A DNA stretch of 64,000 bases from positions 124,001 to 188,000 of the forward strand of contig NZ_RAZF01000004.1 of the NCBI RefSeq assembly GCF_003612555.1, read 5' to 3'. The notes under the pieces are model-generated. The model was not told where the DNA came from and did no database searches. It saw only the letters and a list, made by a program, of their open reading frames with translations. This DNA is from Acutalibacter sp. 1XD8-33. Lineage in GTDB: Bacteria; Bacillota; Clostridia; Oscillospirales; Acutalibacteraceae. Shown one piece after another: positions 1-64,000 of this stretch. Position 1 is the stretch's first letter; each line of letters begins with the position of its first letter. A program made the translations under genes and the position numbers.

Positions 1-2
1 TG

Positions 3-542
3 ACCCTGAAAAGCGGCGAACCGGCGGGCATCACCTTGTGTGGGATTGTCAGGGGAATGCCGGACGAACCGGGACAGCTTAGGGGATATTTTTCTTCAGA
101 CGAGCCTCTGGGAAGGCTGCTGGCCAACAATGAAACCGGCGTGTATGGGACGCTGAATGAAGCGCCGGAAGGCCGGCCGGTAGAAGTATTAAGCCGGGAG
201 GATGTGCATACCGGGCCGGTAAAACTGCTTGCCAGTATCAACGAAAATGGGCCAGCGCTGTATGATGGAGAGATCCAGAAGATTAACGGCACGGACCAGC
301 CCACGAAAAATCTGATTGTCAAGGTGACGGATCCCCGGCTTCTGGACGCCACGGGGGGAATTGTCCAGGGAATGTCCGGGGCACCCATTTTGCAGGACGG
401 CAAGCTGGCGGGTGCGGTGACCCATGTGTTCACCGAGGACCCCACTGGCGGCTATGGGATTTTCGCAGAGACCATGCTGGAGCGGTGCCGGGAGTTGGGC
501 CAAAAGGATGAGGCAAATCCAGGAGAGCAGGACGTGGCATAA
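3..542 (+). CDS. spoIVB: SpoIVB-type S55 peptidase, C-terminal part (5' end outside window)
   Basis: The reading frame is open to the left edge, so only about 179 C-terminal residues are visible. They carry the S55 signature GMSGAP (catalytic serine codon at 375-377), then KLAGAVTHVF and the family-specific ending TGGYGIFAETML. SpoIVB is made in the forespore under sigma-G and crosses to the intermembrane space. There it cleaves SpoIVFA and so releases SpoIVFB to process pro-sigma-K. The PDZ domain and the rest of the catalytic triad lie outside the window. spo0A, the usual downstream neighbour, is absent; decayed mobile genes follow instead. A second copy of the last 15 or so codons occurs at 3312-3360. 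Confidence 0.9.
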   Translation, partial: TLKSGEPAGITLCGIVRGMPDEPGQLRGYFSSDEPLGRLLANNETGVYGTLNEAPEGRPVEVLSREDVHTGPVKLLASINENGPALYDGEIQKINGTDQPTKNLIVKVTDPRLLDATGGIVQGMSGAPILQDGKLAGAVTHVFTEDPTGGYGIFAETMLERCRELGQKDEANPGEQDVA

Positions 543-619
543 TACAAAGCGAAAAGGCACAGGGAGGGCCGGGCGCCTATGGGTGTCCTGCCTTCCCTGC
601 TTTGGTATCACTCCACCGC

Positions 620-1680
620 TTAGGCCTTGTCCAGATGGAACACAACCCACAGGGCCTCCTGCGCCACCATGTCAGGCACACGGTAAGAGCGCTCCATATT
701 CCATCCATGCAGCTCCACCGGCGTGCCGAAATAGTCCCGCCACTCGCCGGGAAGATAGGACCTGGGCTTCTTCTCGCCCAGGAACAGCTCGAAGTCTGTC
801 TGCTGAAACAAGAACAGCATCTCTTCTCCATATACGGCGGGGTTCCCCATCACCTTGTAGCAGTATCCCCCATCCCAGCCCATCAGATCGAAAAGTTTCG
901 CGGCGAATATCCGGCACAACAGGTCCCGACTGGAAAGCTCCTTCGCGGTCCCACCCTTTGCCCAGCGGAGAGAGTCCGGCGTATCGGGCAGGCAGGGGCG
1001 CGACGGATACAGTATTCTCCAGGCTGAAGATCATGATCTGTTCCTCACCGTGCCTCAACCATGTGCCCCTGCTCCTATAGAGACGGTCGGGGTCCCACTC
1101 CATCATCTGAAACAGAGCGGCGCCAAAGTACCGGCAGCACAACGTCTTGGCATATAGCGGCTTTTCCCGGTCCGGGCGCCATCGGATGCTGTGTATGGAA
1201 CCCTCTCAGCAGGGCCTTATGGCCATTTTTCGCTGGGATGGGTGCAGCAGGAGTTGGACATGGCCTATCTCCGCGAAGTTTCGCATACAAAAAAGATTGA
1301 ATGTGATCCGTCCCCTGGAGATCGTCACTGCGGGCCCTCATAGCGGGTCTGTGTAAACTGGCTGCGCACCACCTGGTAGCCCGCAAGGTCAAAGGCCGAG
1401 AATACACTTTTCGCTACCCGCATTCTCTTTCCTGCCGGCACTGTTGGAGGAGTCGTAGTACGGCCCGGGATCGTCGTTGACCCAATGATGGTTGATGGGG
1501 ACAAAGCCTCGAAATATGCCGCCGACCCACTGTTCCACTGGGTGCTTCCGGTTTTTGTCCGGCAGCCAATATCAGAGAGGAAACCCGCGATTCTCTCCTG
1601 GGACCAACCGTGCAGGTAGGCGTCAAAAATAAGGTCCATTTTCCTGTTTCCGCTATGGCTGACGATCCTTTTTTACCCAT
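620..1680 (-). pseudogene. Decayed serine recombinase, middle and C-terminal regions
   Basis: On the minus strand near 1680-1560 the frame reads FDAYLHGWSQERIAGFL...GCRTKTG...W, the Recombinase domain that follows the resolvase domain in large serine recombinases. Further on are MRNFAEIGHVQLLLHPS (about 1290-1240) and two related blocks beginning CCRYFGAALFQMMEWD and CRIFAAKLFDLMGWD. These match the C-terminal extension I know from recombinases of gut Clostridia. The pieces lie in several frames with stops (for example after AIRPC near 1210), and the N-terminal catalytic domain is missing. It is clearly non-functional. It runs towards spoIVB and divergent from the second recombinase remnant at 2153. 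Confidence 0.75.
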
Positions 1681-1783
1681 TACTGATATACCATAGGGCA
1701 GAGTTTATTGCAAAATGGAAATTGAGGATCTTAGGCTATGTTGCAAACTGTCCCAGAAATGTTACCCGCTGTCACACTTTTTC

Positions 1784-1792
1784 TGGTATAAT
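1784..1792 (+). promoter_or_regulatory. Extended -10 promoter for the Cro-like regulator
   Basis: TGG followed directly by a perfect TATAAT, about 30 bases before the GTG start at 1822. No good -35 is seen at 17 bases, which fits an extended -10 promoter. Confidence 0.5.
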
Positions 1793-1821
1793 CCTTTATA
1801 TCCAGCAAGGTGGTGTAAATC

Positions 1822-2058
1822 GTGGTCTTCCTTTTCTCATCCAGGCTGAAACCCCTTCGCCAATCCATGAATCTTGCCCAAGAGCAGCTGGCGTGCCTGC
1901 TGGGCGTAGACAGGAGTACGATATCCTCTTACGAAAGCAACATGCGGCAGCCTTCTTTGGACACTCTCTGGCGGATCGCCGATGTGTTCGGCGTAAGCAC
2001 GGACTACCTTTTGGGGCGGACGAATCATCATCTGCCGGACCATATTTTTGATCTGTAG
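1822..2058 (+). CDS. Small XRE/Cro-CI family regulator
   Basis: A 78-residue protein that is nearly all one helix-turn-helix domain: RLKPLRQSMNLAQEQLACLL, GVDRSTISSYE (recognition helix) and PSLDTLWRIADVFGVSTDYLLG, the standard XRE core and end. The GTG start is preceded by AAGGTGGTG and an extended -10 promoter. It lies between two divergent recombinase remnants, so it was probably the control gene of the lost mobile element. The frame is intact, so it may still be expressed; its operator is unknown. Confidence 0.75.
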   Translation: MVFLFSSRLKPLRQSMNLAQEQLACLLGVDRSTISSYESNMRQPSLDTLWRIADVFGVSTDYLLGRTNHHLPDHIFDL

Positions 2059-2152
2059 GAGGACGATATTGCACAACTTTGGAAAATGGCTTTTTTGATC
2101 TCAGAGAAAAACCGGCGGATCCATCAGTTTGAATAGCATAGGAGGGGATTTC

Positions 2153-2962
2153 ATGGTCTATGACGGAAAAGACGATCCAAACCGGCAAGAAAGTACGGAG
2201 GAAAGGCTCTTCATCCCGGCCAAGCCCAAGATCAGCTTCAGCGACCTGGACAGGCGCTTCCGGGTCTGCGCATACTGCCGGGTATCCACCGGCCATGAAG
2301 AGCAGGCCTCCTCCCTTGAGCTGCAGCAGGAGCATTATAGTAAACGCACTTAAAAATCGGTAAATACTGTTTTTTAAGCTGGGCGGCTATGCCTCCCGGT
2401 CCAAAAGAGGAAAAACACCTCTTTGGGACTGCGTTAACTATACCGGCAGTTGGTTCTGGAACGGCCTAACTGGGAATTGAGGCGAGTGTACGCTGACGAG
2501 GGCATCTCCGGCACATCCTTAAAAAACTGCGGGGAATTTAACGCGATGATAGATGCCTGTGAAAATGGGGAATATGGCCTGATCGTGACAAAAAGCGTGT
2601 CGCGCTTTGCCAGAAATCTGGTGGATTGCATTTCCTTGATCCGCAGGCTCAAGAACCTGGACCCGCCCGTGGGCATATGATTTGAAACGGACCGCCTGAA
2701 CACCTTAGAAAAGGACTCCGAGCTGGCCCTAACCATGTTCGCTACCATCGCTCAGGAGGAATTCGTGAAAAAGCGGGAGGCCATGGTCTGGTCGTTATCG
2801 CAGCGGTTCAAGGACTGCAAGCTATTGACTCCGCCCTTGCTGGGCTATGACAGGCAGCGGGACGCGGCAGGCAACTACATAAAGTACGCACCCTTAAAGG
2901 TAAATGAAAGCGAAGCCAACATAGTCCGCTTTATTCATGTAGACGAGGATGAAGTGGCCTGA
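2153..2962 (+). pseudogene. Serine recombinase N-terminal half, interrupted by a MITE and a stop
   Basis: The start follows AGGAGGGG. The resolvase domain reads RVCAYCRVSTGHEEQ (catalytic Ser in RVSTG), then SSLELQQEHY. Here a 107-bp palindromic element interrupts the frame (2336-2442). Beyond it come RPNWELRRVYADEGISGTS, TKSVSRFARNLVDCI, an in-frame TGA at about 2678, FETDRLNTLEKDSELAL and IAQEEF. Removing the insert with one TA copy joins HY to RQLVLERPNW in the right frame, so the insertion disrupted a coding gene. The frame ends at 2962 before the zinc-ribbon region, although further recombinase-like codons run to about 3040 out of frame. It is not functional. Confidence 0.85.
2336..2442 (+). 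mobile_element. MITE-like element with terminal inverted repeats, TA target duplication
   Basis: The ends are TATAGTAAACGCA and TGCGTTAACTATA, inverted repeats of 13 bases with one mismatch. The outer TA on each side behaves as the target duplication, because deleting one TA plus the element restores the recombinase frame. There is an internal hairpin (CAAAAGAGG...CCTCTTTGG) and no coding capacity. A TA target and short size suggest mobilisation by an IS630/Tc1-mariner type transposase (inference). A related copy lies at 54509-54611. Confidence 0.8.
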
Positions 2963-3057
2963 AAGGTCCGAAATGGGCAGGCCGGAAACAGGCCGTCTAC
3001 GGGCTTGGAGCTTCGTCAAAAACGGGATATTATATTTTATAGAAAGTAGGGATTGCT

Positions 3058-3311
3058 GTGGATGTGAAAGAACGCCTGTACTAGGAGGACCTGCAGCGGC
3101 TAAGAGGCTTCCGGCTGTTGGACGATGATTTTATGACCAAGTGCTTTGAGGGCAGTCCAGAATGTATTGAGCTTGTACTGTGCATTGTGCTGGAAAACCG
3201 GGCCTAAAAGCGCTGGAGGTACGCGCCCAGATCTTTGTGGAGAACCTTTTGAAGCGCTCCGTCCGACTGGATATCGCCGCCACGGACAGCGCGGGTACAA
3301 AGTACAACGAG
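3058..3311 (+). pseudogene. Rpn/PD-(D/E)XK transposase-like fragment
   Basis: The start GTGGATGTGAAAGAACG is followed by a stop after eight codons. The frame then reads FRLLDDDFMTKCFEGSPECIELVL, and after a frameshift VRAQIFVENLLKRSVRLDI and ATDSAGTKYN. This is the N-terminal part of the Rpn family (recombination-promoting nuclease, often named a PD-(D/E)XK family transposase). Family members continue with NIEIQR, but here the sequence changes abruptly at about 3310 into a spoIVB tail in the same frame. Truncated, with a stop and a frameshift: a pseudogene. Confidence 0.7.
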
Positions 3312-3440
3312 AACCCTACCGGGGGATATGGAATTTTCGCGGAGACTATGCTGGAGCAGGGCCGTGAGGCCGCAAAGAGGGCGGAAAAAGCAGGGAAAAC
3401 GCGGCATAGGCAGCGGCTAGGCATACGTTCAAATGGAATG
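3312..3440 (+). pseudogene. Second copy of the spoIVB 3' tail
   Basis: The codons read NPTGGYGIFAETMLEQ, matching DPTGGYGIFAETMLE of the spoIVB end at 441-486 but with different third-position bases. It is an old duplicate or relative, not a fresh copy. It is joined in frame to the Rpn fragment and lacks the catalytic serine region. It may be a displaced original 3' end left after an integration event, or part of a second spoIVB gene. Confidence 0.65.
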
Positions 3441-3483
3441 GAAAAGAGGACCCCTGGCATGTTGCCAAGAGCCCTCTTTTCTA
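3441..3483. terminator. Rho-independent terminator, probably bidirectional
   Basis: AAAAGAGG (3442-3449) pairs with CCTCTTTT (3473-3480) around a loop with CTGGCATGTTGCCAAG. It lies between the spoIVB tail remnant and the 3' end of the minus-strand surface protein gene. Confidence 0.6.
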
Positions 3484-3517
3484 CAGGCAAAAAAGGAATT
3501 GCGAAAGAATGGTCCCT

Positions 3518-6500
3518 TTAATTTTGGTCCATGGCGTACAGATGGAAGCGCATGAGCATGGTGGCCGTTTGAGCCCGAGTGGCCCGTCCGCTGGGATCCA
3601 GCTTGCCGCCGGAGCCGCCGATGATGTCGGACCCGATGGCCCATTCCATAGGCCGCTGGGCATAGCCGCTCACCTTATTGCCGTCTGGGAAGAACCAGAT
3701 GGGGAAGCTATAGCTGGTATCATACCCCATCTTACTGGCGTAGCGATACAGGATGGCGGCAAACTCCTGGCGGGAGACAGGGTCGTTGGGCCGGAACTTT
3801 CCGCCCGAGCCGTTGACAATGCCATTAGAAGAGGCCCATTGAATTTGCTTGTGGAACCAGTCGCTGGATTTCACGTCAGAGAACTTCTGCCCGCCGGAAG
3901 CGGAGGGCTGGCCCGCCAAGCGATAGAGAGTGGTTACCAACTGTGCCCGGGTGGTCGTGCCGTTGGGTTCAAACTTGCCGCCCATGCCGGTCATCATTCC
4001 GACCTCCAGCACATAATCCGTGGCCCCAGCGAACCAGTCGGTAGGCTTCACGTCCGGGAAGGTAGGCTTGGGGGTAGCCGTAGGCCTGGGCGTAGAGGTG
4101 GGCCTGGGCGTAGAGGTGGGCCTGGGCGTAGAGGTGGGCCTGGGCGTAGAGGTGGGCCTGGAAGTGGGGGTGGGTTTGGAAGTAGGCGTAGAGGTAGGCC
4201 TGGGCGTGGCAGTAGGCTTAGGCGTGGCGGTGGGGCTGGGAGTTGGGGTTGCCGTTGGCCCGGGGGTGGCAGTGGGGTCCGCATCCTTCCAGATGGCCTT
4301 GATGGTATATGTACCGGGGCTGCCAACAGTGCATGACATTCCCGGATTGACGTAGGAACCAGAAAACTGCCAGGTAAGAAAGACTTTTCCAGGAGGCGGG
4401 GTAAACTCACATTCAGGCATACGGTAGTACTGGTTCACGCGGATGACAGGGCCGAACATAGAGCCTGAGCCGCCGTTTGCATCAAATACGAGGTTTACCT
4501 CATTGTCAGAAGGGGTAGGAGTGGGCGTTGCCGTCGGCCTGGGCGTGGGCGCGGGATCCGGGTCGAAGAAGTTCACCTCGTACTGGAAATCCGTGACCGT
4601 CGCGCCGGTCTTGGTTTTCAGGCCGTTCACCTTCACCGTGAAGGTGTCGCCCTCATAAGCGGAAATCCCGTCCGGCCGGAAGATAATGCAGTTTGAGATC
4701 CCATATCCCCCAGTGTCCACGTTGAAATACCCATTGCTGGAGTTGCGGGAGAAGCGCCAGACCCGGCCGTCCCGCTGGCGCGTGAGCTCCACGGATACCT
4801 CTCCTGAAGAGGGACGGCTGAATTTGCTTTCGTTCAGGCTGATGCTCCAGGCGGTATTTCTGGTAAAGTAGTCGCCTGTGGGGAAGTTGCCGGAGGCCGG
4901 CCAACTGACGTAGTCATAGTCGCACCCGGCTCCGTTGCTGTCGAATACTTTTTCCGCCGTGAAGCGCCGGTAGCCGGAGCCGTTGTCCACATAGCCAAAG
5001 CCGACTTTGCCCAGCTTGGGGTTCAGCTGCCAGCGACGGTGTCCAAGGCGGCTGATATTGGAGCTGTCGGAATCATCCATAAATCCATCCGGCGTATCGC
5101 ACAGCTGGGGACCGGCATAGATGTTGCTGCTGCCGCAGGCGCTATAGGCCTGCTGGTAGAAGCTCTCGTCCATATCGCTGGGACGGGAGGGGGTATGGCT
5201 CAGGGTGCCCAGTTTGCCCATGATCACCGCGCCGTATTGGGCGTTGGCGCTGAGGCTGTCATCCAGGGTTACGTCCGGGACGCCGGCGATTTTGCGCAGG
5301 GCGTTCAGGCGGTTTGTGGCCTTTTGAAGAACAGACCGCTTCACCCTGCCGGTCTTGTAAGGGGCCTGGCAGCTGGGCGTCTCGTCAAATACATCACTGG
5401 GGGTGTCGTTGGAATTGTCCCGCAGCAGCTGGATAATCTCCGCCTGGCTCATTTTCGGGGCGGTTTTGTTGCCGCTGTGGCTATAGGAGCCGGAGGGAGT
5501 AGGAGTGGCGGTGGGCCTGGGCGTTGGGCTTGCCGTAGGCCTGGGGGTGGCGGTAGGGTCCGCGTCCTTCCAGATGGCTTTCACGACAATCGTCCTGCTG
5601 GATGAGAAAGCCATCTGCATGGAGGCGCCGGGGCGGCCGGTCCCGTCATTGCTGCCGTTAAAGCCCCAGCCCTTAAAGACTTTTCCAGCGGGAGGGGTAA
5701 AGGAACACTGGGGGAAGGTGTAGAACTCACGGTAGCCAATCTGCTCGTCCGCCATGGTTCCCTTGCCGCCGTTGGCGTCATACCGGATGGTAGTGATTGC
5801 GGAGGAGGCGTTGTCCTGCCAGATAGCCTTTATGATAAAGGTATGGCTTCCAACGTCAGGTGGAGTCCAACGATCGCCAGGCTGCACCTCGATGGCAGGG
5901 AGCTCCCAGGCCTTGAAGGTCTTTCCGGCGGGCGGAGTGAACTGGCACTGGGGCAGCGTATATTTCTGGTTGTTGGGGAAGGAAACCGTTGGCATAAAGC
6001 CCGAGCCGCCATTGGAATCAAACCGGAGCGTAATCGTTCCGGAAGAGGGCTTGGGAGTAGGGGTTGGTGTTGGATCAGAAGAGGGGAAAGCGTCCGCGTC
6101 GGTCTGGATGTTGGGACCTGTGAAGAAGAGCTGCACCCAGTAGTAGCCGTAGCCGGAATCGGTGCGGCACAGGCCGATGCCGATATTCTTGTAGCCGGAA
6201 CCCAGAATATTAGCCCGGTGGCCGCTGGAGTTCATCCAGCTCTCCATCACTGCTTGGGGAGAGCGCTGACCCGCCGCGATATTCTCGCCAACGGCAAAAT
6301 ACTGGCCGGTGCCCACCTGATCAAAAATGGTGAAGCAGCTGCTTCCGTCGGGCCGGTCGTGGGAGAACTTCTCCACGATCTCCTGAGCGCGGATATCTGC
6401 CGCAGCGTTCAGTTTCTTGTTGGCCCCCAGAGCAGGCAGGCCCTGCTGGGCGCGCTCCTGGTTTACCAGCTCCAGCACGGCTTTTTTCATCTCTGTGTCG

Positions 6501-6586
6501 CTGGCCGCGCTGGCCTGCACGGGCACAAATGGCAATACGCCCAAAAGCAGGCAGACGGCCAATAGAATGGATAGTGCTTTCTTCAC
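3518..6586 (-). CDS. S-layer-anchored surface protein with two CAP domains
   Basis: A 1022-residue secreted protein. A signal peptide (1-28) is followed by a CAP/SCP domain (about 33-160; SHDRPDG, GENIA, WMNSSGHRANIL), then repeats of the Listeria-Bacteroides/InlB type (FDSNGGSGF..., YDANGGKGTM...) around 190-345. Next come a second, divergent CAP-like domain (about 385-560), another InlB-like repeat, a proline-threonine linker (about 765-845) and three SLH domains to the end (FPDVKPTDWF, FSDVKSSDWF, TRAQTATML). SLH domains bind secondary cell-wall polymers, so it should sit on the cell surface. The GTG start lies 11 bases after GGAGGT. The CAP function in such proteins is unknown. It is a single-gene unit. 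Confidence 0.9.
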   Translation of the reverse strand: MKKALSILLAVCLLLGVLPFVPVQASAASDTEMKKAVLELVNQERAQQGLPALGANKKLNAAADIRAQEIVEKFSHDRPDGSSCFTIFDQVGTGQYFAVGENIAAGQRSPQAVMESWMNSSGHRANILGSGYKNIGIGLCRTDSGYGYYWVQLFFTGPNIQTDADAFPSSDPTPTPTPKPSSGTITLRFDSNGGSGFMPTVSFPNNQKYTLPQCQFTPPAGKTFKAWELPAIEVQPGDRWTPPDVGSHTFIIKAIWQDNASSAITTIRYDANGGKGTMADEQIGYREFYTFPQCSFTPPAGKVFKGWGFNGSNDGTGRPGASMQMAFSSSRTIVVKAIWKDADPTATPRPTASPTPRPTATPTPSGSYSHSGNKTAPKMSQAEIIQLLRDNSNDTPSDVFDETPSCQAPYKTGRVKRSVLQKATNRLNALRKIAGVPDVTLDDSLSANAQYGAVIMGKLGTLSHTPSRPSDMDESFYQQAYSACGSSNIYAGPQLCDTPDGFMDDSDSSNISRLGHRRWQLNPKLGKVGFGYVDNGSGYRRFTAEKVFDSNGAGCDYDYVSWPASGNFPTGDYFTRNTAWSISLNESKFSRPSSGEVSVELTRQRDGRVWRFSRNSSNGYFNVDTGGYGISNCIIFRPDGISAYEGDTFTVKVNGLKTKTGATVTDFQYEVNFFDPDPAPTPRPTATPTPTPSDNEVNLVFDANGGSGSMFGPVIRVNQYYRMPECEFTPPPGKVFLTWQFSGSYVNPGMSCTVGSPGTYTIKAIWKDADPTATPGPTATPTPSPTATPKPTATPRPTSTPTSKPTPTSRPTSTPRPTSTPRPTSTPRPTSTPRPTATPKPTFPDVKPTDWFAGATDYVLEVGMMTGMGGKFEPNGTTTRAQLVTTLYRLAGQPSASGGQKFSDVKSSDWFHKQIQWASSNGIVNGSGGKFRPNDPVSRQEFAAILYRYASKMGYDTSYSFPIWFFPDGNKVSGYAQRPMEWAIGSDIIGGSGGKLDPSGRATRAQTATMLMRFHLYAMDQN
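4084..4165 (-). repeat. 18-bp tandem repeat in the SLH protein linker
   Basis: An 18-base unit (GGCCTGGGCGTAGAGGTG on the plus strand) is repeated about four times almost exactly and continues in degenerate form to about 4270. It encodes PRPTST repeats of the cell-wall-spanning linker. Such arrays change copy number by slippage and so alter linker length. Confidence 0.85.
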
Positions 6587-7000
6587 TTGTTCATGACCTC
6601 CTTCATGATTTCCGGCTCAAGCCGCCGGATTTCCGGCGCGGCTGAAAAACCATGTTTTTGCCCAATCGCACCGGGAAAAATTACATTTATTATAGCATGC
6701 CGGCGGCGCCATAACAAGATTGCACAAAAAAGATTTTCCGCAGGGGTTCCGAAATCATCAGCAAAAATCAGAAAATGTCCCGCGTTTTTCGCCGGAGACT
6801 GCGCGGCGGGTTTTGTGAAAATCTACAGAATTTCGCGAAGGGAGGAGCATACAAAAAAACACCAGGACTTAGAGCAATATTCACAAGCTGGAACCACTGT
6901 CTTGAGCGACCCGAAAATTTTTCGCTATCTACCCTTTCCTGTGTTACCAATTCCTTTTCTGGTTCGTCTAATGGACAAGCAACAAAAAGGAGGCGGCAAT
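6587..7000. other. Divergent intergenic region
   Basis: This 414-base gap separates two divergent genes and must hold both promoters. The plus frame stays open across it, but no start with a ribosome site, no domain and no conserved motif is seen before 7001. I see no convincing -35/-10 pair. Confidence 0.5.
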
Positions 7001-7861
7001 ATGGAGAACATGGAAAACATGAAGGATTCGCAAGAATTGGAGGAGCTGAAGGTCCTGGTGCGGGAAGAACAGGAGAGAAAGCGCGCTCGGCGGGAACCGG
7101 CCCACTGGGGAGTGAGGCTGCTGGCATACATGTGGACCGCCGCCGCAGTCTTTGTAGCGGGCATGGTAGTGGGCGGCATTTTCGGCCAGGAACGTCAGGC
7201 GCAGGACGTGGTGCCCGAGGAGATGGGGATGGAGGGGCAGGCGATGGTTGACGCTCCCTGGATCGACCAGCGGGAGAAGTATCCCACTGGCTGCGAAAGC
7301 ATCACGGCGGTGATGGCCCTGAGTTATGCCGGGGTGGAGCTGACCGTAGAGGAGTTCATCGACGGCTATTTGCCCCAGACCTCCAGTCCCTGGGAAGATG
7401 GGCGGGGCGGCTACGTCTGCGGGGACCCCAAGGCGGTCTTTTTGGGAAATCCCTATTCAGAGGACGGCTGGGGCTGCTATAGCCCGGTGATCAAGAACGC
7501 CCTGGAGCGGATTCTGGCGGAAAAAAAGCCCAGCCTCCAGGTGGAGGATCTGGGTGGAAAATCATTGGAAAGCCTCACAGCGGATTACATCCAGGAGGGG
7601 GTGCCGGTGATGCTGTGGGCTACTATGGGGATGGAGGAGCCCCGGTATGCCGCGACCATGACCATACAGGACACCGAGGAACGGTTCGACTGGATTTCTC
7701 CGGAGCACTGCCTGCTTTTGGTGGGTGCGGACCAGGACTCTTACTTTTTTAACGACCCAATGGCGGGTAAATCCGTGCCCTATGAGAAGCCGGAGGTGGA
7801 GCTGGCCTATGAGGCGTTGGGAAGCCAGGCCCTGGCCATTGTAGGTGGGCGGCGGAGCTGA
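7001..7861 (+). CDS. Membrane-anchored C39-like cysteine peptidase family protein
   Basis: The ATG at 7001 follows AAAGGAGGCGG. A charged cytoplasmic tail (1-39) precedes one membrane segment (about 40-61, LLAYMWTAAAVFVAGMVVGG) and an extracellular Peptidase_C39_2 (YvpB-like) domain. The likely catalytic Cys98 is in PTGCESITAVMAL, the His near residue 245 in EHCLLLVGAD, and the Asp in FNDPMAG. Proteins of this group are common on Clostridia surfaces and substrates are unknown. The open frame extends upstream to 6587, but that part lacks a ribosome site and protein-like features, so 7001 is preferred. Confidence 0.85.
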   Translation: MENMENMKDSQELEELKVLVREEQERKRARREPAHWGVRLLAYMWTAAAVFVAGMVVGGIFGQERQAQDVVPEEMGMEGQAMVDAPWIDQREKYPTGCESITAVMALSYAGVELTVEEFIDGYLPQTSSPWEDGRGGYVCGDPKAVFLGNPYSEDGWGCYSPVIKNALERILAEKKPSLQVEDLGGKSLESLTADYIQEGVPVMLWATMGMEEPRYAATMTIQDTEERFDWISPEHCLLLVGADQDSYFFNDPMAGKSVPYEKPEVELAYEALGSQALAIVGGRRS

Positions 7862-7873
7862 CCCCGGCGGTTT

Positions 7874-8590
7874 TTACCGTGGGGGCAGCTTGAACGCCAG
7901 CAGCATCTCCTTGTCCTCCTTCGCCACCCGGTAGGACTCCCGGATCTTCTGGATAGCCTTATTCTGGGTGAAAGGGGGCAGGGTCCGCCGCTGGAGGAGA
8001 GGCAGCGTGCGTGCGGGGAACTTTACATAGCACACAGATACCGCCCAGGCCGCCGCCATGCGTGCATAGTAGTCCTCCTGGGTCATGGATTCCAGCAGGG
8101 CCAGGCCCTCGTCCACGGTATCTTCGGTTACAAAATGCCCCAAAAACATTACCGCAGCGAAGCGGGCGTAAAATTCCCGTCTATCGGTAAACAGGGGGCG
8201 AACAAATTGCCACATGAGCGTTCGGTCCTGGGGGCTCTTCAGCTGGAAGCTGCCGCAGAAGGTATCGCATACGGCCCAGTTACCGATAAGGGGGAGAAAG
8301 TCTTTTACCAGAGGGAGACGTTCCTCTATGGGCTGCTTCATTCCGGCGATTACCATGCCCCGCAGCATAATCTCCTCGTAGGATCCCGGCTGGCTGACCG
8401 CCAAAAAGCCTTTGGGGTCCTTCTTTATCACCTGACAGGCCAAAGCCCGGATCTCCGGCACCCGCACCCCGTAGGCGGTGGTTGTGCCGGGGATCAGGCT
8501 CTCGTTGAATTTCTTGTATGTCTCGTCGGAAAGGGAGGCGAAGCGATGTAAAATCTCCTGATAGTCCTCGGGGGCGAACCCGGCGCTCAT
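7874..8590 (-). CDS. DNA alkylation repair protein, AlkD-like
   Basis: A 238-residue all-helical protein of the AlkD/HEAT-repeat family: YGVRVPEIRALA, NWAVCDTFCGSF, FARRFAAVMF-type helices and YVKFPARTLPLLQ. AlkD-type glycosylases remove bulky or cationic alkylated bases without flipping them; many bacterial members are untested. It overlaps the upstream glycosyltransferase gene by 4 bases (ATGA), so both are probably translated from one mRNA. The length is normal for the family. Confidence 0.85.
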   Translation of the reverse strand: MSAGFAPEDYQEILHRFASLSDETYKKFNESLIPGTTTAYGVRVPEIRALACQVIKKDPKGFLAVSQPGSYEEIMLRGMVIAGMKQPIEERLPLVKDFLPLIGNWAVCDTFCGSFQLKSPQDRTLMWQFVRPLFTDRREFYARFAAVMFLGHFVTEDTVDEGLALLESMTQEDYYARMAAAWAVSVCYVKFPARTLPLLQRRTLPPFTQNKAIQKIRESYRVAKEDKEMLLAFKLPPR

Positions 8591-9726
8591 GCCCTCTCCC
8601 CCGGCTTCTGGGCGGCGCTGACCAGCTTCTGGATGAGGATGAGGATGTTAGGGATGGACTGGGACTTGTCGAACCCGGCGCAGTTCTCCCGCATGGCCCG
8701 CAGGCGCTTTTTCTCCTGCAAAAGCTGGGAGATCTCTTGGGCGAAGTCGCTACCCTTTTCCAGGTGCACGCACATGTCGTGGGTTTTGAGGAACCGGGCG
8801 TTGTCGTCCTCCGGGCCGGGGATAGCGTCAAACACAGCCATGGGCAGGTTGCAGGCCAGGGCTTCGGACACGGTGAGGCCGCCGGGCTTGGTGACCAGCA
8901 GATCGGCGGCATGCATGTACTTTTCCACCTCGTCAGTAAAATAAATCAGCCGGGTGGGAATGGCTGGGGTGGCCGCAATTTCCTTCTCGAAGGCTTCGAA
9001 GAGCTTCTGGTTCCGCCCTGTGATGACGATGATCTGCATTTTCACCGGCGTGGCAGCCAGATCCCGGTAGAGCTTGATGATGCCGGACACGCCGAAGCTC
9101 CCGGCCATGAACAGTAGGGTGGGCAGATCCGGGTCCAGGTTCAGCTGGCGCAGCAACATCTTCTGGTCCTGCGGGTCGAAAAACACCCCGTGTACCGGGA
9201 TGCCGAAGGGGCAGATTTTTTCCAGCGGCACGCCGAACTCCTGCAGCTCGGGAATCATGTCGTCGCTGGCAACCACATAGCTGTCCACCTCCTGGGCAAT
9301 GTAGGCCCGGTGGGCGCCGTAGTCGGTGATAACGCAGATCAGAGGAGCCTTGACCAGGCCGTCCTGTTTCAGGTCGGCCACCATTTCGGTGGCAAAGGGG
9401 TGGGTTGTGATAATTACATCGGGGCCGTAGCCCTCAATGGAGGGATAGAGCATATTGCTGAACAGCCCGCTGAGCTTGGGCACCAGGCTGGAGATGACGT
9501 TCTGCCGGTTGGTCCGCTTATAGAGCCGGCCGAAGAGCATGGGGGCCTTCTTGGCCATAAAGAGGTAGCTGTCGCACACAGTTTTGTCCAGGAGCCGGCC
9601 TACGGCCTTCAGGCAGTCCACGGTGCGCACGTCCCAGCCGGTGTTCTCCCGGATGTATTCCTCCACCGCGTTGGCGGCTTTGATGTGGCCGGCACCTGTG
9701 GCGGCGGTCAGAAGCAAGACTTTCAT
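8587..9726 (-). CDS. UgtP/MGDG-synthase-like glycolipid glycosyltransferase
   Basis: A 379-residue GT28-type enzyme. The N-terminal domain has LLLTAATGAGHIKAANAV (GAGH loop at 11-14), the hallmark of MGDG synthase and processive diacylglycerol beta-glucosyltransferases. The C-terminal donor-binding motif KPGGLTVSEALA is at about 280-300. Expected activity is transfer of glucose or galactose from UDP-sugar to diacylglycerol on the cytoplasmic membrane face, giving glycolipid anchors. The sugar specificity cannot be read from the sequence. It is the first gene of a two-gene unit with the AlkD-like protein. Confidence 0.85.
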   Translation of the reverse strand: MKVLLLTAATGAGHIKAANAVEEYIRENTGWDVRTVDCLKAVGRLLDKTVCDSYLFMAKKAPMLFGRLYKRTNRQNVISSLVPKLSGLFSNMLYPSIEGYGPDVIITTHPFATEMVADLKQDGLVKAPLICVITDYGAHRAYIAQEVDSYVVASDDMIPELQEFGVPLEKICPFGIPVHGVFFDPQDQKMLLRQLNLDPDLPTLLFMAGSFGVSGIIKLYRDLAATPVKMQIIVITGRNQKLFEAFEKEIAATPAIPTRLIYFTDEVEKYMHAADLLVTKPGGLTVSEALACNLPMAVFDAIPGPEDDNARFLKTHDMCVHLEKGSDFAQEISQLLQEKKRLRAMRENCAGFDKSQSIPNILILIQKLVSAAQKPGERA

Positions 9727-9756
9727 CCTATCCGATTCTCCTTTTTTCGTGACTTT

Positions 9757-9850
9757 TTAAGACCTTGGAGGCTCTGCCTCCAAACCTCCGCAACCTTTGA
9801 AAAGGTTGACGAAACTTTTACCCACTCCTCGCTTTGCTCGTCGTGAAGGT
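9757..9850. repeat. Dispersed repeat, copy 1
   Basis: Contains GCAACCTTTGAAAAGGTTG then ACGAAACTTTTACCCACTCC and TCGCTTTGCTCGTCGTGAA. The same string occurs almost unchanged at 49738-49796, and a diverged reverse-oriented relative lies at 45572-45690. All three are in gaps between genes. Apparent frames through it are products of the repeat, not genes. Confidence 0.85.
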
Positions 9851-10582
9851 TTTGATGTTTTGACGAGCTGACCGAACCACCGTAAAAGTTTTGTCCACTT
9901 TTTCAAAAGTGGCAGGGTGTGGGACGGAGTCCCACGGTCTTGCCCTTGACCTTCATAGCCTGAGAAAACAACGCAGGAGGGTAGCATAAACGTCCCGGTG
10001 GGACGTTTTGCGTAGGGGACCCACGTATGGGGCGCTGGTCTCCGGTGGAGACCGTCTAGCGCCGACCGAGTCGGCAGACGAGACCCCCTATCTCGACTGC
10101 GGAGCAGGCGAGACAAAGGCCTGCAAGCCGGAACCCGCCAGCCATATGGGCAGTATGCTTTTTTGATGGGGAGGGGACAGCGGGCGCGTTGGCTGGGCAA
10201 GGAACACCAAGTCCGGGCGCGCTTTCTGGCTGGGATGCCGCGCGCAGAGCTGGCGTTCTCCGCATTTGCCCCGCCCGGGTTCGTCCTTCGGACGAACCGC
10301 CGGGGAAACGGGCAAGGCCCGTTTCCCCACGGCCATTTTGCGGCGGGCCGCAAAATGCGAGCGGGGCACACGGCGCGGGCTGAAAGCCTGCTGGTCTCAC
10401 CCAGCCTAGTGCGCGCCCCTCAAAAAAAGGGCCCCTTCCGGAATTATATCCATTATAACACTTTGAGACGTGGGTTTCCAGCTTTTTTCAAAAGCGTAAG
10501 TTTTTTGTAAGCAAACAGAGGATTTTCTGAGAAGCGGAGAAAATAATAACAAAATTGAAACCAAATTCCCCGTTCCAGCGCC
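9851..10582. other. Long non-coding gap packed with palindromes
   Basis: No supported gene in this stretch. It contains at least five strong hairpins: GTGGGACGGAGTCCCAC (about 9919-9936), AAACGTCCC-GGT-GGGACGTTT (9988-10008), GGCGCT/GGTCTCC...GGAGACC/AGCGCC (10031-10063), GGTTCGTCC-TTC-GGACGAACC (10278-10298), GGGGAAACGGGC...GCCCGTTTCCCC (10302-10328) and CATTTTGCGGC-GG-GCCGCAAAATG (10334-10357). The last three stand end to end. Open frames on both strands here are GC-rich and domain-free. They may be REP-like elements. Confidence 0.75.
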
Positions 10583-10611
10583 TTTACATTTGGGAAAAGG
10601 CAATGTATAAT
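10583..10611 (+). promoter_or_regulatory. Sigma-A promoter of the VanW lipoprotein gene
   Basis: TTTACA (10583-10588), 17-base spacer, TATAAT (10606-10611). The start codon is 62 bases downstream. Confidence 0.75.
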
Positions 10612-10672
10612 ATTATGGAAACAAATTCTGCAATCAGCTTGCCCGCCTGTGCGGGAGGAAGGAATCAGATAG

Positions 10673-12268
10673 ATGGCAAAACGTAGCGAACACATTACAT
10701 GGAAGCGTACGGCGGTTTTGGCGGCGGCCCTTCTGCTGGCCCTCAGCTTATCCGCCTGCAAGGGAAAGGACGGGGAGTCCAGTGAAGAGTCCAGTCAGAT
10801 CTCTTCTACGGCGGCAGACCCTAGCGTGTTCCCGGAGGGGGCCTCCATTGGCGGAAAAAATGTCGCGGGAAAAACTGCGGCGGAGGCTCTGGAGACGGCT
10901 CGGTCCGCGCTGAATGAGATTGTGGATTCTCTGGAGATCAGCGTGCGGTTTCAGGATGACACAGTGTCCTTGAAGGGTGAGGATTTCGCAGTACAGGATA
11001 TTCTGGAGCTGACTGTGGAGGACATGCTGAAAAGCGGCAGGACAGAAGATTTCACGATTCCCTTTGTGGCGGACCTGTCCCAGCAGGGAAAGGATAAGCT
11101 CACCGAGGCTGCTAAGCTGTGCTTTCAAGAGGCAAAGAATTCCACCGTGGAGAGCTACGACGCCAATGCTGGGGCCTTTGTGTTTACTGATGAGCAGGGA
11201 GGCCGGCGAGTGGATCTGAACGCCACCATGAAAAGCGTGCGGCAGCTTCTGGCCCAGAAGCACGGCGGGGCTATTCAGGCGGCTTTCGTGGAGACCAAGC
11301 CCAAGCTCACCAAGAAATACCTCCAGGAGAATTTTAAGCAGCTTTCTACCTACAGTACTGTCTCTAACAATAACGCGAACGGCAACAGCAACATGGCCCT
11401 GGCCCTCTCTCGGGTGAACGGCACCGTGCTTCAGCCCGGCGAGGTCTTTTCCTACAATTCCACCATCGGCGACAGCACAAACCCCAATGACGGCTGGCTT
11501 CAGGCCGGGGGCTTGGTGGGGGGAATCAGCGTGCAGGTCTATGGCGGCGGTATCTGTCAAGGCTCCACTACGATCTATAACGCCGCTATGATGGCCGGGA
11601 TGGAGGTGGTGGAGCGCGACTGCCACAGCAGTCCCTCCGGCTACTGCCCCATTGGGCTGGACGCCACGGTGGATTATGGCTCCATTGATTTCCGGTTTAA
11701 GAATGTTTTGGAGAATCCGGTCTATATTTCCGCATGGATGGACGGGGTGACCCTGACGGTGAATTTCTACGGCTGCTTCCCGGCGGAATGGGACAACATC
11801 GAGCTGGGATCCCAGCAGACAGGATCTGAGGGGCCCTTAAGCGATGTGCGCTTTGAGGAGGACCTGTCCCTGGCCAAGGGGCAGTATGTGCGCAAATCTT
11901 CGGGAAACAACGGTTATTCCGCCAGCGCTTGGAGAGTGTTTTATAAAGGAGGCCAACAGGTTAAGACCGAGGATCTGCCCAGTTCGTATTACCGGCCTAC
12001 AGGAAGGGTGTTTGCGGTAGGTCCCGGCACGGATACCAGCAAGATTGACACAGGGAAGGAGAGCGGCAGCACAGAGCCGACGCCTTCGCCCTCACCCACA
12101 GCCAAGCCCACTTCCGAACCCACCCCGGTGCCTCCTCAGCCGACTCCTGTGCCTACGCCGGAGCCCCCTGTAGAAATGCCTACGCCGGAGCCCCCTGAGG
12201 AAACGCCCACGCCGGACCCGTCTGTGGATCCCACAGACAACCCGGACGGCGGAGAGGAAGGAGAATAG
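10673..12268 (+). CDS. VanW family lipoprotein
   Basis: A 531-residue protein with a lipoprotein signal (lipobox LSLSAC, Cys29). A PG_binding_4-like region (about 50-200) precedes the VanW domain (about 230-395; LALSRVNGTVLQPGEVFSYN, GGGICQGSTTIYNAAMMAGM, RDCHSSPSGYCPIGLDATVDYG). The tail is rich in proline, threonine and glutamate (about 465-531, TPEPP repeats). VanW was first seen next to glycopeptide resistance genes. In Clostridia such proteins are widespread cell-wall proteins without resistance, and the biochemical role is unknown. It is monocistronic, with its own promoter and terminator. Confidence 0.9.
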   Translation: MAKRSEHITWKRTAVLAAALLLALSLSACKGKDGESSEESSQISSTAADPSVFPEGASIGGKNVAGKTAAEALETARSALNEIVDSLEISVRFQDDTVSLKGEDFAVQDILELTVEDMLKSGRTEDFTIPFVADLSQQGKDKLTEAAKLCFQEAKNSTVESYDANAGAFVFTDEQGGRRVDLNATMKSVRQLLAQKHGGAIQAAFVETKPKLTKKYLQENFKQLSTYSTVSNNNANGNSNMALALSRVNGTVLQPGEVFSYNSTIGDSTNPNDGWLQAGGLVGGISVQVYGGGICQGSTTIYNAAMMAGMEVVERDCHSSPSGYCPIGLDATVDYGSIDFRFKNVLENPVYISAWMDGVTLTVNFYGCFPAEWDNIELGSQQTGSEGPLSDVRFEEDLSLAKGQYVRKSSGNNGYSASAWRVFYKGGQQVKTEDLPSSYYRPTGRVFAVGPGTDTSKIDTGKESGSTEPTPSPSPTAKPTSEPTPVPPQPTPVPTPEPPVEMPTPEPPEETPTPDPSVDPTDNPDGGEEGE

Positions 12269-12336
12269 CAAGCCCGAGGCTGCAGGAATTTCCTGTGGCC
12301 TTTTTGCATACAGTATCACACCCAATAAAAGTATAG

Positions 12337-12381
12337 AAAAAAGCGGTTCCTTCCCTTCTGTTGGAAAGAACCGCTTTTTGT
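12337..12381. terminator. Strong bidirectional terminator
   Basis: AAAAAGCGGTTC pairs with GAACCGCTTTTT around a loop with an inner TTCC/GGAA stem. It lies between the convergent VanW and AI-2E transporter genes. Confidence 0.85.
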
Positions 12382-12421
12382 GCCCTGGCAAAGGGTCTCC
12401 TAGCCTTAACCCGGCAGGAAA

Positions 12422-13609
12422 TCAATTCTCTTCGGGGGAGGATCCGCTTTCCTCCTTCGCCTGCTGTTCCCGCTTGTGCAGCCGGGCATAGACAGCGGTG
12501 CGCAGCAGACGGTAGGCCACCGCCGTGACAGGCGTGCCAATCCAGATACCCACAATGCCCAGCACGCCTCCCCAGAATACCACCGCAAACAGCGTCCAGA
12601 TGGGGGGGAGACCAATGGAGGACCCCACCACCCGGGGATAGATCAGGTTCCCCTCCACCTGCTGCAAGATGACCAAAAAGATGATAAAAATCAAGGCATC
12701 GATAGGGTGTACCAGCAGCAGGATAAAAGCCCCCACCGCTGCGCCAATGTATGCTCCCAGAATAGGAATCAGCGCCCCCAGCGCCACCACCGAGGAGATC
12801 AGAAGAGAATAGTCCAGCCGCAGGATGTTCATGCCTGCATAGCAGAGCACCCCCAGAATTACGCATTCCGTGAGCTGTCCTTTGATAAAGGAGAAGAAAA
12901 CTCGGTTGCTCAGCCGCCCCACTCTGCCGGCGGTTCGGGCGGCCTTCTCCGGAAGGAAAGCCCGCAGGGTGTTCTTGGTGCTGGCAATGAGCTTTTCCTT
13001 GCCGAACAGCATATACACCGAGAAGATGAACCCCATAATCACAGAGAATACTCCGGACGCCACATTGATGGTCACATTGAAAAGGGATGCCAGGAAATCT
13101 GTGGTAAACTTGGTGGCATCGCTGAGAAGGGAGCTCCAATTAAAGCCCGTGAGGAAATCCTGAACAAAAGTCAGGTCATACTCCTGGGCCAGATCATCGG
13201 CCCAGGCAATCGCTTGGTTTACATAGATGGGCAAGTTCTGTTGGATTGTGACGGCCAGCCCACTCATAGATTCCACCAAGCTGGGAATAATGAAAAAGCA
13301 AATAAACGCCGCCACCAACAGTACCACAAGATAGGCCAGGGTTACAGCGGCAGGCCTCTTGAGCTTATGCCAGAGTTTAGACTTAACCTTTTGGAAGGGA
13401 CGGAAGGCCAAGTCCTCGAAAAAGTGCACAAAGACATTGAGGATATAGGCGATCACCAGGCCGCCCAGCACAGGGGCCAGCGTGTTGCCAAGATTGACAA
13501 ACGTGGCCCAGACCTGGTCAAAGCGCAGCACCGCCAGCGTCATCAAGGCGGCAAAAGCGAGCAGCAGGCAGCCATACCGCAGGGCCTGCCGGTAATGAAC
13601 GTCCTTCAT
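12422..13609 (-). CDS. AI-2E family transporter (permease)
   Basis: A 395-residue membrane protein of the AI-2E_transport family (PF01594) with about eight hydrophobic segments, including LGNTLAPVLGGLVIAYILN near the N-terminus. The conserved C-terminal part carries IPILGAYIGAAVGAFILLLV, QQVEGNLIYPRVVG and SIGLPPIWTLFAVVFWGG. The family is named for autoinducer-2 export, but most members are of unknown substrate; some are sodium/proton antiporters. I place the start at MKDVHYRQ, just after GAGAGGGGAAGAGG. A longer frame to 13702 would overlap the next gene and lacks a ribosome site. Confidence 0.85.
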   Translation of the reverse strand: MKDVHYRQALRYGCLLLAFAALMTLAVLRFDQVWATFVNLGNTLAPVLGGLVIAYILNVFVHFFEDLAFRPFQKVKSKLWHKLKRPAAVTLAYLVVLLVAAFICFFIIPSLVESMSGLAVTIQQNLPIYVNQAIAWADDLAQEYDLTFVQDFLTGFNWSSLLSDATKFTTDFLASLFNVTINVASGVFSVIMGFIFSVYMLFGKEKLIASTKNTLRAFLPEKAARTAGRVGRLSNRVFFSFIKGQLTECVILGVLCYAGMNILRLDYSLLISSVVALGALIPILGAYIGAAVGAFILLLVHPIDALIFIIFLVILQQVEGNLIYPRVVGSSIGLPPIWTLFAVVFWGGVLGIVGIWIGTPVTAVAYRLLRTAVYARLHKREQQAKEESGSSPEEN

Positions 13610-13652
13610 CTTCCTCTTCCCCTCTCTCAGGTGAGAACCAGGCGGTGGATTC

Positions 13653-14048
13653 TCAGGTTTTTGTGCGGAACACAGCATGGCATTTCTGGCAGGTGACTTC
13701 AATGTTCCCCCGCCCTCTGGGCGCCCTCAGCTGCTGGCGGCAGGAAGGGCACTTGAAATATTTATAGGTTTTCCGCTGGGAGAATTTCAACTTTTCCGTA
13801 CGAAACCAAAAGGAAACCGGATTCCAGAGCTTCAAAAAGGCGGTATATTCCCGCTGGCGGGCAGCAATATTCCGGGAAAACGTGCGGAACAGGGCGTAGA
13901 TATAGATCCCGTCCGCCAGAAAGGTGAGGGGCCAGAAGAATAAAACGCCAAAAAGCGTGAACACTACACCCAGAATCAGTAGAGCGATGTTGAGCGTGTC
14001 CGTACCATAACGTCCGTACAAAAAGCGTTGAAACCGTTGATACCACAT
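13653..14048 (-). CDS. Small membrane protein with C-terminal zinc ribbon
   Basis: About 131 residues. Two hydrophobic segments (IALLILGVVFTLFGVLFFW and LTFLADGIYIYALF) are followed by a basic linker and a zinc ribbon with CPSC...CQKC. It belongs to the uncharacterised membrane zinc-ribbon proteins common in Firmicutes; I do not know its function. The start MWYQRF follows GGAAAAGGA; an upstream ATG at 14069 is the alternative. It precedes the AI-2E transporter gene on the same strand with a 43-base gap and is probably cotranscribed. Confidence 0.7.
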   Translation of the reverse strand: MWYQRFQRFLYGRYGTDTLNIALLILGVVFTLFGVLFFWPLTFLADGIYIYALFRTFSRNIAARQREYTAFLKLWNPVSFWFRTEKLKFSQRKTYKYFKCPSCRQQLRAPRGRGNIEVTCQKCHAVFRTKT

Positions 14049-14205
14049 ACTATCACAATCCTTTTCCATACTTTACTGATAGAAAGCATCTCTGCGCGCT
14101 TGTCTTTCAGCAAAGTATATCAATAATTGTAATTTAGTATAGCCCCTTCCCGCCGTTTTTTCAACTGTTTTTGGGGGCTTCACGATAAATTTACAAATCA
14201 CCCCC

Positions 14206-14234
14206 TTGACATTATGGGGAAATTTGGGTATTAT
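14206..14234 (+). promoter_or_regulatory. Sigma-A promoter of rubrerythrin
   Basis: A perfect TTGACA (14206-14211), 17-base spacer and TATTAT (14229-14234), 38 bases before the ATG. This suggests strong constitutive expression; no PerR-like palindrome is evident to me. Confidence 0.85.
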
Positions 14235-14271
14235 AAAAACAAGAACAAATATTAATTTTGGAGGAATTTCT

Positions 14272-14811
14272 ATGCCAGAGTTAAAGGGCAGCAAGACCGA
14301 GGCCAACCTGCTCACCGCCTTTGCGGGAGAGAGCCAGGCTCGAAACAAGTACACCTATTTCGCCAGCAAGGCTAAAAAGGACGGCTACCAGCAGATCGGA
14401 GAGATCTTCCAGGAGACGGCGGACAACGAGAAAGAACACGCCAAAATGTGGTTCAAGCTGTTGAACGGCGGAATTGGAGACACCATGGACAACCTGAAGG
14501 CCGCGGCCGACGGGGAAAACTACGAGTGGACCGAAATGTATGCGGAATTTGCCAAGACGGCGAAGGAAGAGGGCTTCGACCAGATCGCCGGGCTTTTCGA
14601 GGGTGTGGCAAAGATCGAGAAAGAGCACGAGGAACGTTACCGCAAGCTGGTAAAGAATCTGGAGGAAGGACTTGTATTCTCGAAAGACGGGGACGCTGTC
14701 TGGCAGTGCATGAACTGCGGCCATATCTGCATTGGCAAAAAGGCCCCGGAGGTCTGCCCTGTCTGCGCCCATCCACAGGCCTACTTCCGAGTAAAACCCG
14801 AGAACTATTAA
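14272..14811 (+). CDS. rbr: Rubrerythrin
   Basis: A 179-residue protein, normal rubrerythrin length. The N-terminal four-helix di-iron domain has the ferritin-like carboxylate/histidine motifs ([37 protein letters not shown]). The C-terminal rubredoxin-like domain holds CMNCG and [11 protein letters not shown], binding one iron. It reduces hydrogen peroxide in the cytoplasm of anaerobes with electrons from rubredoxin or NADH oxidoreductases. The ATG at 14272 follows TTGGAGGA. It is monocistronic, with its own promoter and terminator. Confidence 0.95.
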
Positions 14812-14861
14812 AGCTCTATTTTATCTAAAATAAGGATAAGCAGGGGCAAGATCTTATTTTT

Positions 14862-14897
14862 AAGGCGGCGCGGCTTTCGGTTGCGCCGCCTTTTTTG
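14862..14897 (+). terminator. Rho-independent terminator of rubrerythrin
   Basis: GGCGGCGC (stem), loop GGCTTTCGGTT, GCGCCGCC and six T residues. Confidence 0.95.
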
Positions 14898-15400
14898 CTT
14901 TCGGAATTTCCATGGAAGGCTGGAAATGATATTGAAACCACCGGTGGGTTTATGGTACAATACCTCTGTCCGGATATCTGGAAAAGCCCCAAAGGACTGG
15001 GCTTCTCCAGACGGTATAGAATGATACTGTGACCGGTGGCGCGGGAATTGGAGGGCCCGCCATAATCCCCACGGAAATGGTCCAGCCTTCAGAAGAAGGG
15101 AAGGAAGCAAGTATAAAATTAGGAATCGTAATATATGGAATGACTTCTCTATGTTCGCGTAAGTTCATAAAATCTTAGAAACTTGATTTGTTTTGCTAAG
15201 ACTATTTATCAATCGCCAGTATCATCAAGTTCAGATAAGCAACATTTTTTTGCCAACATTTATGAAACATAGAGGATTGGGGAAAAAGTTGATTTATAAA
15301 ATGTTTGTAATATCGGAACAAGAACAATATGAACTTTTGATTGTCGATATGGTAAATAGCTTTTATCAAAAAATGATAGCGAGAGGGATTTGCCTTATAA
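14898..15400. other. Gap without supported gene
   Basis: This is the border between the GC-rich chromosome and an AT-rich decayed zone. Short open frames occur on both strands, but none has a ribosome site, a domain or a protein-like composition. The minus-strand frame from 15630 leaves recognisable permease sequence at about 15410 and continues as meaningless AT-rich codons. Confidence 0.5.
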
Positions 15401-15409
15401 TGAGTGCGA

Positions 15410-16199
15410 TGATGCAGGCCAAGCTGATAGAGGGAATTCGCAGGAATTTGATTGTGTTCATCCAAAACAAAGATTACTTCGTCATATCCTTGCGGCCATG
15501 CGCCATAAACGACCTCGTAGCTGTCCATCAAAATCGGGCTGACCGCGCCGCCGTCTGCGGCAGGCATCAGTTGAGAGAAATTCTCCGCGCCAGAGGAGCC
15601 TCCTTCCAGTAAGGAGTTCATGCGCTCCATGTTTACCGCCGGACCTGTGAGGGTTCACTGGAAAGCGTAGAAGCACCTACTTCATCCGGGTCGGTATCGG
15701 AGGCAATCAAGCTGCCCTCTCTGTCGTAGTAATAGATTGAAAAGCTGACATTATAGGAGTAGACAGCGCCGTTCTCTCCAAGGTACTGCCAGATTTCGCT
15801 GTCTGGATCGTTCAAATATTGCCGAAATGCAGTCAGGTTATTTTCTTTGATGTTGCCAGCCATTGCTTCATTGGATTCTATCTCGCTGTAATCCGCGTAA
15901 ACGCCAGAGCGAACTTCTTCCGCCTCAGAGCGTCCGCTCCGCATACCGCCTTGGGTTCCCCCGGCCATATCAATGGTTTATGTGCTGATGGTAATGGGAT
16001 AGGAGGTCATTGTGTTCCGCTGAATATCCGCAATGTAGCGGTTCACACCGTTGGCGAGGGACAGGATCAGAGCAATTCCGATAATGCCAATCGACCCAGC
16101 CAGGGCCGTCAAAATCGTCCGGCCCTTTTTAGTCCGCAGATTGTTGAAGCTCAAGGCGAGGGGTGTGAGAAAGGACATCCTGGCCCTTCCCATAAACAT
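15410..16199 (-). pseudogene. ABC transporter permease (FtsX/MacB-like), truncated remnant
   Basis: The beginning is intact: LTPLALSFNNLRTKKGRTIL, then SIGIIGIALILSLANGVNRYI and SYPITIST, the start of large permeases of antimicrobial-peptide-type ABC exporters. A TAA at 15978 interrupts the frame, which continues in the same phase with ENNLTAFRQYLNDPDSEIWQYL. A frameshift near 15632 leads to MERMNSLLEG and SYEVVYGAWPQGYDEVIFVLDE, after which homology stops. The remaining extracellular part and the C-terminal FtsX domain are missing, as is the partner ATPase. It is non-functional. Confidence 0.85.
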
Positions 16200-16223
16200 A
16201 GCGCAGGAAAGGAGCAGCGATGT

Positions 16224-16922
16224 ATGACTACATTATACGAAACGATCTTTATCCGCAGGCAGGTGCGAAATTATCTTGAAGGCTCTATTGAGGACGGTAT
16301 ACTGAATGGCATATCAAAGTGCGCTGCCGAAGCGGAGCAGCTCACCGGCCAGCATGGAGCGTTTAAGCTGGTGTCTGCGGCGGAAGTCTCTGCAAATCAC
16401 GGGGCCTCTCACTTTTTGCTGGGGTACTGTGATTCAACATTTGCCGCTTATGCCAATGTCGGCTTTGTCCTGCAAAAAGTTGATCTGTATGTCCAAAGCA
16501 TCGGATTGGGTAGCGGATGGTTTATGGACATTAAGCCAATCGCTGATGCGGAGCGGTTTTGCATTGCCCTTGCGATTGGAAAGACAGATGTTCCTGTGCG
16601 AGAAAGTGAAACGGAATTTAAACGGAAACCATTGTTGGCAGTCTGCGCTAAAGAAAACAAAGTGGCGCAGGCGGTTCGCCTTGCGCCCTCGTCACTAAAT
16701 TCCCAGCCTTGGAAGATGGAGCTGGGAAATGGGAAGGTCCTTATAAAAGATGCGGGCAGGGGCGTTTCCCGACTGATTCTGAAAAACAAGCTCAATAAAA
16801 TTGACATCGGAATTGCCGCCCGCCATGCCGTATGTGCGTTGATGCAAGAGGGCAAGGAAATCAAGAGTATCGTCCCCATCACCACCGGGAAAGAATTTTA
16901 CATTGAAATCGACTATCAATAG
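16224..16922 (+). CDS. Nitroreductase family protein (TM1586-like)
   Basis: A 232-residue flavin-binding protein: IFIRRQVRNYLEGSI at the N-terminus, a central region with GWFMD and IALAIGKTD, and LAPSSLNSQPWKMEL with IDIGIAARHAVCALM in the second half. This order fits the Putative TM nitroreductase group, which have two swapped half domains. These proteins bind FMN and reduce small acceptors with NAD(P)H; the physiological substrate is unknown. The ATG follows AAAGGAG by 9 bases. It is followed after 11 bases by a flavodoxin gene, so the two form a flavin-dependent redox pair. Confidence 0.85.
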   Translation: MTTLYETIFIRRQVRNYLEGSIEDGILNGISKCAAEAEQLTGQHGAFKLVSAAEVSANHGASHFLLGYCDSTFAAYANVGFVLQKVDLYVQSIGLGSGWFMDIKPIADAERFCIALAIGKTDVPVRESETEFKRKPLLAVCAKENKVAQAVRLAPSSLNSQPWKMELGNGKVLIKDAGRGVSRLILKNKLNKIDIGIAARHAVCALMQEGKEIKSIVPITTGKEFYIEIDYQ

Positions 16923-16933
16923 GGAGATTTGCT

Positions 16934-17379
16934 ATGAAAACATTGATCGTTTATCACTCTGAACACCATGGCAACACAAAGAAACTGTTGGATGCGATTG
17001 CAGAGCAAGAGGGGCCACATTGGTCGAGGCCGGAGATGCCTCAAAGGTCGATGTGTCCAGTTATGATTTGATCGGTCTTGCTTCCGGCATCTACTATCAG
17101 AAATTTCATAAAGATGTGCTGAATTGGGCAGAACAGAATCTGCCGCAGGGGAAAAGGGAACTTTTCCTCTATACCTATGGTGTAAAGCGGAACGGTTATC
17201 TTGACGCGATTAAGCAGATTGCTGTTTCAAAAGGAGCCAAAATTATGGGGAGCTATGACTGCCCTGGATTTGATACCTTTGGGCCGTTCAAGTTAATTGG
17301 TGGTATTGTAAAAGGTAGGCCAAACGAAGAGGATGTTGCTGGGGCAGTTTCGCTTTTTCGTCACTGTATTAAAGATTGA
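16934..17379 (+). pseudogene. Flavodoxin family protein, single-base frameshift
   Basis: MKTLIVYHSEHHGNTKKLLDAIAEQ is the FMN-phosphate-binding start of a flavodoxin, with GGAGATTT before the ATG. The frame breaks at GAGGGGCC near 17009-17016. A run of four G where five would continue the frame shifts it; the correct frame resumes with GATLVEAGD and runs to 17379 (VSSYDLIGLASGIYYQKFH, FLYTYGVKRNGYLDAI, VKGRPNEEDV). One added G would restore a normal flavodoxin of about 148 residues. It could be a true mutation, phase variation or an assembly error. Confidence 0.85.
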
Positions 17380-17464
17380 TATGAGTTAACGATATCCCCA
17401 ATAAAATAACGATACCCAATAAATCCACGATAACTCCCTCTCTAAAGTCCTCAAAACGCAAAAA

Positions 17465-17505
17465 GCCCACCGCTGGTCTGGAAATTTATCCAGCCAGCGG
17501 TGGGG
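17465..17505. terminator. Strong hairpin, terminator of the redox pair
   Basis: CCACCGCTGG-T-CTGG pairs with CCAG-CCAGCGGTGG around an AT loop; a partial T run (GGACTTTCTT) follows. Confidence 0.75.
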
Positions 17506-17560
17506 ACTTTCTTACAAAATGTTAGAAAAAGGGCCATTTTCAGCGGTCTGGTGCAAAATT

Positions 17561-17605
17561 AAGGACGGTTATCTCGATACGTATTGTATCAGAATAACCG
17601 TCCTT
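17561..17605. repeat. 45-nt two-step palindrome
   Basis: AAGGACGGTTAT (17561-17572) pairs with ATAACCGTCCTT (17594-17605), and inside it GATAC pairs with GTATC. No T run follows, so it is less likely to be a terminator; it may be the end of an insertion sequence or a recombination site. Confidence 0.6.
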
Positions 17606-18240
17606 AGATGGTCCGAGTATTCATAACGACACTCCCGGAACCCCGCATGAAATCAAGGTTTTTCGGCAACAGACAAACACATTTCATCAATCAGATACTC
17701 CGACTAGGGCGTAGGTCAGATGTTCATAGAATTATCTGATTTACTTTTGTCTTTAGAATATAAGTTGCCATATCTCAAAGTAATTGGTCTGGAAAATGCA
17801 ATAGATAATAGTTTCTCTACTTTTTCGAGTGGGTGTTTCGGTGGATTATATGAGAAGCTGAACAGGTTTAAATATACTAAACGCCGAGAAGATTTACAGA
17901 TATGCAAACTGACATCTGCACGGCCATTACCTTTTTATGATCCCCAACCTACAAATCTCATCGGCGTTTAGTATATCCTATGGTGTTTGGTGTTTTTCGC
18001 CTCGATTCGGATTTTTTGCGCTAAATCATCTGCATCACCTCGTTCGTGGAGATGGCTTATTGTACTACCGTTATAGACACTGTGCAAATGGGAATTTTTA
18101 ATTAATAGATGAAAGTGCTGGAGGTGATGTTTTGCAGATGAGGTGTGTTTGACAGGGGGCGCAAAGTCTGCTTTATTGATAGTTGTACGGCATATGCTAT
18201 CTCCCCTCTGAAAGAGTTATGAGAAAACTTGAATAAAAGT
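17606..18240. other. AT-rich gap with a 105-bp inverted-repeat element
   Basis: No gene is supported here. Two overlapping short frames of 62-83 codons (17716-17907 minus, 17720-17971 plus) have no recognised domain or ribosome site. The clear feature is a pair of 24-base inverted repeats at 17872-17895 and 17953-17976. Confidence 0.5.
17872..17976. mobile_element. Possible MITE with 24-bp inverted repeats
   Basis: The left end ATATACTAAACGCCGAGAAG and its next four bases match the complement of the right end, which reads GGCGTTTAGTATAT at its outer edge, with only a few mismatches. The 105-bp unit has no coding content and lies in non-coding DNA. Size and ends fit a miniature transposable element or a long RNA hairpin. 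Confidence 0.6.
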
Positions 18241-19155
18241 TCAGTTTCGGCTAACTTTAAACGAGATATCACAATCTGGCATGGTAAAGTACCATCTGTT
18301 ATCTGTTCCTTTGTATAGGCCTACTTCCTGAAACGGTTCAATGACATATCCGTCAGATGGCTCTAACAGAATACTAATAATATCTCCTGATACCGCAGTC
18401 CATTGGCTGGGAGTAATAGCTCCTGGATATTCATGGTTATCAAAAGAGATACTGTGCTTTTCTCCTGAGCTATATGTATTACTATCTTTGGGGTAACTAC
18501 TATTCTGTGGTTTAACCGTAAACTTGATATCACATTCTGGCATAGTAAAGTACCATTTGTTATCTGTTCCTTTGTATAGGCCTACTTCCTGAAATGGTTC
18601 AATGACATATCCGTCAGATGGCTCTAACAAAATACTAATAGTCTCTCCCGATATTGCAGTCCATTGGCTGGGAGTAATAGCTCCTGGATATTCGTGATTA
18701 TTGAAAGAGATAATATGTTTTTCTTCAGGGATAAACGTATTATTGTTCCCAGGAGCATTATCCTGTGGATTAGTTGTTTGATTTTGCGCCGGTATCGGGC
18801 TGTGTTCGAATTTGTTATTTGTATCTGTGGAGTTATTGTTTTGTTGTTTGTCTGTGGGTGTCTTGCTCTCGGGGGGCAAGAGATTTTCAGGTGAGCCACT
18901 TCCATCAGAAAGAGCATCCTTTTGTTTGTTGTCTACCGGACTTTCTGTGTTAAAGGTATTATATTCTGGTTGTGTGTTTTCAGAAGAAACAGAATCTGAT
19001 GAGGTGACAGGGAGAGTCACACTATTTGCATCCTTTTCGGAAATAGTGTGGTTATCGGATTGATTATAAATAACTCCACTACCAAACAAAAATGTTAGCA
19101 AGGCTAAAATGACGCCAAGCGCAGCAATGATATTCTCTATTTTGTGTTCTTTCAT
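18241..19155 (-). CDS. Membrane-anchored protein with two near-identical repeats
   Basis: A 304-residue protein. The N-terminal membrane anchor (about 8-31, IIAALGVILALLTFLFGSGVIY) is followed by a long linker rich in Ser, Thr, Asn and Pro (about 32-140). Two copies of an 85-residue module start HIISFNNHEYPGAITPSQW and HSISFDNHEYPGAITPSQW, each ending GTDNKWYFTMPECDI-like. I recognise no family; the layout resembles an extracytoplasmic ligand-binding protein with a stalk. The start follows GGTGGAG. It is oriented with the phosphoesterase/VWA gene upstream but separated by 166 AT-rich bases. Confidence 0.7.
   Translation of the reverse strand: MKEHKIENIIAALGVILALLTFLFGSGVIYNQSDNHTISEKDANSVTLPVTSSDSVSSENTQPEYNTFNTESPVDNKQKDALSDGSGSPENLLPPESKTPTDKQQNNNSTDTNNKFEHSPIPAQNQTTNPQDNAPGNNNTFIPEEKHIISFNNHEYPGAITPSQWTAISGETISILLEPSDGYVIEPFQEVGLYKGTDNKWYFTMPECDIKFTVKPQNSSYPKDSNTYSSGEKHSISFDNHEYPGAITPSQWTAVSGDIISILLEPSDGYVIEPFQEVGLYKGTDNRWYFTMPDCDISFKVSRN
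18278..18727 (-). repeat. Tandem duplication, about 190 bp with 261-bp period
   Basis: 18278-18466 and 18539-18727 are nearly identical. The period of 261 bases equals 87 codons, so the frame is kept. Similarity fades in the spacers, as expected for a module duplicated recently compared with the rest of the gene. Confidence 0.85.
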
Positions 19156-19320
19156 TTTGCTCCACCTTCAAAAGAGCTTCAAATTAATTGCCATATCTCT
19201 TTTATTCAACGACAAAACTACTCAGTCTTTTTTTACGGCAGTTATCAAATAGTATTTACACAAAGGAAGAACAATTTTTCGATAAAAAAGTTTGAATAAC
19301 GACCCCGTTTCACATTGTAA

Positions 19321-20601
19321 TTAAGCTAATTCAGCTAACAATCTATACATGATACTTTCACCGGTTTGATTATTGTTAACATTATTATCCTTAACAACAG
19401 GTGTACTTTGTATGCTATTACCCTCGGAAACCATTACGCTTTGCTTTCGCCTAACATGATCTTTGATTTCCTTAAAAATAGTTTCGTAGTCTTCCGGTTC
19501 AATCATTTTGTAGCGTTCACTGAACATTGGTGGTACTTTCCCCATCGGGAACATATCTCGTAGCCTTGCCATATCAGTCCCTTTGCCAATACCCAAAGGA
19601 AATAAAAACAATTTCCCATTTTGTACCCGCTCCCGAACTTGTGCGAACTCCGTGCGAGGAGCGTCAGTGGGTGTGCCGTCCGTCATAAACACCAAGATTG
19701 GAGTATAATAATCGTTATCAGCATTCCGAAGATCATTTTGCATTTCATCCAGTTGCGCAAGTGACGTGCGAAGGCCATCACCCATTGCCGTTTCTGCCTT
19801 TTCAATTGTACACCTGCAAGATTGTATATCCAGGGCTTCGCAGTCAAGGAAATCATATCTTACACTCGCAAAACGGCTGTAAGTAACAATCGACACCGCC
19901 ACCTGACGACAAAGTTCTCGATCAAACTTCAACTCATTCAGAAGGCTACAAAGTGTTTCATTGAGTTTATCGATTTTTTTATAATGGGCATATCCGGGGC
20001 GAATGTCCTCTAAATTGAATAGGGTGAAATCAATTTGACATTGAGATAATGCATTAATATCTAGAATCTGGTTATGATTTTCTCCATCACTGATTAAAGC
20101 CGTGTTTACTACAAGGATGTTAATCAAATTATTCCAAGCTACACAATGTACTCCGCTTGGATCTATTATCCTTGAATCGACCACATCTGTTCCCCTGTAA
20201 AATTCACGCACAAAATCATTATAGTCACAAAATCCTTTGCTTAATTGATACTTCGAATAAACATTATAATGTCCTTCTTCTGAACGCAAGCATATATCAG
20301 AAATGGCATCTGCTCTGCCATCATAATAATCCACATCGTGGTTTCCAGGTAACAAAAAGACGTCTTGTTTGTTAATGCTGAAAATACTTATTAGCATTTC
20401 CAAATAATCCCTCGCGAGTGAGAAATTAGTTTCATATCTTTTGTGGCGAAAATCACCTGTCACGACCAGGAATTCCGGCGAAATAATTTTCGCTAATTCC
20501 ACATAGTCATCCAGCATCAATGTTGTATCCGCTTCAGGAAACACATGCAAGTCTGAGACATGAAGCCATGATGCCTTTATGTTGTTTCTACTACAAATCA
20601 T
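19321..20601 (-). CDS. Chimera of calcineurin-like phosphoesterase and VWA domain
   Basis: The N-terminal half (about 1-175) is a metallophosphoesterase: HVSDLHV, VTGDF and LLPGNHDVDYYDG supply the first three metal motifs, but the last GHxH motif is absent. From about residue 190 it becomes a TerY-like von Willebrand A domain (VAVSIVTYSRFASVRYDF, AMGDGLRTSLAQLDEM, LVFMTDGTPTDAP) that lacks the opening DxSxS metal motif. Each half therefore lacks one key motif, as expected if a deletion fused two adjacent genes. ATG at 20601 follows GGAGGT by 4 bases; an upstream ATG lies at 20616. The frame is intact; activity is doubtful. Confidence 0.75.
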   Translation of the reverse strand: MICSRNNIKASWLHVSDLHVFPEADTTLMLDDYVELAKIISPEFLVVTGDFRHKRYETNFSLARDYLEMLISIFSINKQDVFLLPGNHDVDYYDGRADAISDICLRSEEGHYNVYSKYQLSKGFCDYNDFVREFYRGTDVVDSRIIDPSGVHCVAWNNLINILVVNTALISDGENHNQILDINALSQCQIDFTLFNLEDIRPGYAHYKKIDKLNETLCSLLNELKFDRELCRQVAVSIVTYSRFASVRYDFLDCEALDIQSCRCTIEKAETAMGDGLRTSLAQLDEMQNDLRNADNDYYTPILVFMTDGTPTDAPRTEFAQVRERVQNGKLFLFPLGIGKGTDMARLRDMFPMGKVPPMFSERYKMIEPEDYETIFKEIKDHVRRKQSVMVSEGNSIQSTPVVKDNNVNNNQTGESIMYRLLAELA

Positions 20602-20647
20602 GTTTACCTCCAACATGATTTGGCATTAGTCACTTTCACTTATATTT

Positions 20648-20851
20648 TTACTCTAATTCTATTCTTTCTCCATTTGGTAACACAAATGCCTGCTCATATC
20701 CAACATTCAAAACCGCTGCGATTGCCATCATTTCCTCAAAAGAGACTGTGCCTCGCTTCAATTTTTTATTGAAATTTTGCGGAGTTTCTCCAATACGCTT
20801 ACAAAGCTCCGCAAGACTAATACTCTTTTTCTCGCACAACTCTCTTACCAT
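20648..20851 (-). CDS. Small XRE-family DNA-binding protein
   Basis: About 67 residues, essentially one helix-turn-helix: VRELCEKKSISLAELCKRIG, TPQNFNKKLKRG (recognition helix) and SFEEMMAIAAVLNVGYEQAF. I place the start at MVRELC because GGAGGT lies 10 bases before it; a longer start at 20869 would place that motif inside the gene. It is 46 bases upstream of the phosphoesterase/VWA chimera on the same strand and is probably cotranscribed. It may be a regulator of that locus or a remnant of a mobile element. Confidence 0.7.
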   Translation of the reverse strand: MVRELCEKKSISLAELCKRIGETPQNFNKKLKRGTVSFEEMMAIAAVLNVGYEQAFVLPNGERIELE

Positions 20852-20869
20852 ATCATATTCTACCTCCAT

Positions 20870-21431
20870 TATATAATTGCATTATAAATCATTCGGTTGA
20901 TAAGTGCAAGGCATTTATATAATAATTTGGTGATTCTTGAGGAAATATCAAGCGAGTGGCCGCATAACCTTGTGAAGTAGCACACTACCTTGCATTTCCT
21001 GACAATCCACCCCAATTACTACGAATTTACTACCAGGGGATCAGCTTTGATACGACAAAACACCGGAAAATTCGGAGATACGATTTTGTTCCACGCTTTG
21101 TATTAACCTCTAAAATCACATACTGTCCGACTGAAAAAGCCGTCTTTTCACTGTTGAAAAGGCAGCTTTTCTTATGCCCATACATAGCCGTCTGTTTCGC
21201 CGTAGGTGGCTAAATCTATGAAAGGAAATCCCAAATGGCGAAACCGAAAGTGTTGGACTGTGTGCTTGTCCCCGTTCAAGCGAATTATCTGGCGGAGGAG
21301 GATATGACAGGACTGATGGAGGGGGTACAGAGTTTTATCCCCAAAGCGTAGTTCATCTATATTGAAAACTGGCTACTGTAAGGTAATACCTTGCATAACC
21401 AATCTCCTTTGTTGTAATCTGCACAAAGGAG
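20870..21431. other. Gap with a terminator-like hairpin and a gene fragment
   Basis: Contains a hairpin near 21135-21171 (AAAGCCGTCTTTTC against GAAAAGGCAGCTTT). At 21235-21351 there is a 38-codon frame preceded by AAAGGAAA (MAKPKVLDCVLVPVQANYL...). The peptide has no family I recognise and is probably a fragment. Otherwise nothing is seen. Confidence 0.4.
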
Positions 21432-22550
21432 ATGATAGTCCATGCCATTTGTCTTGCTGGTACCCCATTTGCGACAGTCAGTAAAAAGTACCACATTTCT
21501 CTAAATACTCTCTACCGCTGGCGCAAAGAGTATCAGCAGACGGGGGATCAGAGTACTACGAAAGATTACTCAGCCCTCTGTCGCCAACACGAACGCCAAA
21601 GCCACATCTTACAGATTATTCGAATTCCCAATATCATTGATAATGTACCTCGCCGTAAGCGCCTTGAAGTTCTGGCAAGACTATACGAACAATTTGAGCA
21701 ATATAGCGTTCATGAACTGTGTGAAGCCCTAAATATCTCCCGTGGAACATTCTACAACCACATTTTCCGCAAGGTCGACCGAACAGAGTATTTGCATAGA
21801 CAGCAAGAACTTATGCTGCAAGTACAGCGAATTTTTGACGACAGTCAACAGCGCTTCGGGGCTGAAAAGATACGGGTCATACTGGCTGAGAACGGAATCT
21901 GCATAGAAAAAAACGCATTAGACAGATTATGCAGGAACTTGACCTGATCAGTATCCGCGAAAAGGCCAAAAGCAATTATCGAAATCGGCATACTTGAAAC
22001 GCAATTTGGTCAATCAGGAATTCAGCGTGACACGTCCCAATGAGATATGGGCCAGTGACATCACATATTTCAAGATCAAGGGCTATGCAGTATATCTCTG
22101 TGCTATTATCGACTTATTTTCACGAAGGGCAGTGGGATACCGAGTTTCCCGCAAATGCAGCACTCATTTGGTGACAGCTACATTCAAAGATGCGTTCCGA
22201 GCGCGGAGTAACCCCACAGATTTGACTTTTCACAGTGACCGTGGAGGACAGTATACCTCTGACACCCTTTTTAAGTTGCTCAACAGGGCGGCGTCAAGCA
22301 ATCCTTCTCCCGCTCTGGCCGTCCCTGTGACAACGCAGTGGCCGAGACATTCTTTGCTTCGTTTAAGCGGGAAGAAGCGTATCGAAGGGACTACTCCTCT
22401 AAGGCAGATTTTCGAAAAAGTGTGGACGAGTATGTGCGCTTCTATAACGAACAACGGCCCCATCAGACGCTGGCATACAAGTCGCCGGTACGATTTGAGG
22501 AACTTTATGGGCAGAAAAAGACACAGGCTTGTGAGAAAACCTGTGTCTAA
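21432..22550 (+). pseudogene. IS3-family transposase, frameshifted remnant
   Basis: The first frame (21432-21947) is the helix-turn-helix OrfA-like part: SKKYHISLNTLYRWRKEY, a second HTH (VHELCEALNISRGTFYNH) and QQRFGAEKIRVIL. After a frameshift near 21930 and a stop near 21996 comes the rve integrase core: NEIWASDITYF (first Asp), FHSDRGGQYTS (second Asp), then another shift near 22285 and DNAVAETFFASFKREE (Glu) with YNEQRPHQTLAYKSP. At least three breaks make it inactive. The order of domains fits the IS150/IS3 group. I could not define the terminal inverted repeats. Confidence 0.85.
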
Positions 22551-22705
22551 AAAACGTAGCTGGATAAATATTTTTTTGCAGCTTTTTCTTATTTTCAGAA
22601 ATATACCGTAGGCAACCTTTTCAGAAAATCCAGTCATTGCAACGGTTACAGAGCAAAACGGAGCCGCTTTTCGATAAAATAATTCGAAAAACGACTCCGC
22701 TTCAC

Positions 22706-23215
22706 ATGGTGGGCTTAACAGAGCCTGACCCAAACCAATACGACGCTATTATTCGCCAGAAAGTCAAGGTCATCCAGGCCGCGAAAAACTTCGGTCAAGC
22801 CGCTACGTTTATTATAGCAGATGATGCGGAGAGGCACAACCGAGAAATTGATGTGTTTGGGGAAATAGCAGTAAAACGTTTGAAACAACCATATCGCAGA
22901 GAGTTTTCCGAGGCTGACATCAAACAGATGGTCTCTGCCTATCAATCCGGCGAAACCACCACCATCAAACTCGCAGAGCGGTTTGGCTGTAGTAAAACGA
23001 CCATCAATAAACTGTTGAGACAACACGGAGTTGAGGTTACTAGGGCTAAAGCCCAAGCAAGGCTGAATGCTGACGCAGTGGTCGCTATGTATGACGAGAT
23101 GCGCACGACTGAGGAAATTGCTGAATGTTTCCACGTCCATCCGCAAGTAGTGATCCGCTGCCTGAGAGCAAACGGGGTCAAGATTAGAAGTCGATGGGAC
23201 TATGCCAAGAAATAA
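22706..23215 (+). CDS. Protein with two HTH segments, possibly 5' truncated
   Basis: About 169 residues from the ATG at 22706; the frame is open from 22637 but no ribosome site is visible for either start. The N-terminal part (DAIIRQKVKVIQAAKNFGQA, ERHNREIDVFG) is unknown to me. The C-terminal part holds two HTH motifs: FSEADIKQMVSAYQSGETTT with RFGCSKTTINKLLRQHGVEV, and RTTEEIAECFHVHPQVVIRC with RANGVKIRSRWDY. Such tandem motifs occur in DNA-binding proteins of mobile elements. The dead IS3 gene lies just upstream and may have cut off the true start. A related DNA fragment lies at 19284-19325. Confidence 0.55.
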   Translation: MVGLTEPDPNQYDAIIRQKVKVIQAAKNFGQAATFIIADDAERHNREIDVFGEIAVKRLKQPYRREFSEADIKQMVSAYQSGETTTIKLAERFGCSKTTINKLLRQHGVEVTRAKAQARLNADAVVAMYDEMRTTEEIAECFHVHPQVVIRCLRANGVKIRSRWDYAKK

Positions 23216-23219
23216 CACA

Positions 23220-23262
23220 AAAGCCAGCGGTCAGCCGAGGAAATTGGCTGACCGCTGGTCTG
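23220..23262. terminator. Bidirectional terminator between convergent genes
   Basis: CCAGCGGTCAGCC (23224-23236) pairs with GGCTGACCGCTGG (23246-23258), a perfect 13-bp stem between the HTH gene and the CHAP surface protein gene. Confidence 0.85.
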
Positions 23263-23273
23263 GTATGAGGGGA

Positions 23274-26200
23274 TTATTTTTTCAGATAGTTCATGAGCAT
23301 CTGTGCGACTTGGGCGCGGGTGGCAAGCCCTTTGGAATCGAGGATACCGTTGCCATAGCCGTTGATAACGCCGTTTTCTACAGCCCAGCGCAGAGCATCC
23401 AGAGCATAATCGCTGGCACTGTCAGCATCGCTGAAGCGCAGTTCTTTGTTGGTGGCGGCTGGCTCTCCGCTATAGCGCCAGAGCATCACAGCTAACTGCT
23501 CACGGGTGATGTTGTCGCCGGGGCCGAACAGTCCGTTGCCGTAGCCGGAAACAATGCCCTGCTCCGCCGCCCAAGCGACAGCATCGGAATACCATGTGCC
23601 GCCAGCTACATCGGAGAATGCCGAGCTAAAAGCCTGTCCGGGATTATTCTCCAGATTGTGAAGAACAACCGCCAGCATCCCTCTGGTCATGGGGAGGTTG
23701 GGACTGAAGATGTTGTTGCTGGTACCGTTGAACAATTCGTGTGCGCTGGCAAAGGCTACCGCATCTGCCGCCCAATTCTCGGCAGGGATATCAGAAAAGG
23801 GCTTGGTGTTGTCGATAATCTCCAGCTTGGCGGGGCCATCCAGGGGAATCGCGATTGAACCATCGCTGGCGACAGATTTGCGGATGATTTGGCGAGTGCC
23901 GTCATCGTGAACCAAAACGGCAACCGTTCCGGAGGCGCTTTGTTCGATGGGGACGGTCAGTGTGATGCCACCTCTAACGGATTCTATGCCCCGCCCTCCC
24001 GCTGTGATCGTGAGAGCGATGGAGTTTTCGCTGGTGTCTGCCGTGACTGTAACTGCGCCGTATTCGGACAGGTTGGACAGTCCGTTGTTGGTGAAGGCTA
24101 TATCGGCTACAGGGGTGGAAAGGAGAAGAGCGGCATCGGTTTTTTGACCAACCTCATCCAGAACATTGGCGGGAATCGTCACTTCGACTTTTGTCACATC
24201 GCCTTTGACTACTGGCGAGATTATAACTTGATCGCTGTCGTTGGACACGGCTTGCTCGATAATCTCATCAGCAACCGCAGATGAAATGGTGATTGTTGCC
24301 GTATCTCCTTTAGTCGTGGCAGAAGGAGATGCCGTGGTCGTTGTGGTGTTGCTGGTGGTTTCACTGGTGCTGACCGGAAGGGACGGTGTGGGGCTGGGAG
24401 TGGTTGTGGAGCCGCCGCTATGGGTGCCGCCCGGATTGGTCGTAGGGATGCTGGGAGTATGGTCGCTACTTGAGTTGCCGCCAGTATAAGAGAAGATAGC
24501 AACAAGGGTTCTGTCCGAATCGGCGGTAAATGTATAGCTGGCATTGGTGCTGATTTGTTGCCCGTTTTCTGACCAGCCCGTGAACCGATAGTTTTTGGAC
24601 GGGCTTGCCGCGACAGTTACGGACGCGCCGCTCTCGTAGGTGTTACCGCCGCTGACAGTGCCGCCAGCTGGGGGATTGGCGCTAACACTGATGGTATACT
24701 TGACCGGAGCCGGCGGCGTTGGAGGTTCTTCTGCCTTTTTCTCGAAAGTTGCAGTAAGTGTCCGGTCGGCGCTGACGGTGAAGGTGTAGTCGGCAGCAGC
24801 GCTGACCTGAGTTCCATTTTCCATCCAGCCCTTAAACTCATATCCGGCGTTCGGAACTGCGGTGACAGTAATAGAAGTATTTTCCTCAAACTTGTCGCCG
24901 CCAGAAACACTGCCGCCCACAGTCGGGCTGGCGTTTACGGTGATGTTATAGGTTGTTGGCGTTGGTGGTGTGGGAGGCGTTGGGGTGTCGACTTTCTCAA
25001 AAATGGCGGTGTAGGTCTGAGAGGCATTGGCGGTGAAGGTGTAGTCGGCGTTAGTGCTTACCCGAGAGCCGTCCAGCCGCCACTCCACGAACTTATAATC
25101 GTTATTGGGGGTAGCCTTGATAGTGACAGATTCGCCTTTCGCACAACTTTTGCCGCCGCTGACAGAGCCACCCTCTGTAGGGCTGGCGTTGACGCTGATG
25201 GTGTAGGTCGTCGGAATGGGTGGTGTGGGTGGATTCTCTTCCTTTTTCTCGAAGACGGCATCAAGTTCCAGATTCTCGCTGATGGTGAAAGCGTAGGTCG
25301 CATCGGAACTCACTCTGCGCCCGCCCACTTGCCATTCCACGAATTGATAATCAGTATTGGCGACCGCCCTGACGGTGACAGATGTGCCGCTCTGATAGGT
25401 GCCGCTGCCAGAGACAGTGCCTCCATCGGCAGGGCTGGCGGTAGTGCTGATAGAGTAGGTAGGGATGGCGATTTTCTCAAAAACTGCGGTGAGGATGCGG
25501 TTGGTAGTGATGTTAAATGTATAACTGGCGCTGGCGCTCACCTGACTGCCATTTTCCGTCCAGCCTTTGAACTCATAGCTACTGGCAGCGGTTGCAGTAA
25601 CTGTGACGGATTCGCCAGACTGATAAGTATTGCTGCCCGTCACAGTGCCGCCTCCGGAGGGGCTGGCATGGACATCAACTGTGTAGGTGACCGGAGTCGG
25701 TGGTGTGGGCGGCTCCTCGGTCTCCTTTTCAAAAACGGCGACGAGTGTGTGGTTTGCGCTGACCGTAAAAGTGTAGCGAGCCTCGGTGCTGACCTGAGTT
25801 CCATTTTCCGTCCAGCCTTTGAACTGATAGCCGGTGTCAGGGGTGGCGATCACTGTAGCGGAAGTATTCTCGTCATAGGTTCCGCCGCCAGAAACGCTGC
25901 CGCCCACCGAGGCGGTGACGCTAACCGTATAGGTTGGAGTAGGCTGTTCATCTTCCGCGAAAACGGCGGTGAGAGTTCTGTCCTTATCGACGGTGAAAGT
26001 GTAACTGGCGTCGGTGCTGACCTGAGTTCCGCCCTCCGTCCATTTGACGAAGTGATAGCCATCGCTGGGTGTTGCGGTGACGGTGATAGAAGCTCCGTCC
26101 TGGCAAGTTCCGCCGCCGCTGGCGGTGCCGCCCGTTGTGGCGCTGACGTTGACTATATAGGTTGTGGCTTCGGGCGCGATGGTGAGGTTTATGGTTGAAT

Positions 26201-27977
26201 CATTAGAACGGTAGCCACGATACAACGTGTTGACAGAGCGGACACCTACGGTATAGTTGCCGGTGGGGAGCGCGGCATCAACAGCGTCAAAAACGCAGCT
26301 GGTCTCATCCACAATCTGATAAGATTCTTCTACCGGGCTGGTTTCATTATTTTCATATTCCAGCCACACTTCATATTGACGATTGTCATATATGCTGGAA
26401 GATGGCACCGCATCCCAGGTGACTGTAATCGAATTTGATGTTGTCTGAATATGGATATTAGTTGGCTCTGTCGGTCTATCGGGGTGTGTATAAGATATGC
26501 CGGAAATCGCAAACTGTTGGTTTGCGCCCCATTGCTGCGAGAAGAGTTCGACATTTGTGCCCTCAGCCGTGCTGCTGTTTGGAATGTCGATAGAATATAG
26601 TTCACTGGGATAATTGAGCGCGGAAACGATTCGGTATGTAGAATCGCCGGGAGAATGAACCAGATACCAGCGTTCGGAGTTGCCGCCGTGGTCGTCACTC
26701 CAAGTCCAAATATTTTTATTGTTTCCCGCAGTTTTTGTTTGAATATCTAAGCACCAGCTGTTATGCTCGTTTACAATTTTATAAGAACCGTCGGACTGTC
26801 GCATAAAATGCCAGATTTGGCGCGGATCATCCGCCTGTGTTTTGGTCGTTGCGACATTTATTCCTCTGTGGTTTTCAATAAGGGTTCCACTGCCTGTGGT
26901 TTGCAGATAGGTGCCGTTAAACTCGATGCGGGAGTAGAAATCACTGCCAAGATCACTGGCCATGAGACGCGATATATCTTTTTGGCTGATTTTTATAATT
27001 TGGAATGTCTGCGCTTTATGGAAGGGACCTCCATTCAAAAAACTGTCGCCACTGCCGCCAAACCAGTTTTGCGAGAGTTGGACATCTCTCCCGGCGGGAA
27101 CATAGTCGTCATTTCCATACGCTACATCAAGAACCTTTGTATGATTGACGTTACTTTCACCATACTCAGGAGGGGCGATATAGTAGAGGGTATAAGTGGA
27201 GTAATCTTCTGCCGCACATACTTGCCAGAGCTGCTTTGAGGCTCCTATATACGGCATTGTCCGCACACTTGCCCCGTCAGTATCCAAGCAGCGGCCATCA
27301 TACATATTGATAACTTTATACTGATTATATCCAAGATGAGTGAAATGCCAGATTTGGCGCGGATCATAATCGTCTACTGTAGCAAGCTGGACGTTATTGC
27401 TGTGATTCTCCAGAGCAAGCCCACTGTGAGTATTTCTGATATAGGCGTAGAAGTCGTTGCCAATGTTCTGGGCGGATGCGGTGGGTTCGAGGTAGATGTA
27501 ACCGTCTGGCCAGAGTCCACCGTAACCATCTGGAAGCTTATGCCCGATAAAAATGCCTTCGCTGTTTGCTCGTGAATTTACTGAGCCGCCTTCGTTATAC
27601 GTTATGCTGCCATCGCTTACTGCTGTTACATAAGCAACATGGCCCCAGCCGTAATTCCAATCAGCGCCTTCCCAATAAGCTATCGCGCCCACTCTCGCTT
27701 CAGTCCCGGTTTCATAACCGCTCTTTTGTGCGTTTACCAGCCAATCACAGGCATTGCCTCTCCAAGGAATAGCTATGCCAAGGTTATCATAAGCCTGTTG
27801 CCACGCATACCAAACGCACGTTACGACTTTGCGCACTTGACCATTGACTTTCACTTCTTGATACTTAGCCCCATCAAATGGATTGCTCTCCGCGAAAGCT
27901 ACAGTTACCGTCACTGGTAGCATCCCCGCTACCATACACAGGCACAAAATCACCGACAGAATCCGTTTTTTCAGCAT
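23274..27977 (-). CDS. Giant surface protein: CHAP, ricin-like, InlB-like repeats, SLH
   Basis: A 1567-residue secreted protein. The signal peptide (LKKRILSVILCLCMVAGML, cleavage near FAES) is followed by a CHAP-type domain (about 30-170; CVWYAWQQAY with the Cys, GHVAYVTAV with the His), typical of peptidoglycan amidases or endopeptidases. Then come ricin-type lectin repeats (RQIWHF motifs, about 180-490), a fibronectin-III-like segment, about eight divergent InlB B-repeats (YTVSVTASVGGSVSGGGTY, FKGWTENGTQVS), a Ser/Thr/Pro stretch and three SLH domains (FSDIPAENWAADAVAFA, FSDVAGGTWYSDAV, ALRWAVENGVINGYGNG). It should be anchored in the S-layer and may cut or bind cell-wall or host glycans. 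ATG at 27977 is chosen for its signal peptide and AGGGGG. Confidence 0.9.
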   Translation of the reverse strand: MLKKRILSVILCLCMVAGMLPVTVTVAFAESNPFDGAKYQEVKVNGQVRKVVTCVWYAWQQAYDNLGIAIPWRGNACDWLVNAQKSGYETGTEARVGAIAYWEGADWNYGWGHVAYVTAVSDGSITYNEGGSVNSRANSEGIFIGHKLPDGYGGLWPDGYIYLEPTASAQNIGNDFYAYIRNTHSGLALENHSNNVQLATVDDYDPRQIWHFTHLGYNQYKVINMYDGRCLDTDGASVRTMPYIGASKQLWQVCAAEDYSTYTLYYIAPPEYGESNVNHTKVLDVAYGNDDYVPAGRDVQLSQNWFGGSGDSFLNGGPFHKAQTFQIIKISQKDISRLMASDLGSDFYSRIEFNGTYLQTTGSGTLIENHRGINVATTKTQADDPRQIWHFMRQSDGSYKIVNEHNSWCLDIQTKTAGNNKNIWTWSDDHGGNSERWYLVHSPGDSTYRIVSALNYPSELYSIDIPNSSTAEGTNVELFSQQWGANQQFAISGISYTHPDRPTEPTNIHIQTTSNSITVTWDAVPSSSIYDNRQYEVWLEYENNETSPVEESYQIVDETSCVFDAVDAALPTGNYTVGVRSVNTLYRGYRSNDSTINLTIAPEATTYIVNVSATTGGTASGGGTCQDGASITVTATPSDGYHFVKWTEGGTQVSTDASYTFTVDKDRTLTAVFAEDEQPTPTYTVSVTASVGGSVSGGGTYDENTSATVIATPDTGYQFKGWTENGTQVSTEARYTFTVSANHTLVAVFEKETEEPPTPPTPVTYTVDVHASPSGGGTVTGSNTYQSGESVTVTATAASSYEFKGWTENGSQVSASASYTFNITTNRILTAVFEKIAIPTYSISTTASPADGGTVSGSGTYQSGTSVTVRAVANTDYQFVEWQVGGRRVSSDATYAFTISENLELDAVFEKKEENPPTPPIPTTYTISVNASPTEGGSVSGGKSCAKGESVTIKATPNNDYKFVEWRLDGSRVSTNADYTFTANASQTYTAIFEKVDTPTPPTPPTPTTYNITVNASPTVGGSVSGGDKFEENTSITVTAVPNAGYEFKGWMENGTQVSAAADYTFTVSADRTLTATFEKKAEEPPTPPAPVKYTISVSANPPAGGTVSGGNTYESGASVTVAASPSKNYRFTGWSENGQQISTNASYTFTADSDRTLVAIFSYTGGNSSSDHTPSIPTTNPGGTHSGGSTTTPSPTPSLPVSTSETTSNTTTTTASPSATTKGDTATITISSAVADEIIEQAVSNDSDQVIISPVVKGDVTKVEVTIPANVLDEVGQKTDAALLLSTPVADIAFTNNGLSNLSEYGAVTVTADTSENSIALTITAGGRGIESVRGGITLTVPIEQSASGTVAVLVHDDGTRQIIRKSVASDGSIAIPLDGPAKLEIIDNTKPFSDIPAENWAADAVAFASAHELFNGTSNNIFSPNLPMTRGMLAVVLHNLENNPGQAFSSAFSDVAGGTWYSDAVAWAAEQGIVSGYGNGLFGPGDNITREQLAVMLWRYSGEPAATNKELRFSDADSASDYALDALRWAVENGVINGYGNGILDSKGLATRAQVAQMLMNYLKK

Positions 27978-28226
27978 AAAAAACGCGCCCCCTATTTCAA
28001 GATGTAACAGAATGATAGAAGTGATACCTATTTTAGCACTCTGGACGGCGATATTCAAGCCTTTTCCACAGCCTTCAACTAAAAAATCCGGAAATGGGCA
28101 TCCTACAGGCAGGGCGCAGGGTGCCGAGGGGCGGCAGAATGTAACCGACCTATCAAAATGTTACAAAGCCCCCTCGCCCAGAGATGCGCTATACTGTAAC
28201 GCATCAAAGACGAGGAGGCTATTATT

Positions 28227-28799
28227 ATGGCAGCGACAGAACCGATTCGGGACAAAAATCAGTTGAGAGCACTAGGAGAATACTTTTTGAAGCGGGGACA
28301 GCTTCGCAATTATGCCCTGATCGTCGTAGGGGCGCACACGGCGCTCCGGATCAGCGATTTGCTCCGGTTGCGCTGGTCGGATGTATATGATGAGGAACGA
28401 GGGGAGTTTCGCGCCCATGTGACGGTCACAGAGAAGAAAACCGGGAAAACCAAGACCATCGCGCTGAACAAGTCTGTCTTGAGCGCCCTGCGGCTATATT
28501 TCCCGCACAGACGGGGCGAGTTCATTTTCGCCAGTAACCGGAAGGAGCCGAAAGCAATCAGCCGGGTTCAAGCGTGGCGCATCATCCATGCGGCGGCTAT
28601 CGCTGTCGGAATTATAGGGAAAATCGCTTGCCACAGCCTCCGCAAGACCTGGGGCTATCATGCCTGGACGAGCAAAATGGTGTCGCCTGTGGTGATTATG
28701 GATATCTATAATCACAGCAGCTACGAGGTCACCCGCCGATACCTCGGCGTAGCGCAGGACGATCTGGACAGAGCGTATTTGGGAGTGGAATTGTTCTAA
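28227..28799 (+). CDS. Short tyrosine recombinase
   Basis: A 190-residue catalytic domain: [13 protein letters not shown] (first catalytic Arg at about 41), [11 protein letters not shown] (Lys), [13 protein letters not shown] (HxxR at about 136-139), [13 protein letters not shown] (second His and the nucleophilic Tyr). No N-terminal core-binding domain is present, so it resembles short integrases and XerC-like accessory recombinases of mobile elements. The start follows ACGAGGAGG. It stands at the left border of the 28-44 kb mobile element and may excise or integrate that element or the small cassettes downstream. Confidence 0.85.
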
Positions 28800-28831
28800 A
28801 GCAAGTAAAATCGAGAAGGATGAAGCCGGTA

Positions 28832-28840
28832 TGTTATAAT
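28832..28840 (+). promoter_or_regulatory. Extended -10 promoter of the structured leader
   Basis: TGTTATAAT, with TG one base before a perfect TATAAT. The same nine-base string occurs at 30092 and 30542, before the two variable-repeat cassettes. Confidence 0.65.
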
Positions 28841-28844
28841 AGTA

Positions 28845-28980
28845 GTGTCTTATTTTCAGCATAGTTACGTTTGAACTATAATTATGGTTTTTAACGCCTA
28901 GTTAAGCGACATCGCATAAGTAATCGGCGTTAAAAACGTGATTATGAATGGAAATAAGACACCTTGCGGTGTCGCTTTTT
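28845..28980 (+). ncRNA. Attenuator-like RNA leader
   Basis: GTGTCTTATTTTC (28845-28857) can pair with GGAAATAAGACAC (28950-28962). An inner perfect stem GTTTTTAACGCC/GGCGTTAAAAAC occupies 28887-28937. Overlapping the outer right arm, GACACC-TTGC-GGTGTC (28958-28973) followed by GCTTTTTG forms a compact terminator. The outer stem and the terminator share GACAC, so they are mutually exclusive, the geometry of an attenuator or riboswitch. The structure lies between an extended -10 promoter and the gene at 29024. I do not recognise a known riboswitch class. Confidence 0.6.
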
Positions 28981-29023
28981 GTTTGAGGTCACCAAAAGTC
29001 AAAAGATAACATGGAGACCAAAG

Positions 29024-30067
29024 ATGGGCGAGTTGGAAGAAAAGAAAACAGTAGCAGGGCAGGATTCTGGTTTACCGACCCTTGATATGCCGCAACTTGA
29101 TAACATGACGGCAATACAGGAGATGCCACCGCAACCCGTGGAAGATGTAGCAGAATCCGTGCCGATAGCACCAGAGACGGAGCCGTTACATCCACAAAAG
29201 AAAAAGGAGAGGTTAATTGCGCTGGCCGTGGCTTTGATTCTCGGTGCTGTTGGTGGGGTAACGTGGTTTGTGATTGCGAACAGCGAAGCTGGGGGTGAGC
29301 AGGAGGAAGTGTTGAGTGAGGATGATGCGGATAAAGATGGCGACAGTGACAAGGAACCAGAGTTCGAGCCGGAACCAAAGCCAGAACTGAAAATTGTTGA
29401 GCTAAGCCTAGATAATGAGATTGTTCAAACGCTGTTTTCTGAATTCAACCCAATAACAGGTTCGGCAACTGGTGGAACTGCTTTTTATGCGCAGGCTCTC
29501 CATAACAATTTGAGTCGAAAGAAGATAATGGAAATTGCTTTCTTCAATTTAACAAGTTCGACCTGTGTGGGTGATTATGAGATTGGACTAGTCAACGGGG
29601 AAACCTGGAAAGTAACGGAATGCTATAGTGGGGCAGAAATGCGACAAGAAATTAAGAGACTTTTCGGACTTGATTATACTTTTACAAAGGATGATATGCT
29701 GCCTCAAATTTGCCCGCATGGTTACGATGAACAAAACGATGAATTTCACACGACAACAATCGGCTGTGGAGGCTGGTTTCCAGCGCATGTTCAGCGAGAG
29801 TTATACAAAGCTGAAAAAGACGAAAAGAGGATTTATCTATATGAAATGGCGGTTTATGTGTCACCGGGCGGGGGTGCTGGTTGCGATGGAACATTCTGTA
29901 GGCTTGGTGATAATGGACTGTGGAGTATTGTAATAGATGGCCTTTCATCTGAAAGCATCCCCAGTCTTATCAGCTACCCTGGGGCTGATGAGATTTTTGA
30001 CAAGTTTAAGTGGACGTTTGTCTGGGATGGCGAAAACTATGTGTTTGAGGCGTTGGAACGGGTTTAG
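29024..30067 (+). CDS. Single-span membrane protein of unknown function
   Basis: A 347-residue protein. The cytoplasmic N-terminus (1-65) is followed by one membrane segment (about 66-87, LIALAVALILGAVGGVTWFVI), an acidic linker rich in Asp, Glu and Pro, and an extracellular domain of about 220 residues with conserved-looking cysteines (TSSTCVG, TECYSG, TIGCGGW, GAGCDGTFC). I recognise no family. The style (tail-anchor-acidic stalk-folded domain) resembles uncharacterised proteins I associate with Saccharibacteria, which is an impression only. It is less GC-rich than the host genes. It is expressed from the attenuator-like leader; the start follows ATGGAGACC. Confidence 0.6.
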   Translation: MGELEEKKTVAGQDSGLPTLDMPQLDNMTAIQEMPPQPVEDVAESVPIAPETEPLHPQKKKERLIALAVALILGAVGGVTWFVIANSEAGGEQEEVLSEDDADKDGDSDKEPEFEPEPKPELKIVELSLDNEIVQTLFSEFNPITGSATGGTAFYAQALHNNLSRKKIMEIAFFNLTSSTCVGDYEIGLVNGETWKVTECYSGAEMRQEIKRLFGLDYTFTKDDMLPQICPHGYDEQNDEFHTTTIGCGGWFPAHVQRELYKAEKDEKRIYLYEMAVYVSPGGGAGCDGTFCRLGDNGLWSIVIDGLSSESIPSLISYPGADEIFDKFKWTFVWDGENYVFEALERV

Positions 30068-30091
30068 AAACGGCACCTTACCAATGTCGGG

Positions 30092-30515
30092 TGTTATAAT
30101 GATTCTGTAGGCATAAAACCCTATGGGAACAGCGGTCGCGCCCTGGGTTCTCTATGCTCCGGCTCGACAGAGTTCTTTTTATGGAGATCGTGAAACCTCC
30201 TCAAGCGATAAAAAGCGACAGGTCAGATAATTTATGTAAGTTACGACTTATATCGAACTCAAATGGTTTCTATCCGACATCGTATTTCAGCGTGGTTCGT
30301 TAGGGGTGGCTACGTCGGCCAGAATACCAGCAACCTGTTCGCCAACGCCGGGAACAACGGCTATTACTGGTCATCTACGCCGAATTCTAACGGCACCAAC
30401 GCCTACAGCCTCGAATTCTACGACACCAGCAGCATCAATCCGGCCAACAGCATCAATCGGCCCGGGACGGCCTCCGTTCGCTGCCTTTTCTGTGCCCGAT
30501 CTCCACAAACCTAGT
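30092..30515 (+). other. Variable-repeat-like cassette 1 with leader
   Basis: The unit begins with the promoter string TGTTATAAT. A leader follows that holds TAGGCATAAAACCCTATGGG, GCTCCGGCTCG and GAGATCGTGAA. It ends in about 210 bases (30302-30512) whose codons read RGGYVGQNTSNLF, GYYWSSTPNSNGTNAY and NRPGTASVRCLF. That pattern, with YYWSST, AAC-rich codons and a final SVRC, is what C-type-lectin-fold variable proteins of diversity-generating retroelements show. An 83-codon frame starts at ATG 30263 without a clear ribosome site. Cassette 2 repeats the same order. Confidence 0.6.
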
Positions 30516-30541
30516 TTTCGATGGGGCTTACAGCATGCGCA

Positions 30542-31000
30542 CGATGTTATAATTGTGATGTAGGTATAAAAGCCTATGGGGACAATTCCGCGCTTTGAGC
30601 CTCCATGCTCCGGCTCGGCTGTGTTCCTCTTATCGGGAGATCGTGAAGTCCTCTTCGGCGAAGTGCGAATAGCAACAGCCTTAGACTTGAGTCTTAACTC
30701 GCTATGGCGAAATGAGAATAAAGCGGCTTCTTTAGGTTCGCTTACAACGAACTACCTTAATAATCCGGCACAGACGATATACGCTGAGGGGCGGCTACGT
30801 CAATCAGAATACCAGCAACCTGTTCAGAGGCGCCGGCAACGAGGGCGACTATTGGTCATCTACCCCGAAATCTGACGGTAGCAACGCCTACTACTTCTAC
30901 TTCAACGACACCAGTAACATCAAGCCGTCCGACAACGCGAATCGGAACAACGGCTTCTCCGTTCGTTGCCTTTGTTGTGCCCGATCTCCAAAGCTATGTA
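30542..31000 (+). other. Variable-repeat-like cassette 2 with leader
   Basis: Same plan as cassette 1: TGTTATAAT, leader with TAGGTATAAAAGCCTATGGG, TGCTCCGGCTCG and GAGATCGTGAA, then a variable-repeat-like end (30788-30995) reading RGGYVNQNTSNLF, DYWSSTPKSDGSNAYYF and NRNNGFSVRCL. No start codon is available for this frame, because it closes upstream at about 30737, so it is not a normal gene by itself. The two repeat ends agree at both borders, and differ at many Asn/Asp/Ser/Thr/Gly codons between them. Confidence 0.6.
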
Positions 31001-31010
31001 ATATTAGAAA

Positions 31011-31035
31011 ATCCCAGCCCACGAAGGGCTGGGGA
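31011..31035 (-). terminator. Hairpin downstream of the gene ending at 31042
   Basis: CCCAGCCC (31013-31020) pairs with GGGCTGGG (31026-31033); on the minus strand it is followed by ATTTTCT. Confidence 0.65.
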
Positions 31036-31041
31036 TAGGGA

Positions 31042-32286
31042 CTATTCTTGGCCTTTCTGGATATTAAGGCCTGGGTTGGTATTTTCGTCGAACTGAATGT
31101 TAAGGCCAGGGCCACGGTTTTCGTTAGGCGGGTCGTCGAGCTGGATGTTGAGGCCGGGACCGGTATTCTCGACAATTTGAACATCAGGACCGGAGCTATC
31201 GCTTTCATCAGCTTGAACACGGTTACCGGGGCCGCTATTATCCGGGGTATCTGTGATGCCGCTACTCGGCTCTACATTTTCTGAACCCACAATAGCAGGA
31301 TTGTCAGGCTCCTTGGAATCAGGCAAATGAGAAAATGCTATATAGACTACGCTCAGCCCAACAACAATCAAAGCCAGAATTATGAGCCAGAAGTTCTTTT
31401 TCTGATGGTAGTGCGGAGTTGGAGCGAACTTGGGAGCAGGGAGCCGTTTTGTCTTGGGATGTGGGGCTAAGGCTGTGGTTCTCATTTCTATTGACGGCTG
31501 CTTTCGAGTGTTTGTTGCCGTTTCGGCGGTTTCGGGCATCACAACGATTACCTGCACGTTTGTTACATTGGTAGCGTCCGCTGTGTTATTTACATAAACA
31601 TCCGGCATCGGGGATAGCGCATCTTTGTTGGGAGTGCGGCTCTGGCGGAAGTTTTTGACTTGCTCGACTTCCATAAGCGGTATCAGCTGCGAGGGTATTT
31701 GTGTTTCGGGAGGCTCGTCCGGTTCGACATCATACGGGACGGGATCAACAGTTTCTACGACTTCAGCGAGCTCCCGTTCTGCCAGAACCTTATCAACTAT
31801 ATCCAGCGTCCCGCCCAGCGCAACGGCCTGCTCTGCCAATACTTTTGACAGTTCGTTCATAATGCGGGATTCTTGGTCGTAAAGGCTTCTGCTTTTGGCA
31901 CCTATGGATTTACCCAACTTCTTTTCTGGATGGCGTGGTTCATATTTTTCGCGGGCGTATAAGGCTCGACGCTGGATGGCTCGTTTTTCGTGTTCATACT
32001 CAGGCAAGTAGTTGAACGAAACAAGCATAATTTCGGCATCTTCAGGATTTACGATAAAGGTGTTGAAGAGATGGATCATGTATGCTTTGCAAAAAGCATT
32101 ATATTCGGTTCTGTCGGTTCTATAATTTCTGGAGATTATTCTGTTAGGAAACCTTTCAGACAAAACATCTCCGTCTTCTAGGAATTCGATGAGCTCATAT
32201 GCACGCCCTTCCGGGTTCGAGCGAGCATTTTCCAGATAGTCACGGATATTCTTTTTGCCACTCTCAACGTCTTCGATCAAAGCCAT
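31042..32286 (-). CDS. Single-span membrane protein with GPGLNIQ repeats
   Basis: A 414-residue protein of unknown function. The N-terminal 190 residues are helical and charged (EDVESGKKNIRDYLENARSN, AIQRRALYAREKYEP) and probably cytoplasmic. After a low-complexity linker there is one membrane segment (about 303-325, FWLIILALIVVGLSVVYIAF). The C-terminal tail ends in three imperfect repeats of GPGLNIQ with acidic spacers (TGPGLNIQLDD, RGPGLNIQFDE, NPGLNIQ). The ATG lies shortly after CTGGAGG; a GTG one codon earlier is possible. It faces the variable-repeat cassettes and belongs to the same AT-richer block. Confidence 0.6.
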   Translation of the reverse strand: MALIEDVESGKKNIRDYLENARSNPEGRAYELIEFLEDGDVLSERFPNRIISRNYRTDRTEYNAFCKAYMIHLFNTFIVNPEDAEIMLVSFNYLPEYEHEKRAIQRRALYAREKYEPRHPEKKLGKSIGAKSRSLYDQESRIMNELSKVLAEQAVALGGTLDIVDKVLAERELAEVVETVDPVPYDVEPDEPPETQIPSQLIPLMEVEQVKNFRQSRTPNKDALSPMPDVYVNNTADATNVTNVQVIVVMPETAETATNTRKQPSIEMRTTALAPHPKTKRLPAPKFAPTPHYHQKKNFWLIILALIVVGLSVVYIAFSHLPDSKEPDNPAIVGSENVEPSSGITDTPDNSGPGNRVQADESDSSGPDVQIVENTGPGLNIQLDDPPNENRGPGLNIQFDENTNPGLNIQKGQE

Positions 32287-32379
32287 CACCTCCAGCCCTT
32301 GTCGCTGTGTTCTTCACTATACCATATTTTGTAGCAAAAGAAAAGCGTAAATCAAATACCAGACCAAAAGAAGCAGAAA

Positions 32380-32410
32380 CAGCTGCGGCGATGCCGCAGC
32401 TGTCATTTTT
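32380..32410. terminator. Hairpin terminator below the gene at 32414
   Basis: CAGCTGCGGC-GAT-GCCGCAGCTG, a perfect 10-bp stem between two minus-strand genes; TCATTTTTTG follows on the plus strand. Confidence 0.6.
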
Positions 32411-32413
32411 TGC

Positions 32414-32986
32414 TTACAAATCAGCGTATTCGGTTACTTCGATGTAGGTTTCTTCGCCGCTTGGGGGTTTGCGGAAGAACTCAATCTTCCGCCGCACATG
32501 GTTGATGTATTCTGTGACGGTTGTGCGGGCATCCTCTGCCTCGGATTTAACACCATAGATTCTGACATCGTAGACAGCAACGGGCCCGTCATCGGCGCGA
32601 GGAACCTCAAACCGGAGGCCGAAACCATGTTTGTCGGTCTTTAGTGAGAAATAACTAGTTTCCTCAGTCTTGGTGTTATAGAGGTCTACATAGACCTCTC
32701 CGACAGTTACTTGGAATGCAATGATTATCCACTCAGGACTTTTGCCGAGCAGGATGTTGGCATATTTCTCGCGGAACTCTTCCTCGGTGCCTTTGTCGAG
32801 GTCGTAGCTAAACCGAAGATTCTCGAACAAATCCTCAAACTGGTCGACCGGCTTATTATACTCGATAAGCCGATACATGCGGATGGGCAGACACTTCCTT
32901 GTGAGTATGTCCTCATAGCGTTTATCGCCGCTAACCACGGTGTAACCTTGTCCGACCAAGTCAAGGCGGTATTCTAACATTCTCAT
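32414..32986 (-). CDS. Conserved-looking protein of unknown function
   Basis: A 190-residue soluble protein (MLEYRLDLVGQGYTVVSGDK, GEVYVDLYNTKTEETSYFSL, YDVRIYGVKSEAEDARTTV). It has no signal peptide, membrane segment or motif I recognise; the alternating hydrophobic pattern suggests a mostly beta fold. The ATG follows AAGGGGG. The separate terminator below it indicates independent expression from the membrane protein gene downstream. Confidence 0.6.
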   Translation of the reverse strand: MRMLEYRLDLVGQGYTVVSGDKRYEDILTRKCLPIRMYRLIEYNKPVDQFEDLFENLRFSYDLDKGTEEEFREKYANILLGKSPEWIIIAFQVTVGEVYVDLYNTKTEETSYFSLKTDKHGFGLRFEVPRADDGPVAVYDVRIYGVKSEAEDARTTVTEYINHVRRKIEFFRKPPSGEETYIEVTEYADL

Positions 32987-33386
32987 AATTATCCCCCTTA
33001 TTTTTGATTATTACATGATTGCCCGTCCTCAGAGAGAACAAGCAAAATCTGTAATAATCAGGGAGATACGCTGTTATAAGCTGTCAAGGTGCCTAGAGTT
33101 AATCTATACTAACCATTGTAGCACACATTGTTAAAAATGTCAAGTATTAGCGGTTTTTATGCCAGAAACGGCAAATATTCTGCCTCAGAAATTGCTTCCC
33201 GTAAAACCCCGCATTTCCCCGTGTTTCCCCGCAAAATAAAACTTTTCCCCAAATCGACCACTTTGCGGCGTTTCTGTTATGCTCCAATCACGCAAGGGCG
33301 AACACCCCAGGTGGGAAAGGAGGTGCCCCTCGGTAGTCCCATTGTCCTTGCGGCACACCCAGAAAATCAGAAAGGAGAAACACAGT
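32987..33386. other. Divergent intergenic region
   Basis: This 400-base gap separates the minus-strand AT-rich block from the plus-strand transfer block. I see no domain-bearing frame. It holds low-complexity C-rich stretches (33200-33250) and must carry promoters for both sides; none is convincing. Confidence 0.4.
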
Positions 33387-33704
33387 ATGAGCTATCAAAG
33401 GTATCCCGGAGAGGTCATTGATGCGGAGTATGTGGAGGTTATCCCTGCCCAGCGCGGTATCGGGGCGCACCTTCTGCCCCGGCGCACCAGCGTGGTGATG
33501 GGCGAAGTGATGGAGGAGGCGATGGTGCTGGCAACCCACGACCGCTGTCTGGCACTGTTAGCGAAATCCGGAATGGAGCACACTGCCGCCCTCTCCATGA
33601 TGGAGCAGCAGTTCTCCAGCATGACTCCAGAGGCGGCGGCGCGGTATCGGCAGATTGTGGACGCTTACGCACAGCAAGCGGCGGGCATGGTTCGGAGGTG
33701 GTGA
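33387..33704 (+). CDS. Small mobile-element protein of unknown function
   Basis: A 105-residue protein (SYQRYPGEVIDAEYVEVIPA, EEAMVLATHDRCLALLAKSG, EAAARYRQIVDAYAQQAAGM), mainly helical, with no recognised domain. The ATG follows AAAGGAG by 9 bases. It is the first gene of the plus-strand transfer block; the next gene starts within a few bases and is probably translationally coupled. Its position before the coupling-protein operon suggests a structural or regulatory role in the element; this is inference. Confidence 0.65.
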   Translation: MSYQRYPGEVIDAEYVEVIPAQRGIGAHLLPRRTSVVMGEVMEEAMVLATHDRCLALLAKSGMEHTAALSMMEQQFSSMTPEAAARYRQIVDAYAQQAAGMVRRW

Positions 33705-33706
33705 GG

Positions 33707-33928
33707 ATGACTTTAGATGATGTGCTGTTTATCACGGTCCTTGTCGCTGCTATCACTTGGGTGATTGTAAAGGCCGTCTATGACCGGGAAGTCCAGCATC
33801 TGAGGCGGGAAAACCGGATGCTCTGGCGGCTTTTATCAGACCAGGCGAGGCTCCACGAGATGAGCCTGGATGCTTATATCGCTATGCTCCGGGAGGCGCA
33901 ACGGCACATGGGCGGACAGCCGTTTTGA
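33707..33928 (+). CDS. Small single-span membrane protein
   Basis: About 73 residues: a membrane segment near the N-terminus (VLFITVLVAAITWVIVKAVY), then a basic amphipathic helix (REVQHLRRENRMLWRLLSDQ). GGAGGTGGTGAGG just before the ATG is the ribosome site and overlaps the previous gene's end. GTG codons at 33698 and 33701 are possible alternative starts. The function is unknown; similar small membrane proteins accompany conjugation modules. Confidence 0.65.
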   Translation: MTLDDVLFITVLVAAITWVIVKAVYDREVQHLRRENRMLWRLLSDQARLHEMSLDAYIAMLREAQRHMGGQPF

Positions 33929-34124
33929 CCGTCAAAAAGATGGGAAATGGGCTGTTGTCAAGATAGTGTTGTAAAAATTACAACAGTGGTTAATGGCTAC
34001 CCTTATTTGACTTTTTACCCCTGTTATGGTGTGTCTATTCGCTAATAAAACTGATAACGCTTAACTTTGCAACTGAGGGCTATTTTCGGTAAAGTGTCCA
34101 CCAAAAGCAAGAAACAGGAGATTT

Positions 34125-34712
34125 ATGGACACCAATTCCAAGAAATACAAGACTATCCTCGCAGACCCGCCGTGGGACATCAATCAGCGCGGAAATTATG
34201 GAGCCATCAAACATTACGACCTGATGCCGCTGGAGCGTATCAAGGCGATGCCGGTGGCGGATTTGTGCGAGGATAATGCCCATTTGTATCTTTGGTGCCC
34301 GAATGGGCTGATACCACAGGCGCTGGAGGTTATCAAGGCATGGGGATTCACTTACCGTTCAGCGATTTACTGGATCAAGCCTCGGCTGGGTCTTGGAGTC
34401 TACATCCGTAACGCCAGCGAAACCTGTCTGTTTGCCACTCGCGGCAAAGCCCCGGTGAAGTTCCACGCGCAGCCGAACTGGATGTTCTGCCCGCAACAAA
34501 GCAGGCATTCGGAAAAGCCCGCTGAGCAGTTCGCAGTCATCGAGCGGCTGTCAGACGGTCCCTACCTTGAGCTTTTCGCCCGCCGCCGACAACTGGGGTG
34601 GGAGGCTTGGGGAAATGAGGTTCCCGGAGGTAGTGACCTTGTTATCCCCGGTTACCCTGTCCCGACCTATTCTGACAAAATAATCCGACCTAGCAAACGG
34701 AAGGAGGTGTAA
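34125..34712 (+). CDS. MT-A70 family adenine-N6 DNA methyltransferase
   Basis: A 195-residue MT-A70-like protein. The catalytic DPPW motif is at residues 14-17 (TILADPPWDINQRG), with LYLWCPNGLIPQALEVIKAWGF and YWIKPRLGLGVYIRNASETCLF as the following family motifs. Prokaryotic members methylate adenine at N6 in DNA with S-adenosylmethionine; the target sequence is unknown. No restriction nuclease is nearby, so it probably protects the element from host restriction or marks its own DNA. It is followed closely by the transfer genes. Confidence 0.85.
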   Translation: MDTNSKKYKTILADPPWDINQRGNYGAIKHYDLMPLERIKAMPVADLCEDNAHLYLWCPNGLIPQALEVIKAWGFTYRSAIYWIKPRLGLGVYIRNASETCLFATRGKAPVKFHAQPNWMFCPQQSRHSEKPAEQFAVIERLSDGPYLELFARRRQLGWEAWGNEVPGGSDLVIPGYPVPTYSDKIIRPSKRKEV

Positions 34713-34715
34713 TGC

Positions 34716-34913
34716 TTGGAGCCGCCCAAGAAACTTATCACCCGGATCGTGGAAGCGTGCGCTCTGCTGGCGCTGAGCGCCTTCCTGCTCCGACTGGCAG
34801 TGGCCTATCTGTTGGAGATTTGGGTGTATCTGCTCGTCATCGCGGTCATCGCCATAGCTGGGGTCATCGGCTGGCGTGTTTACAAGTTCTATCGTTCCCA
34901 AGGAAAGTGGTAG
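34716..34913 (+). CDS. Small two-span membrane protein, TTG start
   Basis: A 65-residue protein with two hydrophobic helices (ITRIVEACALLALSAFLL and IWVYLLVIAVIAIAGVIGW) and a basic C-terminus (YKFYRSQGKW). The TTG start at 34716 stands 9 bases after AAGGAGG. Four bases upstream an ATG opens a frame joined to the next gene, but its codons there are not protein-like. The protein sits directly before the coupling ATPase and may be its membrane partner, since that ATPase has no obvious N-terminal membrane anchor. Confidence 0.65.
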   Translation: MEPPKKLITRIVEACALLALSAFLLRLAVAYLLEIWVYLLVIAVIAIAGVIGWRVYKFYRSQGKW

Positions 34914-34936
34914 AGTGGATAAAAAGGAGTGGGCTT

Positions 34937-37096
34937 ATGCGTAAGCATTGTATAGAAAACATCTGCTGGCTGGAGGTCAGCTGGCAGCGACCTTTTAACA
35001 TTGAGGACGTGTGGGAGGCTCTCACCCACCTCTCGGCGCTCAGCCCTCGCGGGGCAGTGATTTGGGAGTGTCGGGGCAAGAACGGACGGGTGACGTATCT
35101 GCTGGGAGCCGACCGGATTTATATTGACAAAATCGCACAGGCGCTCCGCGCTCACGGGGACATCCAACTTTGCGAGGTTTATGGGAACGACCGCACACCC
35201 GTTCGGTTGGCGCGCCAACTCAAAATCACCCGTCCGGTGCTGTCGCTCAACACCAACCTTGCGCAGTCAGTGATCCGGGCAGCGTTGGCGGCGATGGCTG
35301 AGGACAAGCGTGGCACAGAAACTGTCCTACAGGTGGTGCTGGGGAGGGGCTTTGCCCCCTCTCCGGTATCTGCCGAACTCCCCGACCCGCACGCTACTTG
35401 GCTGGAGGTTATCTTCGGCTCGGTCAGCAAGGCGACCGCAGAAACCCGCAAAACTGTGCGGGAAAAGGCTGAGCAACACGGGTTCGAGGCGGCGATCCGC
35501 ATCGGTGTATCGGACGAGAGAGTTGCCGCCCGCCTCCGCAATCTCATCTCTGCCCTTAAAGTCCTGGAGTCCGCTGGGGTGCGCATCTATGATGAAACGG
35601 AAAGCCCTGAGAAAATCAACACCGCCCATGTGCCGTGGCATTTTCCACTGCGGCTGTCGGTGAAAGAACTCGCCAGCTTCCTGTTGCTCCCGGCTGGGGA
35701 GGAAGAACTGCCCGGAACACCGGGACTACATCCGCGACTTTTGCTCGCGCCCCTGTGGTATTGGGAGCCGACCAGTCCTCAAAATGACCGCAGTTTTGCT
35801 GTCAGTATGGACATGGTGCCGAAAAAGCTCAGTATCTCGCCCAAAGATAGCACAGAACATTGCGTATTCCTAGGCGGGACTGGCAGCGGCAAGTCTACCG
35901 CTATGTTACACCTGATTCTCGCAGACATCAAGGCTGGGCGCAGCGTCCTAGTCCTCGACCCAAAACAAGATTTGGTAACGGACATCCTTGCCCGTATCCC
36001 GGAAGAACGTGCCGAGGATGTGGTGGTGATCGACCCGTCCAGTGATGCTCCGGTGGGGTTCAACCCGCTGGCGTTTCCAAACTACCAGAACAAAGCCCTG
36101 ATTGCTGATGCGGTGCTCTCTGTGCTCAAAGAGTTGTGGGCAGATAGCTGGGGAGTGCGCATTCAAGACATCCTCTCTGCTGCGCTCTTGACGCTGGTGG
36201 AGATAGACGGAGCCTCGCTACTCTGGCTCCAGCCATTGCTCATCGATGAGAACTTCCGCCGGAAAATCACTCGCGGCGTGAAGGACAAAGTGGCACTTAT
36301 GCCGTTCTGGGCGCAGTTTGAGGCGCTGTCGGAATTACAAAGGCGGCAGCAGATTGAGCCGGTGCTAAACAAGCTGCGCCAATTTACGCTCCGTCCGGGA
36401 CTGAGGAATGTCCTCGGACAAGCCCAGCCAAAGTTTTCTCTAACGGATTTGTTCTACAAACGGAAAATCGTGCTGGTGCCGCTTAACCGGGGGATTGTAG
36501 GCCATGAAACAGGGCGGTTGCTGGGAAGCCTGATTGTAGGTCTAACTTGGGTGCTGGCGTTGTCCAGAGCGAGCATCCCAGCGGAGCGGAGGCACATCGT
36601 CAGTATCTATGTGGATGAACTACAGGACTACCTATCCTCACTTTCTGCTGACCTAAGCGACGCATTGGCACAGGCGCGGGGGCTGGGTGTGGGCATGACA
36701 CTGGCGCACCAATACCGCGACCAACTGCCGCCAGAGATCCGGGCCGGAATAGACGCTAACTGTCGGAACAAAATCGTGTTCGGGCTAAACAGCAAGGATG
36801 CGAGAGACATGGCGGCGATGGCTCCGGAACTTACTGCCGAGGATTTTATGACGCTGCCCCGCTACCAGATTTATACATCGTTCCAACAGGGAGGACGTAA
36901 CACCGGCTGGGTGATGGGGCGGACTTTGCCGCCACCGCCAGCACTCCGCGACCCAGCGGAACTCTACGCCCGGAGCATGAAAACTTACGGCACACCAGCC
37001 GAGGAAACTGAGGAGAGCTACCTCAAAACTGTTATCAACCACAGCACCCCAGGCGATAACGCCGGGGAAACGCCTATCGGAAGGAGGAAACGCTAA
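34937..37096 (+). CDS. VirD4/TraG-like conjugative coupling ATPase
   Basis: A 719-residue protein. The Walker A motif GGTGSGKST is near residue 315, with SVLVLDPKQDLVTDILARIP after it, Walker B in SIYVDELQDYLSSL near 558, and downstream QARGLGVGMTLAHQYRDQLP and NKIVFGLNSKDA, all typical of type IV secretion DNA-binding (TraG/VirD4, HerA-like) motors. The first 290 residues are a separate domain without clear membrane helices. It should pump element DNA through a conjugation channel. The ATG follows AAAAAGGAGTG. The stop overlaps the next start (TAATG). No VirB4 or relaxase is seen nearby. Confidence 0.85.
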   Translation: MRKHCIENICWLEVSWQRPFNIEDVWEALTHLSALSPRGAVIWECRGKNGRVTYLLGADRIYIDKIAQALRAHGDIQLCEVYGNDRTPVRLARQLKITRPVLSLNTNLAQSVIRAALAAMAEDKRGTETVLQVVLGRGFAPSPVSAELPDPHATWLEVIFGSVSKATAETRKTVREKAEQHGFEAAIRIGVSDERVAARLRNLISALKVLESAGVRIYDETESPEKINTAHVPWHFPLRLSVKELASFLLLPAGEEELPGTPGLHPRLLLAPLWYWEPTSPQNDRSFAVSMDMVPKKLSISPKDSTEHCVFLGGTGSGKSTAMLHLILADIKAGRSVLVLDPKQDLVTDILARIPEERAEDVVVIDPSSDAPVGFNPLAFPNYQNKALIADAVLSVLKELWADSWGVRIQDILSAALLTLVEIDGASLLWLQPLLIDENFRRKITRGVKDKVALMPFWAQFEALSELQRRQQIEPVLNKLRQFTLRPGLRNVLGQAQPKFSLTDLFYKRKIVLVPLNRGIVGHETGRLLGSLIVGLTWVLALSRASIPAERRHIVSIYVDELQDYLSSLSADLSDALAQARGLGVGMTLAHQYRDQLPPEIRAGIDANCRNKIVFGLNSKDARDMAAMAPELTAEDFMTLPRYQIYTSFQQGGRNTGWVMGRTLPPPPALRDPAELYARSMKTYGTPAEETEESYLKTVINHSTPGDNAGETPIGRRKR

Positions 37097-38049
37097 TGTC
37101 AAACCGCATGACACCTCAAGAGGGTGACAAAAGCCGGGAAAGCCGCCCCGCGCCGGATTTTTCCAAGTTTATGGTTCACGACTCTTTTATCAATTCCATT
37201 TCTTTTCCATCTGCCACCGGGGAGGAGCCGCACCGCCTCTCCCGTCAGCAGCTGGAGGAAACCGCCGCCGCGCTCAGTGAGAGGGACAGGGGCATTCTCA
37301 CCGCTGTCCAACGCTACCGCTACCTCCTGACTGGACAGATTCAGCGGTTGTATTTCTATAGTTCCGCCACGCCGACTGCCGCACACCGCGCCGCCGCCCG
37401 TGCCCTGAAACGGCTCAGGGGGCTGGGGCTGGTTGACCATCTCGCCCGCCGCATCGGTGGGGTGCGGGCTGGCTCCGGTGGGTTGGTCTGGCATCTGACT
37501 CATGCTGGGGAGCGGTTGCTCCGTCTCCACGAACAGACCACCAGCCCGGTGAGGAGGTTCTTCGAGCCAAGTCCATTTTTCCTCTCTCATGCGCTGGCGG
37601 TGGCTGAGGTGGCTGTCCATCTGACAGAAATCTGTCGAGAGCAGCACGGCATGAAGCTGACCGCCCTCCAGCCTGAACCAGAGTGCTGGCGCACCTATAG
37701 TGAGTATGGTTCCATGCTGTCGCTCAAACCCGACTTGTTCGCCATAACGGTATCTGGCCAGTATGAGGACAGGTGGTTCATTGAAGTAGACCTCGCCACC
37801 GAATCGCCCTCCAAGGTGGTCGATAAGTGTGAACGCTACCACAAGTATTACCGCAGTGGGTTGGAACAGCAGGAGGCGGGCGTGTTCCCGCTTACGGTCT
37901 GGATCGTGCCGACTGTGGAGCGGAAAGAGAAATTGATTAAGCATATCAGAGAAGCCTTTGACAAACAGCCTCGGCTGTTTACGGTCATCACGAAGGACGA
38001 ACTGTGGGCGCTGGTCTGTCAGGGCGGCGAAGGAGGGACGTTATGCTAG
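37096..38049 (+). CDS. Replication-relaxation family protein
   Basis: A 317-residue protein. The N-terminal winged-helix part (SERDRGILTAVQRYRYLLTG, IQRLYFYSSATPTAAHRAAA, RALKRLRGLGLVDHL) is followed by SLKPDLFAITVSGQYEDRWF and FIEVDLATESPSKVVDKCERY, the acidic core of the replication-relaxation family (PF13814). Such proteins are encoded next to coupling ATPases in mobile elements of Gram-positive bacteria and are thought to act at the origin of replication or transfer. The FIEVD...K pattern also resembles a PD-(D/E)XK-type nuclease core, an impression not tested here. The start overlaps the ATPase stop, and the end overlaps the methyltransferase start by 7 bases. Confidence 0.8.
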   Translation: MSNRMTPQEGDKSRESRPAPDFSKFMVHDSFINSISFPSATGEEPHRLSRQQLEETAAALSERDRGILTAVQRYRYLLTGQIQRLYFYSSATPTAAHRAAARALKRLRGLGLVDHLARRIGGVRAGSGGLVWHLTHAGERLLRLHEQTTSPVRRFFEPSPFFLSHALAVAEVAVHLTEICREQHGMKLTALQPEPECWRTYSEYGSMLSLKPDLFAITVSGQYEDRWFIEVDLATESPSKVVDKCERYHKYYRSGLEQQEAGVFPLTVWIVPTVERKEKLIKHIREAFDKQPRLFTVITKDELWALVCQGGEGGTLC

Positions 38050-39044
38050 AGAAAATCACGATTCCGATTGACACTATTTTGGCTGGGGATAGCCGCGCTG
38101 TTCTCCAGACCTTGCCAGACGACAGCATCCATTGCTGCGTAACATCGCCGCCTTACTACGCTCTGCGGGATTATGAAGCGGAGGGGCAGATCGGGCGTGA
38201 AGCTACACCGGAAGAATACATAGAACGGCTAGTCGAGGTATTCCACGAAGTGAAGCGGGTGCTCCGTCCGGACGGCACCTTCTGGCTGAACATTGCCGAC
38301 ACCTACTGTAAGCGTCCCCAACAGGGCGTAAAACGGAAGGATATGCTGGGCATCCCGTGGCGGCTGGCCTTGGCGCTTCGGAGCGATGGCTGGTATCTGC
38401 GCAGCAACATCATTTGGGAGAAGGGCAACGCCATGCCAGAGAGCGTCACCGACCGCTGTAGCCGAAGTTATGAACACATTTTCCAACTGAGCAAATCCAA
38501 GAACTATTATTTTGACCGCGCCGCTATTGCCGAACCAATCGCGCCCTCGACACTGGTCAGGATGCGCAGTGGACGCAGCGGCAGCAATAAATATGCTGAA
38601 CGGGTGCCGGGGCAGACCTTACAGGCTATCAATCGCCCTCGTGAGGCTGGTGTTTCTGAGGAAGAACTGCCGACCCACCGCAACAAGCGGGATGTCTGGC
38701 ACATTAACACCTCGTCCTACTCTGGCGCACACTTTGCGACCTTTCCGCCGCAGCTGGCAGAAACTTGTATTCTGGCGGGCTGTCCGGTTGGAGGGGCGGT
38801 GCTCGACCCGTTCTTTGGCAGCGGCACCACTGGTCTCGCCGCCAAACGCAACGACAGACACTATATCGGTGTGGAGATCAACCCGGTGTTTTGTAAGCTG
38901 GCGGAGGACCGGATAGCCGCTGAAGCGCATAGAAAGCCGAACGGGGCGCGGCAGGAAGATTCCGCTAAAGTATCTGCCTCCACAGATAAAGCTGCCCAAA
39001 ATGCTCCAGAATCGCCAGAAAAGGTGGAAAAGGAGGAGGCGTGA
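38043..39044 (+). CDS. DNA methyltransferase, TSPPY type
   Basis: A 333-residue methyltransferase. CCVTSPPYYALRDY (catalytic motif IV at about 33-37) precedes LDPFFGSGTTGLAAKR (SAM-binding motif I at about 252-260), the beta-class order seen in N4-cytosine and some N6-adenine enzymes. DVWHINTSSYSGAHFATFPP is a conserved segment before motif I. The Ala/Ser/Glu-rich tail is probably disordered. Its ATG overlaps the previous stop, so it belongs to the transfer operon. With the MT-A70 enzyme it gives the element two solitary methyltransferases, presumably for anti-restriction. Confidence 0.85.
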   Translation: MLEKITIPIDTILAGDSRAVLQTLPDDSIHCCVTSPPYYALRDYEAEGQIGREATPEEYIERLVEVFHEVKRVLRPDGTFWLNIADTYCKRPQQGVKRKDMLGIPWRLALALRSDGWYLRSNIIWEKGNAMPESVTDRCSRSYEHIFQLSKSKNYYFDRAAIAEPIAPSTLVRMRSGRSGSNKYAERVPGQTLQAINRPREAGVSEEELPTHRNKRDVWHINTSSYSGAHFATFPPQLAETCILAGCPVGGAVLDPFFGSGTTGLAAKRNDRHYIGVEINPVFCKLAEDRIAAEAHRKPNGARQEDSAKVSASTDKAAQNAPESPEKVEKEEA

Positions 39045-39214
39045 TGGAGAAAAGAAAGCGGGGACGACCGCGAGGATCTCATCCGGTTAAAGTCACACCA
39101 GAGTTTAGGGAGGACCCTGACATCAAGAAAATGGGACTGGTGTTTATAGCTGCCGCCAAACAACTTCTGGAGCAGAAAAAGTTAGAAGAGACCAAGAGGG
39201 ACGATATGGCCTGA
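39044..39214 (+). CDS. Small basic protein (56 residues)
   Basis: The ATG overlaps the methyltransferase stop (TGATG), and AAGGAGGAGG lies just upstream. The protein starts EKRKRGRPRGSHPVKVTP, an AT-hook-like basic segment, then runs as an amphipathic helix to IAAAKQLLEQKKLEETKRDD. I recognise no family. Tight coupling and the ribosome site support it as a real gene. Confidence 0.6.
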   Translation: MEKRKRGRPRGSHPVKVTPEFREDPDIKKMGLVFIAAAKQLLEQKKLEETKRDDMA

Positions 39215-39442
39215 TCGCGCCGCCCATCTGTGGGTCGGTCATACACCTTCCAAGTGTTTCCGTAACGCAGTGGTTATCCGTATCGCCAACAGATGACCAC
39301 TGCCAGCGGAAACACATAACACAAGAAAGGAGGCTAACTCGGTAAACAAATCTGGCAACCACGGTGCACATTCGTTCAGAGGCGCATCCGTGGATGTCCT
39401 CTGAACAACCACACGCACAAGAACGAAAGGAGGGCAAAACAG

Positions 39443-40390
39443 TTGTTTACCAATCATTTTGGCATCGAAATTGAGTTCACGGGCATTACCCGCTGCCAAG
39501 CGGCGAAGGTTGCCGCGAAATATCTGGGCGGCACCATCTCCAAACTTGGCGACTACTACGACACCTATCAAATCATAGCGCGGGACGGGCGGGTCTGGAA
39601 GTTCATGTATGACGGCAGTCTCACCTGTCAGCATCGGAGCGAAGGCCGTATCGTCGACGCATCCAGAAAGTATAGCGTGGAACTGGTTAGCCCGGTGTTA
39701 CTTTACCGGGAGGACATCGACACGCTACAAGGGCTGGTGCGAAGGCTCCGCAAAGCTGGCGGGTTTGCCAACCCGTCCTGCGGCATCCACATCCATCTGG
39801 ACGGCTCCAACCATACGCCTCGGAGCATTCGCAACTTCGTGAACATTATCGCCAGTCATAACGATTTGTTCTACAAGGCTTTACAGATTGAACCGGAGCG
39901 GATGCGCTACTGTAAGAAAATGGACACCTGGCTGGTTCATCGGCTGAATCAGACGAAGCCCAAAACCTTTGCCGATATAGAGAATATCTGGTATGAGGGC
40001 TATCGGGAAAACCGCAACCAGCACTACCACAACAGCCGCTACCATTTTCTCAATCTCCACAGTTTCTTCCACGGACATTACACGGTGGAGCTCAGAGGGT
40101 TCAACGGCACACTTCACGCTGGGAAAATCCGGGCGTATGTCGTGTTAGCCCTGGCGCTCAATCATCAGGCACTAACGCAAAAGAGCGCCAGCTACCGGAA
40201 AGTCCAGGAAGAAAACGAACGGTTCGCCATGAGAACTTATCTCAACCGGATCGGTTTTATTGGCGATGAGTTCAAGAACTGTCGGGAACATCTTTACCAG
40301 CATTTGTCTGGCAACGCCGCCTGGCGATATGGTTCCCGCGAGAATGTGCGCAGCCACATCAGAAATGGAGGACAGAATAATGAAACCTAA
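39443..40390 (+). CDS. Amidoligase family protein (COOH-NH2 ligase)
   Basis: A 315-residue protein of the Putative amidoligase family (PF12224). FGIEIEFTGI at the N-terminus, KFMYDGSLTC, VELVSPVLL, CGIHIHLDGSNHTPRSIRNF and TVELRGFNGTLHAGKIRAYV carry the Glu/His ligands of this glutamine-synthetase-like ATP-dependent fold. The family is predicted to form amide bonds between carboxylates and amines, on peptides or cell-wall material. TTG start 8 bases after AAAGGAGGG. It is followed with overlap by a gamma-glutamylcyclotransferase. The last 45 residues (AMRTYLNRIGFIGDEFKNCR...) recur in the protein at 41023. Confidence 0.85.
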   Translation: MFTNHFGIEIEFTGITRCQAAKVAAKYLGGTISKLGDYYDTYQIIARDGRVWKFMYDGSLTCQHRSEGRIVDASRKYSVELVSPVLLYREDIDTLQGLVRRLRKAGGFANPSCGIHIHLDGSNHTPRSIRNFVNIIASHNDLFYKALQIEPERMRYCKKMDTWLVHRLNQTKPKTFADIENIWYEGYRENRNQHYHNSRYHFLNLHSFFHGHYTVELRGFNGTLHAGKIRAYVVLALALNHQALTQKSASYRKVQEENERFAMRTYLNRIGFIGDEFKNCREHLYQHLSGNAAWRYGSRENVRSHIRNGGQNNET

Positions 40391-40847
40391 AGACAGGCTT
40401 TACATCGCCTACGGCTCCAACCTCAATCTGGAGCAGATGGCGCACCGCTGTCCGACAGCGGAAGTGGTGGGAACGGCTACTTTGCGTGGCTGGCGGCTGT
40501 GGTTCCGGGGCGGGAACGGCGGAGCCGTGGCGACAGTCGAGCGGGAGCGGGGCTGTGAAGTCCCAGTGCTCATCTGGCGGATTCAGCCCCAGGATGAGCG
40601 GGCGCTTGATCGCTATGAAGGGTGGCCGCATCTCTACCACAAAGAAACTCTGCGGCTCACTGTGAATGGCAGACGGGTCTACGCCATGGTCTACATCATG
40701 AACGAGGCCGGACATCCTTACGGCACGCCCTCTCTGGGCTACCTCAACACCATCCGCGAAGGCTATAAGAGCGCGGGGTTCGACGGCAGCATTTTGGCGA
40801 AAGCCGTGAGCGACTCGAAGGAGGCAGCAGAATGGACAAAACTGTGA
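40380..40847 (+). CDS. Gamma-glutamylcyclotransferase (AIG2-like)
   Basis: A 155-residue GGCT fold protein. It opens with the signature YIAYGSNLNLEQMAHRCP, then WRLWFRGGNGGAVATVER, LDRYEGWPHLYHKETL (the general acid/base Glu is in DRYEGWP) and YGTPSLGYLNTIREGY. These enzymes cleave gamma-glutamyl bonds by cyclising the glutamyl residue to 5-oxoproline. Next to an amidoligase it would be able to undo or trim gamma-glutamyl linkages made by that enzyme. The start overlaps the amidoligase stop by 11 bases. Confidence 0.9.
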   Translation: MKPKDRLYIAYGSNLNLEQMAHRCPTAEVVGTATLRGWRLWFRGGNGGAVATVERERGCEVPVLIWRIQPQDERALDRYEGWPHLYHKETLRLTVNGRRVYAMVYIMNEAGHPYGTPSLGYLNTIREGYKSAGFDGSILAKAVSDSKEAAEWTKL

Positions 40848-41026
40848 GAAAGCAGATTTTGGCGGTGCGGGCTACTGGCGAGACGAATATGCTCGACACC
40901 CGCACAGTGCAGGTGATTGCCAGCCGCATGGGATTCTACGAGTTGGTGATTTATCTGGAGGAGTATCGGCGGGGATATGTAAACTTTATCCACACCGGAG
41001 ACGCTGGAGAGGAGGGAGCGGAATGA
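40832..41026 (+). CDS. DUF5049-like small protein
   Basis: A 64-residue protein (KTVRKQILAVRATGETNMLD, TRTVQVIASRMGFYELVIYL) that matches my memory of the DUF5049 family, small proteins found in operons of phages and conjugative elements. The function is unknown. Its ATG lies 16 bases inside the end of the cyclotransferase gene and its stop overlaps the next start (ATGAGTG), so four genes are translationally chained. Confidence 0.7.
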   Translation: MDKTVRKQILAVRATGETNMLDTRTVQVIASRMGFYELVIYLEEYRRGYVNFIHTGDAGEEGAE

Positions 41027-41909
41027 GTGTCCCTTACAACCTCACCGGCGCAGCCAGAAAAGCCCTGGTTCAGACCATCAGCGAGATTTTGGGTAAGCCT
41101 GCCGTCTATCAGGGCGCACCCACTTTCGCCTATGCCATCGACTTTTACAGCGTGGACAAAAACGGCACCTTGAGCTACCCTGATAATATCAGTCCGGAAG
41201 ATGTGCGGCAGTTGGTTTCCCGGCTCCGGGAGCGCGGTTACACGCCTGAGAATGACAATGCTTCACGGTGGAGCTGCCGAGGGCGGGGTTCTCCGCCACG
41301 GCACTAGACAACCTCCAGAAAATCATCGCCAGCAAAGCGGAGTTGTTCAAGCGGGCACTCGGCACGGACACAGTAGACGTGGAAGTGCTGGAGAACAAGC
41401 TGCGGTTCCCGTGGTTCACGCTAGATGGGCTGGAGGGCGAGGTCGATGCTTACACTAAGCTGATTGTCGGTATCTGCGACATGGCAAAGCGCCAGAAGCG
41501 GGTGGTCGCCAGAGAACGCACCATCACGAACGACAAGTTCACGATGCGGGTGTTCCTGATCCGGCTGGGCTTTATCGGCCCGGAATACCAGACAGCGCGG
41601 ACGCTCCTGCTCCGCAATCTCACCGGGAACAGCAGTTGGCTGGCGGGGCCTCCCCCAGAGCGGAGGTCGCGCAGGAGAAACCGGAAACGGGTGCCACCGC
41701 CACCGCTGAGTCCGACACTTCCGTTTGCGAAAGGCTGTAATCTTCTGGAGGGACTCGCCGCATGGCTCACTTCTTCTGGCACAATTCTGTCGGACGAACA
41801 GCGCAGTAACGAATATACTGGCGTTCGTATTGTGACAGTGCGCTGGCAAAACCAAAACTACCGTATTATCCAAGTGGACGGAATGACCTGTAAAATTGAA
41901 CAGGCGTAG
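41023..41909 (+). pseudogene. Amidoligase-operon protein, frameshifted
   Basis: Frame 1 begins SVPYNLTGAARKALVQTISE and FAYAIDFYSVDKNGTLSYPD and ends prematurely at 41307. From about 41260 the homology continues in another frame with FTVELPRAGFSATALDNLQK, ALGTDTVDVEVLENKLRFPW and TMRVFLIRLGFIGPEYQTAR. A one-base change near 41255-41262 separates them. The family is often labelled virulence protein in gut Clostridia and accompanies amidoligases. The tail after about residue 200 is unlike its relatives and Arg/Pro rich. It may be inactive or a frameshift error. Confidence 0.65.
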
Positions 41910-42023
41910 CACCTTATAGCGGCGATTTTGCCGCAATACCAGCCCGCTCCGGCGGGCTGGCTTCAAAGGAACACCACGGAATTATGTATATATTAACAAA
42001 GAGATAACGATGGCTGGCGTCCC

Positions 42024-42052
42024 TTGCTTATAGGGGTCACCAGAGTTATAAT
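42024..42052 (+). promoter_or_regulatory. Promoter of the large serine recombinase
   Basis: TTGCTT (42024-42029), 17-base spacer, TATAAT (42047-42052), 34 bases before the GTG start. A hairpin CCAGCCCGC-TCCG-GCGGGCTGG (41939-41960) upstream may insulate it from the amidoligase operon. Confidence 0.65.
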
Positions 42053-42085
42053 GGTTATGAAAAACTGCGAAAGGAGGCCTTTTAG

Positions 42086-43816
42086 GTGAGTTTTTCTACA
42101 AACAATATGATGGAAGCGTTCGTCGCTGATATGTCGCCAAAGTTCGCCGTATCCTACTTGCGTGTATCGACACGGGGACAGGCGGAGCGCGGCGGCGGTG
42201 CGGACGAGGGATTTTCCATCCCCGCCCAGCGGGAGGCGAACAAAAGAAAAGCCCTCTCCATGGGGGCGATTGTTGGCAAAGAGTTTGTCGATCGGGGCGC
42301 GTCCGCCAAGTCTGCCGACCGCCCGGAACTCCAGAAGATGCTGGAGTATGTCAAAGAAAACGCTGACCGAGTGGACTATGTCATCGTCCATAAGGTTGAC
42401 CGACTGGCTCGAAACCGGGGCGACGACATCGACATTATGCGGACGCTCCGAGAGTGCGGTGTCCAGTTGGTATCTGCCTCGGAGAGTATCGACGACACCC
42501 CGGCGGGAATGTTGCTCCATGGCATCATGAGCTCTATTGCTGAGTTCTACTCGCAAAATCTGGCGAACGAAGTCAAAAAGGGGATGGGTGAAAAAGTCAA
42601 AAGCGGCGGGACGCCAACCCGCGCACCTCTCGGTTACCTCAATATCCGCCGGATGGACGATAAGGGGCGCGAAGAGCGGACAGTTGTGCTGGACGAGGAA
42701 CGCGCTCCGCTGATAAAGCTGGCGTTTGAGGAATATGCCACCGGAAATTGGACGGTGAATGATCTCGCGGAGCACTTGGCAGCTTGCGGTCTTACGACTC
42801 GTGCCACGCCCAGAATCCCTTCCGTTCCTGTCGATAAGCGAGTGCTGAACACAGTCCTTGTAAACCCTTATTATAAAGGGGTGGTGACATACAAAGGGGT
42901 GGAATATGCCGGAAACCACCCAGCTTTGGTAGCTACGGATGTCTGGCAACAGGTTCAGGATGTTTTAGCCTCGCACGTCAACGGTGAACGCACCCGTGAA
43001 CATCCGCATTTCCTCAAAGGGAGCCTCTATTGTCGCCAATGCGGGTCGCGGATGATTGTGACCTATGCCAAAGCCCGTTCTGGCGTCCGCTACCCCTATT
43101 TTATTTGCGCTGGGAGGCATAGCAAGCGAGAGAAAGACTGTAAGCAAAAAGCCGTTCTCATTGACGAAGTTGAGCGACAGGTAGAACAGATTTATGACCG
43201 CTACTCTTTGTCGCCAGAACTCCGCAAATACTTGGAGAAATATCTCCAGGCCAACATCAAAGCCGAGCAGGAAAAATACGAGACAGAATTGGATGGACTG
43301 CGCCGGGAGAAGGACAAACTGGAACGTAAACGTAAGAAACTGCTGGAGGCACACTATAACGATGCGATTCCGCTCGACCTCATGAAGAGTGAACAGCAAA
43401 AAATTGCCAAACAGCTGGCGGCGATAGAACACCAAATAAAAATATACGGGCAGACTTTCGCTGGTGTCTCGGAGAGTATCTCAAAAGCACTGGAACTGAT
43501 TGAGGACTGTGGGTTGACTTACCGCTTGGTAGATGATCGGTATAAGAAGATGCTCAACCAAGCCATTTTCTCGAAATTATGGGTGGGTGAAGACGGCAAC
43601 GTTACGGCTGAGTTCCGGGAACCCTTCAATATGCTAATAGGCCCCATTAAAGGCGAAATTGCCCACTACAACAAAGAAAAAGCCCGTGGTGCCGAAGCAC
43701 TCACGGACATCTTCTCCGTCATCGCAAACCGCATCTCGCATTTTTTTGGACATGGTTTGAATAACGACAATCTGGTGGGGATAACAGGACTCGAACCTGT
43801 GACCTCCTACGTGTGA
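42086..43816 (+). CDS. Large serine recombinase (element integrase)
   Basis: A 576-residue protein. The resolvase domain has the catalytic Ser28 in AVSYLRVSTRGQ, with VDYVIVHKVDRLARNRGDDI and SSIAEFYSQNLANEVKKGM. The Recombinase domain (about 180-300; LAFEEYATGNWTVNDLAEHL, VNPYYKGVVTYKG), a zinc ribbon (YCRQCGSRM...CAGRHSKREKDC) and a coiled coil (about 390-450) follow. GTG start after AAAGGAGG. The last 14 or so codons overlap the tRNA-Val gene on the other strand, so the reading frame ends within the attachment region. It probably integrated the 28-44 kb element and would excise it. Confidence 0.92.
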   Translation: MSFSTNNMMEAFVADMSPKFAVSYLRVSTRGQAERGGGADEGFSIPAQREANKRKALSMGAIVGKEFVDRGASAKSADRPELQKMLEYVKENADRVDYVIVHKVDRLARNRGDDIDIMRTLRECGVQLVSASESIDDTPAGMLLHGIMSSIAEFYSQNLANEVKKGMGEKVKSGGTPTRAPLGYLNIRRMDDKGREERTVVLDEERAPLIKLAFEEYATGNWTVNDLAEHLAACGLTTRATPRIPSVPVDKRVLNTVLVNPYYKGVVTYKGVEYAGNHPALVATDVWQQVQDVLASHVNGERTREHPHFLKGSLYCRQCGSRMIVTYAKARSGVRYPYFICAGRHSKREKDCKQKAVLIDEVERQVEQIYDRYSLSPELRKYLEKYLQANIKAEQEKYETELDGLRREKDKLERKRKKLLEAHYNDAIPLDLMKSEQQKIAKQLAAIEHQIKIYGQTFAGVSESISKALELIEDCGLTYRLVDDRYKKMLNQAIFSKLWVGEDGNVTAEFREPFNMLIGPIKGEIAHYNKEKARGAEALTDIFSVIANRISHFFGHGLNNDNLVGITGLEPVTSYV

Positions 43817-43849
43817 AGCAGGCGCTCTAACCAGCTGAGCTATACCCCC
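43773..43849 (-). tRNA. tRNA-Val (anticodon CAC)
   Basis: On the minus strand a 77-nt cloverleaf: acceptor GGGGGTA pairing with TATCCCC (one G-T pair), discriminator A and encoded CCA; D-arm GCTCAGCTGGTTAGAGC; anticodon stem CCTGC/GTAGG with loop TTCACAC, giving anticodon CAC; T-arm with GGTTCGAGTCC. Its 3' end points into the mobile element and overlaps the recombinase 3' end, the usual position of an attachment site. Confidence 0.95.
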
Positions 43850-43946
43850 ATGACAGTGTTTAGTATATCAGATCTCCACCGAAAAGTCAATCCCTAATTT
43901 TGGAAACTTTTCTTTCCATATCCTCCAGGCTTTTCCCATCCGCGCC

Positions 43947-43975
43947 TTTACATCCTTCCTCCGTCGTGCTATAAT
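43947..43975 (+). promoter_or_regulatory. Sigma-A promoter of the sucrose genes
   Basis: TTTACA (43947-43952), 17-base spacer, TATAAT (43970-43975) with TGC before it. The GH32 start is 139 bases downstream. I see no clear operator. Confidence 0.75.
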
Positions 43976-44113
43976 GTACGAGAGCAAACATTCCGAGGTT
44001 CGCAGCGCAGCCTGGGGTTTTTATGGGTTGTTTATTAGGAAAATGACAACGATAGCATTCCCTCCCCCACGCCCTTATGCGCGGCTTTACAAACTCTTCA
44101 AGGAGGTCCTTCC

Positions 44114-45463
44114 ATGAGTACCCAAGGCATCAGAGATTTTCGCCCCGAACTGCACTATACCCCTAAGACCGGCTGGATCAACGACCCCAACGGTCTGATC
44201 TTCGCCCAGGGAAAATACCATCTTTTTGCCCAGTACGGCCCAGAACCCCATTGGGGCGACCTGCACTGGAGCCATGCCGTCAGCGGGGACCTGCTCCACT
44301 GGGAGCACCTGTCCCCGGCCCTGGCCCCTGACGAGATGGGCATGATGTTCTCCGGCAGCGCCATCCTGGACCAGGAGAACGCCTCCGGTCTGGGAGAGGA
44401 GGGCCGCCCCCCTATCCTGCTCTTCTACACCGCCCACGGCGACCACGAGCAGCAGTGCCTGGCCTATAGCCTGGACGGGGTGAACTTCACCAAATACCCG
44501 GGCAACCCCATCATCCCCAACACGGAGATCCAGGACTTCCGGGACCCCAAGGTCTTTCCCAACCCCATCAAGGGTGGCTGGACCATGGCCCTGGCCGTGG
44601 GGGATCATGTGGAGTTCTACGCCTCCTCCGACCTGCTCCACTGGGAAAAAACCGGCGATTTCGGCCCCCAGGGGAATTACTCAGAGGGCGTTTGGGAGTG
44701 CCCGGACCTGTTCCCCCTGGAGGTGGAAGGCAAAACCCTCTGGGTGCTGCTGGTGAGCATGGGCCCCAACCCGGTGAACCACGGGGCCCGTACCCAGTAC
44801 TTCACCGGGACCTTCGACGGGGACACCTTCCGTTGCGACGGCCGGTTCACCCAGGCGGAGTTCATCGACGCCGGGTTCGACAACTACGCCGGGGTCACCT
44901 TCGCCAATCTGGACCGCCAGGTGCTGGTGGGCTGGGCTGCGAACCCGGTCTACGCGGGCAATCTGCCCACCGGGGAGTTCTGCTGTCAGCACACCCTGCC
45001 CCGGGAGCTCTCCCTGGTCAATACGGAGACGGGCGGGATCCGTCTGGCCCAGAAGCCCGCAGCCCAGGCCTTTGGCCCGGGGGTTCCCGGTAGCGCTCTG
45101 CCCGGGGAGGTGTTCCAGCTCACGGTCACCGGCAAAGGGGCCTGCACGGTCACCCTGTCCAACGAGGACGGCGAGGCCTTCCGCTTCGGGGTAGACGAGG
45201 CCAACCGGGCCTTTGCGGACCGGACCCAGGCCGGGGCCCAGGACTTTGACGGGGAGTTCGCGGCGGACTGGAGCAGCAGGACCGCCGAGCCCCGGTTCTA
45301 TCAGGGCGAATGGACCATGGAGCTGGTGTTCGACCACTCGGTCTGCGAGCTGTTTGTGGACAACGGCACCCGGACCTTCACCCAGCTGGTGTACCCCAAC
45401 AAGCCCTATACCCACGTGGAGGCCGGCGCCGGGGCGGAGGTCCTGGTCCATGGCCTGAAGTGA
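44114..45463 (+). CDS. scrB: GH32 sucrose-6-phosphate hydrolase / beta-fructosidase
   Basis: A 449-residue cytoplasmic GH32 enzyme (no signal peptide). The nucleophile Asp24 is in WINDPNGLIF; the RDP motif (QDFRDPKVF) is near 142, and the acid/base Glu near 196 is in VWECPDLFPL. The C-terminal beta-sandwich starts about residue 315. It hydrolyses beta-fructosides such as sucrose 6-phosphate or sucrose to give fructose. The ATG follows AAGGAGG. The fructokinase gene downstream completes the pathway; no PTS or ABC transporter gene is in the window. The symbol is by pathway context. Confidence 0.85.
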   Translation: MSTQGIRDFRPELHYTPKTGWINDPNGLIFAQGKYHLFAQYGPEPHWGDLHWSHAVSGDLLHWEHLSPALAPDEMGMMFSGSAILDQENASGLGEEGRPPILLFYTAHGDHEQQCLAYSLDGVNFTKYPGNPIIPNTEIQDFRDPKVFPNPIKGGWTMALAVGDHVEFYASSDLLHWEKTGDFGPQGNYSEGVWECPDLFPLEVEGKTLWVLLVSMGPNPVNHGARTQYFTGTFDGDTFRCDGRFTQAEFIDAGFDNYAGVTFANLDRQVLVGWAANPVYAGNLPTGEFCCQHTLPRELSLVNTETGGIRLAQKPAAQAFGPGVPGSALPGEVFQLTVTGKGACTVTLSNEDGEAFRFGVDEANRAFADRTQAGAQDFDGEFAADWSSRTAEPRFYQGEWTMELVFDHSVCELFVDNGTRTFTQLVYPNKPYTHVEAGAGAEVLVHGLK

Positions 45464-45571
45464 GGCTTCGTGGGAGACGTAGCCTGATCTATAGACTTTT
45501 CATAGCAATACTGTGTGGCCTCCGCCGCAAAGGGCGCGGCTACGGCAAGGTCGTGGGGTTTCGCCCCCACA

Positions 45572-45690
45572 CGACGACCAGCTTAAGACCAGCTGGACCG
45601 GTCAAAGCTGACCAGGGAAAAAGTTTCGCCAGCCTTTTCAAAGGCTGTGGGGGACGGGGGGTGAAACCCCCAGCCGCCGGAGGCCACACA
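45572..45690. repeat. Dispersed repeat, reverse-oriented diverged copy
   Basis: AAAGTTTCGCCAGCCTTTTC, AAAGGCTGTGGGGG and CCAGCTTAAGACCAGCTGGA correspond to the reverse complement of the repeat at 49733-49870. It lies between the two sucrose genes, which it separates by 254 bases. GGGGTGAAACCCC (about 45657) forms a small hairpin. Confidence 0.75.
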
Positions 45691-45717
45691 TAAAGCATTA
45701 AAGAAAGGACGGTTTCT

Positions 45718-46713
45718 ATGCCAGAGATTATCACGACCGGCGAGATGCTCATTGATTTCACCCCCGTCAAGGCGGAGGGATATTCCCAGGCGGTGTGCCC
45801 CAATCCCGGCGGCGCGCCGGGGAACGTGGCCGTGCAGCTGGCCCGGCTGGGGGTCAGCGCAGGCTTCATCGGCAAGGTAGGGGACGACAGCTTCGGCAAG
45901 TCCCTGGGCCGCTGCCTGCGGGAAAACGGCGTGGACGTGGAGAACCTTGTGGAGGACAAGTACTTCCGCACCACCCTGGCTTTCGTCCACCTGGACGAGC
46001 GTGGGGACCGAAGCTTCACCTTCTACCGCAACCCCGGCGCGGACACCCAGCTGCGCCTGGAGGAGGTCCGCATGGAGGCGGTGGAGGGCTGCTCGGTGCT
46101 CCACTTCGGCTCCCTCTCCCTCACCACCGAGCCGGGGAAAACCACCACCCTGGAGCTGGTGAAGAAGGCCCGCTCCCTGGGCAAGCTCATCTCCTACGAC
46201 CCCAACTGGCGGCCGGTGCTCTGGCCCTCTCAGGAGGAGGGTGTGGCGGGGATGGCCCTGGGCCTGCCCCTGTGCCACCTGCTGAAGATCTCCGAGGAGG
46301 AGCTGGGCCTGCTCACCGGCACGGACAGCATCTCCCAGGGGGTGAAGGCCCTCCACCAGATGGGCATCACCCTGATTTTGGTCACCCTGGGACCGGACGG
46401 CTGCGTCTCCTCCTATAAGGGCCAGCTGAGCCACCACCCCACCTTTGACACCAAAGTGGTGGACACCACCGGTTCGGGCGACAGCTTCTGGGGGGCGTTT
46501 CTGTCTCAGCTCTACCAGAACGGTTTTGACAGCCCGGAAAAGCTGGACACCCTGGATCCCGGCCAGCTGGCGGATTTCTGCCGGTTTGCCAACGCGGCGG
46601 GCTCCATGTGCGCCACAAAGCCCGGCGGCATTCCCGCCCTGGCCCAGCGGGAGGAGATCCTCGCCTGCATGGAGGAGGTTCCCCTGCTGGAGACAGGCTT
46701 CTCGCCCTTCTAA
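45718..46713 (+). CDS. scrK: PfkB-family fructokinase
   Basis: A 331-residue ribokinase-fold sugar kinase: GEMLIDF and NPGGAPGNVAVQLARLG at the N-terminus (sugar-binding GG), ISYDPNWRPVLW in the middle, and DTTGSGDSFWGAFLS (about 250-264) with the catalytic Asp of GSGD and the anion hole. It phosphorylates fructose with ATP to fructose 6-phosphate. Placement behind the GH32 hydrolase supports fructose as substrate. The ATG follows GAAAGGACGG. Its own terminator follows. Confidence 0.88.
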   Translation: MPEIITTGEMLIDFTPVKAEGYSQAVCPNPGGAPGNVAVQLARLGVSAGFIGKVGDDSFGKSLGRCLRENGVDVENLVEDKYFRTTLAFVHLDERGDRSFTFYRNPGADTQLRLEEVRMEAVEGCSVLHFGSLSLTTEPGKTTTLELVKKARSLGKLISYDPNWRPVLWPSQEEGVAGMALGLPLCHLLKISEEELGLLTGTDSISQGVKALHQMGITLILVTLGPDGCVSSYKGQLSHHPTFDTKVVDTTGSGDSFWGAFLSQLYQNGFDSPEKLDTLDPGQLADFCRFANAAGSMCATKPGGIPALAQREEILACMEEVPLLETGFSPF

Positions 46714-46730
46714 AATATAGTTCAAAAACC

Positions 46731-46768
46731 AGCAGGACCAGCCGGAAAACCGGTTGGTCCTGTTCTGT
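46731..46768 (+). terminator. Terminator of the fructokinase gene
   Basis: CAGGACCAGCCGG-AAAA-CCGGTTGGTCCTG, a strong stem with one G-T pair, followed by TTCTGTCTT. Confidence 0.8.
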
Positions 46769-46800
46769 CTTAGGGCGTGCTCACATAAGCTGAATATGGC

Positions 46801-47244
46801 CTAGGGCGGGGATGGGCTTTGCGCCGTCTGGGCCTCATAGCGCTCCATCATTTTATAGAAAGGATCGTCCGGATACTGCTCCCAATTGCCCCGGTTCGCT
46901 TTGATGTCCCCCGGGTCCAGCGTGCCCATGCGGCTGTGCTCCAGCACGTATCTGTCGCAGTCGATGATGTCCCCCACCTCCACCTGGTCATATTCCTTGG
47001 CGGGGCACTTCAAAAACGTCTCATATGCCACGCAGGTTTCGGGCTTTTCCTTGTTTCCGGAGAATTCCAGCACGCCGATATAATGAACCGGGCCGCTGCT
47101 GGCCTTATAGGATACCACCACTTCCCTTGCGCGCCAGTGGGAAAACCAAATGCGGCCGGGGTCGGCGGCGGAGATGGCGGGACGCATAGAAGAGGCCCCC
47201 GTCAGAACGCCCAAAAAGATCAGGGCGGAAAGAGCTGTTTTCAC
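46801..47244 (-). CDS. Small exported protein of unknown function
   Basis: A 147-residue protein with an N-terminal signal peptide or anchor (ALSALIFLGVLTGASSM). The mature part (SHWRAREVVVSYKASSGPVH, EVGDIIDCDRYVLEHSRMGT) shows no family I know. The GTG start follows AGGAGGCGC. It lies 13 bases downstream of the C39-like gene on the same strand, so they may form an operon of secreted proteins. Confidence 0.6.
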   Translation of the reverse strand: MKTALSALIFLGVLTGASSMRPAISAADPGRIWFSHWRAREVVVSYKASSGPVHYIGVLEFSGNKEKPETCVAYETFLKCPAKEYDQVEVGDIIDCDRYVLEHSRMGTLDPGDIKANRGNWEQYPDDPFYKMMERYEAQTAQSPSPP

Positions 47245-47257
47245 AAAAATGCGCCTC

Positions 47258-48389
47258 CTAATTCTTTACCCATATCTTATCTCCATTTTCAGTGTAAAAG
47301 GTTCCTTTCTTTATAAATCTCCCATACTTATACCAACCATCCATTACCATCAAATAGTTGGTTCCGCTATTGTTTTGAGCATACCCCATCGCCATAACAG
47401 AGTGGCCGTCTCTTTTTCCGTTTGAAAGCGGTTTTGTTGCCATATTGAACAGAATAGGGCAATTCCCGTTCAACGCAGTTTTATAACTTGAGAAAGATGT
47501 TCCAGAATCAAAATACTTATAGTTCCAAGGTCCATTGCTGTCGGCCGGGTGTACAAAAAAGAATTCAAATCCATTTATAATCATATTCCCATATGTACCT
47601 TGCTTGTCATCAGTTTTCATTCCTGTTCTCAAAGAAGTATAAATTGTATTTGCCATATCAAAATCTGAGGCCGGGAAAGGAACTCGCATATCAATACTTT
47701 TGCAGTATCGCTTCTTGCACCAGTACCACAAAATGTTTGTGCCCGCAGCAGGAGTACACCCACCATCGGGATGGTCAAAATCTTCAACAATCCAATAGTC
47801 CCCACCAGAACCAAAATTTGATATTTTAAAAACAGACGAATTTTTTATTCCCGCTTCGCTCCAGTCGAGAATGCCACTTGATATGGAGCTTCTTGGTGAT
47901 ATTACCGTTTGGATACCATCATCAACCATTTCATGATCATAAACTGAATAGTATTTCCCCCCGCCTCCATATAAATATAACTCTCCAGGCCCGGTGAAAA
48001 TAATATCCTCTGTTCCGGAGTTTCCGTCAGCGGAAATTTCCGATGCCTCAAAGTCGATAATTCCAGGCCCCTCAAAAGCGAATTCGATGATTGAAGGCTC
48101 TCCTGAAATTAAGCTCAATAAAAGATATCCAGCAGGAGCCTCTGAATCATTAAATGTGATGTAATATCCGGTCACATTACTGCCACCATCGGTCAGCGGT
48201 GAAAAGTCTCGGATCCAGATATCATCTTTCTCTTGGGAATATGTCATAAACCCAATCGCGTAATTTCTTACTTCTTCACTCAGAATAAGGCGAAACTAGT
48301 ATACCATCTTCCTTTGCAGAGCCGAACACATTCAATGAAAGGAATATGGCAAAAGCCAAAACCAACGCAATACAACGCTTCATATTCAT
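47258..48389 (-). pseudogene. Secreted C39-like cysteine peptidase, frameshifted after the signal peptide
   Basis: At 48389 AAAAAGGAGCG precedes MNMKRCIALVLAFAIFLSLN, a clear signal peptide that runs into a stop at SPYSE near 48285. One base over, the sequence continues as LSEEVRNYAIGFMTYSQEKD and stays open to 47258. The C-terminal half carries the papain-like motifs PDGGCTPAAGTNILWYW (Cys), KRDGHSVMAMGYAQ (His) and MVMDGWYKYGRFI (Asp), as in C39-like/staphopain-type peptidases. The break would stop secretion and translation of the catalytic part, unless the frameshift is an error or a slip. The domain itself is well preserved. Confidence 0.75.
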
Positions 48390-48674
48390 TCGCTCCTTTT
48401 TATTTTATGCAGTCCGTAATATCAAAATTCTATTGCTAAGGGTGAAATCCCATCTGAACTACCTCCTTTTTGTCTGAAATATTATATAATATTTATATGT
48501 TAGCATATCATATATGTTTTGTCAATTTGTTTCCTGAAATTATTTTGTGAAATTTGCCAAAAAGTTCTTTCTTTTTTCCCCGGTTTGCGGTATACTAAAG
48601 AAGAAAGGACGCGGACCGGAACCGCCCGGTCTGCCGGTTTCAAGCGAAGTCATATAAAAAGGAGTGCTTCAAAA
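48390..48674. other. Divergent AT-rich intergenic region
   Basis: A 285-base gap between the secreted peptidase and the GH130 gene. It contains AT-rich blocks (48475-48530) suitable for promoters and a TATACT at 48591-48596, but no good -35 partner. The plus frame is open from 48519 without protein-like features. Confidence 0.4.
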
Positions 48675-49676
48675 ATGGCAAAAATCATTGGAAAACCCGC
48701 TCTGCCCAACATGCCCTGGCAGGATAAGCCCGCCGGCTTCGACAAGCCGGTCTGGCGCTACACGGAAAATCCCATCATCCCCCGGGACGCGATCCCCACC
48801 TCCAACAGCATCTTCAACTCCGCCGTGGTGGTCTACGGCGACGCCTATGCCGGCGTGTTCCGCTGTGACAACCGGGGCGTGGAGATGGACATTTTCGCCG
48901 GCTTCTCCAAAGACGGCATCCACTGGGACATCAACCCGGATCCCATCGTCTTTGAGGGCGAGAAGGACGTGATCCGCAAGGAATACCGCTATGACCCCCG
49001 GGTGTGCTATATTGACGGCAAATACTATATTACCTGGTGCAACGGCTATCATGGCCCCACCATCGGCATCGGCTGGACCGAGGACTTCAAGACCTTCCAC
49101 CAGCTGGAGAACGCCTTCCTGCCCTACAACCGCAACGGCGTGCTCTTCCCCCGGAAGATAGGCGGCAAATTCGCCATGGTGAGCCGCCCCAGCGACACCG
49201 GCCACACCCCCTTCGGCGACGTTTTCTACAGCGAGAGCCCGGACCTGTGCTACTGGGGCAAGCACCGCTGGCTCTTCGGCACCGCCAACGGCTGGCAGAG
49301 CAAGAAAGTGGGCCCCGGCCCCACCCCCATCGAGACGGACGAAGGCTGGCTGATGATCTACCACGGCGTGCTGAACAGCTGCAACGGCTTTGTGTACCGC
49401 TTCGGCACCGCCCTTCTGGATATTGACCGCCCCTGGATCGTGAAGGAGCGGGGCCGCTTCTACGTGTTCGGGCCCGAGGTGGACTACGAGCTCACCGGCG
49501 ACGTGCCCAACGTGACCTTCCCCTGCGCCACCCTCACCGACCCGGAAACCGGCCGCATCACCATCTACTACGGCGCGGCGGACACCGTCACGGGTCTCGC
49601 CTTCACCACCGTGGACGAGCTGCTCTCTTATATGCACAAGTACCCCATGGACGTGGGCGACCAGGAGAATAAGTAA
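48675..49676 (+). CDS. GH130 glycoside phosphorylase
   Basis: A 333-residue five-bladed beta-propeller enzyme of family GH130: WRYTENPIIPRDAIPTSNSI, FNSAVVVYGDAYAGVFRCDN, RYDPRVCYIDGKYYITWCNG (the catalytic Asp is in DPRV), GPGPTPIETDEGWLMIYHGV and VTFPCATLTDP. Family members cleave beta-mannosides with phosphate, giving mannose 1-phosphate (for example from mannosyl-glucose or mannobiose). No signal peptide, so it works in the cytoplasm on imported oligosaccharides. The exact substrate cannot be assigned. ATG at 48675 follows AAAAAGGAGTG; no mannan genes are adjacent. Confidence 0.88.
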   Translation: MAKIIGKPALPNMPWQDKPAGFDKPVWRYTENPIIPRDAIPTSNSIFNSAVVVYGDAYAGVFRCDNRGVEMDIFAGFSKDGIHWDINPDPIVFEGEKDVIRKEYRYDPRVCYIDGKYYITWCNGYHGPTIGIGWTEDFKTFHQLENAFLPYNRNGVLFPRKIGGKFAMVSRPSDTGHTPFGDVFYSESPDLCYWGKHRWLFGTANGWQSKKVGPGPTPIETDEGWLMIYHGVLNSCNGFVYRFGTALLDIDRPWIVKERGRFYVFGPEVDYELTGDVPNVTFPCATLTDPETGRITIYYGAADTVTGLAFTTVDELLSYMHKYPMDVGDQENK

Positions 49677-49992
49677 GAAGCGTTCAGGGACGATGTTTTG
49701 GTCGCTGGCAAGGTCGTGGGGCGCTACCCCACACCCCGCAACCTTTGAAAAGGTTGACGAAACTTTTACCCACTCCTCGCTTTGCTCGTCGTGAACGTTT
49801 TACGGAACAACATTGACCAGTCCAGCTGGTCTTAAGCTGGCGCGGGTTTGGGGTGAGCGTTCTGCCGGATACTTGGCAAAGCCAAGTATTGCAGACCAAG
49901 CTGCGAACCGACCGGGCCGGAGGCGAGACCGTTGCTTTGCCCCCGAAGGCCTTCCATTACTTCAAAAAAACACGCCCTCCTCTCCCCAGTTC
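49677..49992. other. Non-coding gap containing dispersed repeat copy 2
   Basis: 49733-49870 holds the second near-identical repeat (GGGGCGCTACCCCACACCCC, GCAACCTTTGAAAAGGTTG, TCGCTTTGCTCGTCGTGAA, CCAGCTGGTCTTAAGCTGG). The rest is non-coding; a small hairpin TACTTGGCAAAGCCAAGTAT is at about 49870-49889. Confidence 0.8.
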
Positions 49993-50021
49993 TTGACATT
50001 TTCCCCGGTGTATGGTACGCT
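49993..50021 (+). promoter_or_regulatory. Promoter of the GNAT-DUF3795 gene
   Basis: TTGACA (49993-49998), 17-base spacer, TACGCT (50016-50021) with an upstream TGG extension. Confidence 0.7.
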
Positions 50022-50059
50022 CTTTATAGAACAAGCGTTCTGTGAAAGGAGTTGTATCT

Positions 50060-50956
50060 ATGAACCCTGAGAATTCCTGCCAGGACTACCGGTACGAGAC
50101 CGAGCATTTCCTCCTGCGCCAGGTGAAAAAGGAGGACGCGCCGGAGCTTCTGCGGTGCTACTCCGACCCCGCCGCAGTGGCGCTGATGAACGACGACAAC
50201 TGTGTGGGGGGATTTCTCTTCCGGTCCCTGGAGGAGATGGAGACGGCCATCCACTTTTGGAACAATGACGTTTTCCAGTACGCGCGCCCCGCCGTTATAG
50301 ACAAGCGCACTGGCGAGGCCGTGGGCACCCTGGAGATTTTCGGCGGGGAGACCGGCGTGCTCCGGGTGGACCTGCGCTCCGAATACGAGCGGCCGAAGGT
50401 CCTCCGGGAGCTCTATTCCCTGGCTATGGAGCGCTTCCCCAGGGACTTCCCTATGGGCAGCATGGTGACCAAAGCGCCTCTTTCGGCCCCGGCCCGCCGG
50501 GAGGTCCTGGGGGAGCTGGGCTTCACCGGGCCGGAGGAGTTCCGGGAATATGGGGACTACTACAGGCTGAGCTTCGCCGAGATGAGGCGGGAGCTGGGGA
50601 TCGCCGTCTGCGCACTGGCCTGCTGCCTGTGCAGCGAAAACCGGGACTGCCCCGGATGCCGGGAGGGCGGCTGCCCCAACCACGAAACCTGCGTGAACTA
50701 TCTCTGCTCCCGGGAGAGGGGCGTTTCCGCCTGCTGGGAGTGCCCGGACTTCCCCTGCGGCAAGGGGATGCACGGCAGCACGCGGATCCAAGCCTTCGCC
50801 AAATTCGCCAGGGAACAGGGCGTGGAGACCCTGCTGGACTGCCTGGAGCGCAACCGCCGGGCCGGGGTTGTCTACCACCGGCCGGGAACACTCACCGGAG
50901 ATTATGATCTGCCCACAGAGCGTGAGATTTTTGATTTGCTGCTGGGAGACGGCTGA
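50060..50956 (+). CDS. GNAT-like N-terminal domain fused to DUF3795
   Basis: A 298-residue protein. Residues 1-180 look like a GNAT acetyltransferase (TEHFLLRQVKKEDAPELLRC, NDVFQYARPAVIDKRTGEAV, VGTLEIFGGETGVLRVDLRS), though the acetyl-CoA loop is weak. From about 185 a cysteine-rich DUF3795 domain follows (ALACCLCSENRDCPGC, GGCPNHETCVNYLCSRE, ACWECPDFPC), probably binding zinc. The two domains usually occur on separate proteins. The ATG follows AAAGGAG. It is likely cytoplasmic; the function is unknown, with a role in modification of a metabolite or protein possible. Confidence 0.75.
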   Translation: MNPENSCQDYRYETEHFLLRQVKKEDAPELLRCYSDPAAVALMNDDNCVGGFLFRSLEEMETAIHFWNNDVFQYARPAVIDKRTGEAVGTLEIFGGETGVLRVDLRSEYERPKVLRELYSLAMERFPRDFPMGSMVTKAPLSAPARREVLGELGFTGPEEFREYGDYYRLSFAEMRRELGIAVCALACCLCSENRDCPGCREGGCPNHETCVNYLCSRERGVSACWECPDFPCGKGMHGSTRIQAFAKFAREQGVETLLDCLERNRRAGVVYHRPGTLTGDYDLPTEREIFDLLLGDG

Positions 50957-51052
50957 CCTCCTCTGGCAGGGCGTCAATTGCATATGGCAAAAGAGGACGT
51001 GCTCTGTTTGCGCGTCCTCTTATCTTCACTTGCAGATGGAAAGGAACCTATA

Positions 51053-51868
51053 ATGACACAATATCTAGACGGGACCGCTCTTCAGGTCAGGGAGCCCTTT
51101 GACTTGGATTTTATAAAGAAATATGGGAAAGTTTTCCGGGTTTTTGACGGGCAGGACTCCGGTAACCTTTGTTTCGGCACAGTGAAAGCCGGACGAAAAT
51201 TCTTCGTCAAGTTTGCCGGGGCGCCTACCATGGAGTATTCCGGCCAGCCACAGGACGCGATTGCCCGGCTTAAGGCGTCTCTGCCGGTTTACCAGAATCT
51301 GCGCCACCCCTGTCTGATCCGGCTGGTGGAGGCGGAAGAGATTGGCGGCGGATTCGCCATGGTGTTCCACTGGGAGGACGGAGACTGCATGGGCAGGATG
51401 TATCCGGAAAGCCATGCCAGGTTTCTGGCTCTGCCGCAGAAAAACCGTATGGACGTCTTTTCCCGCATTCTGGGCTTTCTGGAGTCTGTGCATTCCCAGG
51501 GCTATGTTGCGATTGACTTTTACGACGGCAGCGTGATGTATGATTTTCAGAGCGGCAGGACCATTATCTGCGATGTGGATTTTTTCGCCAGAAAGCCCTT
51601 CGTCAACCATATGGGCCGTCTGTGGGGCAGTTCCCGGTTCATGTCTCCAGAAGAATTCCAGTTGGGCGCGGAAATCGATGAGGTAACCAACGTGTACACC
51701 GCCGGGGCAATGGCGTTCGCCCTGTTCAGCCATTGCAGCCGCCGGCGGGAGGACTGGCCTCTGGGAGAAGGCTTCTTTCAGCTGGCCTCCCGGGCCGTGT
51801 GTGACAGCCGGGCAGACCGCCCACAGTCTATTCGGGAACTGCGGGAATTGTGGCAGAAACAAAAATAA
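51053..51868 (+). CDS. Protein-kinase-like protein with altered catalytic motifs
   Basis: A 271-residue protein kinase fold. FGTVKAGRKFFVKFAGA supplies the Lys of the VAIK motif and NLRHPCLIRLVEAEE the C-helix/strand region. The catalytic loop, normally HRDxxxxN, reads IDFYDGSVMYD, and the DFG segment reads CDVDFFARK; MSPEEF corresponds to APE. The HRD Asp is kept as the Asp of IDFYD, while the Asn is replaced. Weak activity or a pseudokinase role is possible. ATG at 51053 after GGAAAGGAACC; it heads a series with the HD and NYN genes, each preceded by a short gap. Confidence 0.7.
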   Translation: MTQYLDGTALQVREPFDLDFIKKYGKVFRVFDGQDSGNLCFGTVKAGRKFFVKFAGAPTMEYSGQPQDAIARLKASLPVYQNLRHPCLIRLVEAEEIGGGFAMVFHWEDGDCMGRMYPESHARFLALPQKNRMDVFSRILGFLESVHSQGYVAIDFYDGSVMYDFQSGRTIICDVDFFARKPFVNHMGRLWGSSRFMSPEEFQLGAEIDEVTNVYTAGAMAFALFSHCSRRREDWPLGEGFFQLASRAVCDSRADRPQSIRELRELWQKQK

Positions 51869-51902
51869 TCCGATTATTTATTGAAAGGATGTTGACACTG
51901 AT

Positions 51903-52466
51903 ATGAGGGAAAAAGCCCTTACACTATTGAAAGAATACAATGAAAGCGAGGCCCTGGTCCGCCACGGGATGCAGGTGGAGGCCATCATGCGCCATTACGC
52001 AAAAATGGCGGGAGAAGACAATGCCCCGGAAGGCGTGGAATACTGGGGTTGCGTGGGACTCCTGCACGATGTGGACTATGAAAAATATCCGGAGGAGCAC
52101 TGCAAAAAGGCAGTGGAGATTCTGCAAAACGCCGGCTATGGCGAGGATTTCATCCACGCGGTGGTCAGCCACGGCTACGGGCTGGTTTCAGACGTGGAAC
52201 CGGAGCGGTATATGGAGAAGGTGTTATACACCATCGATGAGCTCAGCGGCCTCATCAACGCCGCAGCTATTATGCGCCCCTCCAAGTCTGTGATGGATTT
52301 GGAAGTGAAGTCAGTGAAGAAGAAATTTAAGGATAAGAAATTCGCCGCCGGGGTGGATCGCGGCGTAATCCTGGACGGATGCGCGCGTCTGGGGGCGGAG
52401 CTGGACCAGGTGATCGAACAGTGCATTCTAGGGATGCGGGAAAACCATGAGGAAATCGGACTGTAA
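51903..52466 (+). CDS. HD-domain hydrolase
   Basis: A 187-residue HD-fold phosphohydrolase: VRHGMQVEAIMRHYA (first His), GLLHDVDYEKYPEEHCKKAV (His-Asp pair at about 53-54) and VVSHGYGLVSDVEPERYMEK (further His/Asp). The C-terminal helices (SVMDLEVKSVKKKFKDKKFA) are typical of the short HDIG-like group in Firmicutes. These bind divalent metal and hydrolyse nucleotides or phosphoesters; the substrate is unknown. The ATG follows GAAAGGATG by 13 bases. It is 12 bases upstream of the NYN gene. Confidence 0.85.
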   Translation: MREKALTLLKEYNESEALVRHGMQVEAIMRHYAKMAGEDNAPEGVEYWGCVGLLHDVDYEKYPEEHCKKAVEILQNAGYGEDFIHAVVSHGYGLVSDVEPERYMEKVLYTIDELSGLINAAAIMRPSKSVMDLEVKSVKKKFKDKKFAAGVDRGVILDGCARLGAELDQVIEQCILGMRENHEEIGL

Positions 52467-52478
52467 GGAGGTTACAAT

Positions 52479-53309
52479 ATGCCCAGCGACAGCCGGTTCG
52501 CCGTGCTCATCGACGCGGATAATGTGTCCGTGCGGTACATCAAGCTCATTTTGGACGAGATTTCCAAGGACGGGATCGCCACCTACAAGCGCATTTATGG
52601 CGACTGGACCAACCCCGCCCTGATCTCCTGGAAATCCGCCCTTTTGGATAACTCGGTGATCCCTATCCAACAGTATAGCTATACTACTGGGAAGAATTCC
52701 ACCGACTCCGCCATGATTATCGACGCCATGGACATCCTCTATTCCGGCCAGGTGGAGGGCTTCTGCCTGGTATCTTCAGACAGCGACTTCACCCGGCTGG
52801 CGGCCCGGCTGCGGGAGTCCGGCATGACGGTGGTGGGCATGGGGGAGAGCAAAACCCCCAACTCTTTCATCGCCGCCTGCAATAAATTCAAATATTTGGA
52901 CATCCTTTCCGCCGCAGACGAGGACGACCCGGAAGAGCCTGTCAAGCTGGAACCGGGGCGGAAGCCCGCTCTCCAGAAAGAGAAAAAGCCCGCTCCCCGG
53001 AAAGCCGCCAAGGCCGCGCCAAAGTCCCGGGAGGACCCAAAGCCCGATGCCCAGGAGGAGCCCAAAACCAGCCTGCGCACCATCCGTAAAGCTCTGCGCA
53101 CCATTGTGCGAGAGAATTCCGATGAGGACAATTGGATTTTCATCGGCAAGGTGGGGAATATCCTGGGCAAACGCTATCCGGACTTTGACGTGCGGAATTT
53201 CGGCTTTTCCAAGCTCACGCCTTTTTTGGATTCCCTGGACCTCTTTGAAATCAAATCCGAACGTAAGGACAACAACAGCTCCCCGCAGATGTATGTGCGG
53301 CTGAAATAG
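52479..53309 (+). CDS. NYN domain nuclease with C-terminal OST-HTH/LOTUS domain
   Basis: A 276-residue protein. The NYN (PIN-like) domain fills residues 1-145: FAVLIDADNVSVRYIKLIL (first Asp pair), NSTDSAMIIDAMDILY and CLVSSDSDFTRLAARLRESG (the acidic metal site). A Lys/Pro/Ala-rich linker (about 150-200) leads to an OST-HTH/LOTUS RNA-binding domain (LRTIVRENSDEDNWIFIGKV, FDVRNFGFSKLTPFLDSL). The pair suggests an RNA-processing or RNA-degrading enzyme, similar to LabA/DUF88 proteins. The ATG follows AAGGAGG. It forms an operon with the HD protein. Confidence 0.88.
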   Translation: MPSDSRFAVLIDADNVSVRYIKLILDEISKDGIATYKRIYGDWTNPALISWKSALLDNSVIPIQQYSYTTGKNSTDSAMIIDAMDILYSGQVEGFCLVSSDSDFTRLAARLRESGMTVVGMGESKTPNSFIAACNKFKYLDILSAADEDDPEEPVKLEPGRKPALQKEKKPAPRKAAKAAPKSREDPKPDAQEEPKTSLRTIRKALRTIVRENSDEDNWIFIGKVGNILGKRYPDFDVRNFGFSKLTPFLDSLDLFEIKSERKDNNSSPQMYVRLK

Positions 53310-53421
53310 TCAGTCCCTGCGCGGCAGGATTCCGCAGGGGCTCAGCGGGGACGGCGCTCTCCGTCCTTGGCCAATCTGGGAGGTTTTTTCCGGATAACGG
53401 CCTGTTTTGACCGGGAATCTG

Positions 53422-53450
53422 TTGACAAGGATTGCCAAATTTGATAATAT
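53422..53450 (+). promoter_or_regulatory. Sigma-A promoter of the sugar isomerase gene
   Basis: Perfect TTGACA (53422-53427), 17-base spacer, TAATAT (53445-53450), 33 bases before the ATG at 53483. Confidence 0.8.
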
Positions 53451-53482
53451 AATAGTACAATATTACCAGGAGGTCGATTCCC

Positions 53483-54370
53483 ATGAAAGTCAATATCGGT
53501 ACATACTCCTTTGGCGGCGTGGCCAGTTATCTCGGCCTGGGCCCCACCCTGCTGGAAAAATTCAAAACCATCAAATCCCTGGGCTTCACCGGCGTGGAGC
53601 TGTTGCCTGTAGACCTGGACAACGATGTGGAGGACATTAAAAAGTGGGCGGCGGAAACCGGGCTGGAGATTGTATCTGTTCATGCCGAGCCCACCGAGGA
53701 GATCGTGAAAAAGATGGCGGCCCTGGGCGGCAAGGCCGTTATCTGGGCCAGCACCAACTTCTGCAATGAGGAAGAGGCCATTGAGGTGGCCCACAAGCTG
53801 GACGCTATGGCCGAAATGGCGGAGCCCTATGGCATTAAAATCGGCTACCACAACCACAGCAAGGAGTTCTATGTGGACAACGGCCTGCCCTTGTTGGAGC
53901 ATCTGGCCAACCATTCCAGCAAGTGTTATTTCCAGCTGGACTGCGGCTGGACCATGAACGCCGGCACCTACCCGCCCTCGTTCATCCGCCGCTATAAGGA
54001 CCGGATCGTGGCCATTCATGTAAAGGAGAACTGCCGGGTGCAGGGCCCTGGACCTAAGCCCGTTTCCGCCCATGCCGAGGGCAACCATGAGAGTCCCTTT
54101 GCCCATGTGGGAGAAATGTCCCTGGAAGAGCGCCAGAAGATGCTGGACAGCTTGAACGCCAGAAACCAGAGTCCCGAGGGGAAAAAGCGGTTTGAGGTCC
54201 AGTGCAAGCTGGGCGCGCCGGAATCCAACATTGATTGGCAGGAAATCAAGAACGCCCTGGACGAGCAGAGCTTTGAAGCCTTCTGGGTGGTAGAGCGGGA
54301 AGGCTTCTACGACGAACATGACAAGTGCATTGCAGAGGACTGCCAGTGGATCAAGGAAAACATTAAATAA
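53483..54370 (+). CDS. Sugar phosphate isomerase/epimerase family protein
   Basis: A 295-residue TIM-barrel protein of the xylose-isomerase-like (AP_endonuc_2) superfamily: LGFTGVELLPVDLDNDVEDI, IVSVHAEPTEEIVKKM, IKIGYHNHSKEFYVDNGLPL (HNH metal site), FQLDCGWTMNAGTYPPSFI and RIVAIHVKENCR with FWVVEREGFYDEHD. These Glu/Asp/His positions bind a divalent metal. IolE/IolI-like enzymes and hexulose epimerases share the fold; the substrate cannot be told. The ATG follows CAGGAGG. Single gene with its own promoter. Confidence 0.85.
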   Translation: MKVNIGTYSFGGVASYLGLGPTLLEKFKTIKSLGFTGVELLPVDLDNDVEDIKKWAAETGLEIVSVHAEPTEEIVKKMAALGGKAVIWASTNFCNEEEAIEVAHKLDAMAEMAEPYGIKIGYHNHSKEFYVDNGLPLLEHLANHSSKCYFQLDCGWTMNAGTYPPSFIRRYKDRIVAIHVKENCRVQGPGPKPVSAHAEGNHESPFAHVGEMSLEERQKMLDSLNARNQSPEGKKRFEVQCKLGAPESNIDWQEIKNALDEQSFEAFWVVEREGFYDEHDKCIAEDCQWIKENIK

Positions 54371-54508
54371 GGCAGGACTTCCTTTTCAAAAGATCCTCAC
54401 ACAGAAAATCATCAAAGACGCGCGGACACACGTAAAGCCGCCAGATGATAAAGGCCAGCACGGTGGAATGCCGCGCCGGCCTTCTCTATGTCCAGGGGTC
54501 TCCGGGAA

Positions 54509-54611
54509 TATAGCAAACGCACTTAAAAATCGGTATATACCTGTTTTTAAGCTGGACGGCTCTGCCGCCTGGTTCAAAAGAATCTTTTGAAGTTAATTAA
54601 CTATAACTATA
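54509..54611 (+). mobile_element. MITE-like element, second copy (diverged right end)
   Basis: Left end TATAGCAAACGCACTTAAAA and AATCGGTATATAC match the element at 2336-2442 almost base for base, followed by TTTTTAAGCTGG and a GCCGCCTGG stretch. The right half keeps a CAAAAGA/TCTTTTG hairpin but ends TTAATTAACTATA and has lost the TGCG. It lies 58 bases upstream of the asparaginase start, where it may influence the promoter. Confidence 0.75.
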
Positions 54612-54668
54612 CCGCCTGACTTTATCAAACAAAATCGCAGTTCATCCATTCTTTTGGGAGGAGTTTTC

Positions 54669-55646
54669 ATGAAACGCATCCTGCTCATCGCCACCGGCGG
54701 CACCATTGCCTGCGCTAAAACAGAAGGAGGGCTGGCTCCGGCTTTGTCCCCGGAGGAGCTTCTGGCCCGTGTCCCAGACGCCCAGTCTCTGTGCCATACC
54801 GAGGCTGTCCAGCCTTTCAATCTGGACAGCACGAATATTTCCCCCCGGCACTGGCTTTTGCTGGCTCAGGTCATAGAGAAGCATTACCTTGACTTCGACG
54901 GCTTTGTCATCTGCCACGGCACGGACACGCTGGCCTATACCGCCGCAGCCCTGTCGTATCTGATTCAGCACACCCGCAAGCCCATTGTGCTCACCGGCGC
55001 CCAGAAGCCCATTGACCAAGAGGATACCGATGCCCGGCAGAATCTGCTGGACAGCCTGCGCTATGCCTGTTCTGGGGACAGCGGCGTATGCATTCTCTTT
55101 GGCGGGCATGTGATTGCCGGAACCCGGGCCCGTAAAACCCGGACCAAAAGCTATAACGCGTTTTCCAGCATCAATTTCCCTGACCTGGCCGAAGTTCGGG
55201 ACCATAGAGTGGCACGGTTTATTCCCTGCCCCCAGACAGGTTCTCCTTCTTTCTTCCACCGGCTGGACACCGATGTGGCCCTGCTCAAGCTCGTTCCCGG
55301 CCTGCCCGCTGAAGCCTTTGCCGCCATAGGCCGGCTGTGTGACGGCCTTGTGATTGAAAGCTACGGCGTAGGGGGAATTCCGGACCTCTATCTGGAGCAG
55401 CTGGACACTCTGGCCCAGGCCGGAAAGACCATCGTGCTGGCGACCCAGGTTCCCCAGGAGGGCAGCGATATCTCCGTATACCAGGTGGGCCACCGGGTGA
55501 AAGAGCGGTATCATCTTCTGGAGCCTTACGACATGACTTTGGAGGCCACTGTCACCAAGCTCATGTGGGTGCTGGGCCAGTCCCAGAACCCTGAGGAAAT
55601 CCGCCGCCTGTTCTATTCTCCAGTGAATTTTGACCTGATCTTCTAA
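54669..55646 (+). CDS. ansA: L-asparaginase, type I (cytoplasmic)
   Basis: A 325-residue asparaginase: LLIATGGTIACAKTEGGLAP (nucleophilic Thr12), FVICHGTDTLAYTAAALSYL (second catalytic Thr-Asp-Lys set, about 80-95), PIVLTGAQKPIDQEDTDARQ and IVLATQVPQEGSDISVY. It has no signal peptide, and the length fits the type I class. It hydrolyses asparagine to aspartate and ammonia. ATG at 54669 stands after GGGAGGAG; the frame is open five codons earlier. No ansB or transporter is adjacent. Confidence 0.9.
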   Translation: MKRILLIATGGTIACAKTEGGLAPALSPEELLARVPDAQSLCHTEAVQPFNLDSTNISPRHWLLLAQVIEKHYLDFDGFVICHGTDTLAYTAAALSYLIQHTRKPIVLTGAQKPIDQEDTDARQNLLDSLRYACSGDSGVCILFGGHVIAGTRARKTRTKSYNAFSSINFPDLAEVRDHRVARFIPCPQTGSPSFFHRLDTDVALLKLVPGLPAEAFAAIGRLCDGLVIESYGVGGIPDLYLEQLDTLAQAGKTIVLATQVPQEGSDISVYQVGHRVKERYHLLEPYDMTLEATVTKLMWVLGQSQNPEEIRRLFYSPVNFDLIF

Positions 55647-55911
55647 TTTCCTTTTGGAGTACAGGCAGTAAATCATAAACGCCTTCATACAATTGAAACA
55701 ATATTGCCGGATTCGGGTTTGCTTTCAAAACGCGGGAAGGGATGCGGCCGCATCCAGAGACAGAGGCTTTCCATGCGAAACCCGCCTGTTGCCAGGATAA
55801 CCGATCCTGTTCTCTCTTTTTAAAGCAATCCCCGGTATTCTGCTATCTATAGCCGGAATTTCCAAGAGCAAGGCTGTGGATACAGGTTCCAAGTATGAAG
55901 GAGGGAATGCT
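55647..55911. other. Gap upstream of sigK fragment
   Basis: 265 bases without a gene. It should hold the promoter of the sigma-K gene, which in other spore formers uses sigma-E; I could not identify a convincing sigma-E -35/-10 pair. Confidence 0.4.
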
Positions 55912-56259
55912 ATGTTCTTCTTGCACCTGCTGGATGTCTTTTCCCATATGATCTACCTGATGCTTCACGTTACCGGAGGAAACAGTTTTCCTAAAGCCCT
56001 CTCCTCTGCCCAAGAAAAGAGATGCCTGATGGAAATGTCCCAGGGCAGCGCCGCCGCCCGCCAGGATCTCATTGAACACAATCTCCGCCTGGTAGCTCAT
56101 ATCGTGAAGAAATATTATGTCAGCGGCAACGACCAGGAAGATCTGATTTCCATCGGCACCATTGGGCTGATCAAAGCCGTTGATACTTTCGATGCGAGCA
56201 AGGGAATCCGTCTTTCCAGTTACGCTTCCAAATGTATTGAAAATGGTATTATCACATGA
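55912..56259 (+). CDS. sigK: Pro-sigma-K, N-terminal half (SpoIVCB-like)
   Basis: A 115-residue product after GAAGGAGGG. A hydrophobic pro-sequence of about 24 residues (FFLHLLDVFSHMIYLMLHV) is followed by SFPKALSSAQEKRCLMEMSQ, AARQDLIEHNLRLVAHIVKK, DQEDLISIGTIGLIKAVDTF and IRLSSYASKCIEN, sigma-70 region 2. It then ends as GIIT and stop. In Bacillus subtilis and several Clostridia the skin element interrupts sigK exactly at CIEN. Regions 3 and 4 are missing here, and mobile-element genes follow. Intact sigma-K would drive late mother-cell genes, after SpoIVFB removes the pro-sequence. The C-terminal half would lie beyond the right edge. Confidence 0.85.
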   Translation: MFFLHLLDVFSHMIYLMLHVTGGNSFPKALSSAQEKRCLMEMSQGSAAARQDLIEHNLRLVAHIVKKYYVSGNDQEDLISIGTIGLIKAVDTFDASKGIRLSSYASKCIENGIIT

Positions 56260-56818
56260 CTTCCGCTTGGCAGGCAAGAGTGTCCCTGGGGAATGGGCTG
56301 TATTTGATGGGCAGGGATGGGAGGCTTGCGCCGCTGTATGTGCTCTCTTTCCGGCTGGGAAAGGTGCGGAAGGCTTCAGAGGCTCAACGGTATTCCTGCA
56401 AGTACGAGGATCTGCACACAGTCCCGGAGCGGTTGCGCTGGTGCCGGTACCGGCTGGGGCTGATGCAGAAAGAGGTGGCCCAGCAGCTCGGGATTCCCCT
56501 GAGTCAATATGAGGAAATGGAGCGGGGGTCTTGCCAGGAGTATCCCGCTCAGGCGATGGACAAGCTGGCAGAGTTGTATGGGGTGCCGGTTGAAGACTTG
56601 CTGGACGAGTACAGCCGGTTCCTTTATGACGGGCCAGGTGACCGGATACGGCGCGCTCGGGAGAGATTAGGGCTGAGCCGGAAAGCATTTGCCAAGCTGG
56701 TAGGTACTGGGGGAAAATGCGCGATTGGGAGATGGGACGGAAAAAGGTCAGTAAAAAGAGCTGGGAGAAGCTAAAAGAGTATCTTTCCCCTTTCTATTCC
56801 GAGCGTGATGTGCTATAA
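56256..56818 (+). pseudogene. XRE-type regulator, frameshifted near the C-terminus
   Basis: Overlaps the sigK stop by 4 bases. It contains two XRE-like HTH domains: LRWCRYRLGLMQKEVAQQLG with PLSQYEEMERG, and IRRARERLGLSRKAFAKLVG. In the first frame it ends at 56774, but family-like sequence continues one frame over from about 56720 (DWEMGRKKVSKKSWEKLKEY) to 56818. The first 50 residues are of uncertain origin and may be read-in from the sigK junction. It lies 36 bases upstream of a zeta-like kinase and could have been its antitoxin or regulator. Confidence 0.65.
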
Positions 56819-56853
56819 TTTTAGATAATGAAGCACAAACGGGGGTACACATC

Positions 56854-57411
56854 GTGAAACTATACACCATTATCGGCGGCGTGAATGGCTGTGGCAAGTC
56901 CAGCCTTACCGGCGCGCTGAAAGCGGAGCGTGACGACCTGGGCATCATCATCGACCCGGACAAGCTGTCGGCCAAGTTGGGCGGCTATGGGGCAGGCGGC
57001 AGGGCGGCGGTCGAGAAGATAAACGAGTGCCTTGAGAAGGGTCTGAACTTTACTCAAGAGACTACCCTTGCCGGAGCGCGGACGGAGCGCACTATCCGGC
57101 GGGCTAAGGAGCTGGGCTATACCATCCGGCTCTACTATATCGGCCTGGACAGCCTTGAGGAAAGCCTTTCGCGCATTGAGAACCGTGTCAGGAAGGGCGG
57201 GCACAATATCCCCCAGCGGGACGTGGAGCGGCGGTATGCAGGGCGGTTCGATGCTCTTGTGAAGGTGCTGCCCTACTGTGACGAGGCCCGGTTCTTTGAC
57301 AATGGCAACGGCTTTGTGGAGGTGGCGCGGTATGAGAACGGGGAACTGCTGGCTATCAACCCAGCTCCTCCTAAATGGCTCACAGAGCTCATGGGCATTT
57401 TGTCCGTTTGA
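56854..57411 (+). CDS. Zeta-toxin-like P-loop kinase
   Basis: A 185-residue AAA_33/zeta family protein. Walker A GGVNGCGKSSL is at residues 8-18, with IIIDPDKLSAKLGG, LNFTQETTLAGARTERTIRR (substrate-binding Glu) and YIGLDSLEESLSRIENRVRK with HNIPQRDVERRY, the zeta-type Arg motifs. Zeta toxins phosphorylate UDP-N-acetylglucosamine and block wall synthesis; many chromosomal relatives have not been shown to be toxic. GTG start; a TATAAT at 56814-56819 lies 35 bases upstream. No epsilon antitoxin is seen; the XRE gene upstream is the only candidate partner. Confidence 0.8.
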   Translation: MKLYTIIGGVNGCGKSSLTGALKAERDDLGIIIDPDKLSAKLGGYGAGGRAAVEKINECLEKGLNFTQETTLAGARTERTIRRAKELGYTIRLYYIGLDSLEESLSRIENRVRKGGHNIPQRDVERRYAGRFDALVKVLPYCDEARFFDNGNGFVEVARYENGELLAINPAPPKWLTELMGILSV

Positions 57412-57517
57412 TTTGCACAATATGAAAGTCCCGGAGAGAATCAAAACCTCCGGGACTGTTTTTATTTATATATTTTTTAACAACATAGTTTGTTGGTTTT
57501 TTCCTTTTTGGTATAGG

Positions 57518-57754
57518 TCAACGACCTATTTCACTTTGTTCTTTTGAAATTTGCCGTTCTGTTTTTGCAGTATTAGCTACAGCTTGCATCATCGCGATTT
57601 TTTCTTTGACAGAGCTTCTCGCACTGCTGATTTTATGTATCACTGCCTCCGCATGGGCCTGGGCTACACGCAGGGACAACTGGCGCATTCCTTCCTCGGT
57701 CTTGGGGTAGTGCATGACGAGCTTGATGGGCTGGCTTTTGGGCAAAGGCGGCAC
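57518..57754 (-). CDS. Small mobile-element protein
   Basis: A 78-residue protein (PIKLVMHYPKTEEGMRQLSL, AQAHAEAVIHKISSARSSVK) of a type I associate with mobilisation regions of Clostridia integrative elements; the function is unknown. The GTG start is only a few bases from GGAG, so the exact start is uncertain. It lies downstream of MobC on the same strand, where a relaxase gene would be expected. Confidence 0.55.
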   Translation of the reverse strand: MPPLPKSQPIKLVMHYPKTEEGMRQLSLRVAQAHAEAVIHKISSARSSVKEKIAMMQAVANTAKTERQISKEQSEIGR

Positions 57755-57817
57755 CTCCGTTTCAGCTACTCATATGTCTGGTGGCTTGTACAATATGCTT
57801 GCTAACGGTGGCAAATC

Positions 57818-58171
57818 CTAACTTTCTTCCTCAAAGTCAACCTTATCCACTTGCCCGATAACAGCCCGCTCAATCCGCTGTAAGGCATCCCGCAGATGCA
57901 TTACCTCTTCATAGTACCGCTCCTCGTCAACCAGCCCGGTAGCGTTCGCCATGAACGCAATCTGGTTCATGTTGCCGCCAATCTCTTTTAGCTCCCGGGT
58001 CATACCAAAGTAATCAGCGGGCGGAGCCTCACGGGGGTTGTAGTCGTGAATCAAGAGTCGAATATAGCCTGACCTTGTCAGCCCACATTTGCGAGCTTTG
58101 CGGGTAAGCCGCTTGTAGTCCTGCTCGGTCATCCTCATGTCAAACTTCTTTTGATTGCCTATAAAAATCAT
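57818..58171 (-). CDS. mobC: MobC-like relaxosome accessory protein
   Basis: A 117-residue protein: RMTEQDYKRLTRKARKCGLT with SGYIRLLIHDYNPREAP, a ribbon-helix-helix start, then KEIGGNMNQIAFMANATGLV and YYEEVMHLRDALQRIERAVI, the MobC core (GNNLNQIA-type). MobC helps the relaxase open DNA at oriT. No relaxase gene follows, so the mobilisation unit is incomplete. ATG at 58171 is used; MRMTEQ at 58138 is an alternative start. Confidence 0.85.
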   Translation of the reverse strand: MIFIGNQKKFDMRMTEQDYKRLTRKARKCGLTRSGYIRLLIHDYNPREAPPADYFGMTRELKEIGGNMNQIAFMANATGLVDEERYYEEVMHLRDALQRIERAVIGQVDKVDFEEES

Positions 58172-58449
58172 CCTTTCTATTATGTTATAACTCTAAAAAT
58201 CGGGGTTACAGGGTTCTCCCTGTCCAAGCTGCATTGTCCGCACACGTGTCCGCACGGGTGTCTGGACAAATGCGATGCTGGCTCGTTCCGAAACCTCGAA
58301 AACTCTCGTTTTCAAAACTCTGGCCCCTACGGGGCCATTTCTACCGCCAAGGCTCTTGCGTGTTCCAGGTGTTCCAGCGAAATATAGGGGTAAAAATATT
58401 TGCTTTCGCGTGGGAGGGTATGTTTTTGCCTGGAACACTCGGAACACCG
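58172..58449. other. Gap with GTGTTCC inverted repeats
   Basis: Between MobC and the primase remnant. GTGTTCCAGGTGTTCCAG (about 58360-58378) and CTGGAACACTCGGAACAC (about 58431-58448) form a long inverted repeat of doubled GTGTTCC units. Its position beside mobC is suitable for an oriT or operator. No gene is seen. Confidence 0.45.
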
Positions 58450-59772
58450 TCATGTTTGCTGAAAGTAAAGGCCGCCCATTTTAAGCTGTATGCCACAGAA
58501 CATGGCTGTCGGATTGACGGCTTTTCCGGCACCTGTTGGCTGCTTTTTTCTGATTTGAGCATACCCTTCCATACCCTGTTTGAATGTGGGGTAAGCATCC
58601 GCGTACTGACCGTTTTGCGTACACCAGTCCCGGTATTCACGGTAAACATCTTCGGTTCTGACTTCACCGTCTGGGTCGGGCGTGAGCATTTCCTCAACGA
58701 ATCTTGTCAGCTTGTCGCTGTCATGCTGATACTTTGCGGTAGCATTTTGCACCGATTCCGGCGGCTCAAACCCTGTTTCCTGCATGAGCCAAAGACCATC
58801 CAGACACCAATTCAACACGCCGGGCAGCTCATTTTCCAAGCGTTTTTTGAGGGTTTTATCCTGTTCTTCCGGCGAAAAATGCCGGTTAAACGGCAAGACT
58901 TTCACCCTTCCCGAGCTGAAAACCGTCACGTCATTTGCTTTTGGCAGGTGATTTGTGTTGATGAAAAGTTTGAACTTGGGCTTGAACTCGAAGCTGTTTT
59001 CGTTGAGAAACCGGGTGATCATGGTGTCGTTGCCGGTCAGTGTCTTCACCAAAGCCGCGCTCAAAACCATCTACTTGTCCGGCTCTGAGATGTTCACAGC
59101 CCTGGCTCCGGCCAGCTTTGCTATGTCCTCCGAGGGCCCGGAGCTGTTGTAGTTCTGCCGCAGGGCTATGGTTTCGGGCCGTGCCGCCTTGCCGTAGCCC
59201 AGGGCCTTTTGGAGGTAAGCGGCAAGGTCAAAATCGCCCAGCATAACGTCCTTGATGGTGCGCTCCCACAGTTCTGAGCGGGCCTCCGGGTCGTACTTCA
59301 CGCCGGAAATTGTTGCCAGCATATCGGCAGGGTTGTGTTCATGGAACACCATCGTTTGTAAATCCAGCGTGCCATTTGTGCAGTTGAACAAGTCTGGCTT
59401 GCTATCAAAGTCGCTGAGTTTTTCCGGGTAAATGCCCATCGCGTCTTTCAGAATTATCTCCCGGTAGTGGCGAATCTGCCACCGCTCCACGGCCTTGCGG
59501 TACTCGTTGCGTTCGCGGCCCTCGGGTAGGGAGAGGGCATAAATCACCAGCTCATCCGCAAGTTTTTTACATAGCTCCATGACTTGGAGGTTGCAGGGGT
59601 CCGGCTCCCAGGGCTTGCCGGTGAAGATGCACCACATCTTCCGCTCGGGGACGTAGCGGGCGACGTCGCGGTAATAATCGGCGAACAGATTGCTGTTGCC
59701 GATGTCGGTCGTTGTGTATCGGGAGTTAGCTTCAGGCACGAATTTAACCAGACAGTTAGAGAAATTTGTCAT
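58450..59772 (-). pseudogene. P4-family primase/helicase (D5-like), broken
   Basis: The N-terminal D5 region is good: FVPEANSRYTTTDIGNSNLF, RKMWCIFTGKPWEPD, LFNCTNGTLDLQTMVFHEH. After DLAAYLQKALGYG the Walker A block of relatives (GPTSRNGKGT) is missing, and the sequence jumps to ARPETIALRQNYNSSGPSED. A TAG after VNISEPDK at 59071 replaces the Lys codon of relatives. The frame continues with VLSAALVKTLTGNDTMITRF, KLFINTNHLPKANDVTVFSS and VLPFNRHFSPEEQ. With no ATP site and a stop it cannot work as a helicase. Confidence 0.85.
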
Positions 59773-59933
59773 CGCTTCACCCCCTCCTTTGCCTTCTCCC
59801 AGGCCTTTTTCTCCCAATAGCGGCGGTTCATCTCCCTCACTTTATCGGGATTTTTCTTGCGCCATTGGCGCTGGTACTCTCGCTGGGCCTCACGCGCCAG
59901 CTCTTGAATGGCTTTTGTTTCTGCTGTAGAAAT
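59769..59933 (-). CDS. Small conserved mobile-element protein, ATT start
   Basis: Reads STAETKAIQELAREAQREYQ, RQWRKKNPDKVREMNRRYWE and KKAWEKAKEGVKR, 54 residues, highly charged and helical, and overlaps the primase start (GCGATGAC). It begins with ATT directly after AAAGGAGGA, where relatives as I remember them begin ATG; no other start is available near the ribosome site. Either a rare ATT start or an inactivated gene. Confidence 0.55.
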   Translation of the reverse strand: MSTAETKAIQELAREAQREYQRQWRKKNPDKVREMNRRYWEKKAWEKAKEGVKR

Positions 59934-60074
59934 TCCTCCTTTGTGATAGCCGCTTGACAGTGGCTGTATTTCTTGCTATACTCAGTATATAGCAAGAAAA
60001 AGATAAAGCCAATGTTTCTTTCTACATTTACAAAATCGCAAGAAAATCGCACACTACAAAAGGAGGTAGATTTC

Positions 60075-60713
60075 TTGTCAGACAAATATAATGACATATT
60101 CCCAACCCGGCTCAGACAGCTAATTGAAGAAAAACCTACTACCATCACAGCGGTTGCAAGGGAGCTGGGTATATCACGACAGGCAGTTAGCCAATACACC
60201 ATGGGTATAGGACAGCCGAACGCTGACAAGCTGCTGCAAATAGCAGAGTATTTCGATGTGTCCTGTGACTGGCTGGTGGGGCGGCAGGGCGGGGCCAAGA
60301 GCCTTGATATGGATTTGGCTGGGGTGTGTAAGTTTCTCAATATGAGCGAGGAAAGTGTTGCGTTTTTGCGAGAATTTGGAGAATTTTCAAAAGACTATCC
60401 CGGAACATTGGGCGCGCTCTTTGCCAGTGAGGAGTTCCGTGAGGTTATGAAAAGTATGCTGAGATACCGCTTCAGCCTGGAAGTACAGAAGATTGCCGAG
60501 GGCAAAAAAATGGAAAGAAGAGAGAAAAACAAATTGCTGAACGCCGTTTTCATTGAACACTTTCTCGCTACAAACAGCCTGGGGAATGTTATTCGAGATT
60601 GGGAAACTGAAATAATAGGAGAGAAGAAAAGCGTTTCTGATAGTATCTACGAAACACTAAAAGCTGAGCAAGATAAAGACTCTGAGCTAAAACCGTCATT
60701 TTGTCGGTTTTAG
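60075..60713 (+). CDS. Phage-type XRE repressor
   Basis: A 212-residue protein with an N-terminal HTH: FPTRLRQLIEEKPTTITAVA, RELGISRQAVSQYTMGIGQP and ADKLLQIAEYFDVSCDWLVG. The C-terminal 140 residues (LNMSEESVAFLREFGEFSKD and following) form a helical domain of unknown kind, without a LexA-like peptidase motif. TTG start 8 bases after AAGGAGG. It is divergent from the primase block and is probably the regulator of this mobile element. Confidence 0.8.
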   Translation: MSDKYNDIFPTRLRQLIEEKPTTITAVARELGISRQAVSQYTMGIGQPNADKLLQIAEYFDVSCDWLVGRQGGAKSLDMDLAGVCKFLNMSEESVAFLREFGEFSKDYPGTLGALFASEEFREVMKSMLRYRFSLEVQKIAEGKKMERREKNKLLNAVFIEHFLATNSLGNVIRDWETEIIGEKKSVSDSIYETLKAEQDKDSELKPSFCRF

Positions 60714-61111
60714 AACGTGACGGAAATAATTTCCGTCACGTCAAGACAGTAATTTGCTCAGCGATAAAAAGTCGTTGACCAGAACAGCAATTTGTCGTTT
60801 TGATTTTGCGGGGTGGTGGTTGCGGATTACGCCACCACCAGAAAACAACGTGGGCGAAACTGTTTCGGCGACGTTGCAACAAAATGGTCGCGGACAAAAT
60901 GTCCGTGACCATCCTTACAGAATATTTTGTGTCTATAAGTTCATTTTCCCTCAAATCCCCATTGCGTAATTGAAATATCTCTGCGAATATGGTATAATTA
61001 CTTATAAATAGTGCAGTTTGTGTCGAACACCTATTCTCACTATAGACAAAGCGATATAATTTGATAAAATGAAACTATAATGTCATTACAATAAAAAAGA
61101 GAGGACAGAAA
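60714..61111. other. Non-coding gap with stacked palindromes
   Basis: ACGTGACGGAAA-TAA-TTTCCGTCACGT (60716-60742) is a perfect 12-bp palindrome just after the repressor gene. GTGGTGG...CCACCAC (about 60814-60840) is another. TGGTATAAT near 60990 is an extended -10. No gene is supported. The composition turns AT-rich at about 60960. Confidence 0.5.
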
Positions 61112-61657
61112 ATGGAAACTATTTTTATCGCAGGAGTTTATGGCGTAGGAAAGAGTACCTTGTGTAGGTCGTTAGGCAATTCCTTAAACATTCCATCTTT
61201 CTCTGCTGGAGATTTAATAAGCAAGATAAATGGCGAAGATTACAAACAAAGCAAGGCCGTAAAGGATGCGGTATACAATCAAGAAGTACTTGTTTCTGAG
61301 GTCGAACTAAAACTGAAAAAGCATCCAATAATTTTGCTTGCGGGACATTTTTGCATTTTTAATGAACAGAATCATGTTGAGGTGTTGCCATATGGGGTGT
61401 TTGAAAAGCTACATATAAAACAAATACTGCTTTTGGACGCTGATACAAACCAGATAATTAGCAATTTACTGTCAAGGGATAAGAAATTCTACGACTATGA
61501 ACAGGTTGTATGCCTGCAAAAAGAAGAACAAACTGTTGCTAGACATATTGCGAATCTCATAGAGTGTCCGCTTGATGTCCATTATATGTCTTATGACGCA
61601 AACGATTCAGCGCATTGCGTTTCTATACTTACGAAAAACGGCATCATTTTTGATTGA
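61112..61657 (+). CDS. P-loop NTPase, adenylate-kinase-like
   Basis: A 181-residue protein. Walker A GVYGVGKSTLCRSL is at residues 8-21; FSAGDLISKINGEDYKQSKA resembles the substrate-binding part of small-molecule kinases, and ILLAGHFCIFNEQNHVEVLP is the Walker B strand. It may phosphorylate a nucleotide or other small molecule, or act as an ATP switch. The ATG follows AGAGAGGACAG. AT-rich codon use sets it apart from the GC-rich host genes. It heads a cluster with the ASCH, membrane and GNAT genes. Confidence 0.7.
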   Translation: METIFIAGVYGVGKSTLCRSLGNSLNIPSFSAGDLISKINGEDYKQSKAVKDAVYNQEVLVSEVELKLKKHPIILLAGHFCIFNEQNHVEVLPYGVFEKLHIKQILLLDADTNQIISNLLSRDKKFYDYEQVVCLQKEEQTVARHIANLIECPLDVHYMSYDANDSAHCVSILTKNGIIFD

Positions 61658-61690
61658 AAACTTATATCACTATTCGACGGAGGTACATGC

Positions 61691-62101
61691 GTGACAGCTA
61701 TTCTTATATCGATCAAGCCTAAATACATTGAGAAGATATTATCTGGCGAGAAAACATATGAATACCGCAGAAAAATGGCTCGTAAGAAACCCTCCATAAT
61801 GATTATCTATTGTACTGCTCCTGTCAGTAAAGTAATTGCATATACGAAGATCATCAGCCAATTAAGCGCTTCTCCAGATGCTTTATGGAACATGACTAAA
61901 TCAGGTGCAGGAATCAGTTATGATGAATACATGAGATACTTTTCCAATTCTAAGATAGCATACGCATATGAGATTGGAGAAGTAATAAAATTCAATTGTC
62001 CCAGGGAACTTCTGGATTATGGCATAGATCATGCGCCGCAATCATTTATATACATCAATACTGACCATGAAATCTGTGTGCCGAACTGTGATAGGCTATG
62101 A
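61691..62101 (+). CDS. ASCH-domain protein
   Basis: A 136-residue protein: AILISIKPKYIEKILSGEKT with YEYRRKMARKKPSIMIIYCT is the ASCH (PUA-like) core, followed by SKVIAYTKIISQLSASPDAL and KIAYAYEIGEVIKFNCPREL. ASCH domains bind RNA or modified nucleosides, and some deaminate or hydrolyse them. GTG start 8 bases after GGAGG. It lies 33 bases after the NTPase gene and 10 bases before the next gene, so they form an operon. Confidence 0.75.
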   Translation: MTAILISIKPKYIEKILSGEKTYEYRRKMARKKPSIMIIYCTAPVSKVIAYTKIISQLSASPDALWNMTKSGAGISYDEYMRYFSNSKIAYAYEIGEVIKFNCPRELLDYGIDHAPQSFIYINTDHEICVPNCDRL

Positions 62102-62111
62102 GGTGAGAATA

Positions 62112-63173
62112 ATGGAGAGTTTTGCGTTTTGGTATAAAGAACGCGAGAATGAATCTGGTGTATCTGTGTCAGATGAGTCTGGTGAATTGGCTGCGCATGT
62201 GCATTTCAATTTATGGTGTGAATGTGGTTGGAAAAAAGAGAAGGAACACTTACAAGGCACTGATTACCCGTATTTGGATATTGGATTCCGGGTGAAGAGA
62301 CTTTCAAAAGCACAGGCATTATTTTTCTTCCTGCCTTTTTCTATAACTGAAGCGAAAAAAATGCAATGTATCGAGGATCTTGGGAGAAAATTTCTTGAAA
62401 ACGCTTTGCTGGCTGATGCTCTATTCAATGATAGCCATCACGTTACGATTTCTGCTAACAAGAAAGAAATTGATGTGCGCTGTACATCGAAGGATGATCA
62501 TTTTAAAATCTATCAATTGGATATCGTAAATGACATAAGTCTCGAAGCCTTTGGTGAAGGAACCATACTCGAGATAAAAACAGGTCGTATACTAAGTAAT
62601 ATGGATGAATCTGAGCAGGAATCGGACTACTATTTCCGATTTCGCATAAAAAACCAACCCCTTGATTTTCTGATTCATCGATATAAGCCGCCGACCGGAG
62701 TCATCCAAGGGCTATTTAATACTACATATATGATTGATTTTCGTTACCATAACATTCGCGGACTTCATAATACTCTCGTCGAGCGTTTCCACGAAAAACT
62801 GAATCATCCCGTTCCGGTTCAACAACTTCATTTCTTCTTAATGACGAAGGCATACGTCGATGTATCCAACACAAATTTCAAAGTCAGGAAAATCGAACAA
62901 GATGTTTGGAAAGACTATGTTGATGGGCTTGATACAGAAGATTTGGTGGCCTACCATTATGCTGACAAACCCAAGACAGAGAGTAACTCGAAATATATCG
63001 ATTCCAGTGAACTTTTCGCTAAATTCAGAGTTGAGCAGCAGGTTATATGGCGGTATGTTCTTATTACTCTCGGACTTGGTGCAGTGGGATCACTCTTAGG
63101 AAGTAGTATTTTGGCGTTGAAAGACATTATTTGGCAACTGATTTGCAAATTTCTCTTGACACCGCCTACCTAA
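62112..63173 (+). CDS. Protein of unknown function with a C-terminal membrane helix
   Basis: A 353-residue protein. The soluble part (1-305) is rich in aromatic and charged residues (AHVHFNLWCECGWKKEKEHL, YPYLDIGFRVKRLSKAQALF, TIEIKT-like strands) and matches no family I know. One or two C-terminal hydrophobic segments (IWRYVLITLGLGAVGSLLGS and DIIWQLICKFLL) anchor it in the membrane with the bulk in the cytoplasm. Operon position after NTPase and ASCH genes, in AT-rich DNA on a mobile element, suggests a cargo such as defence; this is inference. Confidence 0.65.
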   Translation: MESFAFWYKERENESGVSVSDESGELAAHVHFNLWCECGWKKEKEHLQGTDYPYLDIGFRVKRLSKAQALFFFLPFSITEAKKMQCIEDLGRKFLENALLADALFNDSHHVTISANKKEIDVRCTSKDDHFKIYQLDIVNDISLEAFGEGTILEIKTGRILSNMDESEQESDYYFRFRIKNQPLDFLIHRYKPPTGVIQGLFNTTYMIDFRYHNIRGLHNTLVERFHEKLNHPVPVQQLHFFLMTKAYVDVSNTNFKVRKIEQDVWKDYVDGLDTEDLVAYHYADKPKTESNSKYIDSSELFAKFRVEQQVIWRYVLITLGLGAVGSLLGSSILALKDIIWQLICKFLLTPPT

Positions 63174-63195
63174 AAGCATATAATATATTACCTTC

Positions 63196-63224
63196 TTGAC
63201 AATATTGGCTCAACTGTGTATAAT
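63196..63224 (+). promoter_or_regulatory. Sigma-A promoter of the acetyltransferase gene
   Basis: Perfect TTGACA (63196-63201), 17-base spacer, perfect TATAAT (63219-63224), 26 bases before the ATG. Confidence 0.9.
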
Positions 63225-63249
63225 GTAATATGGAAGGGAGGCTCTACTT

Positions 63250-63798
63250 ATGGACAATATAACTATCCAGCAACTTAGAAAAGTTGACTCGGATTCAGTT
63301 CGGATGGTTGGTACTTCCTTGGCTTTTCTGCGGGACGATTATCCTGGTTTTGGACACTGGTATAATCAGACAGTTGTTCCTTCCATTGGAGACAATCGGA
63401 TGGTTTTCTTTGCGTCGCCTCAAGGCGACTGCAATCGTTTGGCTGGTGCAATGATATTGAAGAAGACTTTCTATGAAAAAAAGATTTGCACATTATACAT
63501 TCCTGACGACTTCCGTGGACGCGGTATTGGTACGGCGTTTATGAAGAAAGCAATCATAACACTAGGTGACAGACATCCCGTCATTACGGTTTCAGAGCCG
63601 CGAGTAACTGAGTTTGATTCTTTCCTACAGCGATTTGGTTTCAAGTTGTATGACAGCTATAGTGGGTATTATCGTTCTGGTTTTCACGAGTTATCATATA
63701 ATGGCCCTATCGAGCCATTGGAGTGTAACCCCAAAAAGGTCGTCTACTATTTTATGCCTGGATTCATTTCACAAGTGCCTTCTGTCACTTGTTGTTAA
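63250..63798 (+). CDS. GNAT-family N-acetyltransferase
   Basis: A 182-residue GNAT protein. The acetyl-CoA loop is in LYIPDDFRGRGIGTAFMKKA (about 85-104), preceded by the beta-4 strand KKICTLYI and followed by VITVSEPRVTEFDSFLQRFG and KLYDSYSGYYRSG. The acceptor is unknown. The ATG follows GGAAGGGAGG. It has its own strong promoter and terminator, so it is expressed separately from the ASCH operon, although AT-rich like it. Confidence 0.85.
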   Translation: MDNITIQQLRKVDSDSVRMVGTSLAFLRDDYPGFGHWYNQTVVPSIGDNRMVFFASPQGDCNRLAGAMILKKTFYEKKICTLYIPDDFRGRGIGTAFMKKAIITLGDRHPVITVSEPRVTEFDSFLQRFGFKLYDSYSGYYRSGFHELSYNGPIEPLECNPKKVVYYFMPGFISQVPSVTCC

Positions 63799-63803
63799 GA
63801 GAC

Positions 63804-63847
63804 AAGAAGAGAACCATCTTTGGTTTCAAGGATGGTTCTCTTCTTTT
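63804..63847 (+). terminator. Strong terminator of the acetyltransferase gene
   Basis: GAAGAGAACCATC pairs perfectly with GATGGTTCTCTTC, followed by TTTT. The last 150 bases of the window hold no supported gene. Confidence 0.9.
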
Positions 63848-64000
63848 GGCAAAAACGATGGCAATAGAAATGCAAGCGCACGCTAAAAAAATATTGAGCA
63901 TACTAAAAGGTAAATCTGAGCGCTCAAGACTTCTAGCGAAGAGATTTAGCACCTCCGTAATCCGGGTATCTTCCTTCGAAATACAGTGTGGATAGTTGAT

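What the first reader, a model, noticed from the sequence alone, without database searches (positions are those of the whole stretch)
55912..56260. sigK split at the skin position
The pro-sigma-K frame is normal through SYASKCIEN and then stops; regions 3 and 4 are absent. The skin elements of Bacillus subtilis and some Clostridia interrupt sigK at this same place and are excised in the mother cell to rebuild the gene. What follows here is mobile DNA. If excision occurs, this is another, probably unrelated, sigK intervening element with its own cargo; if not, the strain cannot make sigma-K from this locus.
Basis: partly seen in the sequence, partly recalled or inferred. Interest (0 to 1): 0.75.

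Follow-up and report, generated by a model that had tools for sequence, protein, structure and literature searches.

The report
Excisable element splitting sporulation gene sigK
A gut bacterium's gene for a late spore-making regulator is cut in two by a 9.6-kilobase mobile element that carries its own DNA-recombining enzyme and, by its structure, should be removed precisely when spores form; related elements sit in the same gene in many gut bacteria, in several positions and sometimes two at once.

Summary
The window (genus Acutalibacter, inferred) holds the 5' half of sigK. The 3' half lies 9.55 kb downstream, same strand and contig, just past the window end, right after an intact 561-aa large serine recombinase (LSR). 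Both halves share the core AAATG; joined there they give one 230-aa SigK frame. No other complete sigK was found. This is a skin-type sigK-intervening element, IME-like, with candidate defence cargo. Excision was not shown. Beyond the finding: (1) 74 of 80 nearest LSR relatives in gut Firmicutes have a sigK 3' half downstream. (2) In the genus, 10 of 29 genomes show a split sigK, at two positions; a third position near the 3' end also occurs, and one gene can hold two insertions. (3) Elements pass between species and swap cargo. (4) In 11 of 23 inferred circles the LSR frame continues into a conserved, mostly HTH-bearing domain; integration would cut this frame and leave the HTH part behind the sigK promoter and 5' half. 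I propose it as excision factor. The fused frame was never seen assembled.

The parts
55659..55694 (+). putative sigK promoter: SpoIIID-like box GTACAGGCA (55659-55667) and sigma-E/K-type -10 TCATACAATT (55685-55694)
   Evidence: the same pair of motifs recurs upstream of sigK in most of the 26 sequences aligned; in the window it was located by motif, not by that alignment; the factor assignment is by consensus recalled from memory
55912..56244 (+). sigK 5' half (N terminus and region 2, to CIEN)
56241..56245 (+). attL core AAATG; predicted crossover dinucleotide AA at 56242-56243
   Evidence: shared with attR; inferred attP arms form an imperfect inverted repeat centred on AA; relative G008 shares only AAA
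56256..56774 (+). HTH gene; its ATG overlaps the TGA of the truncated sigK frame (ATGA); candidate excision factor; in frame with the LSR across the inferred attP
56854..57411 (+). zeta-toxin/AAA kinase-like protein, 185 aa
   Evidence: PF06414 38.6 bits
57818..58171 (-). NikA/MobC-like mobilization accessory protein
   Evidence: PF21983 53.7 bits; no relaxase match among the element frames scanned
58450..59817 (-). P4/D5-type primase-helicase gene, split in two frames by an in-frame stop in this copy; unbroken 492-aa copies exist in relatives G003 and G020
   Evidence: PF08706 82 bits, PF03288 29 bits; relatives
59973..60713 (+). Xre-type regulator (frame as listed; true start may be internal)
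   Evidence: PF01381 45.9 bits
61112..61657 (+). AAA/adenylate-kinase-like protein (cargo)
   Evidence: PF13207 55.1 bits
61691..62101 (+). ASCH-domain protein, phage-defence candidate PDC-M11B (cargo)
   Evidence: PADLOC 136.7 bits
62031..63173 (+). 380-aa frame of unknown family (cargo; true start may be internal)
   Evidence: no Pfam, NCBIfam, PHROG or PADLOC match at E 0.001
63250..63798 (+). GNAT-like protein, weak PDC-M11A match (cargo)
   Evidence: 26.1 bits
56241..64000 (+). the part of the 9,554-bp element that lies in the window. It continues past the window end in locus L017 (window position = L017 position + 54000): large serine recombinase L017:10115-11800, 561 aa, whose stop TGA is part of the attR core; attR core AAATG at L017:11795-11799; sigK 3' half (regions 3-4) L017:11795-12158
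   Evidence: core and element length; LSR PF00239, PF07508, PF13408, PHROG 95 integrase 380 bits; sigK 3' half Sigma70_r4 58.3 bits and SigK models positions 109/111 to 226/230

Best explanation
A 9,554-bp integrative element, IME-like, sits inside sigK. SHOWN from sequence: two sigK halves on one strand, a shared 5-bp core, an intact LSR gene beside attR, and a seamless 230-aa SigK frame when the two cores are joined. INFERRED: in the sporulating mother cell the LSR recombines attL with attR at the AA of AAATG, releases the element as a circle and rebuilds sigK, while the spore-bound chromosome keeps the element. PROPOSED for control: the LSR has a sigma-A-like extended -10 and is probably made constitutively, so the limiting factor is a directionality factor. 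The best candidate is the HTH protein, whose start codon overlaps the stop codon of the truncated sigK frame and so lies directly behind the sporulation-type sigK promoter; firing of that promoter would make the factor that excises the element. In the inferred circle the LSR and HTH frames join into one 737-aa frame; if translated, this could alter LSR direction after excision.
For: C half and LSR on the same contig. Joint restores a 230-aa SigK: 299 bits to NF004471 (cut-off 252), 289 to TIGR02846 (cut-off 298.65); the 18 genus members with uninterrupted sigK score 276-288 to TIGR02846, also under that cut-off. No other complete sigK found in a draft genome rated 99.98% complete. SigE and a SpoIIID-like protein present. 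Five genus members, this one included, carry both halves of a site-1 split with the same joint. 74 of 80 nearest LSR relatives have a sigK C half downstream, 71 of them within 500 bases. SpoIIID-box/CATA promoter conserved in most of 26 aligned upstream regions; TATGNTATACT conserved before the LSR in the four elements aligned. ATGA overlap in G000, G008, G020, G001. HTH domain directly behind the sigK N half in 11 of the 17 loci it matched.
Against: No excision, transcript or spore was observed. attP was not found in any assembly searched (chance hits in 90, 93). The RDF role of the HTH protein rests on position only; it resembles ordinary Xre-type regulators, and the structure model is weak (mean pLDDT 64). 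In 7 of 23 elements the frame stops 8-50 codons past the core without the HTH domain, and in 5 it stops before the core, so the HTH part is not universal. In G003 the ATGA overlap is replaced by TAAAAATG. In the Lachnospiraceae-type elements the sigK frame and the HTH frame overlap at length and no ATGA coupling was seen. The SpoIIID-like match is 107 bits, under its cut-off of 111.5. The window's copy has a broken primase.
Confidence: 0.75

Rival explanations
1. An ordinary mobile element that uses the conserved sigK sequence as its landing site. It excises at low frequency without developmental control, so carriers are mostly unable to complete late sporulation until the element leaves.
For: The element moves between species: G000 and G020 share 91% LSR and 91-95% element DNA while their sigK halves are 64% and 74% identical. 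G008 and G020 have sigK halves 96% and 99% identical but different cargo and 89% LSR. Only 10 of 29 genus members show a split sigK.
Against: A conserved sporulation-type promoter lies before the sigK half and so before the HTH gene. Both split frames remain open and join seamlessly. Known sigK elements excise in the mother cell (PMC5025042, PMC6957869, passages).
Confidence: 0.2
2. A decayed relic that can no longer excise, so the strain cannot make sigma-K from this locus.
For: Primase split by a stop in this copy; no relaxase match in the frames scanned.
Against: LSR full length with all three LSR domains; cores intact; sigK frame seamless across the joint.
Confidence: 0.04
3. A rival for the control step only, not exclusive of the main reading: the HTH protein is not an excision factor but the element's repressor or a helper of integration. 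The attP-spanning frame serves integration-dependent control, as in mycobacteriophages with an attachment site inside the repressor gene.
For: Best matches of the HTH part are phage-type repressors and Xre/SinR-like folds. Integration-dependent immunity is known in mycobacteriophages (start of abstract of PMC4557955 seen; that attP lies in the repressor gene there is also recalled).
Against: Its place behind the sigK promoter would time a repressor to the moment of excision, which is harder to explain; but no functional data exist.
Confidence: 0.4
4. Assembly artefact.
For: Draft genome of 106 contigs.
Against: The same arrangement in five genus members and a sigK C half downstream of 74 of 80 related LSR genes.
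Confidence: 0.01

Closest known systems
skin of Bacillus subtilis (SpoIVCA, Skr)
   Same: sigK interrupted, LSR-mediated rejoining, five-base core. From memory, the B. subtilis core AATGA lies at the same CIEN|E position as here; this was not tested.
   Different: skin is a 48-kb prophage-like region (PMC13141910, passages) whose spoIVCA has a sigma-E promoter and a 64-aa RDF, Skr, overlapping its 5' end (PMC6957869, passages). Here the element is 9.6 kb, no phage structural gene was found in the frames scanned, and the LSR has a sigma-A-like promoter.
skinCd of Clostridioides difficile (CD1231 LSR, CD1234 RDF)
   Same: LSR expressed from a sigma-A-type promoter with a mother-cell-specific RDF under sigma-E and SpoIIID: the scheme proposed here (PMC5025042, passages).
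   Different: Different site and orientation from B. subtilis skin (PMC5025042, passages). No HTH gene overlapping the sigK half is mentioned in the passages seen. CD1231 and CD1234 sequences were not compared here.
gin element in gerE of Bacillus cereus ATCC10987
   Same: Non-prophage element with restriction-modification genes interrupting a sporulation gene (PMC5595907, passages).
   Different: Different gene; three serine recombinase genes; 28.6 kb.
Artificial serine integrase-RDF fusions
   Same: One chain holding an LSR and its directionality factor, favouring attL x attR (PMC5737554, abstract).
   Different: Made in the laboratory. Here the fusion frame exists only in the inferred circle, and the HTH part is not a proven RDF.
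Integration-dependent immunity of mycobacteriophage BPs and relatives; SSV-type archaeal integrases
   Same: Attachment site inside a coding region, so integration changes the gene product (BPs: start of abstract of PMC4557955; SSV-type integrases: recalled only). An attP inside a gene is therefore not new in itself.
   Different: There a repressor gene or a tyrosine integrase gene is cut; here it would be a serine recombinase-HTH frame, with the HTH half left behind a host developmental promoter.

Membership tests
sigK-intervening (skin-type) element | sigK split into two in-register halves flanking the element | tested here: met
sigK-intervening (skin-type) element | element-encoded large serine recombinase | tested here: met
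sigK-intervening (skin-type) element | short direct core at both ends with inverted-repeat half-sites | tested here: met
   AAATG at both ends; inferred attP arms imperfectly palindromic, read
sigK-intervening (skin-type) element | no other functional sigK in the genome | tested here: met
   (draft genome, 99.98% complete)
sigK-intervening (skin-type) element | precise excision in the mother cell during sporulation | not testable with these tools
   needs sporulating cells
sigK-intervening (skin-type) element | RDF under mother-cell control | tested here: inconclusive
   HTH gene lies behind the sigK promoter; function untested
prophage-like skin (B. subtilis type) | phage structural genes in the element | tested here: not met
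   none among the element frames scanned with Pfam and the seven scanned with PHROGs
integrative mobilizable element (IME) | mobilization and replication accessory genes without conjugation machinery | tested here: inconclusive
   NikA/MobC-like and D5 primase found; no relaxase match; oriT not looked for
natural integrase-RDF fusion | continuous LSR-RDF frame in the circular form | tested here: inconclusive
   frame open into the conserved domain in 11 of 23 inferred circles; never seen assembled; RDF role unknown

The most novel reading that the evidence does not exclude
A self-wiring developmental switch. attP lies inside one gene coding for a recombinase joined to an HTH directionality factor. 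Integration into sigK cuts that gene: the recombinase is stopped by a TGA supplied by sigK itself, and the HTH factor is left under the host's sigK promoter. When the mother cell fires that promoter, the factor triggers excision; excision rebuilds both sigK and the recombinase-factor fusion, which then disfavours re-integration. The same gene hosts three LSR families at three positions, so one sporulation gene can need two or more independent excisions.
Probability: 0.25. Interest if true: 0.85.

Novelty: new variant of a known kind. Interest (0 to 1): 0.62.

Why it matters
It extends developmentally excised sigK elements from a handful of described spore formers to a large family across gut Firmicutes (Acutalibacter, Gemmiger, Faecalibacterium, Holdemania, Lachnospiraceae), where spores matter for transmission between hosts. 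It shows the elements as mobile, cargo-swapping carriers of restriction-modification and candidate defence genes rather than fossils. It gives a concrete, testable proposal for how a mobile element couples its exit to the promoter of the gene it interrupts. A sigK gene split by two LSR families at once makes it possible to ask how two excisions are coordinated in one cell.

Tried and rejected
Considered and rejected: a simple nonsense mutation of sigK (the sequence after CIEN is unrelated and the C half lies 9.55 kb on). A complete sigK elsewhere (C72 fits SigE). A C. difficile 24-kb circular record carrying an LSR 38.6% identical, first thought to be an excised skin: it holds ethanolamine-utilisation genes. 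A Ruminococcus albus plasmid LSR (47.6%): annotated as a gene of 571 codons with no joined HTH domain named.

Tried without result: attP as a direct sight of the circle: 0 in viral contigs, 0 of 391 class genomes; a looser pattern gave 10 viral stretches without an LSR, sigK or HTH match, taken as chance. A fused LSR-HTH frame in assembled genomes: none; longest open frame over the HTH domain 352 aa in 295 genomes, in which the tool scored at most 10 candidates per genome, so members may be missed. The structure of the HTH extension was poor (mean pLDDT 64), and the best structural matches were mostly HTH regulators. The alignment of sigK upstream regions misplaced the window's own promoter because its leader is longer; it was then located by motif. 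A first circle joint took the wrong base from attL and was corrected. A first An200 joint was off by one, corrected. The family survey (120 genomes, 112 with a match) listed only part of its rows: 11 genomes had three matches, as a split sigK plus SigE would give, but most of those rows were not shown, so no prevalence is claimed from it.

Full report
WHAT IS THERE. The window is contig C50:124001-188000 of a 3.62-Mb draft genome. I infer the genus Acutalibacter because genus members G008 and G020 have contigs of the same lengths as records titled Acutalibacter sp. 1XD8-36 and an uncultured Clostridia MAG. The frame 55912-56259 is the 5' half of sigK. Sigma-70 region 4 and the rest of sigK lie at C50:189795-190158, same strand. 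Between them is a 9,554-bp element bounded by AAATG on both sides. Joining at the core gives SSYASKCIEN-EILMFFRSGKK and a 230-aa SigK: 299 bits to NF004471 (cut-off 252) and 289 bits to TIGR02846 (cut-off 298.65). Uninterrupted sigK of the genus also stay under the second cut-off (276-288 bits). The only other full-length SigK-like protein found in the genome fits SigE better (352 bits to NF006158, cut-off 339; 328 to TIGR02835, cut-off 348.6). A SpoIIID-like protein is present at 107 bits, under its cut-off of 111.5.

THE ELEMENT. The 561-aa LSR (Resolvase, Recombinase and zinc-ribbon domains) ends exactly in the attR core: its stop codon is the TGA of AAATGA, whose last base lies in sigK sequence outside the shared core. 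From attL onward come an HTH gene, a zeta-like kinase, a NikA/MobC-like gene, a D5-type primase broken by a stop in this copy, an Xre regulator, and a cargo block of kinase, ASCH protein (PDC-M11B, 137 bits), an unknown 380-aa frame and a GNAT-like protein. No phage structural gene was found among the frames scanned. In relatives the cargo differs: type II restriction-modification plus PDC-M49A/B in G003, type III restriction-modification in G008, an UvrD-like helicase in G012. Only cargo frames I chose were scanned with PADLOC there: four of G003, four of G008, one of G012. The G020 cargo frames begin with nearly the same residues as those of G000.

GENUS SURVEY (29 genomes including this one, TIGR02846). 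18 have uninterrupted sigK. 5 have both halves of a site-1 split (G000, G003, G008, G012, G020); G001 has the N half only, on a short contig. 4 (G005, G006, G014, G017) match only from about position 60. G023 shows a single match, of the SigE kind. In G006, G014 and G017 the missing N-terminal piece lies 5-11 kb upstream on the same contig, with a different LSR (542 aa in G017; 82% identical in G014, 60% in G006) beside the junction. In G005 the first piece was not found on the contig. This second position is at HIVKK|Y, about codon 65. A third position lies near the 3' end (SYVSR|IEKKA). In G005 a 525-aa LSR of another family sits there and the last piece of sigK is on another contig. In G017 the last piece is on another contig, directly after an LSR 72% identical to that of G005 over 465 aa. 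G017 therefore has sigK in three pieces on two contigs. Outside the genus, Anaeromassilibacillus An200 has three sigK pieces in order, separated by 6,043 and 6,247 bp, each gap ending in its own LSR type (66% to the site-2 LSR, 62% to the site-1 LSR); the pieces join in frame up to a break at the third position.

BEYOND THE GENUS. Of the 80 nearest relatives of the LSR in the species-genome collection (58-92% identity; 80 kept of 500), 74 have a sigK C-half match downstream (71 within 500 bases of the LSR match, three at 1.4-4.5 kb), 3 more have only an N half, and 3 have neither in the stretch held. They include Gemmiger, Faecalibacterium, Holdemania, Tyzzerella, Mediterraneibacter and Clostridium fessum. 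Twelve genomes reached through these loci were searched for SigK pieces. One LSR locus (L061) and one HTH locus (L155) show the element facing the other way.

MOBILITY. G000 and G020: sigK halves 64% and 74% identical in DNA, LSR 91%, element blocks 91-95%. G008 and G020: sigK halves 96% and 99%, LSR 89%, different cargo. The first pair indicates transfer between species, the second separate acquisition or replacement at one site.

A RECOMBINASE FRAME THAT CROSSES attP. The LSR frame was followed into attR for the 78 loci in which one search found both LSR and C half (two of them the same records as G008 and G020). Over the 76 distinct ones, the first stop is the core TGA in 53; the frame runs through the core in 13; it stops earlier in 10. 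The core is in frame in 70 of 76, with 32 different LSR lengths among the 69 in-frame ones that lie close. These loci are related by descent, so the binomial value printed is not a probability. For 25 elements I built the circle joint; 23 gave a row (L067 and L063 did not). In 11 the LSR frame continues 93-219 codons into a conserved domain; eight of these were aligned (53% mean column identity). Total lengths, counted from the first matched LSR residue and so up to three short: G000 737, G003 737, G008 753, G012 780, L069 763, L076 700, L106 684, L085 797, L065 807, L072 807, L075 807; in L076 and L106 the domain is cut short and in L069 it has lost its end. In 7 the frame ends 8-50 codons past the core (L082, L096, L102, L105, L079, L100, L093). 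In 5 it stops before the core (G020, L068, L107, L130, L138; in L107 and L138 the LSR lies over 1.4 kb from the core and may belong elsewhere). In assembled genomes the HTH domain was found in 16 of 295 genomes of the order, 17 places: 11 directly behind a sigK N half, one beside a C half in inverse orientation, five without a sigK match in the stretch held. No fused frame and no attP was seen in any assembly searched. The fusion is therefore an inference from the joint. By contrast, the site-2 LSR of G017 and G014 ends at a TAA that is present both in the integrated form and in the inferred circle (sequences).

CONTROL OF EXCISION. Upstream of sigK most of 26 aligned sequences share a box like GTACAGGCA/GGACAAGC, about 15 bases, then TCATACAWAT. 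In the window these lie at 55659-55694. I read them as a SpoIIID box and a sigma-E/K-type -10 from remembered consensus sequences; PMC5025042 reports such elements for C. difficile sigK (passages). The LSR is preceded by TATGNTATACT, conserved in the four elements aligned, an extended -10 of sigma-A type. In skinCd the LSR is constitutive and the RDF is sporulation-controlled (PMC5595907 and PMC5025042, passages). By analogy the HTH gene, whose ATG overlaps the stop of the truncated sigK frame in G000, G008, G020 and G001 (not in G003), is placed to be made when the sigK promoter fires. Laboratory integrase-RDF fusions favour attL x attR and reduce attP x attB (PMC5737554, abstract). If the HTH part is an RDF, the circle would encode such a fusion. 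This is a proposal, not a result; the HTH part could as well be a repressor.

LITERATURE. No paper in the library held sigK, skin element and Oscillospir* together. Searches for gut-family sigK elements (8 listed), attP inside an integrase gene (none, one, nine) and skin with defence cargo (12 of 26 listed) showed no title or abstract start describing this arrangement; the archaeal integrase papers were not read. Elements or phages in sigK are described in B. subtilis, C. difficile, C. perfringens, C. tetani and Alicyclobacillus (PMC13141910, PMC5553647, passages) and in B. cereus biovar anthracis (PMC10745906, start of abstract), so the kind is known.

VERDICT. A new, well-supported sigK-intervening element of a widespread gut family. 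As an instance it is a new variant of a known kind. The parts that may be new are the multi-position, multi-recombinase splitting of sigK and the recombinase-HTH frame across attP.

Noticed in passing
G017 (C10 and C54), G005 (C7 and C76): A third break in sigK near its 3' end with a third LSR family (525 aa in G005); together with the site-2 element the gene is in three pieces in G017.
   Followed up: partly
L148 (Anaeromassilibacillus An200, G029:C56): sigK in at least three pieces with two elements of about 6 kb, each with its own LSR; its last piece also breaks at the third position, fourth piece not located.
   Followed up: partly
window 55695-55890: The stretch between the sigK promoter motifs and the start codon is some 150-190 bases longer than in the aligned relatives.
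   Followed up: no
L166 5887-6552: The HTH extension lies behind what looks like a phage terminase gene in an IMG/VR contig, at a junction resembling an off-target attL.
   Followed up: partly
L061 and L155: Site-1 elements that appear inverted relative to sigK.
   Followed up: no
L057 10348-12281: The 5-kb site-2 element of G014 carries a UmuC/DinB-type polymerase gene, a 140-aa neighbour and an 86-aa frame beside the LSR.
   Followed up: no
G000 whole genome: 47 matches to the LSR Recombinase domain in one 3.6-Mb genome.
   Followed up: no
L139 and G030:C11, C14: Faecalibacterium longum, of a genus I recall as non-spore-forming, has SigE-like and SigF/G-like matches and sigK pieces about 41 kb apart; the labels SigE and SigF/G there are my reading of the match pattern.
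   Followed up: no
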